Source: Haloarcula sp. CBA1127 (GTDB taxonomy: Archaea > Halobacteriota > Halobacteria > Halobacteriales > Haloarculaceae). Taken from it: a DNA stretch of 64,000 nt. Position numbers and translations under genes: made by a program. This document shows, piece by piece, positions 1 through 64,000 of the stretch (positions are counted from its first letter, which is position 1; each line of letters begins with the position of its first letter). The DNA is taken from NCBI RefSeq assembly GCF_001485575.1, contig NZ_BCNB01000006.1, positions 1,364,001-1,428,000 of the forward strand, given 5' to 3'. Below the pieces are notes generated by a model. The model saw nothing but the letters and a program-made list of their open reading frames with translations, had not been told where the DNA came from and did not search any database.

Positions 1-74
1 GTCGGCCCACTACTGAGGGGCTGACACCAATAACAAGGGTTCCCTCTCATGTTGGGCTGAAAGCGATACTGCCT

Positions 75-90
75 GAACGCGGAAGCGTTC
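75..90. repeat. short perfect hairpin in leading non-coding stretch
   Basis: GAACGC and GCGTTC pair around a GGAA tetraloop. No gene is recognised in bases 1-227; this hairpin and the inverted repeat at 153-184 are the only structured elements. It could belong to the 3' end of a gene outside the window or to an untranslated region. Confidence 0.4.
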
Positions 91-152
91 TGGTGTCTAC
101 AAATAGAGGTGGATATTGTTTAAACATTCCGGTGCATTGAATACCGCGTCAA

Positions 153-184
153 CGTCTCACACGCCATATTTCAGGGGTGAGACG
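153..184. repeat. 8-bp perfect inverted repeat, possible terminator
   Basis: CGTCTCAC at 153-160 and GTGAGACG at 177-184 form a perfect 8-bp stem with a 16-base loop. It lies about 45 bases beyond the stop of the minus-strand GH2-like gene, so it may act as a transcription stop for that gene. No clear U-tract is present, so the role is inferred. Confidence 0.35.
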
Positions 185-227
185 GCCACTATCGCATCAA
201 GTTTCCATGGCATATCACGCACCTGTA

Positions 228-2072
228 TTACTCGCTAATACGATACTCGTTCTTGACGACGTGCTGTCCGTCGGTGACTGCGAGTGTCACCTCGTCGCCG
301 GCCGACAGCGTGAGCGTGTCTACGGGGACGCGGGCGAAGGGCCCGACGGTGTGTTCGGCCTGCTCGCGCTCGCCGTTGTAGTCCCACTCGACGGTGAGAT
401 TCGCACTCTCCGGCCTGTCGTGGAGGACGACGACGTCCCGCTCTCCGGGACTGGGCGCGGAGAGGACGACCTGTGTGGGCTCGTAGCTGTCGGCGAGCAC
501 GTCGTGTGCCGTCTTTTCGCTCCCGTCAGCGGCGAGTACGCCCATACCCGCATCGCCGACGTCTCGGAGACTGTCGAGGACGACGACCGGTGCGCGGCGC
601 TGGCGCAATCCCTCGGCCACCCCGCGGACAACGTCGGCCTGGTACGCCTGTGACGCAGCCACTCCGTCGTTGGTATATCGGTTGTGCCGGGCGCGGTCGA
701 ACCCTGGGCAGTCTGCCGGATCAGCCGTACCGAGCGCACCGGCCCCGAAGCCTGCCACGACATCCCCAACGTCGAACTGGGAACAGAGCCACGGGAGGTC
801 GGCCGTGTCGCCGTACCGCCACCCCGGGTACAGCGTGGCCGCGTCGGGGTCGATTCCGGGGGGGCCGACGACCGGGAACGTCGGGACGGAGTCGACGGCC
901 GACGCCACCGATGCGGCATCCGCGTCGTCGTAGCTAGCCCGCCAGGCACGCCACCGAAAGCGAAGTCGGTCGAGAAAGCCCGATCCCAGCCCATTGGCGT
1001 ACGACGGCACCGGCTCGTCGTGAACACCGACCGCCGCGAAACTGGGATGCTGTGCGTATGCCGCATCGAGCTGCGCCGCGAGGGCAGTTCCTCGTTCGGT
1101 GTCGAACGAACCGGGGCCTGACAAGGGAAGGTCCTGCCAGAGCAGGACGCCGTGGTCGTCACAGGCGCGAGCCACCTCTGGCGGCGTCCCCTGCGCCCGT
1201 ACCCGAACCAGATTTGCATTGGCGTCGACGGCCCGCTTGACGTCCTCCGCGGTCGGGTCCAGCAGCGTCACGCCGCGAACCGGCACGTTTTCGCCGTTGA
1301 CCCGCAGGCCATCGTCGTACGAAACGGTACGGAGTCCCGTCGTCACCGAGTGCTCGTCGTCGCCGAGTTTTGCCCTGAGGACGTAGCGGGACTGTTCGCC
1401 GCGGTCGTGGGGCCACCACAGCGATGGGTCGCGTACGTCCATCGTATAGGTCACCGACGTCGTCTCCTCATCGGTCGAGACGCGGGCTCGGTCCATCATC
1501 CCGCCGCCGCGAACGTCACCTTCCGGCCGGAGCGAGAGTGTAATCCGGTCGTCGAGTGGCTCTTCGGTCAGGACGGTCGCCGACACGTCCACCGTCGCAC
1601 CGGTCACGTCTTCTTCCGATAGCTGTGGCTGGACCGAGAGTTCGCTCACACACGGGTCCGGTCGGGTTTCGAGGGTCGCGTCCCACCAGATGCCCGGAAC
1701 GCAGCGTTCCGGCGGAAGCTGGTCGGTCGCGTGTAGACCGCCGAAACGGTCCTCCGGCGCGCGACATTCCACGACGACCCGGTATTCCTCGCTCTCGGGG
1801 AGTCGGACCCGGAGCGGCTCGAAGTAGGCGTCGTGGCTGGTGAGCAGATCGCCGTTGCACCACACACGTGTGTGCGCGTAGGTTCCACTCAGTACGAGCA
1901 GGGCGTGTGCGTCGCTCTCGTCCCGCGGGTCCGAGAACGTCGTTTCGTAGGCCACGGCCTCGGCCCCGGCGAACTGCTCGGGCCGGCCAGGCACCGACAC
2001 CGGTTCCCACGCCTCCGGGGACGGCATCTCGTCGTCCGGCGCAACCGCCGCGCCGCGCCACTCCAGCGACAT
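228..2072 (-). CDS. glycoside hydrolase family 2-fold protein, probably not a standard glycosidase
   Basis: Protein of about 614 residues with the order of a GH2 beta-mannosidase/galactosidase: N-terminal jelly-roll sugar-binding domain (the stretch with VWCNGD), an immunoglobulin-like domain ending near the SLWWPHDRG motif, then a TIM-barrel domain that starts at GLRVNGENVPVRGV. The usual acid/base Asn-Glu pair is Asp-Glu (GVHDEP), and the nucleophile segment normally like SE(F/Y)G reads AGFG, so the nucleophile Glu appears to be Gly. No signal peptide is seen. An ATG 27 bases upstream is possible, but a TATA-like AGGATATG about 28 bases before the chosen ATG supports a leaderless start here. 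The gene is shorter than typical beta-mannosidases (about 800+). It may be a binding protein, a hydrolase using other residues, or a distant GH2 subfamily. Confidence 0.75.
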   Translation of the reverse strand: MSLEWRGAAVAPDDEMPSPEAWEPVSVPGRPEQFAGAEAVAYETTFSDPRDESDAHALLVLSGTYAHTRVWCNGDLLTSHDAYFEPLRVRLPESEEYRVVVECRAPEDRFGGLHATDQLPPERCVPGIWWDATLETRPDPCVSELSVQPQLSEEDVTGATVDVSATVLTEEPLDDRITLSLRPEGDVRGGGMMDRARVSTDEETTSVTYTMDVRDPSLWWPHDRGEQSRYVLRAKLGDDEHSVTTGLRTVSYDDGLRVNGENVPVRGVTLLDPTAEDVKRAVDANANLVRVRAQGTPPEVARACDDHGVLLWQDLPLSGPGSFDTERGTALAAQLDAAYAQHPSFAAVGVHDEPVPSYANGLGSGFLDRLRFRWRAWRASYDDADAASVASAVDSVPTFPVVGPPGIDPDAATLYPGWRYGDTADLPWLCSQFDVGDVVAGFGAGALGTADPADCPGFDRARHNRYTNDGVAASQAYQADVVRGVAEGLRQRRAPVVVLDSLRDVGDAGMGVLAADGSEKTAHDVLADSYEPTQVVLSAPSPGERDVVVLHDRPESANLTVEWDYNGEREQAEHTVGPFARVPVDTLTLSAGDEVTLAVTDGQHVVKNEYRISE

Positions 2073-2180
2073 ACCTTGTGGCCCGTTCCCCGAGGGCATA
2101 TCCTTTGCCCCACGGCTTCACTTTCACTTTCACTCCGGGGATGGCTCGCTTTGACATAGGTAGCCACCTACTATCCAGAT

Positions 2181-2354
2181 ATGCTCACCGAACTGCACGA
2201 GGCGGCGACACCGACCTGCGAGGCCCAGCACTGCGAGCGCCCGCTCGGCGAGCCAGCGCTGGTGTTTGAGACCGAGGCCGGCCGCCGCGAGGCCCACGAG
2301 TGCGCCTGTGGTGCGGTGACGGTTACCGTCGTGAAGTCGGAGTCGTCCCGCTGA
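2181..2354 (+). CDS. 57-residue putative zinc-binding protein
   Basis: A short ORF starting MLTELHEAATPTCEAQHC. Four cysteines in two pairs (C13-x4-C18 and C41-x-C43) suggest a small zinc-binding fold. Codon use is typical of the neighbours (G/C in third positions) and the ORF fits between the divergent GH2-like gene and the DUF371 gene 26 bases downstream. No recognised family. It could be expressed with the DUF371 gene. Support is the cysteine pattern and position only. Confidence 0.6.
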   Translation: MLTELHEAATPTCEAQHCERPLGEPALVFETEAGRREAHECACGAVTVTVVKSESSR

Positions 2355-2380
2355 AGTACGCCCGGCAGTGATCGGGAGGT

Positions 2381-2812
2381 ATGACACTTGAAGAAGTGGT
2401 CCGTGCACAGGGCCACGAAAACGTCTCCGGCGAGCACGCCAGCACGCTGGAAGTGACGAGCGACGACTTTCTAACCCCTGCAGGTGACTGTATCCTCGCT
2501 ATCGAAGCCGACCGCGTTCCCGCTGACTTCGACAGCGAATTCGTGACGGCCTGTCAGGACGCCAACGCGGCGATTACAGCGACTATCGAAGCCGGCGAAC
2601 AGACCGTTACTGTGACCGGGACCGGCCACCCCGACCTGTCCTTCGAGAACGACCGGAGCCACGTCCTGCGGACGAGCGACTACGTCGACGACCGGACCGT
2701 GATGGTGAACGCTGATTCGGCGGCCGGCGACGTGGACCGGGACCTTGTCGAGGCGCTCGCTGACGGCCACGATGCGACGCTGACGCTTTCTGTGGAGCCA
2801 AGTAGCGAGTAA
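2381..2812 (+). CDS. DUF371 family protein
   Basis: 143 residues matching the archaeal DUF371 family: the N-terminal block RAQGHENVSGEHASTLEVTS followed by DFLTPAGDCILAIEAD is characteristic. The function of the family is unknown. Length is normal for the family and the sequence is complete from ATG to TAA. It lies 26 bases after the 57-residue putative zinc protein on the same strand and converges on the thermosome gene, so the pair may form one transcript. Confidence 0.85.
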   Translation: MTLEEVVRAQGHENVSGEHASTLEVTSDDFLTPAGDCILAIEADRVPADFDSEFVTACQDANAAITATIEAGEQTVTVTGTGHPDLSFENDRSHVLRTSDYVDDRTVMVNADSAAGDVDRDLVEALADGHDATLTLSVEPSSE

Positions 2813-2937
2813 GCAGCGTCTTCTCTGTTGGCGGTCGCGCCGCTATCCGGCTTAGCTGAAAGAAAACGGGTTGTGAACGAATTGACCGCTTAACTCGCGG
2901 CGATGCCGCTCGTGTCGAGGTCGCGTTGCGACCTCGC

Positions 2938-4518
2938 TTAGCTCGACGAGATAACGTCGTCGATACGGACGATCATCGTCGCCGCTTCGGTGGCGGAGTC
3001 GACCGCTTCGCGCTTGACCGCGGCGGGGTCGAGGATGCCGTACTCGACTGGGTCACCGACGACGCCAGTCTGGCCTTCGCTGATGATGCCAGCGATGCCC
3101 TCGCTCTCGTGTTCTGCGCGGAGGTCGACGAGCGCGTCGATGGCGTCGAGGCCCGTGTTCTCCGCGAGGGTGCGGGGCAGCACGTCGACGGCGTCGGCGA
3201 ACGCTTCGACGGCGAGCTGCTTGCGGCCCTCGATGGACGCCGCTTCGGAGCGGATGTGGTCGGCGATGGCGATCTCGGTCGCGCCTGCGCCGGGGACCAC
3301 ACCGCCGGCGTCGAGCGCGGCGATGACGGTGTCGAGCGCGTCGTTGAGCGCGCGTTCGAGTTCGTCGACGACGTGTTCGGTGGAGCCGCGAGCGATGACC
3401 GTGACGGACTCGGCGGTCGCGCCGCCGGTGATGAATGTCACGTCGTCGTCGCCCTGCTTCTCGACGTTGACGCTGTCGGCGTGGCCGAGCGCGTCCTCGT
3501 CAAGGGATTCGAGCGAGCCGACGCGCTTTGCGCCGGTGGCCTCGACGATGTCCTTGGCGGTCGAGGAGCTGATGCTGTCGGCGACGAAGACGCCTTCCTT
3601 GGCAAGCTGGGAGGCGACGCGGTCGGCGACATCCTCGGTGACGAACGCGACGTCAGCGCCGCTTTCGAGGACATCCTCGGCGTAGCCCTGCAGTTCGCCC
3701 TCTTCGGCATCGAGCGCGGCGTTGAGCTGGTCGACGCTGGAGACATTGTACTCAGCATCGATGTTGCTCTCGCGGACGTCGAGCTCGGTGTCGATGACCG
3801 CGATGGACGCGTCCTCGACCGAGGTCGGCATGTTGTCGTGGACGGCCGTCTCGTCGACGATGACGCCCTCGACGAGCTTGGTCGCGGAGGAAGCCGCACC
3901 CGTCTGGGTGTGGACTTCGATGTTGTCTCGGCGGACGCCGTTGCCGCTCTTGGCGTGGCGGACAGCGTCGACGACGACTTCGGCGAGTTTCTCGGCCTCA
4001 ACGTCACCGGTGCCCTTGCCGGTCATCGAGGATTCGGCGACTTCGACGAGCGTCTCGTCGTCGAGGTCGACATCAAGGACGAGCTCGTTGATGGCGTCCT
4101 GTGCGAGTTCAGCCGCGGCAGAGTATCCCTCGACGATTGTTGTCGGGTGGACGTCGTCGTCGAGCAGGTCCTCGCCTTTCGTCAGCAGTTCCCCGGCCAG
4201 CACGGACGCCGTCGTCGTGCCGTCGCCCACTTCGTCCTCCTGGGTCTGGGCGACTTCGACGATCATCTGGGCCGCAGGGTGTTCGATGTCCATCTCGGAG
4301 AGGATGGTCGCCCCGTCGTTAGTGATGACCACATCACCATCGTCGGAGACGAGCATCTTGTCCATGCCGCGGGGACCGAGCGTGGTCCGTACAGACTCGC
4401 TTACGGCCTTTCCGGCGGAGATGTTCGATGACTGTGCGTCCTTCCCGTGTGTGCGCTGGGCGTCCTCATCAAGGATGAAAAGAGGCTGGCCGCCCATGCG
4501 TCGCTGGCCAGATGACAT
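2938..4518 (-). CDS. ths: thermosome (group II chaperonin) subunit, tailless CCT3-like type
   Basis: 526-residue group II chaperonin subunit, part of the cytosolic double-ring that folds proteins using ATP and a built-in lid. Family signatures are clear: the P-loop-like segment [10 protein letters not shown], the nucleotide motif NDGATIL, the catalytic GDGTTT, and the C-terminal equatorial block [11 protein letters not shown]. The protein ends in RIDDVISSS and lacks the Gly-Gly-Met-rich tail of most archaeal subunits. Haloferax CCT3 also lacks that tail, as I recall, so this is probably the third paralog. The initiating ATG is preceded by GTGAGGTT, a possible ribosome site, and a strong TATA box. 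Single-gene transcript, convergent with the DUF371 gene. Confidence 0.95.
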
Positions 4519-4555
4519 ATGTGTTGAACCTCACTTAAGACAAGGCAAGCGGTTC

Positions 4556-4564
4556 TATATAAAA
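4556..4564 (-). promoter_or_regulatory. TATA box of thermosome gene
   Basis: TTTTATATA on the minus strand, centred about 42 bases upstream of the thermosome ATG. Transcription would start near 4533, giving a leader of about 15 bases that includes a GAGGT ribosome-site candidate. Thermosome genes in haloarchaea are usually heat-inducible; no separate heat-shock element was identified here. Confidence 0.65.
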
Positions 4565-4672
4565 CTTTCTAACAGCGCAGACCGCTCGTCGGGCGACAGC
4601 GCCGTGCTGTCCCTGTAATCCTGGCCGGACCTACACACCTTTTAATATGGGTGTATACACACCGTACAGTAG

Positions 4673-5482
4673 ATGCTGGAGCTGGAGCACGGCTTTCGCG
4701 TCGTCGACGTGCACGCACGGCTGGAACCCGACGAGCAGCGCCGACCCCGAGACGGCATGGGCGACCCGGAGCAACTGGAGCGGGAGATGCACCAGGCCGG
4801 CGTCGTCCGCTCCGTCGTCTTCCCCGGTGAGCGAGACGGCTCGTATCTGAAAGCGAACAACGCCGTCGCCCGGATGACCGTCGAGCGACCGATGGTCGCC
4901 TTCGCCAGGGTCAACGGCGCCCGGGACCCGGGAAGCGGCCCCGGGTCGACCCTCCGCAACCTCGCAAGTAGTCGCACGGACGACCACACTTCCCCGGAAG
5001 ACATCGAGCAGTACGCATACGACGACCGGTTCTACGGCTTCAAGCTCCATCCGCCGACCGATGGGCTGCCAGACGAGGACGTGCTCGCAGAACTAGAGTC
5101 GGTGTCGCTGCCCGTCATCGTCCACGGTGGCGAAGGGTTCCAACCCGAAGCTGTCGCCGAGTCGCTGCTGGCGTATGACTTCCCGGTTATCCTCTCACAT
5201 TTCGGCGCGCACCCGCTCCGGAAGGACCTGATGGAACGGGCCATCGACTTGCTGGAGACCCACGATAATCTGTATCTCGACACCAGCGCGGTCCGCTACC
5301 GGGGGCCGATGGAACGGGCGGTGTTAGAACATCCCGACCGTGTTCTCTTCGGGAGCGGCGTTCCCGGTGTCCACCCGAACGTGGCCGTGATGGAGATTCT
5401 AACACTGGACGTTCCCGAAGACGCGATGCGAAAGGTGTTTTCGAACAATCCCAACCGCGTCATTGAGGCGCTGGCCCCCTGA
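4673..5482 (+). CDS. amidohydrolase-fold (TIM-barrel) protein with atypical metal site
   Basis: 269 residues with the amidohydrolase-2 layout: start strand FRVVDVHARLE, middle strands YGFKLHPPTDG and VIVHGGEGF, then ILSHFGAHP, and a late strand VLFGSGVPGVHP followed by the VFSNNPNRVI end typical of the family. Key metal ligands look changed: the first strand has HAR rather than HxH, and the late strand has FGSG where active members have FGSD. The lysine strand (FKLHPP) and the HGGEG and SHFG histidines remain. TTTTAATATG about 28 bases before ATG suggests a leaderless message. Substrate unknown; it may have a different or lost catalytic activity. Confidence 0.75.
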   Translation: MLELEHGFRVVDVHARLEPDEQRRPRDGMGDPEQLEREMHQAGVVRSVVFPGERDGSYLKANNAVARMTVERPMVAFARVNGARDPGSGPGSTLRNLASSRTDDHTSPEDIEQYAYDDRFYGFKLHPPTDGLPDEDVLAELESVSLPVIVHGGEGFQPEAVAESLLAYDFPVILSHFGAHPLRKDLMERAIDLLETHDNLYLDTSAVRYRGPMERAVLEHPDRVLFGSGVPGVHPNVAVMEILTLDVPEDAMRKVFSNNPNRVIEALAP

Positions 5483-5545
5483 CCACCGGCACTCCTGCCC
5501 CAGTCGAACGGTCGCGACCAGTACCAGTTATCGCCACCCCACCGG

Positions 5546-6451
5546 TTATCGCCAGTCGTACACAGTCACTGCGCGGTTCGTTCGCGCAGAGCGACCGTTC
5601 GGATTCCGGCGAGCCGTCCGGTCGGTCACGCGTGCCCGGACGCCGTCGATGATTCCTGACCCGACGCCGCCGAACACGTCCTGCCCAGTGCCGAGCCACT
5701 GCGACGGCGTCGTCTCCCCCCGCACGACATCAAATAGCGCGTCCTTCGCGTCACCGACCGCGTGACTGAGGATTCGCCGCACCACGGTCGGCCGGATGTT
5801 GTAGTTCTTCACCAGTCGGTAGGCGAGCGAGCGGTACTTCCAGTTCCAGTCAGTCTCGGCGATACCGCCGTCGGCCTCGAACTCGCGGCTGACGCACATT
5901 TCGGTGCTCCAGTCGACGCCGTACTCACCGGCGGCCATCCGGTGTGCGAAGTCCCGGGCACTGCCGACGTTTAGGTACTCGTCGAACCCGTCGAGCGCTT
6001 CCAGCACCTCGGCATCGAACGCGACGTTGCCGGGATTGAAGTACGTCACGTCGCGGCCGGCGATTGTCCGCGTTTCCTCTGTTTCGGTCGTCATCCCGGC
6101 CCACAGTTGCTGGTGTGTCGGCCCGGTGATAGCCTGGGCGGCCCCCGAGAGCCCGTCTTTCACGGCGTCAGCCCAGCCGGACTCGACAGAGAGTGATTGA
6201 TGAACGAGCGCGATAACGTCCCCTGTTGCCCGGTCAATCCCTGCGTTGCGAGCGACTGTTACCGAGCGGTCGGCGATTTCGACGAGAAGAGAGATGTCGT
6301 CCCGGTCGCGGACCATACCAGTCGTGCCGTCGGCTGACGGGCCGTTGACGACAATCACTTCGGCATCGGGAACTTGCTCGGTGAGTGCGTCCAGACAGCC
6401 GGTCAGCTCCTCCCGGCCGTTCAACGTCGGGACCACTACCGAGATATCCAT
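5546..6451 (-). CDS. family 2 glycosyltransferase
   Basis: 301-residue GT-A fold glycosyltransferase that would transfer a sugar from a nucleotide donor, substrate unknown. The N-terminus MDISVVVPTLNGREELTGCL is the standard GT2 opening. VIVVNGPSADGT and ARNAGIDRATGDVIALVHQS follow; the usual DxD position reads LVHQS, so the metal motif is atypical. No membrane segments are evident. CTTTTAAGC about 30 bases upstream of ATG is a good TATA box. It is followed by an unrelated plus-strand gene and preceded by a methyltransferase on the same strand about 95 bases away, so co-transcription is possible but not shown. Confidence 0.85.
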   Translation of the reverse strand: MDISVVVPTLNGREELTGCLDALTEQVPDAEVIVVNGPSADGTTGMVRDRDDISLLVEIADRSVTVARNAGIDRATGDVIALVHQSLSVESGWADAVKDGLSGAAQAITGPTHQQLWAGMTTETEETRTIAGRDVTYFNPGNVAFDAEVLEALDGFDEYLNVGSARDFAHRMAAGEYGVDWSTEMCVSREFEADGGIAETDWNWKYRSLAYRLVKNYNIRPTVVRRILSHAVGDAKDALFDVVRGETTPSQWLGTGQDVFGGVGSGIIDGVRARVTDRTARRNPNGRSARTNRAVTVYDWR

Positions 6452-6546
6452 ACCTCTGGATAGGACGGCGAAGGCGCTTAAAAGTCGCGGGAGACGGACG
6501 GCGACGTTCCGATACAGAGAAAACAGGTCGTTCGAACAGCGCCACG

Positions 6547-7251
6547 CTAGACGTGAGTGTTCCAGTACGACACCGATGCCAGCTTTTCCCCGAGTGGCGT
6601 GCCGCCGAGCGCCGTATCGAGCGACCGGAACGAGGCGGCCAGTTCGTTCGGAATCTTCCGGTAGAAGCCGTACGGAAGCAGCCAGTCGTGGTTTGCGCCT
6701 GTCAGTTCTAGTCCGGCTCCGTCTAACAGCCGGTCAATCTCCCAGCGCGAATAGAGCCGCGACCCCATCGGGAGCGCCCAGTTGTATATCGACCGGGTCG
6801 AAAACCGGTTGAACGTATCGAAGAAGACCTGTTCCTTCGAGACGCGGCGCATCTCCGCGAGAAACGCCGCCGGGGTGTCAGCCAGATGGAAAAACCGCAT
6901 CGCAAACACGGTGTCGAAATGGTCATCCGGGAACGGGAGCCGGGCGGCGTCGCCCCGCATGAACTCGACGCGGTCGTCGACACCAGTCGCCTGTGCCTTC
7001 TCACGGCCCTGCTGGAGCATCGGTCCTGAGATGTCCAGCCCGGTGATGTTCGCGCCGCGCTCGGCCAGCATCACAGTGAACCGTCCGGTCCCGCAAGCTA
7101 CTTCTAGCACGTCCTTATCGGCCACAGGGCCGATTGCGTTGAGGACGGCCTGTTTCTCACGTCGGTCGATCAGCCGCCCGCCACGGGAGAACCGCTTGGC
7201 CTCGTACTCTTCGGCCACGGTGTCGGCCTGATACCACTCCTGCCCTTTCAC
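6547..7251 (-). CDS. class I SAM-dependent methyltransferase
   Basis: 234 residues. SAM-binding motif I VLEVACGTGRFT (about residues 50-61) is followed by the acidic ITGLDIS strand, RGDAARLPFPDDHFD (motif II region) and FFHLADTP. These place it in the Methyltransf_11/25 group that includes UbiE-like enzymes; the substrate cannot be read from sequence. The start is a GTG (KGQEWYQADTVAEEYE follows), supported by GTTTTATCC centred about 29 bases upstream as the TATA box of a leaderless message. The gene next downstream is the GT2 glycosyltransferase. Confidence 0.88.
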   Translation of the reverse strand: MKGQEWYQADTVAEEYEAKRFSRGGRLIDRREKQAVLNAIGPVADKDVLEVACGTGRFTVMLAERGANITGLDISGPMLQQGREKAQATGVDDRVEFMRGDAARLPFPDDHFDTVFAMRFFHLADTPAAFLAEMRRVSKEQVFFDTFNRFSTRSIYNWALPMGSRLYSRWEIDRLLDGAGLELTGANHDWLLPYGFYRKIPNELAASFRSLDTALGGTPLGEKLASVSYWNTHV

Positions 7252-7501
7252 GGTGTATTGCTCACCCCGCGGGGGATAAAACGATACTGGAATCCCCTTT
7301 CGTCGGTCGGACTGTTTTCCCTACCAGACCGACTCCGGTCACGCTCGCTGCCCTGATAGGTCTGGGCGTGACTTCGTGATAGAGACGAGAACCACACGAT
7401 GACGGCCATGTATAAGGACACATTAAACACTTCATAGAATCTGTATTGTTTGGTCATGCATATAGCCAAGTTTTACCAGTAAGTCTTGAATATCAGCCAC
7501 T

Positions 7502-7771
7502 ATGAGCGCATTAACTGAAAACGCTGCACCAGCACCTTTCACTGACGAGGAGTTCCGCGACACCCTGCGTGAACTCCCGCCGAGCGCGAAGCTCGTCGCG
7601 AAGGTACTGGAAGACGATGCCCCGTTGTCACAGGGCGACTTAGCCGAGAGCTCACTGCTCCCGGACCGCACTGTCAGATATGCACTGAACCGACTGGAGG
7701 AGTCTGGTCTGGTCGATTCGCGGTACAGTTTCACCGACGCGCGCAAACAGGTTTATTTCCTCACGGTCTGA
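7502..7771 (+). CDS. small helix-turn-helix regulator (MarR/TrmB-like)
   Basis: 89-residue winged-helix protein. The helix-turn-helix is in the middle: SQGDLAESSLLPDRTVRYAL followed by NRLEESGLVDSR and a wing ending KQVYFLTV. It resembles the short MarR-like proteins common in haloarchaea. It ends 9 bases before the metallo-beta-lactamase gene, so the two are almost surely one transcript. No ligand-binding domain is present, so any signal would have to act through DNA competition or a partner. Confidence 0.82.
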   Translation: MSALTENAAPAPFTDEEFRDTLRELPPSAKLVAKVLEDDAPLSQGDLAESSLLPDRTVRYALNRLEESGLVDSRYSFTDARKQVYFLTV

Positions 7772-7780
7772 CCCATCGGC

Positions 7781-8566
7781 ATGGACTGGCACCGGGCCGA
7801 CGTGTCCGTCCCGACACGGGCACCGACCGGCAGCACGGCAGCATACGTTTGCGGCGATGAAGCGGCTCTTCTTGTGGACCCCCCGGATACCGATGATGCG
7901 CTCGACTCGCTTCTCAGCGACCGTTCCCTCGCTCACATTGCACTCACGCACCACCACCCTGACCACGCCGGTGCCGTTGCACACTACGCCAGAGAGACAG
8001 GCGCAACGGTCTGGGCGCGTCGCGGTCGGGCGAGCGCGTTCGAAGCCGCGACCGGCGTTACCCCGGATAGACTGTTCAGCGGCGGAACGACGATTCCGAC
8101 CGATGCCGGCCCAGTGACTGTCATCGATACGCCGGGGCACGCGCCGGAACACGTCGCCTTCGCCACAGATGGGGCCGTTGTCTCCGGTGACCTCGCCGTT
8201 GCCGAGGGTAGCGTCGTCGTCGGCGCACCCGAGGGCGACGTTCGGGCCTATCTCGCGTCACTGCGGCGACTCCACGCCAGAAACCCCGACGTGCTGTTAC
8301 CGGGCCACGGCCCGCGTATCGAGACGCCGCGGGAGACCTGTGCGCGCCTCATCAACCATCGACTGGTGCGCGAGCGACGCGTTCGGGACGCTGTCCACGA
8401 CGGGGCCGCCACGCTGGATGAAATCCTTGAGGCCGCCTACGAGAAGGACCTCACCGGCGTGCGCGATTTGGCCCGTGGGACAGTGCTGACCCATCTTGAA
8501 AAACTGGCTGTCGAGGGCGCTATTTCATGGGACAGCGAGCGGGCCGCACCGAATCCGGCGGAGTGA
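7781..8566 (+). CDS. metallo-beta-lactamase-fold hydrolase
   Basis: 261 residues. The binuclear metal motif HHHPDHAG (about residues 53-60), then DTPGHAPEHV, SGDLAV and a late GHGP, mark an MBL-fold enzyme of the glyoxalase II/RNase-like superfamily. The C-terminal region (RLINHRLVRERRVRDAV...) forms a winged-helix-like domain as in LACTB2-type proteins, suggesting hydrolysis of an acyl or thioester compound or an RNA-related role; the substrate is not known. It follows the small HTH gene by 9 bases and precedes the YkgJ gene by 33 bases. Confidence 0.9.
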   Translation: MDWHRADVSVPTRAPTGSTAAYVCGDEAALLVDPPDTDDALDSLLSDRSLAHIALTHHHPDHAGAVAHYARETGATVWARRGRASAFEAATGVTPDRLFSGGTTIPTDAGPVTVIDTPGHAPEHVAFATDGAVVSGDLAVAEGSVVVGAPEGDVRAYLASLRRLHARNPDVLLPGHGPRIETPRETCARLINHRLVRERRVRDAVHDGAATLDEILEAAYEKDLTGVRDLARGTVLTHLEKLAVEGAISWDSERAAPNPAE

Positions 8567-8599
8567 CGCCTTTTTGCCCATCCGCCTGCTATCAGGGCT

Positions 8600-9343
8600 G
8601 TGGACTCTCTGGAAACCGAACTCGAACGGGCCCGTGCCCTTGAGGAGTCGGAACTGGCCGACGCAATCGAGACTATCGGGTTCGAATGCACCCGCTGTGG
8701 GGCCTGTTGCAAGGCCGAGTCGGCGTGTGGCGAAGGCGGAGAGAGTGCTGACGAGGTTGACGGGCCCATTGATCGGTCCGGCGAGAACGCTGACTCGGCC
8801 GAAACCGATGCCGAACCCCACACTGCGACAGTGTTTCCGGACGAGATTCGGCAGCTACAGGCGGCCGGAGAGTACGACTTCCGCGACGTTGCCCGGCCGA
8901 TGCCGTACGGACTGGCGGACGGGCCGGACGGCCCCGAAGGAGAGACGTTCGAGTGGGCGCTCCAGACCGACGACTGCGGCGACTGCACATTCTACGCTGA
9001 GGGCGATGACGGTACGGGTGCCTGTACGGTCCACGGCGACCGCCCGCTCATCTGCCAGACCTACCCGTTCAGCGTCGCACTCGGCGGGACAAGCCAGCCG
9101 ATGGGCGAAGCCGTCGACGAGGAAGGAGTCGTTCGGGCCCACGAATGCGAGGGGCTCGGCCGGGACCTCTCCAGAGCCGACGCCGAGGAGTTGGCTGCAG
9201 CGCTCAAGGAACGAGCCGTTCGGGAACTGACGGAAGCAATCGGCGTCCGCGACAACTACCGGCCCGTCGATCCGTCAGCCGGACAGGTCGTCGTCCACGA
9301 CTCCGAAGGGGCAAAGCGCCCCGACGGCAGCCCCTACGAGTAG
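8600..9343 (+). CDS. YkgJ-family cysteine-cluster protein
   Basis: 247 residues starting at GTG. The N-terminal motif FECTRCGACCKAE (C-x2-C-G-x-C-C) and the later cysteines DDCGDCTF, GACTVHGDRPLICQTYPF define the YkgJ / CxxCxxCC family (Fe-S or zinc cluster protein, role unknown). An acidic insertion of about 35 residues (EGGESADEVDG...) lies right after the first cluster and is probably a halophile-specific loop. It is in line with the MBL gene upstream and converges on the TRAM-protein gene with 2 bases between stops. Confidence 0.88.
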   Translation: MDSLETELERARALEESELADAIETIGFECTRCGACCKAESACGEGGESADEVDGPIDRSGENADSAETDAEPHTATVFPDEIRQLQAAGEYDFRDVARPMPYGLADGPDGPEGETFEWALQTDDCGDCTFYAEGDDGTGACTVHGDRPLICQTYPFSVALGGTSQPMGEAVDEEGVVRAHECEGLGRDLSRADAEELAAALKERAVRELTEAIGVRDNYRPVDPSAGQVVVHDSEGAKRPDGSPYE

Positions 9344-9345
9344 CG

Positions 9346-9744
9346 TCACACGTCGTCGATGATTTCGCCGACCGCGAAGTTCGACTTGACTTCGGTGACT
9401 TCGATCTTGACTCGTTCGTCGATTTCGGCTCCTGGGACAATAATGACGTAGCCGCGCTCGACGCGAGCGATGCCGTCACCCTGCTTCCCGATGTCTTCGA
9501 TCTCGACGTAGCGCGTCTCACCCGGTTCGACCGGCGGCTGTGGCTGGTCCGGCGGCGTGTCTGACACCGTCTCTTCGTCCGTCTCTGTCTCCTCATCTGC
9601 GGAGATGAGCGCAACGCGATAAGTACTGCCTGAGTCGACTGCGCCCGTTTCGACCTCTCGACGCGGGACCTCCACGACGTACCGGTCCCCCTCGTCGCGG
9701 ATATCGGCACTGAACAGACACAGCAGTTGATCCGAGATTTCCAA
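9346..9744 (-). CDS. TRAM-domain RNA-binding protein, TTG start proposed
   Basis: About 132 residues with a C-terminal TRAM domain (GETRYVEIEDIGKQGDGIAR to VKIEVTEVKSNFAVGEII), a beta-barrel that binds RNA, as in MiaB and TrmA proteins. The N-terminal half is ISDQLLCLFSADI plus an acidic, proline-rich linker. An ATG lies 36 bases further upstream, but a TATA-like CTTTAATAA overlaps it, while the TTG used here is preceded by GGAGGT with an 8-base spacer. Start with TTG gives (M)EISDQLLCLF, the form usual in haloarchaeal relatives as I recall. Probably an RNA chaperone or translation-related protein. Confidence 0.85.
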   Translation of the reverse strand: MEISDQLLCLFSADIRDEGDRYVVEVPRREVETGAVDSGSTYRVALISADEETETDEETVSDTPPDQPQPPVEPGETRYVEIEDIGKQGDGIARVERGYVIIVPGAEIDERVKIEVTEVKSNFAVGEIIDDV

Positions 9745-9752
9745 TGTGATAG

Positions 9753-9758
9753 ACCTCC
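9753..9758 (-). promoter_or_regulatory. Shine-Dalgarno site deciding the TRAM gene start
   Basis: GGAGGT on the minus strand, 8 bases before the TTG at 9744. It is an exact match to the anti-SD core and lies inside the reading frame if the upstream ATG at 9780 is used, which argues against that ATG. Confidence 0.6.
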
Positions 9759-9777
9759 GTTCGGCCACAAAACGGCC

Positions 9778-9786
9778 CATTATTAA
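9778..9786 (-). promoter_or_regulatory. TATA-like box of TRAM gene
   Basis: TTTAATAAT-like sequence overlapping the alternative ATG at 9780. Transcription starting about 25 bases downstream (near 9757) would begin just before the GGAGGT ribosome site. Confidence 0.45.
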
Positions 9787-9997
9787 AGAACTGCCGGAGC
9801 GAGCGATCGCTGTCGTTCAAACTGCGAGGTGACGACGAGCAGCGACGGTGTTTCCCGCCTGTACCAACCGGCTGCCGCGTGGCCCAACTCGCGGCAGTAT
9901 CCCCGCTTCGAGTGAGGGAAAACCGCCAGAAGGCGAGCCGTTAACCGTCTGTACCAAATCCAATAAGGGTGTCTCGGTACAGCTAGTAACTGTACTA

Positions 9998-10240
9998 ATG
10001 AGCGCCACCGCACAAACCCCCAACAGTCCGCTCTCGGACAAGCAGCGACGTATTCTGGAGTATCTCCGTTCCAATGCTGACGACCAGACGTATTTCAAAT
10101 CGCGGCTCATCGGCGACGAACTCGGCCTTTCGGCCAAGGAAGTCGGCACGAATATGACCGCCATCGCCGACGGCGACCACGACCTGGCCGTCGAGAAGTG
10201 GGGCTACTCCTCCTCGACGACGTGGATGGTTGAGGCCTGA
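9998..10240 (+). CDS. 80-residue winged-helix protein (DUF7123-like)
   Basis: Small protein with KQRRILEYLRSNADDQTYFK, then SRLIGDELGLSAKEVGTNM and a C-terminal VEKWGYSSSTTWMVEA. It is a predicted winged helix and resembles the haloarchaeal DUF7123 family (from memory). The ORF is open further upstream, but the ATG at 9998 is preceded by AATCCAATAAGG as a TATA candidate about 33 bases away, and homologues begin near here. Copies of CTGTACCA (9857 and 9948) and GGTACAG (9977) flank the promoter and could be operator half-sites. A hairpin terminator candidate follows at 10293. Confidence 0.78.
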   Translation: MSATAQTPNSPLSDKQRRILEYLRSNADDQTYFKSRLIGDELGLSAKEVGTNMTAIADGDHDLAVEKWGYSSSTTWMVEA

Positions 10241-10292
10241 GCCGGCGCTGACTCGACGCGGATACATCGCTACTCCCACCTGATCGTCCACA

Positions 10293-10313
10293 CAGGCCCG
10301 TGATGTGGGCCTG
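10293..10313. terminator. hairpin after DUF7123-like gene
   Basis: CAGGCCC and GGGCCTG form a perfect 7-bp stem with loop GTGATGT, about 53 bases beyond the stop of the small winged-helix gene. No run of T follows directly, so this is either a weak terminator or an RNA-stabilising 3' hairpin. Confidence 0.4.
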
Positions 10314-10438
10314 CGCAGAGAGCAGCCGGTGTCGTCGCTCACCCTCCGTTTCAGCCGCTTTACCTTGACTTTTCAGGATATATTAGCAAACCCGAATGTC
10401 TATATTGATAACCATTGAGGCCATAGTTGCACGCATCA

Positions 10439-12319
10439 ATGGGCGAGGCTGGCTCCGCCATCCGGGTGCTTCACGTCGACGACGACCGGCAGTACGCAGA
10501 GACGACAGCGGCATTCCTCACACGAGAGCGGACTGCATTCGACATCGAGATCGCAACGAGTGCCCGAAAGGGCCTGCAGCTGCTCGAAACGACAGCAGTC
10601 GACTGTATCGTTTCTGACTACGAGATGCCCGGCCAGAACGGTATCGACTTCCTCGAATCTGTCCGCGAAGACTATCCCGACCTTCCGTTTATTCTGTACA
10701 CGGGCCGTGGTAGCGAAGCCGTCGCCAGTGATGCTATCTCCGCAGGCGTCACTGACTATCTACAGAAAACCTCAGACACCAGCCACTACGCCCTTCTGGC
10801 GAACCGAATCGTCAACGCCGTCGAACAGTACCGGTCACAGCGCGCCCTCGAAGCGAGTAAAGACCGGCTCTCGCTGTTTATCGACCAGTCGCCGCTCGGG
10901 TTCGTCGAGTATAATCAGGACTTCGAGATCGTCCGCGTCAACGACACCCTCACAGAGATATTCGGCTACACCGAAACGGAACTGCTCGGGGAAACGTGGG
11001 AGACGTTCGTGAGTTCGGAGAGCTACGACGATGTCGATGCGGTTACGTCCGCTCTCAGCGAGGCCAGTGGTGGCTACCACAGCGTCAACGAGAACATCAA
11101 GAAGAACGGCGACCGCATCGTGGTTGAGTGGCACAATCGCCTCGTTACTGACGATTCGGGCGATGTTGTCACCGTCTTCTCACACTGTCAGGACGTTACG
11201 GAGCGCATCGAGCACGAACAGAACCTCGCCCAGTTACGGGACTTCTTCGCCGAGGCGGAAGAACTCGGTACCCTTGGCGCCTGGGAGTACGACGAAAGCG
11301 GGATGTCTACCTGGACAGCGGGCACCCGTCGCATCCACGAGGTCGACGACGACTTTGACCCAACAGTCGAGGACGGGCTGTCGTTCTACCATCCCGAGGA
11401 CAAAGAGATGGTTGCAGATGCCGTTGAGGCGGCCCTCAATGACGGCGATCCGTACGACCTTGAGGTCAGACTCATCACTGCCGAAGGAAACCATCGGTGG
11501 GTCCGGACCCGCGGCAAACGCGTTGAGGGTACAGAGAAGCGGACTGTTCGGGGGTTCATTCAGGACATCACCGAACAGAAGGAGCGTGAACGCAGGCTCC
11601 GCGTGCAAAACGAGCGACTGGAGTCTTTCGCCAGCGTCGTCAGCCACGACCTGCAGGGGCCACTGACAGTCGCACAGGGGCATCTGGAACTGGCCCAGCA
11701 GGAAGTGACAAACGACCACCTCGACAGTATCGGTGCCGCTCACGAACGGATGCAGACGCTCATTGACGATATCCTGACGCTGGCACGAGAGGGTCGCGAG
11801 GCAACGACCACTGAGCCTGTCACCCTCCGAACCGCCGCAACTGCGTGCTGGGAGACTGTCGAGACGGAGAGTGCGGCTCTGGAGACTGATACCGACAGCG
11901 TCGTCCTTGCAGACCCCGGCCGGTTGCAGCGCCTGCTTTCGAACCTGTTTCGGAACTGCGTGGCACACGGGTCAGAATCCTCGCCCTCTCAGATGCAGCA
12001 AGACAGCATGGAGCACGGCTCGATGGGGGGGTCGGGACAGTCCGGCGAGACCGTCGAGAATGACGACGGGGTGACAGTCACTATCGGTGATATCGACGGT
12101 GCTAACGGCTTCTATGTTGCTGATGACGGCCCGGGCATCCCCGAAGACGAACGAGACACGGTGTTCGGGGCCGGCTACTCGACCGCCTCCGAAGGCACCG
12201 GCTTCGGCCTCGCAATCGTGGCCGATATCGCCGCCGTCCATGGCTGGGATATCAGTGTGACCGACAGCGAATCAGGTGGTGCCAGGTTCGAAATTACCGG
12301 TGTCGACAAAGAGACGTAA
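10439..12319 (+). CDS. response regulator-PAS-PAS hybrid histidine kinase
   Basis: About 626 residues. A receiver domain opens the protein (IRVLHVDDD acidic pocket, phospho-Asp in IVSDYEMPG, Lys in DYLQK). Two PAS domains follow: PAS1 from LSLFIDQSPLGFVEYNQD, and PAS2 with PAC motif near RGFIQDITEQKERERR. The transmitter has H-box VVSHDLQGPL, N-box LLSNLFRNCVAHG, and G-boxes DDGPGIPEDE and GTGFGLAI. The unusual REC-first order is common among haloarchaeal soluble kinases. The TTG 12 bases upstream could be used, but the ATG chosen is 30-odd bases after a CTATATTG TATA box. No dedicated response regulator lies next to it. Confidence 0.93.
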   Translation: MGEAGSAIRVLHVDDDRQYAETTAAFLTRERTAFDIEIATSARKGLQLLETTAVDCIVSDYEMPGQNGIDFLESVREDYPDLPFILYTGRGSEAVASDAISAGVTDYLQKTSDTSHYALLANRIVNAVEQYRSQRALEASKDRLSLFIDQSPLGFVEYNQDFEIVRVNDTLTEIFGYTETELLGETWETFVSSESYDDVDAVTSALSEASGGYHSVNENIKKNGDRIVVEWHNRLVTDDSGDVVTVFSHCQDVTERIEHEQNLAQLRDFFAEAEELGTLGAWEYDESGMSTWTAGTRRIHEVDDDFDPTVEDGLSFYHPEDKEMVADAVEAALNDGDPYDLEVRLITAEGNHRWVRTRGKRVEGTEKRTVRGFIQDITEQKERERRLRVQNERLESFASVVSHDLQGPLTVAQGHLELAQQEVTNDHLDSIGAAHERMQTLIDDILTLAREGREATTTEPVTLRTAATACWETVETESAALETDTDSVVLADPGRLQRLLSNLFRNCVAHGSESSPSQMQQDSMEHGSMGGSGQSGETVENDDGVTVTIGDIDGANGFYVADDGPGIPEDERDTVFGAGYSTASEGTGFGLAIVADIAAVHGWDISVTDSESGGARFEITGVDKET

Positions 12320-12371
12320 CGGCGACATAGACGTCAGCGGACCAACAGCGAGCAGAGTACCGACGCAAGTG

Positions 12372-12977
12372 TCACGGGTCGTATCGCAGCAGCGAATCGG
12401 CCTCGCCGGCCAGCGCGGCGACATCGTCGCCGAACGAGTCGGCATACCGGATCAGCAGGGTCAGCACGGTTTCGGGTTCCGTCACCGCGTACCCGTCCTC
12501 ACGGGACAGGAGCCCGGCAGACTCCAGATCGGCGGCGTAGTTGCTCACTGTCGGTCGCGAAACGTCGAGTTCGCTGGCCAGCTCCGACGCCGTCACGTCT
12601 GGACGACGCAGCAGGGTGACGAGCATCCCGCGAGCGGTCGAACGCCGCAGGTAGCCAAGCGCCACCTGTTCGAACTCGGAGAACTGGCCGGCCGGGAAGT
12701 ACCGTCGGTAGTCGCCGTCCTTCTGTGACGTGACGACGGCCTCGTTTTCCAGTCGGTGGAGGTGGTGCTGGGCCTCACCGGTCCCGAGTTTGAGGTCGTC
12801 GCGAAGCTTCGAGAAGTGCGTTCCGGGGTGTGCCGAGACGTACCCGGCGATGGCATCGGGTGCATCGCTCTCGCTCCCGCTGTCGCCGAAGCGGGCAAAC
12901 GGGCTCGCTGCACCGAGGGCGGCAAAGCGACGGAGCGTCGCTCGCTTGTCCTCGTCTACGTCGCCCTCACGCGTCAT
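12372..12977 (-). CDS. two-winged-helix transcriptional regulator
   Basis: 201 residues with two predicted winged-helix segments: the first at DAIAGYVSAHPGTHFSKLRD to AQHHLHRLENEAVV, the second at DVTASELASELDVSRPTVSN to YAADLESAGLLSREDGYAVT. This tandem arrangement is common among haloarchaeal regulators of the MarR/ArsR type, often controlling a membrane or transport gene. The family target is unknown. The gene is close to the histidine kinase 3' end (52 bases between stops, convergent) and about 50 bases before the stomatin gene on the same strand. Confidence 0.82.
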   Translation of the reverse strand: MTREGDVDEDKRATLRRFAALGAASPFARFGDSGSESDAPDAIAGYVSAHPGTHFSKLRDDLKLGTGEAQHHLHRLENEAVVTSQKDGDYRRYFPAGQFSEFEQVALGYLRRSTARGMLVTLLRRPDVTASELASELDVSRPTVSNYAADLESAGLLSREDGYAVTEPETVLTLLIRYADSFGDDVAALAGEADSLLRYDP

Positions 12978-13027
12978 TGCTACCGAAAAGGTGGGTCGGT
13001 AATAAAACGTCTTCGCCTGATTCTCAG

Positions 13028-14215
13028 TTAATTGTCTTTGTCGACTTCCGACGTTCGCGTCGTGTCGTCCGGACCGCCGGCCACGTCAGTCGTCGACGAG
13101 TCGTCGTCGATTTCAGCGTCCATCTCCTGAATCATCTCATCGGCGCTGTCGAGGCCACTGTCCTGACCCTGCTTGATTTTCTGTGCCTCTTCTTCCATCG
13201 CCTCGACATCGACTTCGGCTTCCTCGTCGATCTGACCGAGGATCTCCTCGATGTCGTCCAGACCGAGCATCTCGCGGGTCTCGTCGTCGAAGTCAAGCGC
13301 TTCCAGCGAGTGCCCGTTCTCCTTCACGTCCGAACCCTGGAGGTGCTTGCCGTAGCGGCCCACCAACGAGGTGAGTTCCTGCGGGAGGATGAACTTCGTC
13401 GACTCGCCCTGGCCGATTTCGGCCAGCGTCTCCATCCCCTTGTCGATGACGGCGCGTTCGCCCATCGATTCGGCGGATTTCGCACGCAGGACGGTCGAGA
13501 TTGCGTCACCCTGGGCTTCCAGAATCTGGCTCTGCTTCTCACCCTGTGCGCGGATGATGTTAGACTGCTTGTCACCTTCCGCCGTCTCGATGGCGGAGCG
13601 CCGTTCACCCTGGGCTTCCAGAATCATGGCACGGCGTTTCCGCTCGGCGGAGGTCTGTTGCTCCATGGCCTGCTGGACGTCCTTGGACGGGTTGACCTCG
13701 CGGACCTCCACGCTCTCGACGCGGACACCCCACTCGTCGGTGGGCTCGTCCAGTTCCTTTCGGATGCGGGCGTTGATTTCGCCCCGCTTGTTCAGCGTGT
13801 CGTCCAGTTCCATGTCACCCAGCACGGCACGGAGGGTCGTCTGGGCGAGGTTGGAGACCGCACGCTCGTAGTTGTCGACTTCGAGGAACGCCTTCTTCGG
13901 GTCCATCACCTTGATGTAGACGACGGCGTCGGCGGTCACCGGCGAGTTGTCGCGGGTGATAGCCTCTTGCCGTGGCACATCGAGCGTCTGGGTACGCATA
14001 TCGAACCGCGTCACGTCGGAGACGAAGGGGTAGATGAAGTGAATCCCCTGGTCGAGGACGCCGCGATAGGTACCGAGGACCGTGTAGGCACCTTTCTGGT
14101 ACGGGCGGATGATCACGACGCTGGAATACACCAGCGCGATGGCGATCAGGAGGAAGATTACGGTAACGAAACCGATGAGTCCTCCGGGTTGTAGCGGTGC
14201 TGTCGCGGGGAACAT
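13028..14215 (-). CDS. SPFH/Band 7 (stomatin/prohibitin-like) membrane protein
   Basis: 395 residues. An N-terminal transmembrane helix (LIGFVTVIFLLIAIALVYSS, residues about 13-32) is followed by the SPFH domain (IRPYQKGAYTVLGTYRGVLD, QTLDVPRQEAITRDNSPVTA) and by the coiled-coil Glu/Ala/Arg-rich segment with repeats of ILEAQGE(R/K). The C-terminal 100 residues form an acidic tail (DVEAMEEEAQKIKQGQD) found in haloarchaeal homologues. These proteins form ring- or cage-like membrane assemblies and regulate proteases or membrane quality. It lies 71 bases after the NfeD gene, its usual partner. Confidence 0.93.
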   Translation of the reverse strand: MFPATAPLQPGGLIGFVTVIFLLIAIALVYSSVVIIRPYQKGAYTVLGTYRGVLDQGIHFIYPFVSDVTRFDMRTQTLDVPRQEAITRDNSPVTADAVVYIKVMDPKKAFLEVDNYERAVSNLAQTTLRAVLGDMELDDTLNKRGEINARIRKELDEPTDEWGVRVESVEVREVNPSKDVQQAMEQQTSAERKRRAMILEAQGERRSAIETAEGDKQSNIIRAQGEKQSQILEAQGDAISTVLRAKSAESMGERAVIDKGMETLAEIGQGESTKFILPQELTSLVGRYGKHLQGSDVKENGHSLEALDFDDETREMLGLDDIEEILGQIDEEAEVDVEAMEEEAQKIKQGQDSGLDSADEMIQEMDAEIDDDSSTTDVAGGPDDTTRTSEVDKDN

Positions 14216-14286
14216 GACAGTCAGACCTCCGGAGCGCTCAAGGAAAAGGCTTCGGTGTCCCTGTCACAAACTACCGAATCACACAC

Positions 14287-14883
14287 CTACGCCCGCTCGG
14301 ACTCTCGTTCTGGTTCGGCGTCCCCGTCACTCCGGTTTCGGTCACGTTCGAGCGCGCGGTCGATCTCGTCGCTCGCCGACTCCACCGCTTCGACTTCGAG
14401 TACGTTCCCGCCGCCGGGGTCGATGACGATGACCTCCGCTCCCTCTTCGATGGGGTCGCCGGAACTGCGAGCCTGATAGTACGGATTGAAACCGCCGTCT
14501 TCCAGTTTGACCTCGCCGTCACTCCGGGTAACGCGCTCGGTCACAGTCCCGAACTGTCCCGTGAGCGAGTCAGAACTGAGCGTCTGGCCGCGGCCCGGCG
14601 CAGCGAAATCGAGCTTTCGATATCCCCAGAGCGTGACCGCTGTCGTTGCAAGCACGACGACAGTAAGGATGAGTGGCGCGAGGATACCCAGGCTCGCTGG
14701 GATGAACAGCCCGACTAGCCCCGCCGTCAGCAGGGCCACGCCGAGCACGAAAAAGTGGGTCCCGGGAGCGAGCGCTTCGCCCACGATGAGGCCCGCACCG
14801 GCCAGAAACAGCAGGATGGAAAGCGACATACCTAACAGTGGTTCGGCCTGCAGCGGGGCAACTGTCGCCAGCGGGTTCACCAT
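14287..14883 (-). CDS. NfeD-family membrane protein
   Basis: 198 residues with four predicted membrane helices (LSILLFLAGAGLIVGEAL, FFVLGVALLTAGLVGLFI, LGILAPLILTVVVLATTA) followed by a C-terminal OB-fold domain (GQFGTVTERVTRSDGEVKLE to VIVIDPGGGNVLEVEAVE). This is the short NfeD type that couples to a stomatin-like protein in bacteria and archaea. It precedes the Band 7 gene in the same operon. The N-terminal residues may be a few longer or shorter; the ATG at 14883 is used. C-terminal end is charged and likely cytoplasmic. Confidence 0.9.
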   Translation of the reverse strand: MVNPLATVAPLQAEPLLGMSLSILLFLAGAGLIVGEALAPGTHFFVLGVALLTAGLVGLFIPASLGILAPLILTVVVLATTAVTLWGYRKLDFAAPGRGQTLSSDSLTGQFGTVTERVTRSDGEVKLEDGGFNPYYQARSSGDPIEEGAEVIVIDPGGGNVLEVEAVESASDEIDRALERDRNRSDGDAEPERESERA

Positions 14884-14955
14884 GCACGGACTTAGTGTCG
14901 GAGCAGGATTAAGTGTCGGGGTGGGGAGCGCACCGCCTCCGCCATTGGTACAGCC

Positions 14956-15324
14956 TCACGCGTCGCTCGTCCGGACGAAGAACCCGTACAGTACTGCGGT
15001 GCCGAGCGCAACGGACAGGACCACGCCGCCGAGTGTGGACGGCGTGTACATCTCCGCCCCAAGGAACATCCGCCCGAGCGAGAGAATCGCGATGCAGACT
15101 CCCAGCGCAACGAAGACAACGTTCTCGGGCTTCGGCGCGTCGGGTGTCACTTTCAGGTCCGGGGCGAACGAGCCCGCGACCGCGCCCTCCTCGTCGGCCG
15201 CGTCCGTATCGGCCGCGTCACCATCGACCTGAATTACGTCGGCTTCCGTCGCCAGTTCGTACTCTTCGGTGAACGTGTCACCCGTAGCGGCCGCATCGTC
15301 TCGTGCGGCCCCGTCGTCATCCAT
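14956..15324 (-). CDS. small two-helix membrane protein
   Basis: 122 residues: an acidic N-terminal half rich in Asp and Ala (DGDAADTDAADEEGAVAG), then two hydrophobic helices (ENVVFVALGVCIAILSLGRM and LGGVVLSVALGTAVLYGFFV). It resembles a haloarchaeal small membrane family without known function. It begins 45 bases before the MetRS stop on the same strand and so may be in the MetRS transcript or have its own promoter. No confident family name. Confidence 0.7.
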   Translation of the reverse strand: MDDDGAARDDAAATGDTFTEEYELATEADVIQVDGDAADTDAADEEGAVAGSFAPDLKVTPDAPKPENVVFVALGVCIAILSLGRMFLGAEMYTPSTLGGVVLSVALGTAVLYGFFVRTSDA

Positions 15325-15369
15325 GTTCCGCGGTACGTGCTGTGACTACAAAAGCGCTGGCGACTGCGG

Positions 15370-17511
15370 TTACTTGATTCGCGTCCCCAGCGGGGCGTCC
15401 TCGTGGGTCGTCAGCAGGTCCGCCTCATCGCCGGCGGCAAGCACCATCCCGTTGGATTCGATGCCGAACAGCTCGGCTTTCTCCATGTTCGCAAGAAGGA
15501 TGACGCGCGTCCCGGGAAGCGCCTCGGCGTCGTGGAGCTGTCGGAGGCCGGCGACGACCTGTCGGACCTCGTGGCCGATGTCGACTTCCAGACGCAGGAG
15601 CTTGTCCGCGCCCTCGACCGGCTCGGCGCTGCGGATCTCGCCGACGCGCATGTCGACGCCCTCGAAGTCCTCGAAGCTGATGCGGTCTTCGACAAGAGGC
15701 TGAAGGTCGGCGGTGTCTACATCGTCGTCCCCTTCGTCTGCGTCACCGCCATCGCTGTCGTCTTCCGTGTCGTCATTGGCCTCCGCAACCCGGTCCTGTA
15801 GCTCCTCGTTGAGCGCCTCGATGTGGTCGTCCTCAACCTGCTCGAATAGCTCCGCGGGCTCGCCGAACTCGGCCGGCGGCGCTTCGAGCGCGCTGTCGAG
15901 GGTCACGTCGGCGACGGAGCCTTGTTCGTCGAGCTGGCCCCAGAGGCGCTCGGCCTTGCCCGGCAGCACGGGCTGCATGAGCACCGCGACAGCCTTGGTC
16001 AACTGAACGCAGTCGCGGATGACCTGTTCGGCGCGGTCGGGGTCGTCGTTGACGAGGTTCCACGGCTCGTTGCGCTGGATATACTCGTTGCCGTAGTTCG
16101 AGAGTTCGATGGCGATTTCGGCCAGTTCGCGCACATCGTACTTCTGAACGGCGGTCTCGAAGTCCTCGATGGCCCCCTCAATTCGCTCGCGTACGTCGTC
16201 GCTGACGGCGGCGTCGGGCGTCCCGTCGTAGTTGCGCTCGGCGAACAGCAGCGAGCGGTAGATGAAGTTGCCGACGTTGCCCACGAGTTCGCCGTTGACC
16301 CGCTCCTGGAAACGGTCCCACGAGAAGTCCACGTCGGTGTCGATCTGTGCGCCGGTCGCGATGTAGTACCGGAACAGGTCGGGATGGAAGCCGGCGTCAA
16401 GGTACTCGTCGGCCCAGACGGCACGGTTTCGTGAGGTCGACAGCGCGTTGCCGTCGATGCCAACGAACCCGGTCGCCAGAATCGACCGGGGCTCGTTGTA
16501 CCCCGCGCCGCGAAGCATCGCGGGCCAGAACACCGCGTGGTGCTGGATGATATCGCGGCCGATGACGTGGATGATCTCGCCGCTGTCGTCGGCCCACTCG
16601 TCGTCCCACTCGGTGCCGTGGCGCTCCTCGCCGTCGATCTTCCAGACCGCTTCCCAGTCGTACTCGTCGTCACCGACGCGCTCGGCGTACTGTTTCGTCG
16701 AGGCGACGTATTCGATTGGTGCGTCGACCCAGACGTACAGCACCAGTTCGTCGCCGCCGTCGACATCCTCCGGATAGTCCACGCCCCAGTCCATGTCCCG
16801 CGTGATACAGAGGTCCTGCAGTTCACCCTCGATCCACTCGCGGGGCTGGTTCTGGGCGTTGTCGGTCCCCTCCAGACGGTCGAGAAAGCCCTGGAGGTAC
16901 TCCTGGAAGTCAGCGAGGCGGAGGAACTTGTGCTCGCGGGTGCGGTACTCGGCGGGGTTCCCGGTTAGGGTCGACACTGGGTCCTCGATTTCGCCAGGTT
17001 CGAGGTGGCGCTGGCATCCCTCGTCGCACTCGTCGCCGCGGGCCTGCTCACCGCAGTAGGGGCAGGTCCCCTCGACGTATCGGTCGGGGAGGGGCTGGTC
17101 CTCCTCGGTGTCCCAGGCGACCTCGATTTCCTTCTCGTGGACGTGGTCGTTTTCGACCCACGAGCGGACGAACTCCTGGGTGAGTTCGACGTTGGTCTCG
17201 TCGTCGGTGTGTCCGTAGTTGTCGAACTCGATGTTGAACTGCGGGAACGTCTCGGCGTAGGTTTCGTGGAAGTCAAGCGCAAACTCCCGCGGTGCGACGC
17301 CTTCTTCGGCGGCGTTGACCGCGACTGGCGTGCCGTGCATATCTGACCCCGAAACGAACGCCGTCTGCTGGCCGATCCGCCGGAGGGCGCGCGACAGCGC
17401 GTCCCCGTCGACGTACGTCCGGAGGTGGCCGACGTGCAAGTCACCGTTCGCATAGGGCAACCCGCAGGTCACGACCGCCGGCTGGTCCGTCGGAAACTCG
17501 TCGTTGCTCAT
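15370..17511 (-). CDS. metG: methionyl-tRNA synthetase
   Basis: 713-residue class I aminoacyl-tRNA synthetase that charges tRNA-Met. The HIGH-type motif is HVGHLRTYVDGD (about residues 22-33), the zinc knuckles are CPYC and CDEGC (about 145-165), and the KMSKS-type motif is LSTSRN. The C-terminal OB-fold tRNA-binding domain (FEDFEGVDMRVGEIRSAE to LGTRIK) is fused, linked by an acidic stretch with many Asp/Glu. This single-chain form is usual in haloarchaea. Promoter sequence was not analysed in detail. Stop codon lies 45 bases upstream of the two-helix membrane-protein gene. Confidence 0.97.
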   Translation of the reverse strand: MSNDEFPTDQPAVVTCGLPYANGDLHVGHLRTYVDGDALSRALRRIGQQTAFVSGSDMHGTPVAVNAAEEGVAPREFALDFHETYAETFPQFNIEFDNYGHTDDETNVELTQEFVRSWVENDHVHEKEIEVAWDTEEDQPLPDRYVEGTCPYCGEQARGDECDEGCQRHLEPGEIEDPVSTLTGNPAEYRTREHKFLRLADFQEYLQGFLDRLEGTDNAQNQPREWIEGELQDLCITRDMDWGVDYPEDVDGGDELVLYVWVDAPIEYVASTKQYAERVGDDEYDWEAVWKIDGEERHGTEWDDEWADDSGEIIHVIGRDIIQHHAVFWPAMLRGAGYNEPRSILATGFVGIDGNALSTSRNRAVWADEYLDAGFHPDLFRYYIATGAQIDTDVDFSWDRFQERVNGELVGNVGNFIYRSLLFAERNYDGTPDAAVSDDVRERIEGAIEDFETAVQKYDVRELAEIAIELSNYGNEYIQRNEPWNLVNDDPDRAEQVIRDCVQLTKAVAVLMQPVLPGKAERLWGQLDEQGSVADVTLDSALEAPPAEFGEPAELFEQVEDDHIEALNEELQDRVAEANDDTEDDSDGGDADEGDDDVDTADLQPLVEDRISFEDFEGVDMRVGEIRSAEPVEGADKLLRLEVDIGHEVRQVVAGLRQLHDAEALPGTRVILLANMEKAELFGIESNGMVLAAGDEADLLTTHEDAPLGTRIK

Positions 17512-17576
17512 ACCTGTTCGTGTGCCACCGACGGGTCAAAAGGGGGTTGGTTTCGGTGTGGTGGCCGCGCGCCGGG

Positions 17577-18176
17577 TCACAGCAGCACGAGCGTGCCACC
17601 GGCAAGCCCGAGTGTCACGACAAGCCGCCCGGCACTGCCGAAGAACGTCGCTGCGCCGAACCGATAGTAGTCGCGTTCGAGGACGGTAAACGCGTAGATA
17701 GAGATGGTGTCGGGGAAGAAGGGCACACAGAGCGCAAGCGCCAGACCAACGTAGCCGTACTTCTGTGCGAGCTGTACCGTCTTCTTCTCCGACCACTCGA
17801 TGATGTTGAACCGTGAGCGCTTGATCCAGCGCACGAGTGGGCCGTACTCCTTTGCCTCCTGGCCGATGTGGAAGGCAACGAGACTGCCGAACGCCTTCCC
17901 GAGACCACTGACGAGGATAATCGCCACTATATTCCCGTTCGTAGAGAGTCCAAGCCGAAGCGTTTCAGCCGGAACCAGCACGACTTCGCTCGGGAGCGGG
18001 AGAATGAACGCGATCAGAAACGAATACACCGCGATGATACCCAGTCCGGTTGGACCGGTGGCCGTACAGACGGCCTCTTCCAGCGGCGACAGTGGGGTGC
18101 CGGCGGTCGTACAGTCTCCGATGAAGGCAATGAACGCTGTGGTCGGTACTACCAGGTCCACGCCTCTCTGTAGCAA
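17577..18176 (-). CDS. VTT/DedA-like membrane protein (SNARE-associated domain)
   Basis: 199 residues with the VTT/YqaA-type pattern: a re-entrant helix segment around SFLIAFILPLPSEVVLVPAE, the GLGKAFGSLVAFHIGQEA block with conserved Gly, and helices GYVGLALALCVPFFPDTISI and FFGSAGRLVVTLGLAGGTLV. Such proteins are lipid scramblases or transporters in other organisms; the role here is unknown. TTG at 18176 is the longest start; a leaderless GTG at 18161, 26-30 bases after GGTTTAGAAG, is an alternative. The upstream stretch carries the mfnA 3' duplication. Confidence 0.82.
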   Translation of the reverse strand: MLQRGVDLVVPTTAFIAFIGDCTTAGTPLSPLEEAVCTATGPTGLGIIAVYSFLIAFILPLPSEVVLVPAETLRLGLSTNGNIVAIILVSGLGKAFGSLVAFHIGQEAKEYGPLVRWIKRSRFNIIEWSEKKTVQLAQKYGYVGLALALCVPFFPDTISIYAFTVLERDYYRFGAATFFGSAGRLVVTLGLAGGTLVLL

Positions 18177-18264
18177 ACAGGCACTTCTAAACCTTCGTAT
18201 GTCTACTCGGGAGCATTCAATACCAGTATGTTCGACAGTCTGTCACACACTCAGACAGCAACTT

Positions 18265-18321
18265 AGTACCAGTCGAGATCTGCCACGAACGACCGCAGCA
18301 TCGACCGCGTGACCTGCGGCA
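18265..18321 (-). repeat. downstream duplicate of the mfnA 3' end
   Basis: On the minus strand this tract encodes [18 protein letters not shown] and a TAA stop, repeating the last codons of mfnA at 18490-18546 with 52 of 57 bases identical and the offset 225 bases. Three of the differing sense codons are synonymous, the stop changes TGA to TAA, and only His-to-Gln and the initial ATG-to-GTG change residues. The stretch 18177-18487 holds no other credible gene. The 168 bases between the two copies contain GGGTGTCC and GGACACCC about 90 bases apart. Confidence 0.85.
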
Positions 18322-18487
18322 CCACCTTTTTTACGTCGGGTGTCCTCGGCCGCAGGGCGGCCTTCGGGCACCACTCCGTAAAAAACGTGGGCGAAAAAGC
18401 CGACCGCTCGGCCGTAGGCCTCGCAATCGGTGGACACCCCTCGCTTCGTTTGTGGCGGCGTGGCTCATGCCTCCCGCTACAGCCGAC

Positions 18488-19540
18488 TCAGTACCAGTCG
18501 AGATCCGCGACGAACGACCGCAGCATCGACCGCGTGACGTGGGGCATACACACGACGCGCATCTCGCCGGCCCCGGTCTTCGACACTCGCCAGCCCCGGT
18601 CCCGGAGTTCGTCTGTCATCGGCATCGAGAGGTCGGCCGCGACGAGGGGGAGCTCCGGGCCGACCACGTCGTGGCCCCGCGCCGACAGCTGGTCGGCCAG
18701 CCAGTCGGCATTGGCCATCGAGGTTTCGTACTGCTGCTCGTAGCCCGCCGGCCACAGCGACTCCATCGCCGCGACGGCGGAGGCCACGCCAGCGCCCGAC
18801 CGGGTGCCCGTCAGCGTAAGCTGGTCCGTCGATTCCAGATACGGCGTTTCGACGGCAAGTTCGTCGAGCAGCGATCGGTCGCGGGCTAACAGTCCGCCGG
18901 CGGGGACCGCCGCTTGCCCGACCTTGTGGGGGTCAATGGTCATCGTGTCGATGTCCGCGTGGCCGAAGTGCCAATCGTGGTCGGTGAACGGAAGGTAGAA
19001 GCCGCCCCAGGCGGCGTCGACGTGACAGAGGGCATCGACCGTCTCGGCGAGGTCGGCGATAGCCGGAATCGGGTCGACGTAGCCGTACTCGGTCGAACCA
19101 GCGACGCCGACGACACACACCGTGTCCTCGTCGACGAGCTCCGCCATCGCCGCCATGTTGACGCGGTAATCCGCCGCCGGCGCGGTCCGGAGTTCCACGC
19201 CAAGCACGTCGGCGGCCTTGGTAAAGGAGAAATGCGCGTGGACGGGCGCAACCACGTTCGGGTCGTCCGTGTCGGCGCGGTTCCGGGCGATGCGTATCGC
19301 CTGTAAATTAGCCTCCGTCCCGCCCGAGGCGACGTAGCCCGCGGGGTCGGAGAGTCCGGTGATGTCGCCGAGATACTCGACGGCCTCACGCTCCAGATCG
19401 GCGATGGTCTCGTACGTGCCCGGGTCTCCGGGGTTCGTCGCGAGGAAGCGTTCTGCCGCTTCGCGTGCCGATGGATGCGGCACGGTACACATCGACGAGA
19501 GGACGCGCTCGAAATCCTGTGGCTCTGCCCGCTGGAGCAT
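18488..19540 (-). CDS. mfnA: L-aspartate/L-tyrosine decarboxylase MfnA
   Basis: 350-residue PLP-dependent group II decarboxylase of the MfnA family. PLP contacts are visible: [16 protein letters not shown] and the PLP lysine in [16 protein letters not shown] (K206). In non-methanogenic archaea it makes beta-alanine from aspartate for CoA, which fits the CoA-branch ligase gene some 5 kb away. Cytosolic. The last 19 codons are duplicated downstream (18265-18321). Start ATG at 19540 is the only good candidate. Single gene, about 143 bases from the next minus-strand gene. Confidence 0.92.
18490..18546 (-). repeat. mfnA 3' end, original copy of the duplicated tract
   Basis: The coding 3' end of mfnA ([19 protein letters not shown] and TGA) paired with the near-identical tract at 18265-18321, lying 225 bases away. 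Confidence 0.85.
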
Positions 19541-19683
19541 CTATCGGGTGTATAGCGGGGGAGTGATTTAGCCGTTGTGCTCGTGCGTGTCGTTGTCTGC
19601 TGTTTATTCGCTCCAGTGGCAGAAGACTGGCCAGGACGGGCTAGCTATCCGTACGCAGTCCGTTCGCGTGCTCACCGTCCGAA

Positions 19684-20586
19684 TTACCAGTTCGACGGTC
19701 CGATTTTCTTCGTCGCCTTCGCGCGAAAGCCCGTGGGACCGATCAGCGACTCGAAGACGGTCTGGCGCTCGGTGTCGAGTGCGCCGCCGAAGGAGCCGAC
19801 CCGCATCGTCCGATACGTCTCGAACCCTTTGTCGTTGGAGTAGAAGTAGACGCTGCCGTGCAACAGGCCGTGGATGAGTTCGTCCGACCGCACGTCGCCC
19901 GCTGGTCGGTCGAGCTTGACGAAGGCCACGTTCCCCCAGTTGACGACTGCCTCTCGGAGCCCCATGAGGAACGCGACCTCGTGGTTCTGTGGCAGACCGA
20001 ACTCCGTCGCCCGTTCGAGATCGGTCAGCGAGTCAATGACGATGAGCGTCTCTGCGGCGTCGCTCACCCGGTCACTGATGTCGGTAAGCAACTTTTCGAA
20101 CGTCTCTTCCGTGGCCTCTCGCTCCGGCGGCTCCGCATCGGGCTGTTCGATTTCGGCGTCGCTCCGTCGAGCATCGAACAGCGGCTCTGGGACCGGCAAC
20201 AACTCCATGAACCGCTGGGAGAAATCCGCGACGGTCATATGCTCCGTGAGCGTCTCGAACTGGTAGCCGTCGAGGACGGCGTCGAGTTCGCTGTAGACAT
20301 GCTCGCGGTCGTGCGAGAGCGTGATGTAGGTCACCGACTCCGGAATTGCCTCGCTACGCCTGGCGATGCTGTTTGGGACCATCTCGGGGCGATGCTTCGC
20401 AAGCATTAGCGTCGCAAGACTGGTGTAGGTGAAGGCGTCGCCCCCCGCGTCGGAGGCCCCGGCCAGCAGGACTGTGCTCCCGGTCGGAATCCCCCGAACC
20501 TGTCCGTCCAGCCCGGGGATGCCGAAGGGGATGTACGACACACCGGAGCTGATACTCTTGGCTTCCGGTGTCGATTCGGGTGCCAT
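19684..20586 (-). CDS. RecA/KaiC-superfamily (RAD55-like) protein with degenerate Walker A
   Basis: 300 residues from the ATG at 20586; an upstream TTG would add eight residues and is unlikely. The fold is RecA-like: FGIPGLDGQVRGIPTGSTVL before the P-loop, and Walker B TLIVIDSLTDL. The P-loop itself reads AGASDAGGDAFTYTS, with Asp in place of the invariant Lys and Phe in place of Ser/Thr, so ATP hydrolysis is doubtful. Similar haloarchaeal proteins are annotated as RAD55-family or HTR-like. An acidic insertion (EIEQPDAEPPEREATEETFE) sits between strands. Role unknown; could be a signalling or scaffolding protein. Confidence 0.78.
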   Translation of the reverse strand: MAPESTPEAKSISSGVSYIPFGIPGLDGQVRGIPTGSTVLLAGASDAGGDAFTYTSLATLMLAKHRPEMVPNSIARRSEAIPESVTYITLSHDREHVYSELDAVLDGYQFETLTEHMTVADFSQRFMELLPVPEPLFDARRSDAEIEQPDAEPPEREATEETFEKLLTDISDRVSDAAETLIVIDSLTDLERATEFGLPQNHEVAFLMGLREAVVNWGNVAFVKLDRPAGDVRSDELIHGLLHGSVYFYSNDKGFETYRTMRVGSFGGALDTERQTVFESLIGPTGFRAKATKKIGPSNW

Positions 20587-20644
20587 ACCGCAATGAGGCG
20601 AACAGCGCAAAAAAGCCTGCTGGCTACGTCAATCGGCTGCGGTC

Positions 20645-22954
20645 TCAGCGGACCGATTCCAGCAGGAGTCGCTGTTCGACGCGTTTGACCTCGTGTTGCA
20701 CGTCACGCACGGCGTCGATGTTCGGCGAGATGGAGGTGACCCCCTCGTCGACGAGGAAGTCAACCATCCGGGGCTTCGAGGCGGCCTGCCCGCAGATACT
20801 CGTGGCGACGTCGTGCTCGCGGCAGGTCCCGATGACCTGGCGCATGAGTTCGAGGACGGCCGGGTGGAGTTCATCGAAGCGATCGGCAACGTTGCCGTTG
20901 TTGCGGTCGACGGCCAGCGTGTACTGGGTGAGGTCGTTCGTCCCGAAGGAGACGAAGTCGATGCCAGCCTCGCAGATGCCCTCGATGGACAGCGCGCTCG
21001 CCGGCGTCTCGACCATGACACCCCAGTCGCGCTTCTCGGGGTCGATGCCGACCTCCTGCATCAGCGCCTTCGCCCGCAGGATGTCCTCGGCGTCGGTGAC
21101 AAGCGGGAGCATCAGCTCGACGTTGTCATAGCCCAGGTCGTACAGGCGCTCGAACGCGCGGAGTTCGAGCTTGAACTCGCCGGGGCGGTCGAGCGACCGT
21201 CGGATGCCCCGATAGCCCAGCATCGGGTTGTGTTCGCTGGGCTCGTCTTCGCCGCCCTGCAGCTGGCGGAACTCGTCGGAGGGCGCATCGAGCGTGCGGA
21301 CGCGGACCGGGCGTGGGTAGAACGCCTCGGCCACCGAGCGGACGCCCTCGACGATTTCGTCGACGTACGCGCGCTCGCCGTGGTCCTCGACGTAACGCGA
21401 GGGCGTCTTGTCCGTCGAGAGAATCATGTGCTCGATGCGCAGCAAGCCGACGCCGTCGGCCCCCGTCGCGGCGGCCCGCTCGGCGGCCTCCGGAATAGAG
21501 ACGTTGACCTTGACCTCCGTTCCGGTCATCGGCTTCACCGCCGAATGTGTCTCGACCGGCCCGGCGTCTTCCTCCTCTTCAGTCGTCTTGGGGACATTGG
21601 CCCCTTTCTCGACTGTGCCCTTGTCGCCGTCCAGGGTTATCGTCTCGCCGTCCCGGAGCTTCTGTGTCGCGTCCTCGGCACCGACAACAGCCGGGACGCC
21701 GAGTTCCCGGGAGACGATGGCGGCGTGACTGGTCATTCCACCCTCGTCGGTGATGATGCCGTTTGCGCGTTTCATCGCCGGCACCATATCCGGGGTGGTC
21801 ATCTCAGCGACGATGATGTCGCCGTCCTCGACCTTGTCGAGGTTGTCGAGTTTGTCGACGATGCGGACGACGCCGGTGACCCGGCCCGGTGCGGAGCCGA
21901 TTCCGGAGAGCCGAACCGCCTCGGACTGGCTCTCCATCGCCCCGCCGTCGGCGACACCCGACTTTGCCCCCGGCGGCTGACTCTCGGCTTCGTTGGCCGA
22001 CCCGGCGCTCTCTTCGGGGTCGTCGATAGTAGTGATCGGGCGGGACTGCAGCAGGTACACCTCGCCCTCGTAGACTGCCCACTCGACGTCCTGTGGAGTA
22101 TCGTAGTGATCCTCAACGCGTTCGCCGACCTCTAAGAGTCGGTGAATCTCCTCGTCAGAGAGGACACGCTCGTTGCGCTTCTCTTCCGGGACGGAGCGTT
22201 CGATGGTCTCTCCGTCCTCACCCCGAACGCACATCACCTTCTTGTCGGCGACGGTCACCTCGTCGATGGTCTCCGTCTCGCGGTCGATAATGTAGTTGTC
22301 GGGCGAGACTGCCCCGGAGACGACCGCTTCACCCAGTCCCCACGCAGCCTCGATGATGGCCGTCGGCCCACCGGTCGAGGGATGGCTGGTGAACATGACG
22401 CCGGATTTCTCCGCGTCGACCATCTGCTGGACGACGACGGCGATGTCCACCGCGTCATGAGCGAAGTCGTTCTCGTTGCGGTAGTAGATGGCCCGCTGTG
22501 TGAACAGCGACGCCCAGCATTCCTTGACCCGCTGTAGGAGGTCCGTACGCGAGACATTCAGGTACGTGTCCTGTTGGCCGGCGAAAGAGGCGTCCGGGAG
22601 GTCCTCGGCGGTCGCTGAGGACCGCACCGCAACGTCCTCGTCGCCCATCTCGTCGTAGGCGGCCAGCAGGTCCTCGCGGACCGACGGCGGGGTGTCCGTT
22701 TCCAGGATCAACTCCTGGGCGCGTTCGGCCGCCTCGGCCAGCGCCTGCGAGTCGTCGCTGTCGACATCGACGGCCTCGAACAGCGGCTCGTCGATTCCAG
22801 TTGCTTCGATGAACGACCGATACGTGTCGGCGGTAACGACGAACGCCGACGGAACGGGCAGACCCGCTCCGGTCAGTTCTCCGAGAGACGCCGCCTTGCC
22901 GCCGACCCGCGCCAGGTCGTCGGCACCGATTTCATCGAGCCACAGTGTTGGCAT
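20645..22954 (-). CDS. ppsA: phosphoenolpyruvate synthase
   Basis: About 769 residues. It makes PEP from pyruvate and ATP (pyruvate,water dikinase) for gluconeogenesis. Domains in order: ATP-grasp N-terminal domain (LARVGGKAASLGELTGAGLP), the swivelling phosphohistidine domain (DEGGMTSHAAIVSRELGVPAVV, catalytic His), and the PEP/pyruvate barrel (RTLDAPSDEFRQLQGGEDEP, SICGQAASK near the C-terminus). The ATG at 22954 (MPTLWLDEIGADDLARVGGK) is chosen over two in-frame upstream starts because family members begin there and TCCTTAATTG lies about 28 bases before it. Normal length. Confidence 0.96.
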   Translation of the reverse strand: MPTLWLDEIGADDLARVGGKAASLGELTGAGLPVPSAFVVTADTYRSFIEATGIDEPLFEAVDVDSDDSQALAEAAERAQELILETDTPPSVREDLLAAYDEMGDEDVAVRSSATAEDLPDASFAGQQDTYLNVSRTDLLQRVKECWASLFTQRAIYYRNENDFAHDAVDIAVVVQQMVDAEKSGVMFTSHPSTGGPTAIIEAAWGLGEAVVSGAVSPDNYIIDRETETIDEVTVADKKVMCVRGEDGETIERSVPEEKRNERVLSDEEIHRLLEVGERVEDHYDTPQDVEWAVYEGEVYLLQSRPITTIDDPEESAGSANEAESQPPGAKSGVADGGAMESQSEAVRLSGIGSAPGRVTGVVRIVDKLDNLDKVEDGDIIVAEMTTPDMVPAMKRANGIITDEGGMTSHAAIVSRELGVPAVVGAEDATQKLRDGETITLDGDKGTVEKGANVPKTTEEEEDAGPVETHSAVKPMTGTEVKVNVSIPEAAERAAATGADGVGLLRIEHMILSTDKTPSRYVEDHGERAYVDEIVEGVRSVAEAFYPRPVRVRTLDAPSDEFRQLQGGEDEPSEHNPMLGYRGIRRSLDRPGEFKLELRAFERLYDLGYDNVELMLPLVTDAEDILRAKALMQEVGIDPEKRDWGVMVETPASALSIEGICEAGIDFVSFGTNDLTQYTLAVDRNNGNVADRFDELHPAVLELMRQVIGTCREHDVATSICGQAASKPRMVDFLVDEGVTSISPNIDAVRDVQHEVKRVEQRLLLESVR

Positions 22955-23074
22955 GGACTCATTCGTATCATCTTCAACGACAATTAAGGATGTTCCGGTT
23001 GCCATCAGTGAGAGACTCCTCTTCACTCGATTTCGAGTGAATCAGGCAGTCACGCCGCCGGTGCCGTTGTGCGG

Positions 23075-23986
23075 TCACGCCTCGATGATGTCGTCGTCGT
23101 CGACAGCGGGGACGGTCACTGTGCCGTCCAGTGCGGTCACGCCGCGCCCGCCAACCCACACCTCGGTCCCGTCGGTATCGACTGACACCAGCCCAGGTCG
23201 GTCGCGGAAGTGTCCGCCCTCGGCGATGATCTGTTCAATAGTGTCATCGAGCGCCCCGTAGCGACGGACGAACGCCGCGCAGGCCCCCGACGCCGCCGCA
23301 GTTACCGGCTCTTCGGTTCGGCTCCCGGTCCGGAAGGCGCGGCCGTGGAACGTCGACCGGCGCGTCGCGTCGGCACCGACGGTATCGAACGTGAACGGAT
23401 ACACGCCGGCCGCGTCCACGCGGTTACAGAGCGAGGCGATAGCGGCAACGTCAACGCTGAGATGGCTCAGATGCTCGAAGTAGTTGACCGGCACCATGAG
23501 CCACGACTCGCCCGCGTCGGCCGTCACAAGCGGGAGGTCCGCACCCACGTCTTTGAGCGTGGCCGCGTCGAGTCCGAGTGCGTCCGCAACATCGCTGTAT
23601 GGGATATCTACTTCGGTGATGTCGGCCCGTCCTTGCTCGACCCAGACCATCCCGTTCTGTTTTGTCTCGACAGCGACGTCGCCCCTAGCGGTGGCGACCG
23701 TCCACTCGCCGTCGCCGATCTCGCCACGCTCGGAGAGTGCCGCATGAGCCGCAACTGCGGCCGTCTCCGCCTGTGCCAGTTCTTCGGTCGGGGAAAAATA
23801 GCGAAGCCGGCGGTCAGCGTCGCCCGCCGGCAGGACGAACGCCGTCTCGGTGGCCCCCAGTTCGCTGGCGACGGCCTGCATCTGGTCGTCGGTCAGTCCG
23901 TTGGCTTCGGGGACGACGCCGGTCGGTGTGCCTGCCGTCGGCTCCGCGGCGAACGCGTCGACAAGCAACGCCTGTCGGGTATCCAT
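23075..23986 (-). CDS. PhzF-family isomerase-like protein
   Basis: 303 residues. Starts MDTRQALLVDAFAAEPTAGT; the PhzF signatures are NPxxV-like GTPTGVV, TETAFVLP, RYFSPTEELAQAETAAVAAH (the region of the acid Glu), and EPVTAAASGACAAFVRRYG in the second half. PhzF proteins are isomerases of the diaminopimelate-epimerase fold; the substrate here is unknown. ATG at 23986 fits family length and is preceded by AAAAGATTATC as a TATA candidate. The next gene upstream is on the opposite strand, so the two promoters are back to back. Confidence 0.9.
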   Translation of the reverse strand: MDTRQALLVDAFAAEPTAGTPTGVVPEANGLTDDQMQAVASELGATETAFVLPAGDADRRLRYFSPTEELAQAETAAVAAHAALSERGEIGDGEWTVATARGDVAVETKQNGMVWVEQGRADITEVDIPYSDVADALGLDAATLKDVGADLPLVTADAGESWLMVPVNYFEHLSHLSVDVAAIASLCNRVDAAGVYPFTFDTVGADATRRSTFHGRAFRTGSRTEEPVTAAASGACAAFVRRYGALDDTIEQIIAEGGHFRDRPGLVSVDTDGTEVWVGGRGVTALDGTVTVPAVDDDDIIEA

Positions 23987-24129
23987 GGCACGGAGTTGTG
24001 CTGACCCGCAGATAATCTTTTCCGGAGTCGTCGGTGGTGCCCGACGACGAGTTCCGATGAGATACGTGACGCTGACCGGGACACGCCCCTGACGGACGAC
24101 TTTAGTACAGGGAGGTATCACTGGAACGT

Positions 24130-24879
24130 ATGAGTGAGGACGTCGATCTCCCTGAGAGCCACCCCCGCTACGAGTCGCTTTTGACCCGCCACCGTATCGA
24201 AGCGGGCGTCGACCGCGGAATTACCTCCCGGCAGGGACTCATCGCCCAGGGCCGCGGTGAGGCCTTCGACTACCTGCTGGGCGAGCACACTCTCGACAGC
24301 GCCGACGACGCCGAGCGCGCCGCCGCGGCACACCTTCTGTCCGCTGACCACGCCGTCATCTCGGTCAACGGCAACGCTGCTGCTCTCGTGCCCGGCGAAC
24401 TCGTTGAACTCGCCGAGGTGACCGGCGCAGACCTCGAAGTGAACCTGTTCAACCGGACCGAGGAGCGCATCGAGGCTATCGCCGAGTATCTCCGCGAACA
24501 CGGCGCGACAGAGGTGAAGGGGCTGACCGCCGACGGGCGAATCCCCGGACTCGACCACGAGCGCGCGAAGGTCGACGCCGACGGCATCGGCGCGGCTGAC
24601 GTGGTGCTCGTCCCGCTGGAGGACGGCGACCGCGCCGAGGCGCTGGGTGAGATGGGGAAGACGGAACTGGTCATCGACCTCAACCCACAGAGCCGCTCGG
24701 CCGAGGTGGCGACGGTGCCTATCATCGACAACATCATCCGCGCGATACCGAACATCACCGAGCACGCGAGGGACCTCCGTGGCGATCCGAATGCCCAGCA
24801 AGACGCCATCGACGCGTTCGACGCCGACAACGCTCTGACCGCCGCCGAGCGGACGATTCGGGAGGGCGACCTCGAATGA
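24130..24879 (+). CDS. 4-phosphopantoate-beta-alanine ligase
   Basis: 249 residues of the archaeal DUF137 family, shown in Thermococcus to ligate phosphopantoate and beta-alanine with ATP, replacing bacterial pantothenate synthetase. Diagnostic features: N-terminal IPESHPRYESLL-like (LPESHPRYESLLTRHRIEAG), GRGEAFDYLLGE, VISVNGNAAALVPGELVELA, and LVIDLNPQSRSAEVATVPII. Together with MfnA it gives the CoA precursor 4-phosphopantothenate. It overlaps the next gene by four bases (ATGA), implying translational coupling with an AAA ATPase. Confidence 0.93.
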   Translation: MSEDVDLPESHPRYESLLTRHRIEAGVDRGITSRQGLIAQGRGEAFDYLLGEHTLDSADDAERAAAAHLLSADHAVISVNGNAAALVPGELVELAEVTGADLEVNLFNRTEERIEAIAEYLREHGATEVKGLTADGRIPGLDHERAKVDADGIGAADVVLVPLEDGDRAEALGEMGKTELVIDLNPQSRSAEVATVPIIDNIIRAIPNITEHARDLRGDPNAQQDAIDAFDADNALTAAERTIREGDLE

Positions 24880-27428
24880 GCCTGCCACCGTACATCTATG
24901 CCGACCGTCGGGTGCCAGACGAGGAGACCGTCAGGGAGACCCTCGACCAGCGGACGATGACGGCCTTCGGCGACACTGAACAGCTGGAACGCCTCCACCG
25001 GGTGTTCTATCCGGTGTTCAAGGTCGACTACGAGTACGAGACTGGGAAGGGGAAGCTGCTCGGGACGACGACGAAGTCCGAGACGGCGTTTCTCGACGGG
25101 CTCTGGGCGGACAACGACCAGGCCGTCTCGCAGTACGTCGACGACACCGACGCGGTGGTCCGCCGAGCGACCAGCGACTACGATTTCGGCCGCAGCGATC
25201 CGGCACTTGGCCGCTCTGTCCTGCTACAGTTTCAGGTTACTGACGACGACGCCCGGTCGCTACTGCCCCAGCGCGTCGCGGAGTACCGCGACCAGCAACA
25301 GGACGCCGCCTCCGGCACGGCCAACGTGTTCCTCCGGAAACTGCGCGAGTCTTACGGGCTCCCCGGGGATTTCGACCCTGACGGGTTCGACGGTGTGACC
25401 GATGTCGACCGCCTGTATCTCCCCTTCTGGCTCGCCGAGTACCACTCGCCCGACAGCACGGACGTCAAGCTCGTCACGTTCCGGGACCCAGACGCCCCGA
25501 CCGAGGACCTGAAACGCCACGGCTGGCTCGCGGAGTTTTTGAGCGCCGAACCCCGCCGGCTGGCCGAGTACGGCTACGAGGTCAACCCAGACCGGCTCGA
25601 ACGGAACATCCGGGAGCGGATCGACCAGTCCGGCGAATCCGGCTCGGCCGGGATGGGCGGCGATTCTGGCTCCGACAGCACCGACGGCGCGCCCTCGATA
25701 AACCGCGAGCGCCCCTCTGATGACGGGACCGTAGTTCAGCCGGACGGCGTCGATATGCAGGCCGACGGGCTGGTCGACCCGGACCCGTCCCGGAGCTTCG
25801 CCGACGTGGGCGGGATGTCCGAGCTACTGGAGACGCTCAACCACAAGGTCGTCCGGCCGTTGCAGGACCCGAGCGCCTTCGAGGAGTACGGCATCGGCGT
25901 CGTCAACGGTGTCCTGTTGCACGGCCCGCCCGGCTGTGGGAAGACCCACGTCGCTGGCGCGCTTGCGGGCGAGGTCGACCACGCCTTCATCGAGGTCACG
26001 CCCGCCGACGTGACGAGCAAGTACATGGGCGAACCCGCACAGAAGGTCGAAGAGCTGTTCCAGATCGCCCGCGCGAACGCGCCCTGTATCCTCTTTATCG
26101 ATGAAATCGATGGTATCGCTGGCGCACGCGACGGCGATAGCAACATGAACAGCAGCGAGCAACAGCTGGTGAACCAGCTGCTCACCGAACTCGAAGGCAT
26201 CGCAGACGAGGATGTTGTGGTACTGGGCGCGACGAACCTCGTCGAGGACGTGGACGACGCCATCCGCCGCTCGGGTCGGTTTGACGAGCGGGTGGAGGTC
26301 CCCCCGCCGGACCCCCAAGCTCGCAAGCAGATTCTGGAGATTCACCTTGCTGGCCGACCCACTGCGGCCGACATCAACCTCGACCCCGTCGTCGAGGAGA
26401 CGGCCGGCTTCGCGGCCAGCGACATCGAACTTCTCGCCGAGGACGCCGCCCGAAAGGCGTTGCGGGCGGATGCCCCGATCGGGACGGACCATCTGCTGCA
26501 GGCCGCCACGGAGACCGACACCAGCATCCCGGACTGGGTCGACCCCGAAATGGTCGCGGAAAACGGCGTCGTCCAGCCCGATGGCGTCGACCTGCAGGCC
26601 AGTTCGCTCGTCGAAACCGACGCCGGACGCGACTTCGCTGACGTGGGCGGGATGGGCGAACTGAAGGACCGACTCGAAGACACGGTCCTCGACCCACTGG
26701 AGAACGCCGACGCCTACGCTGAGTACGGTATCGACGTGCTCTCCGGGCTGTTGCTGTATGGCCCGCCCGGCTGTGGGAAGACCCACCTCGCCGGCGCGCT
26801 CGCGGGCGAACTCGGCCACAGCTTCGTCGAAATCAGCCCCGCGGACGTGACGAGCAAGTGGATGGGCGAGCCGGCCCGCAACGTCGCCGAGGTGTTCGAG
26901 GTGGCCCGCGCGAACGCACCCTGCGTGCTGTTCATCGACGAAATCGACGGTATCGCCGGCTCCCGGCGCGGCTCGATGAACACGAGCGAGCAACAACTGG
27001 TCAATCAGCTGCTCACCGAACTCGAAGGCGCGGCGGCCGAGGACATCGTTGTGGTCGCCGCGACGAACTTCGTCGAGGACATCGACGCGGCGCTGCGGCG
27101 CTCTGGCCGGTTCGATGAGCGCGTGGAGGTCCCCCCGCCGGATACCGAGGCTCGAAAGCAGATACTGGAAATCCACCTGCAGGACCGGCCCGTCGCCGGC
27201 GACATCGACTGGGACACCATCGTCGAGCCGACGGCTGGCTACGCGGCCAGCGACCTCGAACTCGTCGCCGAGGACGCGGCTCGCCACGCCCTGCGAGACG
27301 GCTCGGAAATCACGCAGGAACACCTCGAAATCGCCGTCTGGGAGACCCATTCCAGCATCGCGGACTGGGACGATCGGGAGCGCTACCAGGGAGCGGAGAG
27401 CACCGCGGATCTGGGGCTCGGGTCTTGA
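24876..27428 (+). CDS. tandem AAA+ ATPase with unrecognised N-terminal domain (Cdc48-like)
   Basis: 850 residues. Residues 1-250 form a domain I do not recognise (LERLHRVFYPVFKVDYEYET, YLPFWLAEYHSPDSTDVKLV), followed by a low-complexity Gly/Ser/Asp linker. Two very similar AAA modules follow: Walker A GPPGCGKTH at about 350 and 629, Walker B ILFIDEIDGIAG and VLFIDEIDGIAG, sensor ATNLVED and ATNFVED, arginine-rich RRSGRFDERVE in both. Each module is preceded by the same VVQPDGVDxQA linker. It lacks the Cdc48 N-domain double-psi barrel, so it is a Cdc48-related but distinct ATPase. Start overlaps the CoA ligase stop by four bases. Function not known; a remodelling or unfolding ATPase is likely. 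Confidence 0.88.
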   Translation: MSLPPYIYADRRVPDEETVRETLDQRTMTAFGDTEQLERLHRVFYPVFKVDYEYETGKGKLLGTTTKSETAFLDGLWADNDQAVSQYVDDTDAVVRRATSDYDFGRSDPALGRSVLLQFQVTDDDARSLLPQRVAEYRDQQQDAASGTANVFLRKLRESYGLPGDFDPDGFDGVTDVDRLYLPFWLAEYHSPDSTDVKLVTFRDPDAPTEDLKRHGWLAEFLSAEPRRLAEYGYEVNPDRLERNIRERIDQSGESGSAGMGGDSGSDSTDGAPSINRERPSDDGTVVQPDGVDMQADGLVDPDPSRSFADVGGMSELLETLNHKVVRPLQDPSAFEEYGIGVVNGVLLHGPPGCGKTHVAGALAGEVDHAFIEVTPADVTSKYMGEPAQKVEELFQIARANAPCILFIDEIDGIAGARDGDSNMNSSEQQLVNQLLTELEGIADEDVVVLGATNLVEDVDDAIRRSGRFDERVEVPPPDPQARKQILEIHLAGRPTAADINLDPVVEETAGFAASDIELLAEDAARKALRADAPIGTDHLLQAATETDTSIPDWVDPEMVAENGVVQPDGVDLQASSLVETDAGRDFADVGGMGELKDRLEDTVLDPLENADAYAEYGIDVLSGLLLYGPPGCGKTHLAGALAGELGHSFVEISPADVTSKWMGEPARNVAEVFEVARANAPCVLFIDEIDGIAGSRRGSMNTSEQQLVNQLLTELEGAAAEDIVVVAATNFVEDIDAALRRSGRFDERVEVPPPDTEARKQILEIHLQDRPVAGDIDWDTIVEPTAGYAASDLELVAEDAARHALRDGSEITQEHLEIAVWETHSSIADWDDRERYQGAESTADLGLGS

Positions 27429-27435
27429 GGCCGGG

Positions 27436-29085
27436 TCACTCTAGCTCTTCGTCGAGCGCCGCAGCAACCCGCTCGGTGAAGGCCGGTGACTCGACAAGCG
27501 CGCCCGCGGCCTCGATGTCCTCGTGGACCGGCCGGTCAGCCGTCAGCTTCGGGACCACCGCGCGGACGGCGTCGTAGGCCTCGGCGGACCCGACACCCAG
27601 TTCGAGGCCGTCGTCGACGAAGTCGGCGGCCTGCGCCCCACAGCACAGCTCAACGCCGAGAATCGCGGCGGCGTTTCGTGCCGTTTTCCGGGCCAGATAG
27701 GCCGACTGCGCGCTCATGCTGACATGGTCCTCCTGATTGCCACTGACGGGGGTGTTGTCCATCGAGGGCCGGCCGAAGGACCGACATTCGTTCAACAGCG
27801 CTGCGGCGGTGTACTGTGCGATCATGTAGCCCGAGCGGACGCCGCTTCGCTCGGTGAGAAACGGCGGGAGGTGTGGCTCCTGCAGATTGGGGTTGAGCAT
27901 CCGGTCGGTCCGGCGCTCCGAGATGGCTGCGAGTTCGGTGAGCGCGTTCGTCAGATAGTCGAGGCGCATGGCGAGTACCGCGCCGTGGAAGTTCCCGCCG
28001 GACAGCACGCCCGCGCTGTCGGAGCCGGAGGCCCGGTCGTCGACGCTCACAGCGCCTGCCTCGCGGCCCACCTCTCGTCGGTCGCTCCCGCTCGCTTGGT
28101 TCGAGGACTCGCCGTGCTCGTCATCGCGGGGGAACACCAGCGGATTGTCGGTCGCGCTGTTGAGTTCCACCTCGACGGCCTCCCGGAGGTGGGCGACGGC
28201 GTCACGGACCGCGCCGTGGACCTGCGGCAGGCAGCGCATCGCATAGGCGTCCTGCACGCGGTCGCAGTTGCGGTGTGACTCGACCACATCGGAGTCGGCC
28301 GTCAGCCGCCGGACGTTTCGCGCGCTGGCGGCCTGGCCAGCGTGGGGCCGGACGGCGGTGATGGCTTCGTGGGACGGCACTGTCGAGGAGAGGGTCACCT
28401 CTGTCGTGAGCGCGCCAGCGATGTCGGCGGCGGCGACCAGTTGTTCGGCGTCGTTGAGGAGTAGCGCGGCGATGCCGACGGTCAGTTGCGTCCCGTTGAT
28501 GAGCGCCAGCCCCTCCTTGGCCCGGAGCGTCACCGGTTCGAGGCCGGCCGCGTCGAGCGCCTCGTCGCCGGGGAGTCGCTCCCCCTCGACCTCGGCTTCC
28601 CCTTCGCCGATGAGTACCAGCGACATATGGGCGAGCGGGGCGAGGTCACCGCTCGCGCCGAGGCTGCCCCGCGACGGAACGACCGGGTGGACACCCGCGT
28701 CGAGCATCGCCACCAGCAGGTCGACAACGGACTCGCGGATGCCGGAATACCCCTTCGCCAGCGTGTTCGCCCGCGTAACCATCATCGCCCGGACCTCCTC
28801 GGTCGTCAACTCCCGCCCGACAGCGGCGGCGTGGCTCCGCAGGAGGTTCCGCTGGAGGGCACCGAGGTCCTCGCGTGGGATGCGCTCGTCGACGAGGTCG
28901 CCGAAGCCGGTGGTGACGCCGTACACCGCCTCGCCGCTGTCCAGCACGCTCTCGACGCGCTCGCGGGACTCGCGGATTCGCTCACGGGCGGTCTCGGCAA
29001 CGGTGACAGTTGCGCCGTTCCGGGCGACGGCGACCACGTCAGCGGGCGTAAGCGACTCGCCGTCGAGGACGACTTCGTCGGTCAT
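27436..29085 (-). CDS. hutH: histidine ammonia-lyase
   Basis: 549 residues; converts histidine to urocanate and ammonia, first step of the hut pathway. The MIO cofactor triad Ala-Ser-Gly is in GSLGASGDLAP (residues 144-146), and the catalytic GVTTGFGDL motif is near 56-64. Between TDNPLVFP and VLSGGNFHG there is an extra 38-residue, Ser/Asp/Glu-rich segment (about 320-357) not present in bacterial enzymes, which explains the length above the usual 510. Last gene of a four-gene operon; the ATG overlaps the hutI stop by four bases. Confidence 0.96.
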   Translation of the reverse strand: MTDEVVLDGESLTPADVVAVARNGATVTVAETARERIRESRERVESVLDSGEAVYGVTTGFGDLVDERIPREDLGALQRNLLRSHAAAVGRELTTEEVRAMMVTRANTLAKGYSGIRESVVDLLVAMLDAGVHPVVPSRGSLGASGDLAPLAHMSLVLIGEGEAEVEGERLPGDEALDAAGLEPVTLRAKEGLALINGTQLTVGIAALLLNDAEQLVAAADIAGALTTEVTLSSTVPSHEAITAVRPHAGQAASARNVRRLTADSDVVESHRNCDRVQDAYAMRCLPQVHGAVRDAVAHLREAVEVELNSATDNPLVFPRDDEHGESSNQASGSDRREVGREAGAVSVDDRASGSDSAGVLSGGNFHGAVLAMRLDYLTNALTELAAISERRTDRMLNPNLQEPHLPPFLTERSGVRSGYMIAQYTAAALLNECRSFGRPSMDNTPVSGNQEDHVSMSAQSAYLARKTARNAAAILGVELCCGAQAADFVDDGLELGVGSAEAYDAVRAVVPKLTADRPVHEDIEAAGALVESPAFTERVAAALDEELE

Positions 29086-30344
29086 GGTTGCACCTCCCGG
29101 TCGTATGACTCATGTGTTGGGGTGCTGACGACCGAGCCGCCTTTCAGAACGGTGTCGACGACGTTGGTCCCGTACTGGTAGGGAATGTGGACGTGACTCG
29201 GCGCAGCAAGGACGACGGCGTCACCGGGCGCGCCCTCCCGGAGCGTCCCCAGTCCATCAGTCCTGTTCAGCGCGAGCGCGGCGTGTTTCGTCCCAGCGAT
29301 TAGCGCCTCGGCCGGCGTCAGTCCCATCTCGACGCAGGCCAGCGACAGCGCAAAGCCCATGCTGTGGCTGTGGCAGTTCGGATTGAAATCCGTCGCCACC
29401 GCGACGGGCGCACCCCGGTCGCGGAACGCCGCCGCGTCCGCGTACGCTGTGCCGAGACCGAACGCCGTTCCGGGGAGCAACACCGGCGTCACGTCGGCTT
29501 CGACAAGCGCGTCGATATCCTCTTCTGTCGCGTGGAGGAGGTGGTCGGCACTGGCCGCGCCCACGTCCGCCGCCAACTGCGTCCCGCCGATGTGGGCTAG
29601 TTCTTCGGCGTGAACCTTCGGTGTCAGCCCGGCGGCGGTGCCTGCTTCGAGGACTCGCCGGGACTGCGCGACCGAAAAGACGCCCTCCTCGCAGAACACG
29701 TCGCAGAACTCGGCGATGCCCTGCGACTCGACCGCTGGAATCTGCTCGTCGACGACCGCCGCGGTGTAGTCGTCGGTGTCCCATCCCTCGGGGACCGCGT
29801 GTGCGCCCATGAACGTCGGGACTACGTCGACGGGATGGACTGCGTCGGCGCTGTCGATGACTCGGAGCATCTGTAGCTCCGTCTCCGTATCGAGCCCGTA
29901 GCCCGACTTCACCTCGACTGTCGTCGTCCCGTGGGCGAGCATGGTATCGAGATGGGCCAGCAGGTTCGACAGCAGCGTTTCCTCGTCGGCGTCTCTGACC
30001 GCTCGGACCGTTCGGAGGATGCCACCGCCTTCGGCGAGGATGTCTTGATAGGACTTCCCGCGCAGTTTGGCTGCGAACTCGTCAGCGCGGTCGCCGGCGA
30101 ACAGCCCGTGGGTGTGAGGGTCGACGAAGCCCGGCACGACAGCCTGACCGCTGGCATCGATAGCGTGACTGGCGCTCTCCGGCGGGTATTCGGCGGTCAC
30201 CTCCGCGGTCGGACCGACAGCGGCGACCGTGCCGTCAACGATGGCGACCGCGCCATCCTCGTAGGTCTCCAGGCCCCGACCGTCCGCCGATGGACCCGCA
30301 ACGAGTTCGTCCGCGCCGTAGACCACAGCATCGAGGGTTGTCAT
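29082..30344 (-). CDS. hutI: imidazolonepropionase
   Basis: 420-residue amidohydrolase-superfamily enzyme that opens imidazolone-propionate to N-formimidoyl-glutamate. Metal site [12 protein letters not shown] near residue 76, [36 protein letters not shown] and [12 protein letters not shown] are all characteristic of HutI. It overlaps both neighbours by four bases (hutG before, hutH after), typical of a tightly coupled operon. Cytosolic. Length is normal for the family. Confidence 0.96.
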
Positions 30345-31264
30345 CGGTCACCTCCCAAGCCGCTGAGGAAGTGCGCGACGGCACGGGCCCCGGCACGCGC
30401 GGTCCGGTTCCCGGCGTCAAGCGGCGGCGCGCATTCGACCACCTCGAACCCGGCGACACGGTCGTCGGACGCCACGCGGCCCAGCATCCGGAACAGTTCC
30501 CGCGTCGAGAGGCCGCCCGGTGTCGGTGCGCTCACGCCCGGTGCGGCTGCGGCGTCGAGCACGTCGAGGTCCAGACTGACATAGACGGCGTCTACGTCGC
30601 CGAGTGCGGTGAGCGCGTCGTCCACCGCGCCAGCGGGCTCATCGGCCACCGACTCCGGCGGCAGGACTGTCCCGCCCTGCTCGGCGAGGTAGTCGTGGTA
30701 CGCTGTCGAGGTTTCGAAGTGGCGCGCGCCGACGACGGCCAGCGTGTCGAGGCCCGCATCGTGGAGCTGACGGTACGGCGTCCCGCTCGTCGGTTCGTCC
30801 TGCACGGCGCGGCAATCGAGATGGGCGTCGAAGCTGACCACGCCGACAGTGTCATCAGCCACCAGCGGCGCGGCGTTCGGGAACGTCAGTGAGTTGTCGC
30901 CACCGAGAAACACCGGTACCGCGCTCGTTGCATGGATTCGGGCCGTTAGCGAACGGACGGCACGCTGGACCTGTGCGACGCCGCCGGCCGGAATCTCGAT
31001 GTCACCGAGGTCGGCGACTGCGTGGACCGGCCCGCGTTCGATGTGGTGTGTCTTCGTTCCGCCGAGTTCGCGCCGGAGGGCCGTCGGGCCGGCACGCGCG
31101 CCCGCCCGTCCGATGACGGCTCCGTCGTACGGCTCGCCCACCAGCACAGCGTCGTACTCGCCAGCAGTCGTGAGCGTGGCAGTCTCGACGATGTCACCGA
31201 ACTGCTCGTCGTTTGGGTCGCCGGATGGGGCGGTCCACGGCGAGGGTGCTGTCAGGTCGGTCAT
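30341..31264 (-). CDS. hutG: formimidoylglutamase
   Basis: 307-residue ureohydrolase-fold enzyme that splits N-formimidoyl-glutamate to glutamate and formamide. Metal ligands: SFDAHLD (D146, H148, D150) and SLDLDVLD (D232, D234) are present, but the first arginase-family site, usually GGDHS, reads GGDNS (N124). I recall that a protozoan formiminoglutamase also carries Asn there, so this supports the assignment rather than arginase. Overlaps hutU and hutI by four bases each. Confidence 0.93.
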
Positions 31265-33009
31265 TGGTCGCTGTTGCGGTCGCGCATCGGGACCGCGACG
31301 TCGTTCTCGTCGGCGATATCCTGTGCAATCTCGTAGCCCGCATCGGCGTGGCGAATAACGCCCATCCCGGGGTCGGTCGTGAACACACGGCGAGCCTTCT
31401 CGGCTGCGAGATCAGACCCGTCGAGGACGACGTGATTGTTCGTGTGGAGAGAGTTGCCGATGCCGACGCCGCCGCCGTCGTGGACGCTGACGATATCCGC
31501 GCCAGCCGCACAGTTCAGCAGGGCGTTCAAAATCGGCCAGTCGGCGACTGCGTCGGTCCCGTCCTTCATCGCCTCGGTTTCGCGGTTCGGCGAGGCCACG
31601 CTCCCGGCGTCCAGATGATCGCGCGTGACGACGACCGGCGCGGAAATCTCTCCGTCGGCGACGAGTTCGTTGATACGGAGCGCGAGGCGGGCGCGCTCGG
31701 TCAGCCCGTCCTCGGTCGCGTACCCCAGCCAGCACACCCGCGAGGGAAGCCCCTGGAAGGACACCTGCTCTTGGGCGAGGTCGATCCAGCGATGGAGGTC
31801 GTCCTTCTCCGGGAACAGCTCCCTGACTGCGTCGTCAGTCCGATGGATGTCTGCGGGGTCGCCTGAGAGCGCAGCCCAGCGGAACGGCCCCTTGCCTTCA
31901 CAGAACAGTGGACGGATGTAGGCGGGAACGAACCCCGGGAAATCGAACGCGCTGTCGAGGTCGCGCTGGTCCTCGACCTGCCCGCGGATGTTGTTGCCGT
32001 ACTCGAAGGCGATAGCACCCCTGTCCTGCAGTTCCAGAATGCCTTCGACGTGGCGCTGCATCGTATCAAGGCTTTCTGCGACGTACGTTTCGGAGTCGCG
32101 CTCGCGGAGTCGGTCGGCTTCCTCGACGGTGTAGCCAGCGGGGTAGTACCCTTCGAGTTCGTCGTGCGCGCTCGTCTGGTCGGTCACTACGTCGGGGACG
32201 AACCCCATCTCAAGCATCTCCGCAAGCATATCCGCGGCGTTCATGTGGACACCGATGCTGTAGGGCTCACCGTTCGCCGCGGCCTCCTGTGCACGCTCGA
32301 TAGCCGCCGCGAGATTGTCGGTCTTCTCCTGACAGTACCCCGTTTCGATACGGCGGTCGATGCGCTCCTCGTCGACTTCGGCCGCGATGCAGACGCCGTG
32401 GTTCATCGTCACCGCGAGCGGTTGCGCGCCGCCCATTCCCCCGAGGCCGCCGGTGACGACAATCTTCCCGCGGAGGCCGTCGTTGTCGGGGTAGTGTTCC
32501 CGGGCGAGCGCGGCCAGCGTTTCGTAGGTCCCCTGAATGATGCCCTGTGTGCCGATGTAGGCCCACGAACCGGCGGTCATCTGGCCGTACATGATCTGCC
32601 CCTTCGCTTCGAGTTCGTGGAAGTGCTCCCAGTTGTCCCACTTGCCGACGAGGTTCGAGTTCGCGATGAGGACGCGCGGGGCTTTCTCGTGGGTTTCGAA
32701 CCGACCGACCGGCTTGCCGCTCTGGACGAGGAGGGTTTCGGTGTCACCGAGTTCGCGGAGTCCGTCGACGATGGTGTCGTAGGCGTCCCACGACCGGGCC
32801 GCACGCCCGGTCCCGCCGTACACGACCAGCTCTTCCGGCTTCTCGGCGACGTCGGGGTCGAGGTTGTTGTTCAGCATCCGCAGCGCGGCCTCCTGTCGCC
32901 ACCCTTCACACTCGATATCGGTGCCGGTGGGCGCACCTTGGTACTCGCGCCACTGTTCCGAGGGCGTCCCGACGTCGTGGTCGGTATCTGGGGTAGACTG
33001 CTGTGCCAT
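31261..33009 (-). CDS. hutU: urocanate hydratase
   Basis: 582 residues; hydrates urocanate to imidazolonepropionate using tightly bound NAD. Conserved segments: [15 protein letters not shown] near the N-terminus, [20 protein letters not shown], the NAD-binding [19 protein letters not shown], and [14 protein letters not shown]. First gene of the operon (order hutU-G-I-H) though its product is step two. It faces the bat-type regulator across 81 bases, which must hold both promoters. Normal length for archaeal/bacterial HutU (about 550-580). Confidence 0.97.
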
Positions 33010-33062
33010 ACCACACCATTAGTAGAGAACCGTGTTAGCAGGTTATCACCGTTCGGAACTGT

Positions 33063-33070
33063 TTTTATAC
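33063..33070 (+). promoter_or_regulatory. TATA box of the hut-adjacent regulator
   Basis: TTTTATAC centred about 24 bases before the ATG at 33091, the right distance for a leaderless message from that ATG and too close for the ATG at 33085. It is in the 81-base divergent region shared with hutU. Confidence 0.55.
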
Positions 33071-33090
33071 ACCTATGTGAACCGATGACT

Positions 33091-33735
33091 ATGTACGAGG
33101 TACTGTTCCGTGTCTACGGTGACGGGGCCTACGAGGCGGCAACCGACGGCACCGGCACGCGAATCGAGCTGTGGTGTAACGACCACAGCGACCTGCTCCA
33201 CGTTAGCGGCGGAGAGGTCGGGAACGTCATCGAGCAGGTCCGCAACACCGTTGGTATCGGGGAGCGCCTGGAAAACGGCGACGAGCAGGTGCTGGTGACT
33301 GAGGAGTGTCTGAAAGCACAGCTCGACAACAACGTCGAGCGCTTTCTGGCGAACGAAGGCTGTCTGCTCGTCCCGCCACTGAAATACGCCAGTGGTGGCA
33401 AGCTCGTCCGGGCACTCGGTCTCAGCCCCGACGCACTGGCCAGGGTGTACCAGTCCCTGGCAGGACAGTTCGACGTTACCGTCGAATCGAAACGTGAAAT
33501 CAGCTCTGTGACCCCGGATGCACCGCTTTTGACCGTCGATGCTATGCTCCCGGACCTGTCGCCGCGGCAGCGTGAGGTGTTCCTGATGGCCTACGAGCAG
33601 GGGTACTACGAACTGCCCCGCGAGACGACGACGGCGGCTGTTGCGGAGCAGGTAGGCGTGGAGCGCCGAACCGCGGAGGACCACCTGCGGCGGGCGGAAA
33701 AGAAACTGGCCGAAGCGCTGGTCGAATACCTATAG
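33091..33735 (+). CDS. bat-type HTH regulator, probable hut regulator
   Basis: 214 residues starting MYEVLFRVYGDGAYEAATDG. The C-terminal HTH_10 (bacterio-opsin activator) domain is LSPRQREVFLMAYEQGYYEL to VERRTAEDHLRRAEKKLAEAL. The N-terminal half with LWCNDHSDLLHVSG is the part seen in haloarchaeal HutR-like proteins. An in-frame ATG six bases earlier is possible. The reading frame stays open far upstream across antisense hutU, but that extension is a shadow. The divergent arrangement with hutU suggests it controls histidine degradation; the direction of control is not visible. It overlaps the 3' end of the YjiH gene by six bases. Confidence 0.88.
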   Translation: MYEVLFRVYGDGAYEAATDGTGTRIELWCNDHSDLLHVSGGEVGNVIEQVRNTVGIGERLENGDEQVLVTEECLKAQLDNNVERFLANEGCLLVPPLKYASGGKLVRALGLSPDALARVYQSLAGQFDVTVESKREISSVTPDAPLLTVDAMLPDLSPRQREVFLMAYEQGYYELPRETTTAAVAEQVGVERRTAEDHLRRAEKKLAEALVEYL

Positions 33736-35151
33736 GAGGCCCATTGCGGCGAGGGCGTGAGTAATGCCGGCGATGAGCGGCACGAGCAGCACCGTCCGCA
33801 TGATGAACAACGCCACGAGGTCCCGAAACCGGATGGGGACGTCACTAAACATGTCCATCATCATCGGGCCGACGCTGGAGAAGAAGATGAGCTGCGAGAC
33901 GGCCAGCACGCCGACAAAGAACTTTGCCTTCACTGCCGTCTCAGTCACGAGCAGGATGGGGACGTACATCTCGGTGATTCCGACGATGGTCGCCGGCGCC
34001 ACCACCTCTGCGTTCGGGATTCCGAGCGCAGCGATGACCGGTGTCAGCGGACGACCGAGAATGTCGAAGAGTGGGGTGTGTGCCGAGAGCAGCGTTGCGG
34101 CGAGTCCAACAGCGAGGATGGTTCCCAGGATGAGACTAGTGAGCTTCAGGCCGTCGACGAAGCCCCGCTTGGCTGCTTGCACGAACGTCTCCCCTTCCTT
34201 GGCCTTCCCGACGGCCTCGCTGACCGCCAGCCGGACGTAATCTGCTGGCGTTCCGGAGAACGCGAGCTCCGGGTCGGGTTCAGCGATGTACTCTTCGGGA
34301 ATTCTGGAGATAGGCGGCACCCGGACCAGAATAACACCGGTGACGACGACACAGAAGAAGTACGCTCCGAAGATGAGCGGGAATTTCGGGAGCATATCGA
34401 GCGTGGCGGCGACGACGCCGACGAAGCCGATTGACACCGTCGAAAAGCACGTCGCGATGGTAAACACGTCGCGCTTGTGGTAGCCGCCGGCTTCGAAGAC
34501 ATTGCGGGTGACGTAGAGGCCGACGCTGTAGGAGCCGACCCACGATGCGAGACTGTCCAGTGCAGCCCGCCCCGGGACTCTGAACAGCGGGCGCATTACC
34601 GGCCTCGCGAGCGTTCCGACGAACTCCAGCCCGCCGAGTTCGACGAATATCGTGATGAAGATGGCCCCGATGGGGATGATGACGCCAACGCTGTACACCA
34701 GCGTTCCCCACATCAGCCCGCCGGTACTGGGCGTGTGGAGCCACTCGGGCCCGAGTTTGAAGAACATCACCGGCGCGATGAGTACGCCGGCGACTCGGAG
34801 TGCCCAAAAGACTCCCGAGGTCTCGAATGATGACAGGTCGTACCCCCCGACCTCGCCGCCACTGGCCATCGCGACCGTCGTCAGTATCCCACCGGCGAGG
34901 ATGATACCCAGCGAGTAGACGCCGACGGCATCCGGGAACGTCCCGGTTATGTTGCTGACAACGATGTCGAACGGGACTGTAATCTCACCCTGATACGGGA
35001 CCGGCAGGAGGAAGAACACTCCACCGATGAGAAACGCGATCAGGAACTTCAGCACCGGCCACGCTTCGTATTCGTGCAGGTCGATATCGTCAATGTCCCT
35101 TGCCGCTGGTTCAGTGTCGACCGTGTACGTGTTGCCTGTTTCGGTAGACAT
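33730..35151 (-). CDS. YjiH-family membrane transporter (nucleoside-recognition/Gate domains)
   Basis: About 473 residues with 10 or so membrane helices (KFLIAFLIGGVFFLLPVPY, GVYSLGIILAGGILTTVAMA, LVYSVGVIIPIGAIFITIFV, VGLAATLLSAHTPLFDILGR) and the Gate-like nucleoside recognition pattern VPGRAALDSLASWVGSYSVG. YjiH proteins are uncharacterised transporters that often neighbour hut genes, so a role in histidine or urocanate uptake is a reasonable inference. The ATG at 35151 is used; the in-frame TTG six bases earlier adds two residues only. It overlaps the regulator tail-to-tail by 6 bases. Confidence 0.85.
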   Translation of the reverse strand: MSTETGNTYTVDTEPAARDIDDIDLHEYEAWPVLKFLIAFLIGGVFFLLPVPYQGEITVPFDIVVSNITGTFPDAVGVYSLGIILAGGILTTVAMASGGEVGGYDLSSFETSGVFWALRVAGVLIAPVMFFKLGPEWLHTPSTGGLMWGTLVYSVGVIIPIGAIFITIFVELGGLEFVGTLARPVMRPLFRVPGRAALDSLASWVGSYSVGLYVTRNVFEAGGYHKRDVFTIATCFSTVSIGFVGVVAATLDMLPKFPLIFGAYFFCVVVTGVILVRVPPISRIPEEYIAEPDPELAFSGTPADYVRLAVSEAVGKAKEGETFVQAAKRGFVDGLKLTSLILGTILAVGLAATLLSAHTPLFDILGRPLTPVIAALGIPNAEVVAPATIVGITEMYVPILLVTETAVKAKFFVGVLAVSQLIFFSSVGPMMMDMFSDVPIRFRDLVALFIMRTVLLVPLIAGITHALAAMGLL

Positions 35152-35304
35152 TACCAAACAATACTCTCATTTGATAGTTAGTCCTGAAACCACCGTGTGG
35201 AACCATTTTTATCAGTGTCTACGCCAGCGACCGTGCGCGAGATTCAGCAAACAGACGAGGCCATCAGAACGACTATGTATCACCAATGAATATCACTAGG
35301 TGGT

Positions 35305-36237
35305 ATGAGCGATTCCGATTCATTCGAACAGTTCAGCGACGTCGGCGAGGCGGAAGTCACACGCGCAATCGGGCAGGAATGGACCGAGGAGTTCATGGAC
35401 TTCTCGGACTCCGACGTCATCATCGTCGGTGGCGGCCCGTCGGGGCTGATGGCCGCGAAGGAACTCGCCGAGCGCGGCGTGCAGGTGATGGTCGTCGAGA
35501 AGAACAACTACCTCGGCGGCGGCTTCTGGCTCGGCGGCTTCCTGATGAACAAGGTCACTGTCCGCGACCCCGCACAGCAGGTGCTCGACGAACTCGACGT
35601 CGACCACAAGCAGTCCAAGGACAGCGAGGGCCTCTACGTCGCCAACGGACCGGAGGCCTGTTCCGGCCTCATCAAGGCCGCCTGCGACGCCGGCGCGAAG
35701 ATGCAGAACATGACGGAGTTCACCGACATCGTCATCCGCGAGGACCACCGCGTCGGCGGCATCGTGATGAACTGGACGCCGGTCCACGCGCTCCCCCGAG
35801 AGATTACCTGCGTCGACCCGATTGCCGTCGAGGCCGACCTCGTCATCGACGCGACGGGCCACGACGCGATGGCGGTCAAGAAACTCGACGAGCGCGGCGT
35901 TCTCAATGCGCCGGGCCTCGAAGACGAAGCCAGCGGCATGGATCAGACCGACGACGACACCTACGGCGCGCCCGGCCACGACTCGCCCGGCCACGACTCG
36001 ATGTGGGTCGGCGAGAGCGAGGACGCTGTCGTCGAACACACCGGTCTCGCCCACGACGGCCTCGTCGTTACTGGCATGGCCACCGCGACCACCTACGGCC
36101 TCCCGCGCATGGGGCCGACGTTCGGTGCCATGCTCGTCTCCGGCAAGCGTGCCGCGCAGGTCGCGCTTGATGAACTTGAAGTCGACGCCGAGCCGGTCGA
36201 CGTTACGAGCCGCGACGCAACCCCCGCTGACGACTGA
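35305..36237 (+). CDS. thi4: Thi4-type thiazole synthase (Cys-dependent, likely single-turnover)
   Basis: 310 residues. Makes the thiamine thiazole (ADP-thiazole) from NAD, glycine and a sulfur donor. The dinucleotide motif is [20 protein letters not shown] (about 38-57), followed by [14 protein letters not shown]. The active-site region reads [20 protein letters not shown] with Cys169, as in yeast and Haloferax, where the enzyme's own Cys gives the sulfur; methanogen enzymes have His and use sulfide. Acidic C-terminal region with [10 protein letters not shown] is extra. It is thiamine-pathway neighbour to the ThiR-like regulators and TenA genes within the window. Promoter region shared with YjiH. 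Confidence 0.95.
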
Positions 36238-36329
36238 AATCCTCCCACGCCCCTCTGGTTTTTATACGACTAGTTTTTCTCGATTTAGTTATCTATTCAA
36301 GCCATAATATCGCACTAATACAAACAATT

Positions 36330-36857
36330 ATGCAAGCGTGCGACAATTATGTTAGTGATTATCAACCAATGTCCGAAGAGATGCAGCGGAGCGACAACCA
36401 CAGGCCTGACGAGTCAGTCGGCGGCGAGATCTCGGTCCACCTCTGGAGTCGGCGGCCGGTCTGTGGCCCCCGAACGACAGCCATTGACCGGTTCACAGAA
36501 CTCGCCGCAACGGGAATTGTCGATGACTTCGATATCCAGACGTGGCCCGAGGAAATTCCCGTATCCCAGCGGACCGAACACGGCGAGGTGCTGGCGACTG
36601 TCGACCGGTACGAACAGTGGGCAACGGAACGTGGGCTGAGTCTCCGACCGCCGTTCGAGACGCGGACCTCGTCGCTACTCGTCGGCGGCAGTACCGAGGT
36701 GCTTCGACTCCCGATGATAGCCGTCGCCGTCTACGCGAACGACGATCTTGTCGGCGTGTACCCGTGTACTGATGGGGAAACAACGTGGTCTGTCACCGAT
36801 TGCATTGACTCACTCACGACGGAACCGGCCGGGCTTCCCCACCAGTCCGAGTCCTGA
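36330..36857 (+). CDS. conserved haloarchaeal protein, unknown function
   Basis: 175 residues, unrecognised. Distinct features: IGG-type segment GGEISVHLWSRRPVCGPRTT, TAIDRFTELAATGIVDDFDI with two helices, and a paired-Cys layout (Cys in VCGPR and YPCTD). Reminiscent of small haloarchaeal proteins with an HTH-like core, but I cannot place it. CATAATATCG at about 36302 puts a leaderless start near the chosen ATG; an alternative ATG at 36369 has its own AATTATGTTAG TATA candidate. The upstream 90 bases are AT-rich, likely promoter. Confidence 0.6.
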   Translation: MQACDNYVSDYQPMSEEMQRSDNHRPDESVGGEISVHLWSRRPVCGPRTTAIDRFTELAATGIVDDFDIQTWPEEIPVSQRTEHGEVLATVDRYEQWATERGLSLRPPFETRTSSLLVGGSTEVLRLPMIAVAVYANDDLVGVYPCTDGETTWSVTDCIDSLTTEPAGLPHQSES

Positions 36858-37045
36858 TATCCCCTTGGGACGACGCACTCTGTCGCCGATGGCGTCCAGT
36901 ATAGCGCTGCTTTGCCGAGCCCGTCCCTGATTCTGGAGCGCCAGATTGACCTGTCCGCTCTGGTTCTCTACTCTGGCGACTACTCAACAGAGGAGAATAA
37001 CGGATACACAAACGGTATTACCGGCCGATACCACTGACCAATACA

Positions 37046-37807
37046 ATGGAGTCCGTGACGCTGTACCGCACCCCGACGGCGGTCGCCGACACCGACGCCA
37101 TCGCCGACTGGCTCGACGCGCGGGTCGAGGCTACCGTCTCCGTCCGGGACCGGTTTCTCACGCTGCACGGCGACTCGGAACTGGCGGAGTCGTTCGCCGA
37201 GGCGCGGGTACTCTCGCCGTACGACCGCGAGACCGGGAACACGATGCTGGGTATCGTCCGCTATGAGGAACGAGCACTGGAGTCGCCTGAACGGGCCGGC
37301 GGCGTCATCTACGACGGGCTGGCTGTCCAGGGCGCGCTCCACGAGCGAATCCCCGAGTCCGAGCGGTCACTCGACCACCTCCACGTTCCGCTGCTGGACC
37401 GCGTCATCGGGACCTGGGGTGACCACGACGGCCGTTGGCACAAGCGTGTGAACGTCCTCGGCCAGCCCGCTATCGTCTCGGTGCCGGGGCTCTACGAAGC
37501 CCCCGCAAAACCCGAGCAGTACTACAAGGAACAGCAGAAACACGCCCTGCTCGGCGGCGGCGCACCGCCCCGGGAAGTGCTGGAAAACGAAGTTGAGGGC
37601 GAGTTCCTCATCGAGGACGACCCGCGGACGACCGACGCGCTCAAGGGATACGTCCTGCAGGCCTACCACTACCTCGACACTGGCGAGGCGTTCTGTGACG
37701 AGGAAACCTGCCGGCTCCACAACCACCACCGCCAGCCCGGCGTCGTCGCCGCACAGCTACGAGAGCCTGAATTCTGTCCGGAGCACGCCGAACGGTACCG
37801 GCCATAG
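37046..37807 (+). CDS. DUF6775-like putative metallopeptidase
   Basis: 253 residues. I place it tentatively in the archaeal DUF6775 group of putative metallopeptidases from the N-terminal layout (TAVADTDAIADWLDARVEAT) and the C-terminal block CDEETCRLHNHHRQPG... and EFCPEHAERY. The C-terminal Cys/His cluster (C-x4-C, LHNHH, C-x2-H) suggests bound metal. Start ATG follows GATACCACTGACCAATACA; no good alternative. It is convergent with the methyltransferase. No function is known for the family. Confidence 0.68.
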   Translation: MESVTLYRTPTAVADTDAIADWLDARVEATVSVRDRFLTLHGDSELAESFAEARVLSPYDRETGNTMLGIVRYEERALESPERAGGVIYDGLAVQGALHERIPESERSLDHLHVPLLDRVIGTWGDHDGRWHKRVNVLGQPAIVSVPGLYEAPAKPEQYYKEQQKHALLGGGAPPREVLENEVEGEFLIEDDPRTTDALKGYVLQAYHYLDTGEAFCDEETCRLHNHHRQPGVVAAQLREPEFCPEHAERYRP

Positions 37808-37825
37808 CAGCCCGATTTACGTCCG

Positions 37826-38476
37826 CTACGGCACAGTTCCACACAGCAGGCCGAGAAACCCCCCGGCGAAGGTCTCGTACCGTCTGTCCACCGTCCGCTC
37901 GGTGAGTCGCTCGCGGGCCGCCCGCACCCGCCGCTCGAACGCGCTGGCGTGTGACTGTCTGGATAGCCGCGTCCCCGGCGCGGACAGACGGACGAACCCC
38001 TCGAACGCAAGGTTCAGTGGCGCGGCGATGGCGCTGGGACTCCGCTGGAAGTTCAGCAGGGCGACACGGCCGCCGGAGGCGACACTGTCACACCACGCGT
38101 CGACCGCCGCTGCAGGGTCCTCGAAGATGCCAGCGACGAACGTCGCCAGGACGGCATCGGCCGCTCGAACTGGCGGGCGAGCGGCGTCGGCCTGCACGTA
38201 GTGTACGGCTCCGCCGGTTCTGGCGGGTCGGTCGCGTGCGCGGTCGAGCATCCCTCGTGTCACGTCGATACCGACGACTTGACCCGACGGGCCGACTCGC
38301 TCGCGGAGCGCCGGCACATTTGCGCCAGTGCCACAGCCCATCTCGACGACGGTGTCGCCGGGTGCAAGCGACAGCGAGTCCGCCGTTCGGTCGCGCCAGG
38401 ACGCCACGCCGGGCGCATTCGCGACCCAGTCGTACACCCGCGCCCACCGGCCGTAGAACGATTGCGCGTCGGTCAC
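37826..38476 (-). CDS. class I SAM-dependent methyltransferase
   Basis: 216 residues starting with GTG. Motif I is VVEMGCGTGANVPALRERVG, followed by VVGIDVTRGMLDRARDRP and YVQADAARPPV, a UbiE/arsenite methyltransferase-like arrangement. Substrate is not known. The GTG overlaps the stop of the upstream ThiR-like regulator by four bases, so the two are translationally coupled and share the operon that begins at dcd. Could modify a lipid or quinone; no thiamine link is visible beyond context. Confidence 0.88.
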   Translation of the reverse strand: MTDAQSFYGRWARVYDWVANAPGVASWRDRTADSLSLAPGDTVVEMGCGTGANVPALRERVGPSGQVVGIDVTRGMLDRARDRPARTGGAVHYVQADAARPPVRAADAVLATFVAGIFEDPAAAVDAWCDSVASGGRVALLNFQRSPSAIAAPLNLAFEGFVRLSAPGTRLSRQSHASAFERRVRAARERLTERTVDRRYETFAGGFLGLLCGTVP

Positions 38477-39369
38477 AGAATTTCGCGTGCCGTTTCAGCG
38501 ACCGACACAGCGTCGTCCCCGAGCAGGTACACCACCGGCTCGATCCCCATCGCGCCGGTGTGGTAGAGCACGTCAGCCGCCGGGTTGTCGGCCAGCGCGG
38601 CCGCGACGGCCGGCTCGACGCTGTCCTCGGCGTCGAACTCGACCACGGTCCGACCGGCATCTCGAAGCGCGGTCACGACGCCGTCGTCGTACCGGACGTT
38701 TAGCACCGCGCGGGCGTCGCTCCCGGCGGCCCGCGCCGCAAGCAGCAGCGTCGCGACGTGCTCGCTGACGCCGAACTCCGGGTCCGCCGGAATCGTTGCC
38801 CGTCCTTTCACGTCGAGAATCCGCCCCGGGACGGCGGCCACGTCCTCGATGCTGTCGGCCTCGGGGAGACACTGAACGAGGTTCGACCCCACCGCCGGAA
38901 TAAGCGTCGCGAACCCGCTGGTGTTTTCCAGCACGCTGAGTCCGCGCCGAACCGATGCGAGCGTCCGCTCGGCCGACCGGAGCTGTGAGTCCGGGTCATG
39001 AACGGCGAACTCGTCGTCGTAGTCGCCCAGCTCCGGGACTGCCTCCTCGTGTATCTGTGCCAGCACGCCGCCCTGTTCGAGTTCGCGGATGAACACCTCT
39101 GTCTCGACCAGCGCCTGAACGGAACTCATATCGCCATCGGCCAGCCCGTCAGCCAACCGCTCAACGAGTTCCTCCAGCCCGCGATGGGCCAGCAGGTCGT
39201 CGTGGCGCGCCACGTCGCCGTGGACGTACTTCGAGACCGCGCTCTGGCTGATACCGAGCAGGTCGGCGACCTCGGACTGGGTCAGCCCGCGCTCTCTGAG
39301 GGCGTCGGCCAGCAGCGAGCGAAACGTCGGCAGGAAGTCGTCGACGACGATTTCCTCGATGAATCGCAC
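38473..39369 (-). CDS. thiR: ThiR-like regulator: HTH + ThiN thiamine-phosphate-binding domain
   Basis: 298 residues starting with GTG. N-terminal XRE-type HTH (LTQSEVADLLGISQSAVSKY, about 28-48), a central helical linker, then ThiN domain (ALVETEVFIREL... to CLPEADSIEDVAAVPGRIL, VLNVRYDDGVVTAL, GAMGIEPVVYLLG). This is the architecture of archaeal ThiR, which senses thiamine phosphate and represses thiamine genes. Its start overlaps the TAG of the 21-codon ORF by one base, and its TGA overlaps the methyltransferase GTG by four bases. It is the more distant of two ThiR-like genes here, so its regulon may differ. Confidence 0.87.
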   Translation of the reverse strand: MRFIEEIVVDDFLPTFRSLLADALRERGLTQSEVADLLGISQSAVSKYVHGDVARHDDLLAHRGLEELVERLADGLADGDMSSVQALVETEVFIRELEQGGVLAQIHEEAVPELGDYDDEFAVHDPDSQLRSAERTLASVRRGLSVLENTSGFATLIPAVGSNLVQCLPEADSIEDVAAVPGRILDVKGRATIPADPEFGVSEHVATLLLAARAAGSDARAVLNVRYDDGVVTALRDAGRTVVEFDAEDSVEPAVAAALADNPAADVLYHTGAMGIEPVVYLLGDDAVSVAETAREIL

Positions 39370-39434
39370 TATTGGTCGCCTCCGAACTCAATCTCGTTTC
39401 TCACCGATACCGTGATGCCACGCGTTGCGGGCAT
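39369..39434 (-). CDS. possible 21-residue ORF linking dcd and thiR-like gene
   Basis: The ORF encodes [20 protein letters not shown] plus a final Q. Its ATG overlaps the dcd stop (TGATG) and its TAG overlaps the GTG of the ThiR-like gene (TAGTG), so it could carry ribosomes from dcd to the regulator. Its last seven residues, EFGGDQ and the preceding charged residue, repeat the end of dcd. The alternative reading is that it is a remnant of a duplicated dcd 3' end. Real translation is not shown. Confidence 0.4.
   Translation of the reverse strand: MPATRGITVSVRNEIEFGGDQ
39373..39390 (-). repeat. downstream copy of dcd 3' end
   Basis: Minus-strand GAGTTCGGAGGCGACCAA repeats GAGTTCGGAGGCGATCAG at the end of dcd (39438-39455) with an offset of 65 bases. 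Both encode EFGGDQ and are followed by a stop; the two codon differences are synonymous and the stops differ (TAG versus TGA). Confidence 0.65.
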
Positions 39435-39436
39435 CA
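39412..39436. repeat. 8-bp perfect inverted repeat at the dcd stop
   Basis: GTGATGCC at 39412-39419 and GGCATCAC at 39429-39436 flank a 9-base spacer. The element covers the dcd stop codon and the start of the 21-codon ORF, so it could form an mRNA hairpin hiding that start, or be a trace of an inserted element between the two dcd 3' copies. Confidence 0.6.
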
Positions 39437-40021
39437 CTGATCGCCTCCGAACTCGCGGTCTCCCTGTATCTTGCTCGCCTGCGGCCCGGACTGGCCCTGA
39501 TACTTCGAGCCGCGCTCGGCCCCGTACGGGCGGTCGGCGGGGGTCTTGAGTTCCGTGAACGTGAGCTGTGAGATCCGCATTCCGGGTGTGAGCGCGACGG
39601 GCGCGGTGCCGAGGTTCGACAGTTCGAGCGTGATCTGGCCCTCGTACCCGGGGTCACACAGGCCGGCCGTCGCGTGGACCACGATTGCCAGGCGGCCCAG
39701 CGACGAGCGGCCTTCGACGTGGGCGATGAGGTCGTTGGGGATGGCGACGCGCTCGTGGGTCGTCCCCAGCACGAAGTCGCCGGGATGGAGGATGAACTCC
39801 CCACCCTCCTCAATGACCGTTTCCTCAACGTAGTCGGAGACTTCGTCCTCGGAGTTCGGGTGGATACAGGGGATGTTGGCGTGCTGGAACTCCAAAAACT
39901 CATGTCCGAGGCGGAGGTCGACGCTGGCGGGCTGAATCTGGATGTCCGGGTCGTCGAGCGGTTCGACGACGAGGTCACCCTGCTCCAGCCGTCGGAGAAT
40001 ATCCGCATCTGAGAGTATCAT
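39434..40021 (-). CDS. dcd: dCTP deaminase
   Basis: 195 residues; deaminates dCTP to dUTP for thymidylate synthesis. Signature segments: [70 protein letters not shown], and the C-terminal [12 protein letters not shown]. Normal family length. Promoter would lie in the 113-base gap before the YIP1 gene end. It heads a tight operon: 21-codon ORF, ThiR-like gene, methyltransferase. Its 3' end is duplicated 65 bases downstream. Confidence 0.96.
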
Positions 40022-40134
40022 GAGAGTGGCGTGTGCGGCCGGAAGCCTAAACTCCCCGATTCTCGTGCTGTCGGCTCTAACTGTTTTACGATATCTGCAG
40101 TGGCGAACACGTGACAGCCGTGCAGCCGACTGTA

Positions 40135-40857
40135 TCAGGCGGCTATCACGGGGAGCGTCGCGGCGATGACAGCGATGGCGACCGCTGCATACCTGCTGAT
40201 CCCGTGGACGACCCGGAGGCCGCCAGCCCAGACGTACGCCTGCCAGGCTGCGGTTCCGACCTGTATTGCGAGAAAGACGAACCCTGACAGCCCATTCTGT
40301 AGACGCTGAACCTGTTCGAGCAGCAGTTCCGGCGAAGATGCAGAGAGATCGGTATTGGCAGCGAAAAAGACGAGCGCAGCACCGCCGGCGGCAACGCCGA
40401 CAACAGACGGGAGCAGTCCCCAGGCAGTGATCTCCGCTGTCTCGCCCAACCGGCCGGAGCCACCGGTTAGCTTTGCACCGACATATAGACCGAGCATCAA
40501 TCCGATCCAGACGATGATGAAATCGACAAACAGCCCCGGAAGGACCTCAGTCGCATAGTCCCAGACGAGCGAGCCGACTTCGACAGTTCTCGTCGCCGGT
40601 TCGTCACAGCCGGAAACGGTTATTCCGCCGACGCCACCGTCTTCGCACATCAGCTCCGGGGGCCGAGCGGGATTGTCTCTCTCAACAGTGCCGGTGAACT
40701 GCGCGGCGAACAGCCGGAGCGCGACTCCGAGAACGACTGTGACGACGACGGCGATGCCGAGAGCGAGGCCACCGCCACGGAATCCGTTTAGCTGGCCGCG
40801 TCGTTGCTCGAAGAACGCCCCCGGTCGCAGGAGAAACGTTCGGATAGTGGAGGGCAT
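40135..40857 (-). CDS. YIP1-family membrane protein
   Basis: About 240 residues from ATG 40857 ([20 protein letters not shown]); the upstream in-frame ATG adds 16 less hydrophobic residues and is less likely. Membrane helices: [59 protein letters not shown], and two near the C-terminus ([15 protein letters not shown]). An extracellular loop holds two cysteines (LMCEDGG, SGCDEP) that may pair. YIP1 proteins are of unknown function in archaea. It is back to back with the pth2 promoter. Confidence 0.8.
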
Positions 40858-40955
40858 CTCCGGGGTGTGCTCGGCCACGGCGTATGTACTCTGTGGTATG
40901 TGCAACCGTGGAGGGAGTCCGACGGGAGTTTAAGTACGGGTGGCCATGTAATCGT

Positions 40956-41294
40956 ATGAAGCAGGCTATCGTCGCGCGGGCCGACATCGGTATGGGCGAG
41001 GGCAAACTCGCCGCCCAGGTTGCCCACGCCTCGCTGTCGGCCTACGAGGACGCCGGCCCGAAACCCCGCAAAGCCTGGAAGGGTGCGGGGCAGAAGAAAG
41101 TCGTCCTGAAGGCCACCAGCGAGTCCGAGCTGTTCGAACTCGCAGATGTGGCCGAGCGCGAAGGCCTGCCGCATGCGGTCGTCCGAGACGCCGGCCACAC
41201 ACAGCTCGACCCGGGAACCGTCACGGCCCTCGCCGTCGGCCCCGCCGAGGACGAGCTGGTGGACCGCGTCACCGGCGACCTGCCGCTGTTCTGA
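40956..41294 (+). CDS. pth2: peptidyl-tRNA hydrolase, Pth2 type
   Basis: 112 residues; recycles peptidyl-tRNA dropped from ribosomes. The family starts ([20 protein letters not shown]), [20 protein letters not shown] and the end [12 protein letters not shown] are characteristic. The ATG at 40956 is used instead of one 72 bases earlier, because that longer ORF contains non-conserved sequence and a TATA candidate (GTTTAAGTAC) lies at about 40928. It is 69 bases upstream of psmA, which has its own TATA box. Confidence 0.95.
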
Positions 41295-41315
41295 GGGCAG
41301 CGGCCCGCGATACGG

Positions 41316-41324
41316 TTATATAAG
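41316..41324 (+). promoter_or_regulatory. TATA box of the proteasome operon
   Basis: TTATATAAG, about 44 bases before the psmA ATG, would start transcription near 41346 and give a short leader of about 18 bases. It is independent of the pth2 promoter. Confidence 0.6.
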
Positions 41325-41363
41325 AGCAACCCTAACCTCAGGTGAACAACAACACGATACATT

Positions 41364-42098
41364 ATGCAAGGAAACGAACAACAGGCCTACGACCGCGGGA
41401 TTACCATCTTCTCCCCGGACGGACGCCTCTATCAGGTCGAGTACGCACGAGAAGCTGTCAAGCGCGGAACCGCAAGCGTGGGAGTTCGAACCAAGGACGG
41501 CGTGGTCATCGCCGCCGACCGCCACGCCCGGTCGCCGCTCATCGAGCGCGACAGCATCGAGAAGATCCACGAGATCGACTCCCATGTCGGTGTCGCTAGC
41601 GCGGGCCACGTGGCCGACGCACGCCAGCTTATCGACGTGGCGCGCCGGCAGTCACAGGTCAACCGCCTACGCTACGACGAGCCGGCCTCCGTCGAGTCCC
41701 TGACCAAGGAGATAACGGATTACATCCAGCAGTACACCCAGACTGGCGGCGCACGCCCGTTCGGTGTCGCGCTGCTGGTCGCCGGTATCGAGGACGGCGA
41801 ACCGCGCCTCTTCGAGACAGACCCCTCGGGGACGCCCTACGAGTGGCAGGCTGTCGCCATCGGCGGCTCCCGCGAGGACATTCAGTCGTTCCTCGAAGAC
41901 GAGTACGCCGAGGAGATGGACCTCGAAGGCGGCATCGAACTCGCGCTCCGTGCGCTGGCCTCGGTCAACGAGGACGGCCTCGACGCGACTGGTGTCGACA
42001 TCGCAACCATCGACGTGGAAACCGAGCAGTTCGAAAAGCTCGCCGAAGAGGACATCGCCGAGCGACTTGACGAGTTCGAACTCGGAGGTGAGGAATAA
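41364..42098 (+). CDS. psmA: 20S proteasome alpha subunit
   Basis: 244 residues. N-terminal alpha signature YDRGITIFSPDGRLYQVEYA (residues 9-28, the gating helix region) then KRGTASVGVRTKDGVVIAAD. Forms the outer heptameric rings that gate the proteolytic chamber; partners include PAN-type ATPases and perhaps other AAA proteins. The stop TAA overlaps the psmB ATG (TAATG), so alpha and beta are coupled. The C-terminus ends ELGGEE. Confidence 0.98.
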   Translation: MQGNEQQAYDRGITIFSPDGRLYQVEYAREAVKRGTASVGVRTKDGVVIAADRHARSPLIERDSIEKIHEIDSHVGVASAGHVADARQLIDVARRQSQVNRLRYDEPASVESLTKEITDYIQQYTQTGGARPFGVALLVAGIEDGEPRLFETDPSGTPYEWQAVAIGGSREDIQSFLEDEYAEEMDLEGGIELALRALASVNEDGLDATGVDIATIDVETEQFEKLAEEDIAERLDEFELGGEE

Positions 42099-42790
42099 TG
42101 CACGACCCCGAGAACCGACTGACTGACGCCTACGAACCCGAGGTCGGCAACCTGCCGAACGAGGACGGCGGCCGCGACGAGGAGAACGTCGTCAAGACCG
42201 GGACGACCACCGTCGGCCTCTCGACGGAGAACGGCGTTGTCATCGCGACGGACCGGCGCGCCTCTCTCGGTGGCCGCTTCGTCTCGAACAAGCAGGTCCA
42301 GAAGGTCGAGCAGATCCACCCGACGGCCGCGATGACGCTGGTCGGCAGCGTCGGCGGGGCACAGTCGTTCATCCGCTCGCTTCGCGCCGAGGCCGACCTC
42401 TACGAGGTCCGCCGCGACGAACCGCTCTCGATTCACGCGCTGGCGACGCTTGCGGGCAACTTCGCCCGCGGCGGCCCGTACTTCGCTATCAACCCCATCG
42501 TCGGCGGCGTCGACGAAGAGGGGAGCCACGTCTACAGCGTCGACCCAGCCGGTGGTGTGCTTGAAGACGACTACACCGTCACTGGCTCCGGGACGATGGT
42601 CGCAACGGGGACCATCGAAGGGCAGTACGACCACGGGATGAGCCTCTCCGAGGCCCGTGACCTGGCGATCCGCGCGGTCAACGCCGCGGCCGAGCGTGAC
42701 ACCGGGTCCGGTAACGGCGTCGTGCTCGCTGAAATCACCGACGAGGGCGTCGAAATCGACGCTTTCGACGACTACGAGTCGGCCGAGTAA
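42098..42790 (+). CDS. psmB: 20S proteasome beta subunit
   Basis: 230 residues; the N-terminal 35 form an acidic propeptide, and self-cleavage after Gly35 in VKTGTTTVG exposes the catalytic Thr36. The GTTTVGLSTENGVVIATDRR block and LVGSVGGAQSF are typical. Catalytic Lys is expected in FVSNKQVQKV. Assembles with PsmA in the alpha7-beta7-beta7-alpha7 20S particle. Overlaps psmA by one base. Normal length. Confidence 0.98.
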   Translation: MHDPENRLTDAYEPEVGNLPNEDGGRDEENVVKTGTTTVGLSTENGVVIATDRRASLGGRFVSNKQVQKVEQIHPTAAMTLVGSVGGAQSFIRSLRAEADLYEVRRDEPLSIHALATLAGNFARGGPYFAINPIVGGVDEEGSHVYSVDPAGGVLEDDYTVTGSGTMVATGTIEGQYDHGMSLSEARDLAIRAVNAAAERDTGSGNGVVLAEITDEGVEIDAFDDYESAE

Positions 42791-42847
42791 CCCGGCTGTC
42801 TCGATTTTCGGTTTCTTTGCGGTCGGTTGTCAGCGGCCAGTGGCTAC

Positions 42848-43243
42848 TCACTCCCGGGGAACGACCCGCATCGGGTAGTCAGACTGCCGCATGATATCTT
42901 GGGCGACGCTACCGAAGATGAGCCGGTCGGTCTGGCTTCGCTTGCGGACGCCGATGACGAGTTCGTCGGCATCGACGTCTGCGGCGATGTCGAAAATGTC
43001 CTCAGCCGGACTGTTGCCCCGGATGATCTGGTAGGTCTCGACGGACACCTGGTCGCCTAGGCGGTCCGAGACCACCTTTAGTGCGGCCTTCCCGTCGGCG
43101 ACCGCGTCCGGTGGCGTTCTGTCTCCACCCGGCTGTGAGTTGACCGCGTACACACTGTCTTCCGGGTCGAGGACGCCTTCGAGGTACGAACACAGTGTCT
43201 GGCTGACTGTCTCGGAGTTCGTCGCGAGCACGAAGGTCTGCAT
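42848..43243 (-). CDS. universal stress protein (UspA family)
   Basis: 131 residues. Begins MQTFVLATNSETVSQTLCSY, with the ATP-binding tail AADVDADELVIGVRKRSQTD and ending FGSVAQDIMRQSDYPMRVVP. The standard GxGx9-G(S/T) ATP motif is replaced by G-V-R-K-R-S-Q-T-D...G-S-V, so it is a typical haloarchaeal single-domain Usp of the IMP/ATP-less or degenerate kind. Convergent with psmB. Its promoter lies in the 80 bases before the symporter accessory gene. Confidence 0.88.
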   Translation of the reverse strand: MQTFVLATNSETVSQTLCSYLEGVLDPEDSVYAVNSQPGGDRTPPDAVADGKAALKVVSDRLGDQVSVETYQIIRGNSPAEDIFDIAADVDADELVIGVRKRSQTDRLIFGSVAQDIMRQSDYPMRVVPRE

Positions 43244-43325
43244 ATGCGACGTTCCACACCCATCATGATAAGTATGTGTCTTGTTACCACAGCCCTATTT
43301 ATATTCAGACTCTCACGGCAGTCGG

Positions 43326-43454
43326 CTACTCGGTCAAGACCAGCCAGCCGACAGCGAGGAAGACGGCGAGCACGAGCAGAATCGACCCCCAAGCTAGCGC
43401 TGCGAAGGCCGTCGACCCGAGCGCGGCCAGAGGGACGATGGCTGACGGCGTCAT
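43326..43454 (-). CDS. 42-residue one-helix membrane protein, putative symporter accessory subunit
   Basis: Translates as MTPSAIVPLAALGSTAFAAL, then AWGSILLVLAVFLAVGWLVL, ending TE and a TAG stop: one long hydrophobic helix and very short tails. Its ATG overlaps the TGA of the sodium:solute symporter (ATGA), so it is translationally coupled. Small accessory subunits of this kind are known next to symporters of the same superfamily. Codon third positions are G/C-rich like a real gene. Confidence 0.72.
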   Translation of the reverse strand: MTPSAIVPLAALGSTAFAALAWGSILLVLAVFLAVGWLVLTE

Positions 43455-44959
43455 TGCTCGGACCCCCCGTCAGCCACCGGATCGTCAAGCGCGCGGACCT
43501 CTCGGCCGAGGCTGTCGAGGTCGGCATCGGCTCCACCGAGAACGGTCGCCGCGACGGTGAGAGCGGCCGAAACGAGCGTTGCACCGGCGAAGGCAATGAG
43601 GAACGACGGCGCTGGCAGCATACTCCCGATGCCTGGTATGGCGCTGACGAGGCCACGGAGTGATGGGAAGTAGATGAACCCGACAAGTAGCCCCACGATG
43701 CCAGAGACTACTGCGCCCGGGCCGGTGAGCCGCTCAGTGTAGAGGCCGGCGAGGAAGGGCACGAAGACGCCAGCGGCAAGCAGGTCTGCCGTCAGGAACA
43801 ACTGGAGGACGCTGTACCCCTGCGCGCCGATGAACATCGCGGCGAGCGCAACAGCGACCGTCAGCCCGCGACCGCCGAGCCACAGGGTTCGCTGGTCGGG
43901 GTCATCGAGCAGTCGAGCGAGGTCAGCCGTGACGACGCTGGCGATAGCGTTGAACATGGTATCGGCCGAACTCATCACCAGCAGGACGGCGAGGACGACG
44001 ACGGCGAGGGTCACCCATGTCGGGAACGCCTCTGCCACCACGAGGAAGAAGGCGATGCTTGCGGACCCAGACTCAGTGAGTCCCAGCCCCGCGGCGGCGA
44101 TGCCGAACAGCCCCGACAGCAGGAGCATCGGGACGACCACGAGGGCGGCGATGCCCATCCCACGCCGCAAAGCGCCCTCGCCGTCGGCGGCGTACACCCG
44201 CTGCCAGACGCCTTGGTTCAGCATATTTGCTCCCAAGAGAGCGAACGCGACGTACAGCCCGAACTGCAGGCCGGGACCGAACGACGGGTCGAGCAGTGTC
44301 GGGTCGGCCGACACCACCGTCGCGTGGAATTCGCTCGTGCCTCCAAGCGAAAGGAGTGCGCCGCCGAAGCCGACGGCCAGAAGCGGGAGGATGACCAGCG
44401 TCTGGACGGTGTCGGTGACGATGCTGGCGAGCAGCCCACCGTAGGTCGTGTAGACGAGGACGAAGCCGCCGATGAGCAGCGAGGTCTGCCAGAGCGGCAC
44501 ATCTGCGACGAGCGCGAGCGCGCCGGCGATGCCGGTCATCTCCGCGGCGAGGAAGATGAACATATAGAACACTGAGACCAGCAGGACGAGCAGGTACATC
44601 CCGGAGCCAAAGCGAGCGTAGGCGAACTCCGTCAGCGAGTGCCCCGCAGGCATCACCTCGCGGATGCGAGCCCCGACCGGTATAAAGAGGACGAGCGGAA
44701 TCGCGCTGCCGATGGCGTAGCCCAGCACGGCGGGGAGTCCGCCGAACGCGGCCCCGGCCTCGGCGGGGCTCAGCAGAATCCAGACGCCCATCATCGACGC
44801 GATGACTGTCGCGGCGAGGGTCCCGCTGCCGGCCGAGTCGCGGGCCGAAATGTACGTTTCCACCGAGTCGATGCGACCGCGCGCGGCGAAGAGGCCAATG
44901 CCGGTGAACACGAGCACGGTCGCCGCGGTCAGGCCGAGGACCACAGCCGAGGAAGCCAT
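43451..44959 (-). CDS. sodium:solute symporter (SSS family), probable thiamine-precursor transporter
   Basis: 502 residues, about 13 membrane helices with LeuT-type fold. Key segments: TVIASMMGVWILLSPAEAGA (helix 2), PAGHSLTEFAYARFGSGMYL, LIGGFVLVYTTYGGLLASIV, and VMSSADTMFNAIASVVTADL (sodium site region). The gene order TenA_C-TenA_E-symporter suggests uptake of thiamine or a pyrimidine fragment, but the substrate is inferred from context only. Its ATG starts right after the TAG of the TenA_E gene. Followed by the 42-residue protein with a four-base overlap. Confidence 0.88.
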   Translation of the reverse strand: MASSAVVLGLTAATVLVFTGIGLFAARGRIDSVETYISARDSAGSGTLAATVIASMMGVWILLSPAEAGAAFGGLPAVLGYAIGSAIPLVLFIPVGARIREVMPAGHSLTEFAYARFGSGMYLLVLLVSVFYMFIFLAAEMTGIAGALALVADVPLWQTSLLIGGFVLVYTTYGGLLASIVTDTVQTLVILPLLAVGFGGALLSLGGTSEFHATVVSADPTLLDPSFGPGLQFGLYVAFALLGANMLNQGVWQRVYAADGEGALRRGMGIAALVVVPMLLLSGLFGIAAAGLGLTESGSASIAFFLVVAEAFPTWVTLAVVVLAVLLVMSSADTMFNAIASVVTADLARLLDDPDQRTLWLGGRGLTVAVALAAMFIGAQGYSVLQLFLTADLLAAGVFVPFLAGLYTERLTGPGAVVSGIVGLLVGFIYFPSLRGLVSAIPGIGSMLPAPSFLIAFAGATLVSAALTVAATVLGGADADLDSLGREVRALDDPVADGGSEQ

Positions 44960-45724
44960 CTACGGGCTCACCTCGCTATCGGCCGTCGCCGGGCTCCCTT
45001 CGTAGGCCGTCTCGAAGAACTGTCGTTCGAGTGTGACCGTGCGGTCAAACAACGACGCGACGCGGGCCTCCCGGCGGGGCGAAAGCGTCGGTCCGACGCC
45101 GTCAAGTTCGCCCCGGAGCCAGTCGACGAACGCGACGAAGGAGTCGACAGCGTGGAGGTCGACCCACTCGGCGAAGTAGAACGGCAGGCCCATCCCCGCG
45201 CTGGGAAGGCCATCACTGTCAGGGTCACCGTGGGTCGCGGCAGCCGCCGTCGCCCACGACTCGTATATCCACTCTGCCGGAACGAGGACGGCCAGCGTCT
45301 CGGCATACCCGCCTTCTCGGGCGGCGCGACCGAGCAAGTCGATAAACGCCGCCGTCGAATCCGTCGGCTCTGGGTTTTGCCAGCGCGAATCGGCGACACC
45401 CAGCGCGGCAAAGGAGCGCTCGAAGTAGTCGTCTTCCTCGTCGGTCACGGTATCGAGGAACTCCACGAACTGTCGTTTGGCGGCCATATCCGGCGCCTGG
45501 CCGACCGCGTGGCCGAACGTGCCGACGAGTTCGTCGACGAACGCGTAGTCCTGCACCAGATACTCGGCGAACGCGTCTTCGTCGAGCGTGCCGGCCCCGA
45601 GTTCCTCGACAAACCGGTGCTCGACGGCGGCGTCCCAGTCCGGCTGACTCTGCTCCCGGAGCCAGTCGGTGAACCGGGGCTCGTCGGTGTGCTCGGCGTA
45701 CGCTGAGTATGTTTTGGCCGTCAT
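44960..45724 (-). CDS. tenA: TenA_E-type thiaminase II-like protein
   Basis: 254 residues in the TenA/heme-oxygenase-like all-helical fold: FTDWLREQSQPDWDAAVEHR, EYLVQDYAFVDELVGTFGHA, VPAEWIYESWATAAAATHGD and a C-terminal YEGSPATADSEVSP. The position of the catalytic Cys of TenA_C (LYPC in the neighbour) reads LVPA here, so it belongs to the TenA_E type, which in plants and bacteria is linked to hydrolysis of amino- or formylaminopyrimidine breakdown products. Start ATG overlaps the TenA_C stop (ATGA). A longer ORF start is not needed. Confidence 0.86.
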   Translation of the reverse strand: MTAKTYSAYAEHTDEPRFTDWLREQSQPDWDAAVEHRFVEELGAGTLDEDAFAEYLVQDYAFVDELVGTFGHAVGQAPDMAAKRQFVEFLDTVTDEEDDYFERSFAALGVADSRWQNPEPTDSTAAFIDLLGRAAREGGYAETLAVLVPAEWIYESWATAAAATHGDPDSDGLPSAGMGLPFYFAEWVDLHAVDSFVAFVDWLRGELDGVGPTLSPRREARVASLFDRTVTLERQFFETAYEGSPATADSEVSP

Positions 45725-46380
45725 AGCTCCCACCCCTCCTGCGTGTAGGCCATCTCCCAGAACCGGTGTTCGAGCTTCGCGCTTGTGCGGAACGCGTCCT
45801 CCATGGCGTCGCGTTGGCCGGGATAGCGCTCGCCACAGCGGTCGACGTACGCCCGACACCAGCCCGTCGCCTCGCGGAAGTCGTCGCTGGTGTACATCTC
45901 GATGAACGGCGTGTACCGGTGCTCGCCGTCGGCCAGGTCAGCCATGTGTTCGGCCACGTCGAGATAGCCCTGCATACAGGGGTACAGCGCGGCGGCGATC
46001 TCCGCCTCGTGTCCCTCGTAGGCTGTCCGAACGAGGAAGTTCGTGTACGCCAGACACGTCGGGGCCTTCTCGGTCGACTCCAGCTCACGCTCCGAGATGT
46101 CGTAGTCCGACGCGAACTCCCGATGCAGGTCCATCTCGGTGCCGAGCACCTGGTGTGCGACCCCGAGCAGGTGCGTCATCGTCGACTCGTCGCCGGCCGT
46201 CGCCCCAGCGAGCGCGAACAACCGTGCGTAGTCTTGCAGGTATCGGTAGTCCTGTTTCACCCAGTGTTTGAACGCCGCCTCGTCGAGCGTCCCGTCGGCC
46301 AGTTCGCGAACGAACGGGTGGTCCTTCTGTGCGTCCCAGATGTCCTCACCGATGTCGAGCAGGTGGTCGCTGAATGCCAT
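45721..46380 (-). CDS. tenA: TenA_C-type thiaminase II (aminopyrimidine aminohydrolase)
   Basis: 219 residues. TenA fold with FKHWVKQDYRYLQDYARLFA, the active-site Cys in LYPCMQGYLDVAEHM at residue 135, the same number as in Bacillus TenA, and ending LEHRFWEMAYTQEGWEL. It hydrolyses aminomethylpyrimidine salvage products to HMP, feeding thiamine synthesis. Start at 46380 (MAFSDHLLD); an upstream in-frame ATG adds six residues and falls between promoter and start. First gene of the salvage operon, divergent from the second ThiR-like gene. TATA box at 46407. Confidence 0.9.
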   Translation of the reverse strand: MAFSDHLLDIGEDIWDAQKDHPFVRELADGTLDEAAFKHWVKQDYRYLQDYARLFALAGATAGDESTMTHLLGVAHQVLGTEMDLHREFASDYDISERELESTEKAPTCLAYTNFLVRTAYEGHEAEIAAALYPCMQGYLDVAEHMADLADGEHRYTPFIEMYTSDDFREATGWCRAYVDRCGERYPGQRDAMEDAFRTSAKLEHRFWEMAYTQEGWEL

Positions 46381-46390
46381 TGGTAGCCAA

Positions 46391-46396
46391 TACAAC
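46391..46396. promoter_or_regulatory. extra TACAAC half-site near tenA start
   Basis: A TACAAC copy 33 bases from the TACAAC-CAA-GTTGTA palindrome. It lies near the predicted transcription start of tenA. Listed as a possible regulator half-site. Confidence 0.3.
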
Positions 46397-46406
46397 AAAC
46401 TCCGAC

Positions 46407-46416
46407 GTATTATATC
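46407..46416 (-). promoter_or_regulatory. TATA box of the tenA operon
   Basis: Minus-strand GATATAATAC, about 31 bases upstream of the tenA ATG, giving a leaderless or nearly leaderless message. The palindrome 8-22 bases further upstream is in the place where a transcription regulator would act. Confidence 0.65.
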
Positions 46417-46423
46417 CTGCTAA

Positions 46424-46438
46424 TACAACCAAGTTGTA
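46424..46438. promoter_or_regulatory. TACAAC-CAA-GTTGTA palindrome, candidate ThiR operator
   Basis: Perfect 6-bp inverted repeat with 3-base spacer, between the tenA TATA box and the divergent ThiR-like gene. Regulator identity is inferred from position. The region between the two genes (46381-46583) holds no other coding sequence. Confidence 0.5.
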
Positions 46439-46583
46439 CCTGCCGGGGAGAACGATGCACACAGCCAACTGCGGGGCTTGGGTGGCTCGGGGCCGTTCTG
46501 GCTGCTTGCACCCACAGTGGCGTAGTCGACCGGCAGCGTTCGTAGTCCCAACTGCTAAACGAACTACGCACTCACTTCCGGTA

Positions 46584-47507
46584 ATGACACTGCAGTTACC
46601 GAGTGAGATTGTGGTCGAGCGATTTCTCCCGACGGCTCGGGCGATGCTCGCCACGAGGCTCGACGAGGAGGGCTGGACCCAGCAGGAGATCGCCGACCAG
46701 CTCGGCGTGACACAGGCCGCAGTGAGCAAATACGGCAGCGGCTCGGTCACCATCGAGGAGCGGTTCCGGGAGGACACCCGGATGCAACAGACCATCGAGC
46801 GCATCGCCGATGGGCTGGCCGCGGGCGAGATGGACGAGTTCGCGGTGCTGGGCGAACTGCTCGCTCTGGTGCGGGAGTTCGAGGACCGGGGGCCCATCTG
46901 TGCGGTCCACGAGGAGGAGATGCCGGCGCTACAGGGGATGGGCTGTGACCTCTGTGTTCGGGGGACAGACACCGCGGTACAGGCGGAACGGACCGTCCTG
47001 TCGTCGGTCCGGCGAGCCACGCGACTGCTGGCGAACAGCGATGTCGTCGTCGATGCCATCCCGAACGTGGGGATGAACGTCGGCATGGCGCTGCCGGACG
47101 CTGAAGACGCACTCGACGTGGCGGCGGTCCCCGGCCGGATTCACGACCTGCGAGGGCGGGTCAACGTCCCATCGAACCCCGAGTTCGGCGCGTCAGAACA
47201 CGTCGCGGGGACGATACTGGCCGCGATGGCGGTCGACCCCTCGTGTCGAGCGGCGCTCAATCTGACGACCGATGAAGCGTTCCTCGATGCCGCCCGGAGA
47301 CGGGGTATCGAGCCGCTGGAGTTCGACGCCGGCTACGAGGATCGGGACGAACGGCTCGAAGCCACTTTCCGCGAACGCGGCGATGTCCCCCGTGTTATCT
47401 ACCACGGCGGCGCGTTCGGCATCGAGCCGATAACCTACGTTTTCGGTGAGTCAGCGGTCGAAGCTGCTGAGCTCATGATCGAACTCCTCGACGCTGCTGA
47501 CACCTGA
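46584..47507 (+). CDS. thiR: ThiR-like regulator: HTH + ThiN domain (TenA-linked)
   Basis: 307 residues from ATG 46584 (MTLQLPSEIVVERFLPTARA); the upstream part of the open frame crosses promoter DNA. N-terminal HTH is WTQQEIADQLGVTQAAVSKY, and the C-terminal ThiN domain carries IPNVGMNVGMALPDAEDAL, DVAAVPGRIHDLRGRVNVPS and GGAFGIEPITYVFG. Its place opposite the tenA operon makes it the best candidate for the thiamine-phosphate-responsive regulator of that operon and of itself. It is a paralog of the dcd-linked gene at 38473-39369. Confidence 0.88.
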   Translation: MTLQLPSEIVVERFLPTARAMLATRLDEEGWTQQEIADQLGVTQAAVSKYGSGSVTIEERFREDTRMQQTIERIADGLAAGEMDEFAVLGELLALVREFEDRGPICAVHEEEMPALQGMGCDLCVRGTDTAVQAERTVLSSVRRATRLLANSDVVVDAIPNVGMNVGMALPDAEDALDVAAVPGRIHDLRGRVNVPSNPEFGASEHVAGTILAAMAVDPSCRAALNLTTDEAFLDAARRRGIEPLEFDAGYEDRDERLEATFRERGDVPRVIYHGGAFGIEPITYVFGESAVEAAELMIELLDAADT

Positions 47508-47529
47508 GCTGTCTCGTTCGCCGAGCCCA

Positions 47530-48501
47530 TCAGAACCAGCCGGTTTCGGGGTCCACGGGGTTCTCGGGTTCCTCGCCGCGCAGTACCCGGATGACGTCTT
47601 CGGCCACCGTCTGTGTCAGTTCGACCCGGGACGCCTCGGAATACCACGCGACGTGGGGGCTACAGACGACGCTGTCGAGGTCGTGCAGCGGCGAATCGCC
47701 GGGCGGTTCCGTCTCGCGAACGTCCAGTCCGGCCCCGCCGAGATCACTGCTGACGAGTGCGTCGTACAGCGCCGTTTCGTCGACGAGCCCGCCCCTGGCC
47801 GTGTTCACGAGCAGCGCGTCGTCGCGCATCCGGTCGAGCGCGTCCGCGTCGATCATCCCACGCGTCTCGTCGGTCAGGGGGGCGTGCAGCGAGACGATGT
47901 CGGAATCGCTCAACAGCGTCTCGAAGGTGACCGACTCAACGCCGAGGTCTCCCATCCGGTACTCGGGCGCGTACGGGTCGTAGGCGATGACATCAACGTC
48001 GAACCCCCGGAGCTTCGCGGCGAACCGGCTGGCGAGCTTGCCGAAGGCGACGAGGCCGACGGTGCTGCCGGCGAGGCGACGGATCGGCTGTCCGACAGCC
48101 CACTCCCACTCGCCGCGCTTGACCGAGCGGTCGAACGTGGGTATCTTCCGCAGGCAAGCGAGCACGAGCGCGAACGTGTGGGTCGACACCTCCTCCACAG
48201 AGTACTCCGGGACGTTGACGACCGCCACGCCAGCCTCGGCTGCCGCCCGGATGTCGATGTTGTCCACGCCGATGCCGGCTCGGCCCACCACTTTGAGTGA
48301 GTCAGCGGCGTCGACGACCTCGGCCATGACCTGTGTGCCGGCATCGACGATCAGTGCGTCCGCACCATCCACTGCGTGTGCGACAGCCGCCGGCTCTTTC
48401 GCCGCTATCGTTTCGACGGTCGCGTCAACCCCATCAAGCACCGCCGCCCGTGTCTCTCCGTCGATCATCTTGGTGTCAGAGACGACGACTTTGTATGACA
48501 T
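47530..48501 (-). CDS. D-isomer-specific 2-hydroxyacid dehydrogenase family protein (CtBP-like)
   Basis: 323 residues. NAD(P)-binding GSTVGLVAFGKLASRFAAKL (Rossmann GxGxxG reads GLVAFG), catalytic Arg in LLVNTARGGLVDETALYDAL, Glu in RETEPPGDSPL, and His in CSPHVAWYSE. It resembles C-terminal binding protein/phosphoglycerate dehydrogenase-like enzymes without ACT domain. Substrate unknown. ATG at 48501 (MSYKVVVSDTKMIDGETRAA) is chosen over the ATG 21 bases upstream, whose extra residues do not resemble the family. Convergent with the ThiR-like gene; divergent from AtoE. Confidence 0.9.
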   Translation of the reverse strand: MSYKVVVSDTKMIDGETRAAVLDGVDATVETIAAKEPAAVAHAVDGADALIVDAGTQVMAEVVDAADSLKVVGRAGIGVDNIDIRAAAEAGVAVVNVPEYSVEEVSTHTFALVLACLRKIPTFDRSVKRGEWEWAVGQPIRRLAGSTVGLVAFGKLASRFAAKLRGFDVDVIAYDPYAPEYRMGDLGVESVTFETLLSDSDIVSLHAPLTDETRGMIDADALDRMRDDALLVNTARGGLVDETALYDALVSSDLGGAGLDVRETEPPGDSPLHDLDSVVCSPHVAWYSEASRVELTQTVAEDVIRVLRGEEPENPVDPETGWF

Positions 48502-48645
48502 ACGCTGGCTTGCTCCGGACACGAGATAAAATCATCTGTCAGGCGTGGTCCGGTCGTCGGAATCACGTCACAGGACTGTGGCCGCACAGCGGTGACTAGC
48601 GGAGAACTGACAGAATAGTAGCAAACTTTTATGACATATTCACGA

Positions 48646-48652
48646 GGAGGTG
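48646..48652 (+). promoter_or_regulatory. ribosome-binding site deciding the AtoE start
   Basis: GGAGGTG, 8 bases before the ATG at 48661. The ATG at 48631 in the same frame lies in a TTTTATGAC-like TATA stretch and has no ribosome site, so the downstream start is preferred. Confidence 0.55.
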
Positions 48653-48660
48653 GCAACAGC

Positions 48661-50064
48661 ATGTCAGCTAATAACACAGGCGAAACTGCCCTCGAACGTA
48701 TCGGCTATCGGCTCTCTGCGTGGGTGGAACGGTGGATGCCGAGCCCGTTCCTGTTCGCGCTCATTCTCAGCTACGTCGTGTTTCTGGCCGGTGTCGGCCT
48801 CACCGGGGCCGGTCCCGTGGAGATGGTCGGGTTCTGGTACGACGGCTTCTGGGCCTTCCTGACGTTCTCGATGCAAATGGTCCTCATCCTGATGACGGGC
48901 TTCGTCGTCGCGTACCACCCGCGTGTCAACGCCGGCATCCGGCGGCTAACAGAGATTCCCAGCACCGGAAAACAGGCGGTTGTCCTCGTCGGCCTGTTGA
49001 CGATGCTGCTTGGCTGGGTCCACTGGGGACTGAGCCTCATCCTCGGCGCGATTTTCGCCCGGGAGATGGGCAAGACCGCCCACGAGAACGGCATCGATGT
49101 CCACTATCCGGTCCTCTGCGTGGCGGGCTATCTCGGCCTCGGCCTCACCTGGCACTGGGGGCTGTCCGGGTCCGCGCCGCTCCTGCTTGCGACAGAGGGC
49201 AACGAGTTCATCCAGCAGGGCGTCATCGACGTCGTCGTCTCCGCCTCGGAGACCATCTTCCACCCCTACGGCCTCATTCTGACCGGCCTGTCGATAGCCT
49301 ACGCCCTCGTCGTCCTCTACGTCATCACACCGACTGGTGACCAGGCGCGGGGCATCACGCACTACATCCCCGAAGACGATTTGTTCGAGTCCGCGAGTGA
49401 CGGCGGCGTTGAGACGACTGCGACCACCAAGCAGGTCCCGGCCGAGCGTCTCAACCACAGCCGCGTTCTCGGCGGGATTATCGGCCTGACCGGCATCGTA
49501 CTCGTCGCCTCGCAGTTCGTCCAGTCCGGTATCGACGCGCTCGGGCTGAACATCGTCAACTTCGGCTTCCTGACGATTGGCATCTTCATCTACATGGACC
49601 CACAGACCTACCGAGAGAAGTTCGGCGAGGCGGCGACCGCCGCGTCTGGCATCGTGTTGCTCTTTCCGTTCTTCGCCGGCATTCAGGGGATGATGGCAAC
49701 CTCCGGGCTGGCGCAGTTGATGGCCAACGCGCTCATCTCGGCCTCGACGCCCCAGACGTTCCCGGTCATCGCCTGGCTCACCGGCGCGACGGTCAACATC
49801 TTCGCTCCCTCCGGCGGCGGCGAGTGGATCATCCTCGGGCCGCCGATTCTCGAAGCCGCGCAGAACCTCGGCGTCCCGGCCGGGCAGGCGACGATGGCCT
49901 ACGCCGTCGGTGACGCCCATACGAACCTCCTGAACCCCTTCTGGGCGCTGCCGCTGCTCGCCATCACCCGCATCAAAGCCCGGGAGATGTTCGGCTACGC
50001 CATCGCAATGTTGCTCGCGCTCACGCCGTTCCTGGCGGTCGTGCTGTTCGTTCTGCCGTACTGA
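48661..50064 (+). CDS. AtoE-type short-chain fatty acid transporter
   Basis: 467 residues, about 10-12 membrane helices. Family markers: RWMPSPFLFALILSYVVFLA at the start, GWVHWGLSLILGAIFAREMG, LTWHWGLSGSAPLLLATEGN, and FAPSGGGEWIILGPPILEAA with AQNLGVPAGQATMAYAVGDA near the end. AtoE family proteins import short-chain fatty acids such as acetoacetate. Start at 48661 is supported by a good ribosome-binding site. It is a single gene, between divergent 2-hydroxyacid dehydrogenase and the MFS gene downstream. Confidence 0.92.
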   Translation: MSANNTGETALERIGYRLSAWVERWMPSPFLFALILSYVVFLAGVGLTGAGPVEMVGFWYDGFWAFLTFSMQMVLILMTGFVVAYHPRVNAGIRRLTEIPSTGKQAVVLVGLLTMLLGWVHWGLSLILGAIFAREMGKTAHENGIDVHYPVLCVAGYLGLGLTWHWGLSGSAPLLLATEGNEFIQQGVIDVVVSASETIFHPYGLILTGLSIAYALVVLYVITPTGDQARGITHYIPEDDLFESASDGGVETTATTKQVPAERLNHSRVLGGIIGLTGIVLVASQFVQSGIDALGLNIVNFGFLTIGIFIYMDPQTYREKFGEAATAASGIVLLFPFFAGIQGMMATSGLAQLMANALISASTPQTFPVIAWLTGATVNIFAPSGGGEWIILGPPILEAAQNLGVPAGQATMAYAVGDAHTNLLNPFWALPLLAITRIKAREMFGYAIAMLLALTPFLAVVLFVLPY

Positions 50065-50147
50065 GCAGGGCTGTAATCCGGCGAGACAGCTACGGCTGAT
50101 TGCCCCTTCTTCGAGCGTTAAGTTGGTGGGGAAACTGCACTCCGACA

Positions 50148-51497
50148 ATGGCAACTGAGACGGGGGCCGACGAGGACGTAGACCTGCTCGATTCCTTCCG
50201 ACAGTTCTTTGCGCTGGAGCGGGACGTGCTCGTCCTGTCGCTGTCCATGCTGGCGTTCAGCCTTGCGTTCCAGATGACCAGCCGATATATTCCCGAGTAT
50301 ATGCGGATTCTGGGTGCCAGTGCCGGCGTCATCGGTCTGTACGGCAGCGTCGGGAACCTCATCAGCGCGGTGTACCCCTATCCCGGCGGCGCGGTGTCGG
50401 ACCGCATCGGCTCGCGGCTGGCGCTGACCGCTTTCGCGACGCTAGCGACGGTCGGCTTCGGCATCTGGTATCTCGCCTCGGTCATCGGCGATATCACACT
50501 CGGCGCGACGACGCTGCCGGCCTGGACGCTTGTGTTCGTCGGCCTCTTTCTCGCACAGGCCTGGAAGTCCTTCGGGCTGGGCGCGACGTTCGCCATCGTG
50601 AAGCAGAGTGTCCCGCCACAGCGACTGGCGATGGGGTTTGCCAGCACGGAGATGTTCCGCCGCATCGGCTTCCTGCTCGGACCACTCGCCGCCGCGGCGC
50701 TGCTCGCGACGACTGCGACCTTCGTCGACGGCTTCCAGCGCGTGTTGCTGGTCGCGCTGGCCTGTGGCCTCGTCGCTACCGTCGCCCAGCACTTCCTCTA
50801 CGACGCCAGCGAGGACACGCTCGGAAAGTCCTTCGAGGGCATCGACCAGATACTCGCCGACCTTCGGACGATGCCGGCGACGCTCCGCCCCCTTCTGGTC
50901 GCCGATACGTTCGTCCGCTTCGCTAATGGCATGGTGTACGTCTTCTTCGTCATCGTCGTCACCGAGTTCCTCTCTGTGGGATTCACCGGCTTCGGCGTGC
51001 AACTGCGGCCTGACGCCTTCTTCGGCGTCCTGCTCGGCGTCGAGATGGTCGTCGCTATCCTTTCGATGGCTCCCGTCGCAAAGCTCACCGAGTGGGCCGG
51101 CCTCAAGCCTGCCGTCGCGCTCGGCTTCCTCGTCTACGCCGTCTTCCCGCTCTTGCTCATCTTCGCGCCGGGCAACCAGTGGGTGCTGGTGCTCCTGTTC
51201 GCGTTCTCCGGCCTGCGCTTTGCCGGCCTGCCCGCCCACAAGGCACTCATCGTCGGCCCGGCAGAACAGGACGCTGGCGGCCGCGTCACCGGGACGTACT
51301 ACCTGCTTCGGAACACGCTCGTCATCCCTAGCGCCGCGCTCGGTGGCTGGCTCTACGGCAGTGAGTGGGCGGTGGCTATCGGCGATGTCGTCATACAGGC
51401 TGGCCCGGAACTGGCCTTCGGTGTTGCGACGGTGGTCGGCCTTGTCGGCGTCGTTTACTTCATCGTCTTCGGCCGGGAGTTCGAGGCGTACGAATGA
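50148..51497 (+). CDS. major facilitator superfamily transporter
   Basis: About 449 residues with 12 predicted helices: ALERDVLVLSLSMLAFSLAF, IPEYMRILGASAGVIGLYGS, VYPYPGGAVSDRIGSRLALT (the D-R-x-G-R/S loop between helices 2 and 3), FKSFGLGATFAIVKQSVPPQ and so on to VIFGREFEAYE. The ATG at 50148 (MATETGADED) follows a GCGTTAAGTT TATA candidate; the longer ORF starts within promoter DNA. Substrate unknown, perhaps a drug or metabolite efflux pump. Slightly offset from AtoE (83 bases), same strand. Confidence 0.9.
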   Translation: MATETGADEDVDLLDSFRQFFALERDVLVLSLSMLAFSLAFQMTSRYIPEYMRILGASAGVIGLYGSVGNLISAVYPYPGGAVSDRIGSRLALTAFATLATVGFGIWYLASVIGDITLGATTLPAWTLVFVGLFLAQAWKSFGLGATFAIVKQSVPPQRLAMGFASTEMFRRIGFLLGPLAAAALLATTATFVDGFQRVLLVALACGLVATVAQHFLYDASEDTLGKSFEGIDQILADLRTMPATLRPLLVADTFVRFANGMVYVFFVIVVTEFLSVGFTGFGVQLRPDAFFGVLLGVEMVVAILSMAPVAKLTEWAGLKPAVALGFLVYAVFPLLLIFAPGNQWVLVLLFAFSGLRFAGLPAHKALIVGPAEQDAGGRVTGTYYLLRNTLVIPSAALGGWLYGSEWAVAIGDVVIQAGPELAFGVATVVGLVGVVYFIVFGREFEAYE

Positions 51498-51511
51498 ACC
51501 GCTGTGCCGGC

Positions 51512-51640
51512 CTACCACTCCTCGCGTGGCGGGAACTCGTCGCCACAGCGTGGACAGTACCGCATCGGTGCGCGGGACTCCTGGCCGTCCCTGTCGAACG
51601 TAATCTCTCGTCCGCAGCTCTTACATGCTAGCTTTGGCAT
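51512..51640 (-). CDS. 42-residue zinc-ribbon protein
   Basis: MPKLACKSCGREITFDRDG, then QESRAPMRYCPRCGDEFPPR, ending EEW. Two CxxC pairs (C6-x2-C9 and C29-x2-C32) give a textbook zinc ribbon. The internal ATG at 51640 is used; the upstream in-frame part has no cysteine pattern and covers promoter DNA. Convergent with the MFS gene (14 bases). Role unknown; haloarchaea have many such small CPxCG-type proteins. Confidence 0.75.
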   Translation of the reverse strand: MPKLACKSCGREITFDRDGQESRAPMRYCPRCGDEFPPREEW

Positions 51641-51786
51641 CGTGGTGCTCTCCGGTCGCCCGCATAGCCACGACCTGTGGCTAGATAGAGTATGTCCCGT
51701 GATAACACTAGGTATCGACTGAGAGACGGACCCACGCCGAGTCCGCAAGCGCCAATCATAAGCGCCGAGCCGCGAACAGTCGACCA

Positions 51787-53169
51787 ATGCACGCGGCCCA
51801 CCCAATCGAGCAGGCGGTCGGTATGGAGTACTACGTCAGCGACGCCGACGGGGTGGACGGCCGCCTCCGCTCGTCGCCCGCGGACTTCCGCGTCCGGGAA
51901 CTGGAGGCGTTTGACACCGAGCCGGTCGATGCCGACACCGGCGCGTACCCGCATCTCGTCTTCCGGGCGGAGCTACGGAACTGGGAAACCAACGACTTCG
52001 CCAGCAAACTCTCCGACCGGCTGGGCATCTCCCGCGAGCGGGTGTCGTGGGCGGGGACGAAAGACAAGCGCGCGGTCACGACCCAACTGTTCTCAGTGAA
52101 AGGGGTCGCAGCCGGGGACCTGCCGGAAATCGGCGGTACGGACATCGAGGTCATCGGTCGCGCTGGCCGCCCGATTCTCTTCGGCGACCTGGCTGGCAAC
52201 GCCTTCGAGATAGTCGTCCGCGACACCGAGAACACAGATAACGCCGCCAGCGTGGTAGCGGATCTTCAGGCGTTCGCCAGCGGGGAGGACTCGACGGCGA
52301 GCGAAGGCAGGTCCAGCGACACCACGCTGCCTGACGGCGACACAACGGTTGGCGTTCCCAACTACTTCGGCCAGCAGCGGTTCGGGTCGCGCCGACCGGT
52401 CACCCACGAGGTCGGGCTAGCCATCGCCCGTGGCGAGTGGAAAGACGCGGTTCTCGCCTACGTCGGAAACCCGAACGAGCGCGAACCGGAGTCAACGCAG
52501 GAGGCGCGGGGATACGTCGACGAAACCCACGACTGGGCCGGCGCGCTGGACAGGCTGCCCGGCGCGCTGGGCTACGAGCGCTCCATCTGTCACCGGCTGG
52601 TCGAGAACGGGGCCGACGAGCCGGCGGACTTCCGGGAGGCACTGGAGGTGCTGCCGTCGAACCTCCAGTCGCTGTTCGTCAACGCCGCCCAGTCGTACGT
52701 CTTCAACCGCATCCTTTCCGAGCGGCTGGATCGGGGACTGCCGTTCGAGCGCCCCGTCGAGGGCGACGTAGTCTGTTTCCGTGACAGCGACGCGCCCGAG
52801 GACTTCCCGATTCCGGACGCCGACCGCACCCAGGAGGTCACTGCCAAGCGGCTCTCGACAGTCGAGCGCCACTGCGAGCGCGGCCGAGCGTTTGTCACCG
52901 CGCCGCTGGTCGGGACCGATACCAAACTCGGGGGTGGCGAACCGGGCGATATCGCTCGTGAAGTCCTTGACGACGTGGGCCTCGAACAGAGTGACTTCGA
53001 CCTTCCCGGCGCGTTCGACAGCGACGGGACGCGGCGGGCCATCCTGCTTCGGACTGAACTCGGTGTCGAGCGCGATAGCGCCGACCTGACGTTCTCGTTC
53101 TCCCTGCCAAAGGGGAGCTACGCGACGGTCCTCCTCCGGGAGTTCCGGAAAGGCGACCCGGACGCGTAG
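51787..53169 (+). CDS. truD: tRNA pseudouridine(13) synthase
   Basis: 460 residues. N-terminal [25 protein letters not shown] strand, catalytic Asp93 in [32 protein letters not shown], the [14 protein letters not shown] segment and a C-terminal [20 protein letters not shown] are all TruD. It converts U13 of tRNAs to pseudouridine. An acidic insertion ([18 protein letters not shown]) is visible. The ATG at 51787 fits family length. Good spacing to the following phosphoribosyltransferase gene (70 bases). Confidence 0.95.
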
Positions 53170-53239
53170 CGGTTCGACCGTGCTCGGCAACTGATGCGGA
53201 ATATGCAACGGTTAAGTCCGGCCACACACGCCATCTCGT

Positions 53240-53935
53240 ATGGGCGAGCTACCGGACGAGTTCTCGTGTACCATCACCGACTGGGAGTACATCTACGGCC
53301 TCTGTCGAGACGTGGCCAACGACGTGAAAGCCGCCGAGTTCGAACCCGACGTGGTCGTCGCGCTGGCACGGGGCGGCTGGTTCGGCGGGCGCTGTCTCTG
53401 TGACTTTCTCGGGCTGGACGACCTGGCGAGCCTGAAAGTCGAACACTACGTCGGGACCGCGGCGAAAGGCGAGGAGGCGCAGGTAAAATACCCGCTGGCT
53501 GACGGCGCGGTCGAGGGGAAGGACGTGCTGGTTGTCGACGACATCGCCGACACCGGCCAGTCTATCGAGACAGCTGCCGAGTGCGTGCGCGACCGAAACC
53601 CCAGCAGCGTCCGAACGGCGACGCTCCAGTTACTCCAGACCAGCGACCACGAACCGGAGTTCGTCGGCGAGTCCCTCGACGAGTGGACCTGGGTCGTCTA
53701 CCCCTGGAACTTCGTCGAGGATATGGTCGAACTCGTCGCGGGTGTGATGGAAAAGAGCGACCGGCAGACCCACACCGAGGACGATATCCGTCGTCTGCTG
53801 CGGAAGTACCACGGCGTCAGCCGCACGAACTTGGAAATCGCACAGCCGAACCGATTGGGCGAGGTCACGACCGAGATGGAGCGGCGGGGCGTCGTCGAAT
53901 CGGTCGGCGACGGCTGGCAACTCACCGACGACTGA
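53240..53935 (+). CDS. phosphoribosyltransferase with C-terminal winged-helix domain
   Basis: 231 residues. The N-terminal type I PRTase domain has VVVALARGGWFGGRCLCDFL and the PRPP loop VLVVDDIADTGQS (acidic pair D100-D101), as in archaeal xanthine/hypoxanthine phosphoribosyltransferases. Residues about 165-231 form a winged helix (EDDIRRLLRKYHGVSRTNLE to VTTEMERRGVVESVGDGWQL), which suggests DNA binding or self-regulation, or a fused regulator. Cytosolic purine salvage is the likely activity. It follows truD on the same strand. No counterpart gene is near. Confidence 0.88.
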   Translation: MGELPDEFSCTITDWEYIYGLCRDVANDVKAAEFEPDVVVALARGGWFGGRCLCDFLGLDDLASLKVEHYVGTAAKGEEAQVKYPLADGAVEGKDVLVVDDIADTGQSIETAAECVRDRNPSSVRTATLQLLQTSDHEPEFVGESLDEWTWVVYPWNFVEDMVELVAGVMEKSDRQTHTEDDIRRLLRKYHGVSRTNLEIAQPNRLGEVTTEMERRGVVESVGDGWQLTDD

Positions 53936-53958
53936 GCAGGTCAGCCGCGGTAGCTCGA

Positions 53959-53990
53959 CAGATATCGCTCAGATATCGCTCAGATCCGCT
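53959..53990. repeat. short tandem repeat of an 11-bp unit
   Basis: CAGATATCGCT twice and CAGATCCGCT once in succession, just after the phosphoribosyltransferase stop. Related GCTAG-containing fragments follow to about 54035. Possibly a simple slippage product; no function seen. Confidence 0.6.
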
Positions 53991-54054
53991 AGTCTCGCCG
54001 CTCACCATCGCTAGGCCCAGTACGCTCATCCGCTAGCCACGATAAAAAGTACGG

Positions 54055-54168
54055 TTAGCGACGCGGGCGACCGTCGTCCCGGACGTACTCTAACGCGCTG
54101 ACGAACAGCTCTTTGTCGACCCGGTCCTCTGACTCTTCGAGTCGTTCACGAATTTTCGTTGGAGTCAT
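54055..54168 (-). CDS. 37-residue conserved-looking small protein
   Basis: Reads MTPTKIRERLEESEDRVDKE, then LFVSALEYVRDDGRPRR: an amphipathic, highly charged helical protein with no cysteines. It is too short for routine gene finding, starts with ATG and ends in TAA. I recall near-identical small proteins in other haloarchaea but cannot verify. Codon use fits. Possibly an adaptor or regulator; it is isolated between the phosphoribosyltransferase and RNase HI genes. Confidence 0.65.
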   Translation of the reverse strand: MTPTKIRERLEESEDRVDKELFVSALEYVRDDGRPRR

Positions 54169-54312
54169 GTGTATTGGTAACATTGTTCTACATCGATATA
54201 ACTCTTTCTCACCCGCTAACAGGTTCGGTGTGGGGTGGGTCTGAAATGAACGGCGGGCTGCCCAGTAGATCGTCCAAACCGCTGTACCGAGGTGACACCC
54301 CCTGTCGAGGGA

Positions 54313-54324
54313 ATATATTTATAC
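54313..54324 (+). promoter_or_regulatory. TATA box of RNase HI gene
   Basis: ATATATTTATAC, centred about 27 bases before the ATG at 54346, a strong leaderless promoter. Confidence 0.7.
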
Positions 54325-54345
54325 CTTGCTCACCCAACGGAAACT

Positions 54346-55008
54346 ATGGCCGCTTACGGCCGGCCGTCACTTCGAGACCTGTTCGATGAATCACCGACGC
54401 CGCACATCGCGCATCCGCCGCGGAGTCACCATCGAGACTTCTACATCGCCACAGACGGGTCGTTCAGACTCCACGGTGGCGCGACATCACCTGACAGCAA
54501 GTCGGACAGCCCGACAGGCGGGCTGGGTGTCGTCGTCGAAACCCTCGACGGTGAGCGCGTCGTCAGGCTATCGGTCCCAGACACCTGCCCCGACAACAAC
54601 GTCGCGGAGTATCGGGCGCTCCATCTGGGACTCGACGTGCTTGCGAGACGGGCCCCGCCCAACGCCCGCGTCGGCTTACTCATCGACCACGACCAGCTCG
54701 CCGAGAACGTGAACGCCGAGGTGCTAGCCTCCCACGGCTCCGCCTACGACCCACCACACTCTGTGTCGGTCCCACCGGCGACAGGGCTGCACTGGCGCGG
54801 GATTCAGGCACGCATCAATGGGTTCGGCGAGGTCCGTGCCGCGCGGATCTCCGGCGACCGCAACCCCGCCCATCCGCTGGCGAACGCCCCCGACCAGTAC
54901 GCACATGTCAACGGCGAGCCGGACCGGTGTGTCCTGCCTGACGCACCGACGGTAAACGAACGCGTCCCACCACCGTCACGCGCAGAGCGTGGCGGGGCGT
55001 CGGACTAA
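54346..55008 (+). CDS. rnhA: ribonuclease HI-family protein
   Basis: 220 residues from the ATG at 54346, as placed by the strong TATA box; the upstream in-frame ATG would lie in the promoter. RNase H core: DFYIATDGSF (D37), NNVAEYRALHLGLD (E88), GLLIDHDQLAE (D114 with D116) and GDRNPAHPLANAPDQYA (His and Asp). The active-site set is complete, so it should cut RNA in RNA-DNA hybrids. The C-terminal tail (VNERVPPPSRAERGGASD) is low complexity. Hairpin terminator candidate follows at 55015. Confidence 0.88.
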   Translation: MAAYGRPSLRDLFDESPTPHIAHPPRSHHRDFYIATDGSFRLHGGATSPDSKSDSPTGGLGVVVETLDGERVVRLSVPDTCPDNNVAEYRALHLGLDVLARRAPPNARVGLLIDHDQLAENVNAEVLASHGSAYDPPHSVSVPPATGLHWRGIQARINGFGEVRAARISGDRNPAHPLANAPDQYAHVNGEPDRCVLPDAPTVNERVPPPSRAERGGASD

Positions 55009-55014
55009 CGGGAC

Positions 55015-55036
55015 CCGGCCGGCAACTGCCGACCGG
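55015..55036. terminator. hairpin after RNase HI gene
   Basis: CCGG-C-CGGC-AACT-GCCG-A-CCGG forms a stem with one mismatch just after the stop, followed by a T-rich run in 55044-55053. Likely terminator. The 55037-55341 stretch holds no other convincing gene; it is AT-richer than its surroundings and includes AATACTTG twice (55152 and 55171). Confidence 0.45.
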
Positions 55037-55326
55037 CGACATCGTATTCTTTCACATCGCTGTCGACAGTGGCACGTAGCTGTTATAATGCCTCGCTCAG
55101 CACACGGCTATGATGCTTGAAATATTACATACGACTGCGGTTCTGGGAGAATACTTGAGTACAGATAGAAATACTTGCAGCCGGGGGCTACAAGGCTCTC
55201 CGTCAGTCGTCTTTCACAGCTGATAATCTCCATAAGTTATGAAAATAGTTGCACCTGTTATCACGTACGTTTGGGCAACGTCACACAGACCAAATTTTAT
55301 ATATTAGAAATAGGATAGTATACAGT

Positions 55327-55335
55327 GGGAGGTGA
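55327..55335 (+). promoter_or_regulatory. ribosome-binding site supporting a TTG start
   Basis: GGGAGGTGA, 6 bases before the TTG at 55342; the TATA candidate is TTTTATATATT at about 55294. Confidence 0.5.
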
Positions 55336-55341
55336 GCTACG

Positions 55342-55602
55342 TTGAGCACCAGAACTGACGGATCGGACGGTTTCAGTGGACAGTACGTCGAGCAACTGTT
55401 GCCGCGTCAGTTGCCGACGCGGCACGACCTCGTCCTCGCCGTCATCCCCGTGGTGTTCATCTTCACGCTCGCCGCCGCGGTTGTTCTGGGCCTCTCGCTT
55501 CAGGCGGCAATCGCTGGCGGCGCACTCGTTGGCGCTGTGGCGGTCATCGATGCGCTCTTTATCCACCCACCGACTCGTGGTCGACGGCGAGACGGTACGT
55601 GA
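55342..55602 (+). CDS. small two-helix membrane protein, TTG start
   Basis: 86 residues (MSTRTDGSDGFSGQYVEQLL...). Two adjacent hydrophobic helices (LVLAVIPVVFIFTLAAAVVL and AAIAGGALVGAVAVIDALFI) with a basic, arginine-rich end (PPTRGRRRDGT). Family not recognised; similar short haloarchaeal proteins exist. Start chosen on the strength of a good ribosome site. Stand-alone gene. Confidence 0.62.
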   Translation: MSTRTDGSDGFSGQYVEQLLPRQLPTRHDLVLAVIPVVFIFTLAAAVVLGLSLQAAIAGGALVGAVAVIDALFIHPPTRGRRRDGT

Positions 55603-55710
55603 CATCGCGTTCCGGCGACGGGCCCGAACGCTGGCCTTTCGAACTGGTTTCAGTGCGAAGCACGCTCTGCGCGTTCCGCAGTAAACGCCTCAAAAAGACA
55701 GTTATATCGG

Positions 55711-57963
55711 TTACTCTTGCTGTGCGTCGACGACGGCAACGCCCGCAAGGTTCACGATGTCCTTGACCTCGTCACCACGCTGGAGAACGTGGACCGGCTT
55801 GTCCATGCCGACGAGCATCGGTCCGATGGCCTCAGCGCCGCCCAGCCGCTGAAGGAGCTTGTAGCCGATGTTCCCGGCTTCGAGGTTGGGGAACACGAGG
55901 ACGTTCGCGGGGTCGTCGAGTTCGGAGAACTCGTAGGTGTCTTGCAGGATGTCCTCGACGACAGCGGTGTCGGCCTGCATCTCGCCGTCGACCGGGAAGT
56001 CGACGCGGTCGTCGTCCTGCAGACGGGAGACCGCCCGACGGATCTTCTTGGTCCCGGGGTTGTCGACGCTGCCGAAGTTCGAGTACGACAGCATCGCCGC
56101 CCGCGGCTCGACGTTGAACCGACGGGCCAGTTCCCCGGTGTGACGGGTGACCTCCTCCAGCACGTCCGTATCGGGGTCCTGATTAACGGTGGTGTCCGCA
56201 CAGAAGATGACACGGTTCTTGAACGTCAGCATGTACACCCCGGCCGCGTAGTCGGCGTCGTCGGCCGTGCCGATGACCTGCAGCGGCGGGCGCAGGGCGG
56301 AGGGATAGTGGTGGGTCAGGCCGGTCAGCATCGCGTCGGCGTCGCCCATCTCGACCATCACACTGCCGAGGTAGTTGCCGTCCCGAATGAGTTCGTCGGC
56401 CTCGCGGCGGGTAATGCCTTTCCGCCGGCGGAGTTCGTACAGTCGGTCGGCGTAGTCGGCCACGTCGGCTGTCTCGGGGTCGACGACGACGGGGTCGAAC
56501 TCCAGCCCGAACTTCCGGCGCGTGGACTCGATTCGGTCGGCGTCACCGATGAGGACCGGCTCGGCGATGCCCTGTTCGACCAGCTGGTAGGCCGCGCGGA
56601 TCATCTTCTCGTCGTGGCCCTCGGCGAGCACGACCCGCTGGGGGTCGCTCTTGGCCTTGTTGAGCACGACGCGCATCATCTCGCGGGACTTGCCCAGCCG
56701 CGCTTCGAGTTCCTCGACGTAGGCCTCCGTATCGATCTCCGTCCGTGCTGCGCCGCTCTCGATGGCGGCCTCGGCGACCGCGGGGGTCACCTCGAACAGG
56801 ACCCGCGGGTCAAGCGGTTTCGGGATGATGTAGTCCGGGCCGAACTGCAGGGGCTGGTCGCCGTAGGCTTTGACGACCTCGTCGGGAACGTCCTGCCTTG
56901 CGAGATCGGCCAGCGCGCGGGCCGCTGCAACCTTCATCTCCTCGTTGATCTCGGTCGCCCGCACGTCGAGCGCGCCACGGAAGATGAACGGGAACCCGAG
57001 GACGTTGTTGACCTGATTCGGGTAGTCCGAGCGGCCGGTCGCCATGATGACCGTGTCGTCGCGGGCGGCCTTGGCCGACTCGTAGCCGATCTCCGGGTCC
57101 GGGTTCGCCATCGCGAAGATGATGGGGTCGCTGGCCATCGACCGCACCATCTCCTGATCGACGATGCCGCCGACGGAGAGCCCGACGAACACGTCGGCCC
57201 CGTCCATTGCGTCGGCGAGGTCACCCTCCGGGATGTCGCGTGCGAACTCCTGTTTGAACCGGTTGAGTTCCTCGTGCGTCGCTCGTTCCTCGGTGATGAT
57301 ACCCGAAGAGTCACACATCGTGATGTTGTCCTTCGAGACGCCAAGGGAGACGTAGAACTTCGCGGATGCAATCGCGGACGCTCCGGCCCCGGAGAAGACG
57401 ACCTCCAGGTCCGCCAGTTCCTTGTCGGCGATGTCGGCCGCGTTGACCAGCGCCGCGCCGGAGATGATCGCGGTCCCGTGTTGGTCATCGTGGAACACCG
57501 GGATGTCGAGTTTCTCGCTGAGCCGGCGCTCGACCTCGAAACACTCTGGGGCGGCGATATCTTCGAGATTGATGCCGCCGAAGGTCGGCTCCATCGCCTC
57601 TACCGTCTGTATCATGGCGTCGGCGTTGTCCGTGTCCAGCTCCACGTCGAACACGTCGATGTCGGCAAACCGCTTGAACAGCACGCCCTTTCCTTCCATG
57701 ACCGGCTTCCCGGCTTCCGGACCGATGTCGCCGAGGCCGAGCACGGCGGACCCGTCGGAGACGACGCCCACGAGGTTCCCTTTCGCGGTGTACTCGAAGG
57801 CCTTCTCAGGGTCTTTGTCGATCTCCTCACACGGCGCGGCCACGCCGGGCGAGTAGGCTAGCGAGAGGTCCCGCTGTGTGTTCGTCGGCTTTGTCGTCGC
57901 AATCTCTATCTTCCCCGGCGGCTTGCTCCGGTGATACTCCAGTGCGTCCTCGTCAAGTCCCAT
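55711..57963 (-). CDS. maeB: NADP-malic enzyme with phosphate acetyltransferase-like C-terminal domain
   Basis: 750 residues. Malic enzyme half (residues 1 to about 420): [40 protein letters not shown]-like region, [20 protein letters not shown] and the Rossmann [14 protein letters not shown]-like half (about 430-750): [52 protein letters not shown], and [20 protein letters not shown]. Oxidatively decarboxylates malate to pyruvate; the PTA domain is usually regulatory. It may link with PEP synthase in this genome. Promoter TTTTTTACAG lies about 26 bases before the ATG. Confidence 0.95.
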
Positions 57964-58134
57964 ACCCGGATGTCGAACCCAACTGTAAAAAAGACAAGTT
58001 TACCGTCAATGGACGAGCGGTACAACGACGGCTGTCGAATGGCGGCTTGTTGCAGCGGTTTTTGCCCCGGTTGTGTCCCACCAATTGGAAAACAGCCGCC
58101 GCCGGGGACCTGCCCGATGGACTGGCCGCGGACC

Positions 58135-60066
58135 TCAGTTCGTGTTGGTGAGCTCGCCGACTCGGTCGGTCAGTTCGGTGACCGCATCTTCTTGTCTGTC
58201 GGTGGCCTTGACAATTTCCTTCGTTGCCGTTTCAGCCTCTTGGGCGTGGTTCTGTGCGTCTTCGACCATCGAAGTCACGTTCTCGATAGCGCTCGCCTGG
58301 TCGTCGTTGGCGTCGGCGACCTCTTGGATGCCCCTTGTCGCTTCCTCGACGGCGTCGGAAATCTCGTCCAGCGCATCCAGTGCGTCTGCGATCTCGGTCT
58401 CCGCACGCTCGACCTGTTCGTGGGAGGTTTCGACCATTTCGGCCGTCTCGGTTGCCTGATCCTGAATCGTGGTGATGCTCGTCGAGATCTCGGAGGCGTA
58501 CTCGCTCGTCTCGTTTGCGAGCGTCTTCACCTCGTCGGCCACGACAGCGAACCCGCTCCCGCTTTCGCCGGCCCTGGCCGCCTCGATGTTGGCGTTCAGC
58601 GCGAGCATATTCGTCTGCTCCGCCACGTCGGCGATTATCTCGACGATCTCGCTCACTTCGTCCATCTGGTCGTCGAGGTCTGTGACGGTGTCCACGAGGT
58701 CTTCGCTCGTCTCGGTGAGGCCATCGGTAACGTCCATGACCGCTTCACCGGCATTTGATCCGTCTTCCGCAGCCGCCTTCGCGCGCTGTGCTGCTGACGC
58801 CACTTCGCTCGACGTTGCGGCGACTTCCTCCATCCCGGCCCCGATGTCCTGAATATTGTCGGCCGCCTGGGTGAGGGAGTCGGTCTGTTCGGTAACCCGG
58901 CTCTCGACAGCCGCTGCGGACGAATTCGCCTGCTCGATAGTGGTCGCAAGTTGCTGTGCCTGTGCGTCCACTTGGTCCGCCAACTGCTCGACCTGTTCGG
59001 CCATGTCGTTGAGCGAACCAACGACCTCGTACAGCTGGTCGTCGACGTACTCGCCGCCGTCAGTCCGGTCGAACGACGCCCGGGCGTCGAGGCGGCCGTT
59101 TTTGAGTGCGGCCATGGTCGATTTGACTTCATCGACCAGACTCGTCACGGCCTCGTGGCGGTTGGCCTCGTCAGTTCGGTCCTGGACCATCTCGACGACC
59201 GCGATGAGTTCGCCGTCGCCGTCGTAAATCGGGGCAGCGCTGAACGAGATGTGGCGTTCGTTCCCGTGCTGGTCGGCCATCACGCTCGTATCGCGGTACA
59301 GCGTGAAATCCTCGTCTTCGACCTTCGGCACGTCGTACTCTGTGTGGGTGGTCTCCGGGGCATCGAGGACTTTGTCGGCGAGTGTCTTTCCGCGTCGGCC
59401 GTCCGGATAGAACGCCATACTCGCCATCTCCATCTCCTGTGCTTCGGCCTCGGAGACGCCGGTAAGGTTTTCTATCGAACTGTTCCAGCTGAGGATATCG
59501 CCGTTCGTATCCAGAACAAAGAGCGGCGTCCCGATATGCTGCAGTACGTCGTGGTAGTCGAACCCTTCGTTAGCGCCACTTTTAGCTGCAGAGCCGCTGA
59601 ACGCATCGACGCCGGCCTGGGAGACGGATCGTGTCGTTTCCAGTCCTTCGTGAAGCTCCGCCTCGACAGTGTCGATGGCGGCTTGGGCATCCGGGCCGAG
59701 TTCATCCCGAAGCTGCTCGAACGCACCTTCGACGAGCGATTCGGTGACGAAGCCCTGTGTTGCGACGAACTCACGTTGGCTGATCCCAGCGGTCTTGTAG
59801 TCGTCGATCAGCGCCTGGAGTTCGTCTGAGCCGAGTTCGAACTGCCGCTCAACGTGTTGTGTCCCAATCGCGGCCTTGTCTGGGTCCTCGAAGCAATTGT
59901 CGAGATGCGGTGAGTCCGGGTCAATGGCGTCGGTCAAAAAGCGAGTCCGTCCGTCACTCGCGACGAATCCGCCGTCCGCCCGCCGGGCCCCAGCGTCCGA
60001 AGAACGTGACCCCTGGCCGTAGATGTAGGTGCGGATCTGTTCGAACATAAGGTAGCTATGTTCCAT
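58135..60066 (-). CDS. soluble halobacterial transducer (methyl-accepting chemotaxis protein) with PAS
   Basis: About 643 residues with no membrane helix, so a cytoplasmic transducer. N-terminal 130 residues include DDYKTAGISQREFVATQGFV, reminiscent of the linker after a protoglobin in HemAT-like proteins but without a clear heme pocket. A PAS domain follows (DVLQHIGTPLFVLDTNGDIL, EYDVPKVEDEDFTLYRDTSV). The signalling tip EQTNMLALNANIEAARAGES and SGFAVVADEVKTLANETSEY is a perfect MCP match, which binds CheA/CheW. The start at 60066 is supported by AGGTG upstream; a second ATG at 60048 exists. Back to back with CtaA. Confidence 0.92.
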   Translation of the reverse strand: MEHSYLMFEQIRTYIYGQGSRSSDAGARRADGGFVASDGRTRFLTDAIDPDSPHLDNCFEDPDKAAIGTQHVERQFELGSDELQALIDDYKTAGISQREFVATQGFVTESLVEGAFEQLRDELGPDAQAAIDTVEAELHEGLETTRSVSQAGVDAFSGSAAKSGANEGFDYHDVLQHIGTPLFVLDTNGDILSWNSSIENLTGVSEAEAQEMEMASMAFYPDGRRGKTLADKVLDAPETTHTEYDVPKVEDEDFTLYRDTSVMADQHGNERHISFSAAPIYDGDGELIAVVEMVQDRTDEANRHEAVTSLVDEVKSTMAALKNGRLDARASFDRTDGGEYVDDQLYEVVGSLNDMAEQVEQLADQVDAQAQQLATTIEQANSSAAAVESRVTEQTDSLTQAADNIQDIGAGMEEVAATSSEVASAAQRAKAAAEDGSNAGEAVMDVTDGLTETSEDLVDTVTDLDDQMDEVSEIVEIIADVAEQTNMLALNANIEAARAGESGSGFAVVADEVKTLANETSEYASEISTSITTIQDQATETAEMVETSHEQVERAETEIADALDALDEISDAVEEATRGIQEVADANDDQASAIENVTSMVEDAQNHAQEAETATKEIVKATDRQEDAVTELTDRVGELTNTN

Positions 60067-60176
60067 TCCAACACACCTGTAGGTAAAGGTGACTCCGAGA
60101 ATATCAGTAAAGATAACTGTGCTCGGCGGCCAAGCGCGAAAAGAGAGCATAAGTACGTGCAACCGAAGGTCTAGGT

Positions 60177-60665
60177 ATGACCACCCGTTTCCGCCGACTG
60201 GTGGCGACGACGACGGTGCTGACGTTCGCACTCATCCTGCTCGGCGTGTACACCGGCGCTATCGGTGCCGGGCTGACCTGTGAGGCACGCTGGCCGTTCT
60301 GTGACGGCTGGATGGGGCTGTTCCCCGCAAACTGGGCGAGTTTCGTCGAGTGGTTCCACCGTTTAGTCGCGATGATCACCGGCTTCGGCATTCTCGGTTC
60401 GACAATCGCCGCGTGGCGCGGTGAGTACAGCCGGCGGATCAAGCTCGCAACTGCCGTCGCAACGGTCGTGCTCCCGGTTCAGGTCCTCCTCGGCGCAAAC
60501 ACCATCTTCAACTTCGGTGCCACGGCGCAGGTGCTCCACCACGGGGCCGCACAGCTCATCTTCGGCGCGATGGTCGCGGCGACGGCGTGGGCCTACACCG
60601 ATACGGCGGAGCCGCCGTCGGTGCAATCGGCCGATACCCAGCACACAGCACGCGCTGACGATTGA
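60177..60665 (+). CDS. ctaA: CtaA/Cox15-type heme A synthase, four-helix form
   Basis: 162 residues with four helices (TTTVLTFALILLGVYTGAIG, FHRLVAMITGFGILGSTIAA, IKLATAVATVVLPVQVLLGA, LHHGAAQLIFGAMVAATAWA). Heme ligands: His in VEWFHRLV and the LHHGAAQ histidines, plus Cys in LTCEARWPFCDGW (a disulfide pair C-x7-C). It is about half the length of bacterial CtaA, like the four-helix archaeal form. Makes heme A for terminal oxidases. No second subunit gene is near. Confidence 0.85.
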   Translation: MTTRFRRLVATTTVLTFALILLGVYTGAIGAGLTCEARWPFCDGWMGLFPANWASFVEWFHRLVAMITGFGILGSTIAAWRGEYSRRIKLATAVATVVLPVQVLLGANTIFNFGATAQVLHHGAAQLIFGAMVAATAWAYTDTAEPPSVQSADTQHTARADD

Positions 60666-60729
60666 ATACGAGTACCACCCCCGTGGTTAACACGTAAGAT
60701 ATATTCCGGTCTGTCGTGTGGTGAGGACT

Positions 60730-61530
60730 ATGTCAGACGACGGCCTTTCACGACGCCAGTATCTCTCCACGGTCGGTGGAACCGCAGTAACCGTCTCACT
60801 TGCCGGCTGTTTCGGCGGCGGTGGCGGTAACGGCGGCGACGGCAGTACCGAAATCACTGCCGGAACTGCACCGGGGTTCCCGCCGTTCGAGATGAAGCAG
60901 GACGGCGAACTCGTCGGGTTCGACATCGACCTGCTCGAAGCGGTCGTCGACGAGACCGACTACACCCTGGCCGGCTGGGAAGAGTTCGAGTTCAAGTCAC
61001 TGATTCCGGCGCTGACGAACGAGAACATCGACGTAGTCGCCGCGGGGATGACGATCAACGACGAGCGCGACGAGACCATCGACTTCACCGATCCGTACTA
61101 CAGTTCGAATCAAGCGATTGTCGTCCGTGAGGACGGCGACTTCTCGCCGGCGTCCCTGTCGGACCTCTCCGGACGCCCCATCGGCGCACAGAAGGGAACA
61201 ACTGGCGAGACGACGGTACAGGACGAACTCATCTCGCCGGGGAACCTCGATGAGTCGAACTACAACTCCTATGGCAACTACGTGCTGGCTGTCGAGGACC
61301 TCCAGAACGGCAACATCGACGCCGTCGTCATCGACGAGCCGGTCGCACAGACGTTCGCCGCACAGCGCCCGGTCACCATCGCCTTCACCTACGAGACGGG
61401 CGAGAACTTCGGCTTTGGCGTCCGCGATGGCGACGACGAGTTCACGCAGGCGCTCAATGACGGCCTGTCCACCGTCAGGGATGGCAGCACCTACCAGGAC
61501 CTGACGAACAAGTGGTTCGGCCAGCAGTAA
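60730..61530 (+). CDS. polar amino-acid ABC transporter binding lipoprotein (Tat)
   Basis: 266 residues from the ATG at 60730. The N-terminus has a twin-arginine motif (LSRRQYL, R8-R9) and a lipobox LAGC with Cys27, so it is exported by Tat and anchored by lipid, usual in haloarchaea. After a Gly/Asn linker the family 3 solute-binding domain follows (GTAPGFPPFEMKQDGELVGF, DEPVAQTFAAQRPVTIAFTY, NKWFGQQ). TATA candidate TAAGATATATT at about 60692. First gene of an operon with two permeases and one ATPase. Substrate class: polar amino acid. Confidence 0.93.
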   Translation: MSDDGLSRRQYLSTVGGTAVTVSLAGCFGGGGGNGGDGSTEITAGTAPGFPPFEMKQDGELVGFDIDLLEAVVDETDYTLAGWEEFEFKSLIPALTNENIDVVAAGMTINDERDETIDFTDPYYSSNQAIVVREDGDFSPASLSDLSGRPIGAQKGTTGETTVQDELISPGNLDESNYNSYGNYVLAVEDLQNGNIDAVVIDEPVAQTFAAQRPVTIAFTYETGENFGFGVRDGDDEFTQALNDGLSTVRDGSTYQDLTNKWFGQQ

Positions 61531-61533
61531 CCG

Positions 61534-62214
61534 ATGCCACCCCTCCCGTTGCAGAGTGACTGGGCGTTCGTCATCGGGAACCTCGACCTGCTACTCGTCG
61601 GCACGGGTGTCACGGTCGCCCTGACAGCGACGAGCATCCTGCTTGGCTTTCTGCTCGGGTTTCCGGCGGGTGCCGTTGAGGTCTACGGGCGCGGCCCGCT
61701 CAAACGCGCCGTCGAGACGGCCGGCGTCGTCCTTCGCGGGACGCCGCTGCTCGTCATCATCATCCTGCTGTTCTTCGGCCTCTCGGTGTCAAGCAGCGCC
61801 TTCGTGACCGCGACCATCGCACTCGGGCTCCGGAGCGCCGCCTACCAGTCACAGATATTCCGCGGCGCGCTCCAGAGCGTCGACGAGGGACAGCTGGAAG
61901 CCGCTCGTGCTGTCGGTATGGGCCGGCTACAGGCGATCCGCAGCGTCGTTGTCCCACAGGCGCTCCGCCGGAGCGTGCCTGGCTTCCAAAACGAGTTCAC
62001 GATCGTCCTGAAAGACACGAGTATCGCCATCGTCATCGGCCTCGGCGAGCTGCTGACCGTCGGCCAGAACCTCTACCAGGGCGGTCAGAGCACCGCTGCG
62101 CTTGAGATTTTCCTAACTGTGAGCCTCATCTACTTCGTCCTCACGTTCGTGACGAACCGTTCGCTCGACTACGTCGACGACCATTTCAGCATTCCCGGCG
62201 GTGAGCGGGCATGA
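61534..62214 (+). CDS. amino-acid ABC transporter permease 1
   Basis: 226 residues, five helices. Conserved polar amino-acid permease features: VAVTATSILLGFLLGFPAGA-like, RGTPLLVIIILLFFGLSV, and the EAA loop LEAARAVGMGRLQAIRSVVV, PQALRRSVPGFQNEFTIVLK. It lies 3 bases after the binding protein and overlaps the ATPase gene by four bases. Probably pairs with the second permease (62967-63947) to form a heterodimer. Confidence 0.93.
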   Translation: MPPLPLQSDWAFVIGNLDLLLVGTGVTVALTATSILLGFLLGFPAGAVEVYGRGPLKRAVETAGVVLRGTPLLVIIILLFFGLSVSSSAFVTATIALGLRSAAYQSQIFRGALQSVDEGQLEAARAVGMGRLQAIRSVVVPQALRRSVPGFQNEFTIVLKDTSIAIVIGLGELLTVGQNLYQGGQSTAALEIFLTVSLIYFVLTFVTNRSLDYVDDHFSIPGGERA

Positions 62215-62963
62215 GCGACCCGCTGTTGGAACTTGACGACGTGTACAAGTCCTACGGCGAGGAACAGGTGCTCTCCGGCGTCAGTTTCGAGATGGACGCC
62301 GGGGATGTCGACGTAGTCATCGGTCCCAGCGGAAGCGGCAAGTCAACGATGCTGCGCTGTGTGAACCGCCTCACCGAGATCAACGGCGGCGATATCTACC
62401 TTGACGGCGACTGTGTTACCGACGCCGACACCGACGTGAACGAACTCCGAAAGCAGGTCGGGATGGTGTTTCAGGATTTCAACCTCTTTGCCCATCTCAC
62501 GGCACTCGGAAACATCACGCTCGGCCTGCGGAAAGTCCGTGGCATGGACAAAGCGGCGGCGCAGGAGAAGGGGTACGAACACCTCGAACAGGTCGGGCTC
62601 CTGGACCAGGCTGACTCGTATCCCGCCGAACTCTCAGGCGGCCAGAAGCAGCGCGTCGGCATCGCCCGCGCGCTCGCCATGGACCCGAAGCTCCTCCTGT
62701 TCGACGAGCCGACCAGCGCGCTTGACCCCGAACTCGTCGGCGAGGTCGTTGAGGTGATGCGCGACCTCGCAGCGGAGGGCATCACGATGCTTGTCGTCAG
62801 CCACGAGATGGGGTTCGCGCGGTCTGCAGCGTCGGACATCATCTTCCTTGACGATGGGCAAATTGTCGAACACGGCCCGCCGGAACAGCTGTTCGAGAAC
62901 CCCCAGGCGGCCCGGACCGGGGAATTCCTCAGCCGCCTCGAAACGGCCCACGAGGAGGAGTGA
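62211..62963 (+). CDS. amino-acid ABC transporter ATP-binding protein
   Basis: 250 residues. Walker A GPSGSGKSTMLR, Q-loop MVFQDFNLF, signature LSGGQKQRVGIARALA, Walker B KLLLFDEPTSALDPE and switch VVSHEMGF are complete. GlnQ/HisP-type ATPase, overlapping the first permease by four bases and preceding the second permease by 3 bases. Cytosolic face. Confidence 0.97.
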   Translation: MSDPLLELDDVYKSYGEEQVLSGVSFEMDAGDVDVVIGPSGSGKSTMLRCVNRLTEINGGDIYLDGDCVTDADTDVNELRKQVGMVFQDFNLFAHLTALGNITLGLRKVRGMDKAAAQEKGYEHLEQVGLLDQADSYPAELSGGQKQRVGIARALAMDPKLLLFDEPTSALDPELVGEVVEVMRDLAAEGITMLVVSHEMGFARSAASDIIFLDDGQIVEHGPPEQLFENPQAARTGEFLSRLETAHEEE

Positions 62964-62966
62964 CCG

Positions 62967-63947
62967 ATGGGGACGCCGGAGTCCACGACCGCCGGGCGAA
63001 CGCTCCGTGCCCGTGCTGCCGGGCTGACCGACCAGCCGCTGACGCTGCTGACTGTCGGGGCTTTCTGGACGTGGCTCGTCGTGCGCTGGACGAACGACTT
63101 CCTGCTAGACGGCGCGCTCATCGAGCGCAACACGTCGTTCTTCCCGACTGCACCGTTCGAGTCGGCCGCGTCGACGCTCGGCGGTCTCGCGGCGAGTCTC
63201 GGTCCGGTCGGGGTCCCCGTCGGCTGGGTCGCCGGCTTCTTCGAGTTCTTGGCGGCGTCGATTCCGTATCTGCCGCCACTGGCGACCGGCGTGTGGGCGA
63301 CGATACTGCTAACGCTGCTGGGTATCGCGCTCGGGTTCTTTATCGCCGTCCCACTCAGTGTTGCTCGGGTGTACGGTGGGACGCTCACCCGTTCGCTTGC
63401 ACTGGGATACACCGAACTGTTCCGCGGGACGCCGCTGCTCGCCCAGTTATTCGTCCTCTACTTCGCGACGCCGCTGACGACGATTATCCGCGAACTGCCC
63501 GCGGTCGGGACCGAATTCATCCCCGCGCAGGCGTTCTGGGTGGCCGTTATCGCGTTCATGCTCAACAGCGCCGCCTACCAGTCGGAGTACATCCGCTCGG
63601 CGCTGAACTCCGTTCCGGAGGGGCAACTCACCGCCGCACGTGCCATCGGGCTCTCGAAGGTCGATGGAATACGCCACGTCGTCCTGCCCCAGGGCCTTCG
63701 CTACGCCATTCCGGGCTGGTCGAACGAACTGGTGTACCTCATCAAGTACTCGTCGCTCGCGAGTTTCATCACCGTCCGTGAACTGTTCGAGCGGACCGAC
63801 GCCATCGCTAGCGAGACCTACCGGTACACGGAGCTGTTCGTCCTCGCCGGGCTGCTGTATCTGGCGCTGGTCCTCTCGGCGTCGCTTCTGATGGAATACG
63901 TCGAAGACCGGGTCGCAATTCCGGGCCTCGGCACGACCAGTCGATGA
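62967..63947 (+). CDS. amino-acid ABC transporter permease 2 (extended N-terminus)
   Basis: 326 residues, longer than permease 1 by about 100 because of an N-terminal region with extra helices (LTLLTVGAFWTWLVVRWTND, FFEFLAASIPYLPPLATGVW). The EAA loop is LTAARAIGLSKVDGIRHVVL, then PQGLRYAIPGWSNELVYLIK. Second permease of the operon. Last gene before a minus-strand gene that ends right after its stop. Confidence 0.92.
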   Translation: MGTPESTTAGRTLRARAAGLTDQPLTLLTVGAFWTWLVVRWTNDFLLDGALIERNTSFFPTAPFESAASTLGGLAASLGPVGVPVGWVAGFFEFLAASIPYLPPLATGVWATILLTLLGIALGFFIAVPLSVARVYGGTLTRSLALGYTELFRGTPLLAQLFVLYFATPLTTIIRELPAVGTEFIPAQAFWVAVIAFMLNSAAYQSEYIRSALNSVPEGQLTAARAIGLSKVDGIRHVVLPQGLRYAIPGWSNELVYLIKYSSLASFITVRELFERTDAIASETYRYTELFVLAGLLYLALVLSASLLMEYVEDRVAIPGLGTTSR

Positions 63948-64000
63948 CTACATAAAGTCAGAAAGGCCGGACTGCTGGTCGTCGTCTTCGGCGGCTTCAC
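63948..64000 (-). CDS. 3' end of a gene running out of the window
   Basis: Reading the minus strand from the right edge gives an acidic tail EAAEDDDQQSGLSDFM and a TAG stop that is placed directly against the permease stop (no gap). This acidic-then-SDFM ending is characteristic of haloarchaeal cytosolic proteins. Only 16 residues are visible, so no function can be given. Confidence 0.55.
   Translation of the reverse strand, partial: EAAEDDDQQSGLSDFM

Follow-up and report, generated by a model that had tools for sequence, protein, structure and literature searches.

The dcd-thiR spacer of a Haloarcula genome is a unit of a locus-bound repeat and a probable translational relay

We conclude, from a comparison of sequences, that the segment lying between dcd and a thiR-like gene in a haloarchaeal genome is one unit of a locus-bound repeat that is found across the Haloarculaceae. 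The unit repeats the 3' end of dcd, and it probably works as a translational relay to thiR, passing ribosomes on through a mini-ORF. Behind this reading stand the repeat itself, its restriction to a single locus, the conservation of a chain of stop and start codons across it, the absence of selection on the encoded peptide and the compensation that is seen in the start codons. No description of a dcd-thiR repeat unit was found in the open-licence literature that we searched, and papers on ThiR in haloarchaea contained nothing concerning the dcd-thiR junction.

The locus lies in the window, that is, the whole stretch of 64,000 nucleotides that was analysed, which comes from contig C6 of genome G000, whose nearest named relatives are Haloarcula species. 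In it dcd, the thiR-like gene and a methyltransferase gene follow one another as a minus-strand run (Table 1, in which all coordinates are those of the window). The regulator has the architecture of a ThiR protein, with an N-terminal HTH domain (PF01381) and a C-terminal ThiN domain (PF10120) that both score above cut-off, and the best matches of the third gene are methyltransferase models, every one of them under its cut-off. The spacer between dcd and thiR is 65 nt long (TGATGCCCGCAACGCGTGGCATCACGGTATCGGTGAGAAACGAGATTGAGTTCGGAGGCGACCAA). A search of the mini-ORF against NCBIfam returned no family at E up to 0.01, and an Rfam search of 36-42 kb of the window gave no credible match and no TPP riboswitch. 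Successive reading frames overlap throughout: dcd and the mini-ORF through GTGA (-4) and TGATG, the mini-ORF and thiR by one base (-1, TAGTG), and thiR and the methyltransferase gene through a GTGA shared by the TGA of the former and the GTG of the latter (-4). All three junctions lie within the distance for termination-reinitiation, about -8 to +10 nt.

Table 1. Features of the dcd-thiR locus in the window.
Feature	Position	Strand	Remarks
dcd, dCTP deaminase, 195 aa	39434..40021	-	ORF; TIGR02274 dCTP_deam 225 bits, cut-off 92.8; PF22769
dcd stop TGA	39436-39434	-	
Upstream coupling-module copy GAGTTCGGAGGCGATCAG (EFGGDQ)	39437..39454 (39454-39437)	-	End of dcd
Shine-Dalgarno motif GGAGG within upstream module copy	39448-39444	-	
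TGATG, dcd stop overlapping mini-ORF ATG	39432..39436	-	
In-frame GTG upstream of mini-ORF ATG	39437-39435	-	Extends ORF to 22 codons
65-nt repeat unit (stop, hairpin, linker, coupling module)	39372..39436	-	Homologous 62-65-nt units in other Haloarculaceae
Putative relay mini-ORF, 21 codons (22 from GTG at 39437)	39369..39434	-	Stop TAG 39371-39369
Imperfect palindrome/hairpin GTGATGCC CGC AAC GCG T GGCATCAC	39412..39437	-	5' arm holds stop-start overlap
Downstream coupling-module copy GAGTTCGGAGGCGACCAA (EFGGDQ)	39372..39389	-	Shine-Dalgarno motif GGAGG 39383-39379
thiR-like regulator, HTH + ThiN, 298 aa	38473..39369	-	PF10120 ThiN 178 bits; PF01381 HTH_3
thiR GTG start	39369-39367	-	1-nt overlap with mini-ORF stop
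SAM-dependent methyltransferase gene, GTG start	37826..38476	-	Third gene of the putatively coupled run

The last 18 nt of dcd, encoding EFGGDQ, recur 65 nt downstream, as the sequence-only reading had proposed. The two copies (GAGTTCGGAGGCGATCAG and GAGTTCGGAGGCGACCAA) differ at two positions, both silent (GAT/GAC and CAG/CAA), and are followed by different stops, TGA after the upstream copy and TAG after the downstream one; the TAG shares its G with the GTG of thiR, and TGATG joins the dcd stop to the ATG of the 21-codon ORF. All of this stands as first described, as does the 8-bp inverted repeat GTGATGCC/GGCATCAC at 39437-39430 and 39419-39412, which is longer than was first noted in that it continues inward with CGC/GCG and, with one bulged T, forms an 11-bp stem. 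The recurrence exceeds what chance would give: within 800 kb of G000, only 3 of 702 called genes had a 15/18 match to their own last 18 nt at most 180 nt downstream, against none in a displaced control, and the whole genome holds GAGTTCGGAGGCGAYCARTGA, at up to two mismatches, at the two dcd-junction sites only. The proposal that the downstream copy is the ancestral dcd end is well illustrated elsewhere: in L117 the downstream copy (GGCGGGGATCAGTAG) matches the only dcd end that its sister L042 has, and the upstream copy is the GGAGGCGACCAA consensus. Readthrough of the dcd TGA as a source of EFGGDQ was rejected by reasoning, the 65-nt unit not being a multiple of three, and a frameshift at the dcd stop into the frame of the mini-ORF, which would extend Dcd but leave its C-terminus the same, is compatible with the sequence but made unnecessary by the stop-start overlap.

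Two other gene ends on contig C6 of G000 are repeated nearby. One, encoding EKGEAE-stop at about 1085420 on the minus strand (region B, 57420-58281), has a second version of its last 18 nt, 15/18 identical, 72 nt downstream within a G+C-rich stretch; the other (172537-173157, region A) recurs about 156 nt downstream at 16/18, as part of a longer duplicated stretch.

In the mechanism that we propose, a ribosome ending dcd at its TGA would restart at the overlapping ATG or GTG, aided by the GGAGG in the last dcd codons, read 21 codons whose peptide would be immaterial, stop at the TAG beside the second GGAGG module and restart at the GTG of thiR. Units would be gained, lost and multiplied, with selection tolerating those changes that leave the stop-start chain unbroken. 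We infer both the reinitiation itself and the dependence of thiR translation on it. Reinitiation in Haloferax volcanii drops to about half at a distance of 13-14 nt and has almost vanished at 22-23 nt (PMC10666635), and since it is lost by about 20 nt, a gap of 65 nt should cut thiR off from dcd; the mini-ORF would restore the hand-over. For reinitiation in E. coli, no more of the upstream gene is needed than its final 15 nt (PMC10666635). The TeRe gene pairs of H. volcanii and E. coli (PMC6728339, PMC10666635) likewise have ATGA or TGATG overlaps, a Shine-Dalgarno motif in the end of the upstream gene and a strong distance limit, whereas the dcd junctions chain several overlaps, by way of tiny ORFs, across distances beyond that limit.

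Junctions downstream of dcd were gathered by scanning named genomes and genomes of the same family, and about 160 were compared: 157 after identical ones had been dropped, and four more, added later, in which an insert splits the dcd match. A relative carries between zero and five units, usually of 56-74 nt, each consisting of a 5' part that is often a hairpin, followed by a linker and by a Shine-Dalgarno/stop-start module that copies the end of dcd. Typically, dcd and thiR in the Haloarculaceae are joined by direct overlap (TAGTG, TAGATG, ATGA or TGATG), by one to five units, the majority with a GAGTTCGGAGGCGACCAA-type module at their end, or by a shorter mini-ORF. The units stand in tandem and vary in copy number, and those of L030, L112 and L217 are near-identical or identical to one another. 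Modules are spaced by 32, 56, 62, 65, 68, 71, 74 or 119 nt; each of these spacings is 2 mod 3, the length that lets an ORF begun one base before the stop (ATGA or GTGA) end at the next module. Exceptions are spacings of 75 nt in Halorientalis (L067, L078, L103), 66 nt in L084 and 63 nt in L123 and L217-L219. Most of them are the Halorientalis cases, in which thiR either comes with a TATA-like element of its own or was not located next to dcd; with the 63-nt units of L217, L218 and L219 (0 mod 3), longer ORFs span two or three units and end adjoining the thiR start.

Across the Halorientalis group (L067, L078, L103, L122, L130), tandem units of 74-75 nt and of the same general build follow dcd, and thiR has a TATA-like element of its own or was not found in the stretch fetched. 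The metagenome bin QS_1_68_17 (L084) has its 66-nt spacing downstream of dcd, with thiR 1 kb off and the chain broken.

A junction was scored as bridged when consecutive ORFs formed a chain in which each start lay -4 to +8 nt from the previous stop, with the same limits at the thiR start; only dcd-thiR distances above 20 nt were counted, and the null was given by dinucleotide shuffles of the gap. By this measure 58 of 76 gapped junctions were bridged against 16.6 expected, in a test that takes genomes as independent and whose null partly favours gap lengths suited to the thiR start; keeping one junction per distinct distance, which only partly corrects for shared ancestry, left 44/58 bridged (11.7 expected). 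Where no promoter-like element precedes thiR, the chain was present in 56 of 59 junctions (15.4 expected; maximum 28 in 200,000 draws), and where one does, in 2/17 (1.1 expected), as by chance, the promoter-like class having been assigned post hoc as AGTTAT or TTTTTATG about 30-37 nt before thiR, within 60 nt. This class is made up mostly of Natrialbales-type genomes and Halorientalis. In Natrialbales-type loci such as L066, L074, L080 and L101, the thiR ATG follows, at about 33-37 nt, a conserved ACAAGTTATYCC-like element that is probably thiR's own promoter. Three junctions without a promoter-like element went unbridged: with 9 and 15 nt left over beyond the stop of their final mini-ORF, L117 and L119 fall outside the limits, and L135 genuinely lacks a bridge. 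Among co-directed gaps at other places in 800 kb of G000, 14 of 225 were bridged, against 12.3 for shifted targets, and the chain pattern is therefore specific to the dcd-thiR junction rather than general to gaps in this genome. The sequence-only reading had allowed that coupling was kept, or that it happened to survive an insertion. It was retained far beyond chance, which argues that its survival was no mere accident.

At the level of sequence, the start codons compensate for the wobble base of the glutamine codon. A module ending in CAA and followed by TGA gives ATGA unaided, whereas a CAG end gives GTGA only; TGATG, which restores an ATG, was present in 13/25 CAG cases and in 1/44 CAA cases (Fisher p = 1.5e-6, with related genomes not independent). 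The repeated dcd end also places GGAGG, the Shine-Dalgarno motif, just ahead of each start codon. Among mini-ORF starts in chains, 56 of 87 have a Shine-Dalgarno match of at least 5 nt, most commonly at a spacing of 6 nt, and GGAGG occurs in the dcd end at 55/106 coupled junctions compared with 11/51 uncoupled ones (p = 3e-4).

It is unlikely that the junction is a neutral scar, left by a tandem duplication or by an insertion at the end of dcd, whose frame is open by chance and behind which thiR is initiated independently. Units do come and go, their presence changing at least 22 times over 123 junctions on the tree, and arrays follow dcd even when thiR is decoupled from it or did not turn up nearby, from which it follows that units can multiply without thiR coupling and are not maintained for that coupling alone. 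Yet the chain stands far above shuffles only where thiR has no promoter-like element of its own, unit lengths change in steps of three, and the wobble base and TGATG compensate for one another, all of which speaks against a scar of this kind.

Selection on the peptide was assessed in 18 type A and 15 type B units. Outside the tail, pN/pS is 1.12 in type A and 1.20 in type B, with divergence equal at all codon positions, so that neither type shows purifying selection on the body of the mini-ORF peptide; in support of the sequence-only reading, no conserved protein gene is seen in the mini-ORF. By comparison, dcd in type A genomes has a pN of 0.06 and a pS of 0.45 over its last 60 codons. In the EFGGDQ tail pN/pS is 0.10 (type A) and 0.15 (type B), a low value that is expected from the copying of the dcd end and from its Shine-Dalgarno role. 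That the unit encodes a functional microprotein, about 21 aa long and with EFGGDQ at its end, is highly improbable: similar peptides (SARN..EFGGDQ) do occur in several genera and share the constrained tail, but the body evolves as if free of constraint, bridging ORFs run from 5 to 66 codons with unrelated sequences, and the unit is missing from close relatives. A neutral body within an intact chain means that the reading frame is conserved but not its peptide, and it is this apparent retention of translation without its product that points to a relay of termination and reinitiation.

The hairpin is probably real in type A units, where 92.5% of cells are paired over 12 relatives and two pairs have changed on both sides, compared with 12-56% in slid control pairings. 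The stop-start overlap lies within its 5' arm, and the hairpin may thereby impede independent initiation. A stable RNA fold as the main feature was rejected, folding of 47 units being hardly more stable than that of shuffles (mean z -0.5). We consider it very unlikely that an RNA or DNA hairpin is itself the selected element, serving dcd 3' end formation, attenuation or protein binding, with the frame secondary. The pairing in type A units agrees with such a role, and hairpins are also found in arrays without a coupled thiR; on the other hand, the gain in stability over shuffles is slight, sequence and size vary, some units have no hairpin, no Rfam family matches, and the 2 mod 3 rule would go unexplained.

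The module motif was found at the dcd locus only in 32 genomes of the genus, apart from one stray and weaker match (two mismatches) in G014; the linker motif occurs at dcd only in the genus genomes, and the window region matches only itself in G000. As the module motif is confined to dcd, the unit is not a dispersed element. A mobile or REP-like element was rejected, the module and linker motifs being absent elsewhere from the 32 genomes bar that one match. Type A units with hairpin and linker are present in L015, L011 and L010, the three outermost Haloarcula of the window's clade, and the 65-nt unit type also occurs in other genera (L022, L026, L028, L043, L112); the type predates the genus Haloarcula. 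The suggestion of an insertion scar can therefore be upheld only in part: relatives in which dcd overlaps thiR directly by TAGTG, with no insert, do exist (L005, L006, L014), but the idea that a new ORF arose in G000 from a local scar is not supported, since a homologous hairpin and linker occur in outermost Haloarcula and other genera.

On the dcd-thiR tree, unit-free species are nested within unit-bearing Haloarcula, and the clean TAGTG junctions are better explained either by loss via the direct repeats or by a history of loss with horizontal regain than as the ancestral state. For the window's clade, equal-cost parsimony gives about five losses or one loss and three regains, with no clear separation. 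Independent origin of the same unit body sequence is unlikely, so that regain would mean horizontal transfer. The 18-nt direct repeat would be an obvious substrate for recombinational loss, and recombination may be the route of gain and loss alike.

The closest known kind, likened by description and architecture, is the mycobacterial MIRU. MIRUs lie at many genomic loci. Like the dcd unit, they are short, lie between co-directed genes, carry a mini-ORF that overlaps the flanking stop and start, and form tandem arrays whose copy number varies between genomes (zero to five at dcd). In contrast, the dcd unit is restricted to a single locus rather than dispersed, is archaeal, ends in a copy of the host gene's last codons and varies widely in sequence and length. 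In the passage that PMC12548453 devotes to them (citing Supply et al. 1997), MIRUs are short repeats that separate co-directed genes and whose mini-ORF is coupled to the gene next to it through a stop-start overlap at -4 spacing; they are described there as apparently mobile, inserting at start codons, and their coupling is said to limit the effect of the insertion on expression. A ribosome-delivering short upstream ORF (PMC12548453) likewise serves the translation of the next gene and not its own peptide, whereas the dcd mini-ORF lies inside an operon, between two genes, and in tandem units.

At this one junction there are dozens of insertions and changes of length, almost all of which keep the chain save where thiR has its own promoter-like element, so that the locus amounts to a natural experiment on stop-start dependence in archaea. 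It lets evolution test the claim from laboratory work that scanning by haloarchaeal ribosomes does not extend past about 20 nt, and some conserved intergenic small ORFs may serve solely to hand the ribosome on. More tentatively, and with considerable doubt, the array could be a reinitiation ladder in which each unit adds one more step and copy number sets the ThiR:Dcd ratio; if so, expansion and contraction of the repeat would tune a vitamin regulator while leaving promoter and protein untouched.

A separate observation concerns dcd itself. In L217:26-2047 (G037) several hundred inserted residues seem to break up the gene after about residue 119, and the same interruption seems to be present in G032, G036, G069, G103, G111, G136 and G138. 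The domain scan, which covered L217, placed Intein_splicing, LAGLIDADG_3 and HTH domains of the insert in one open frame.
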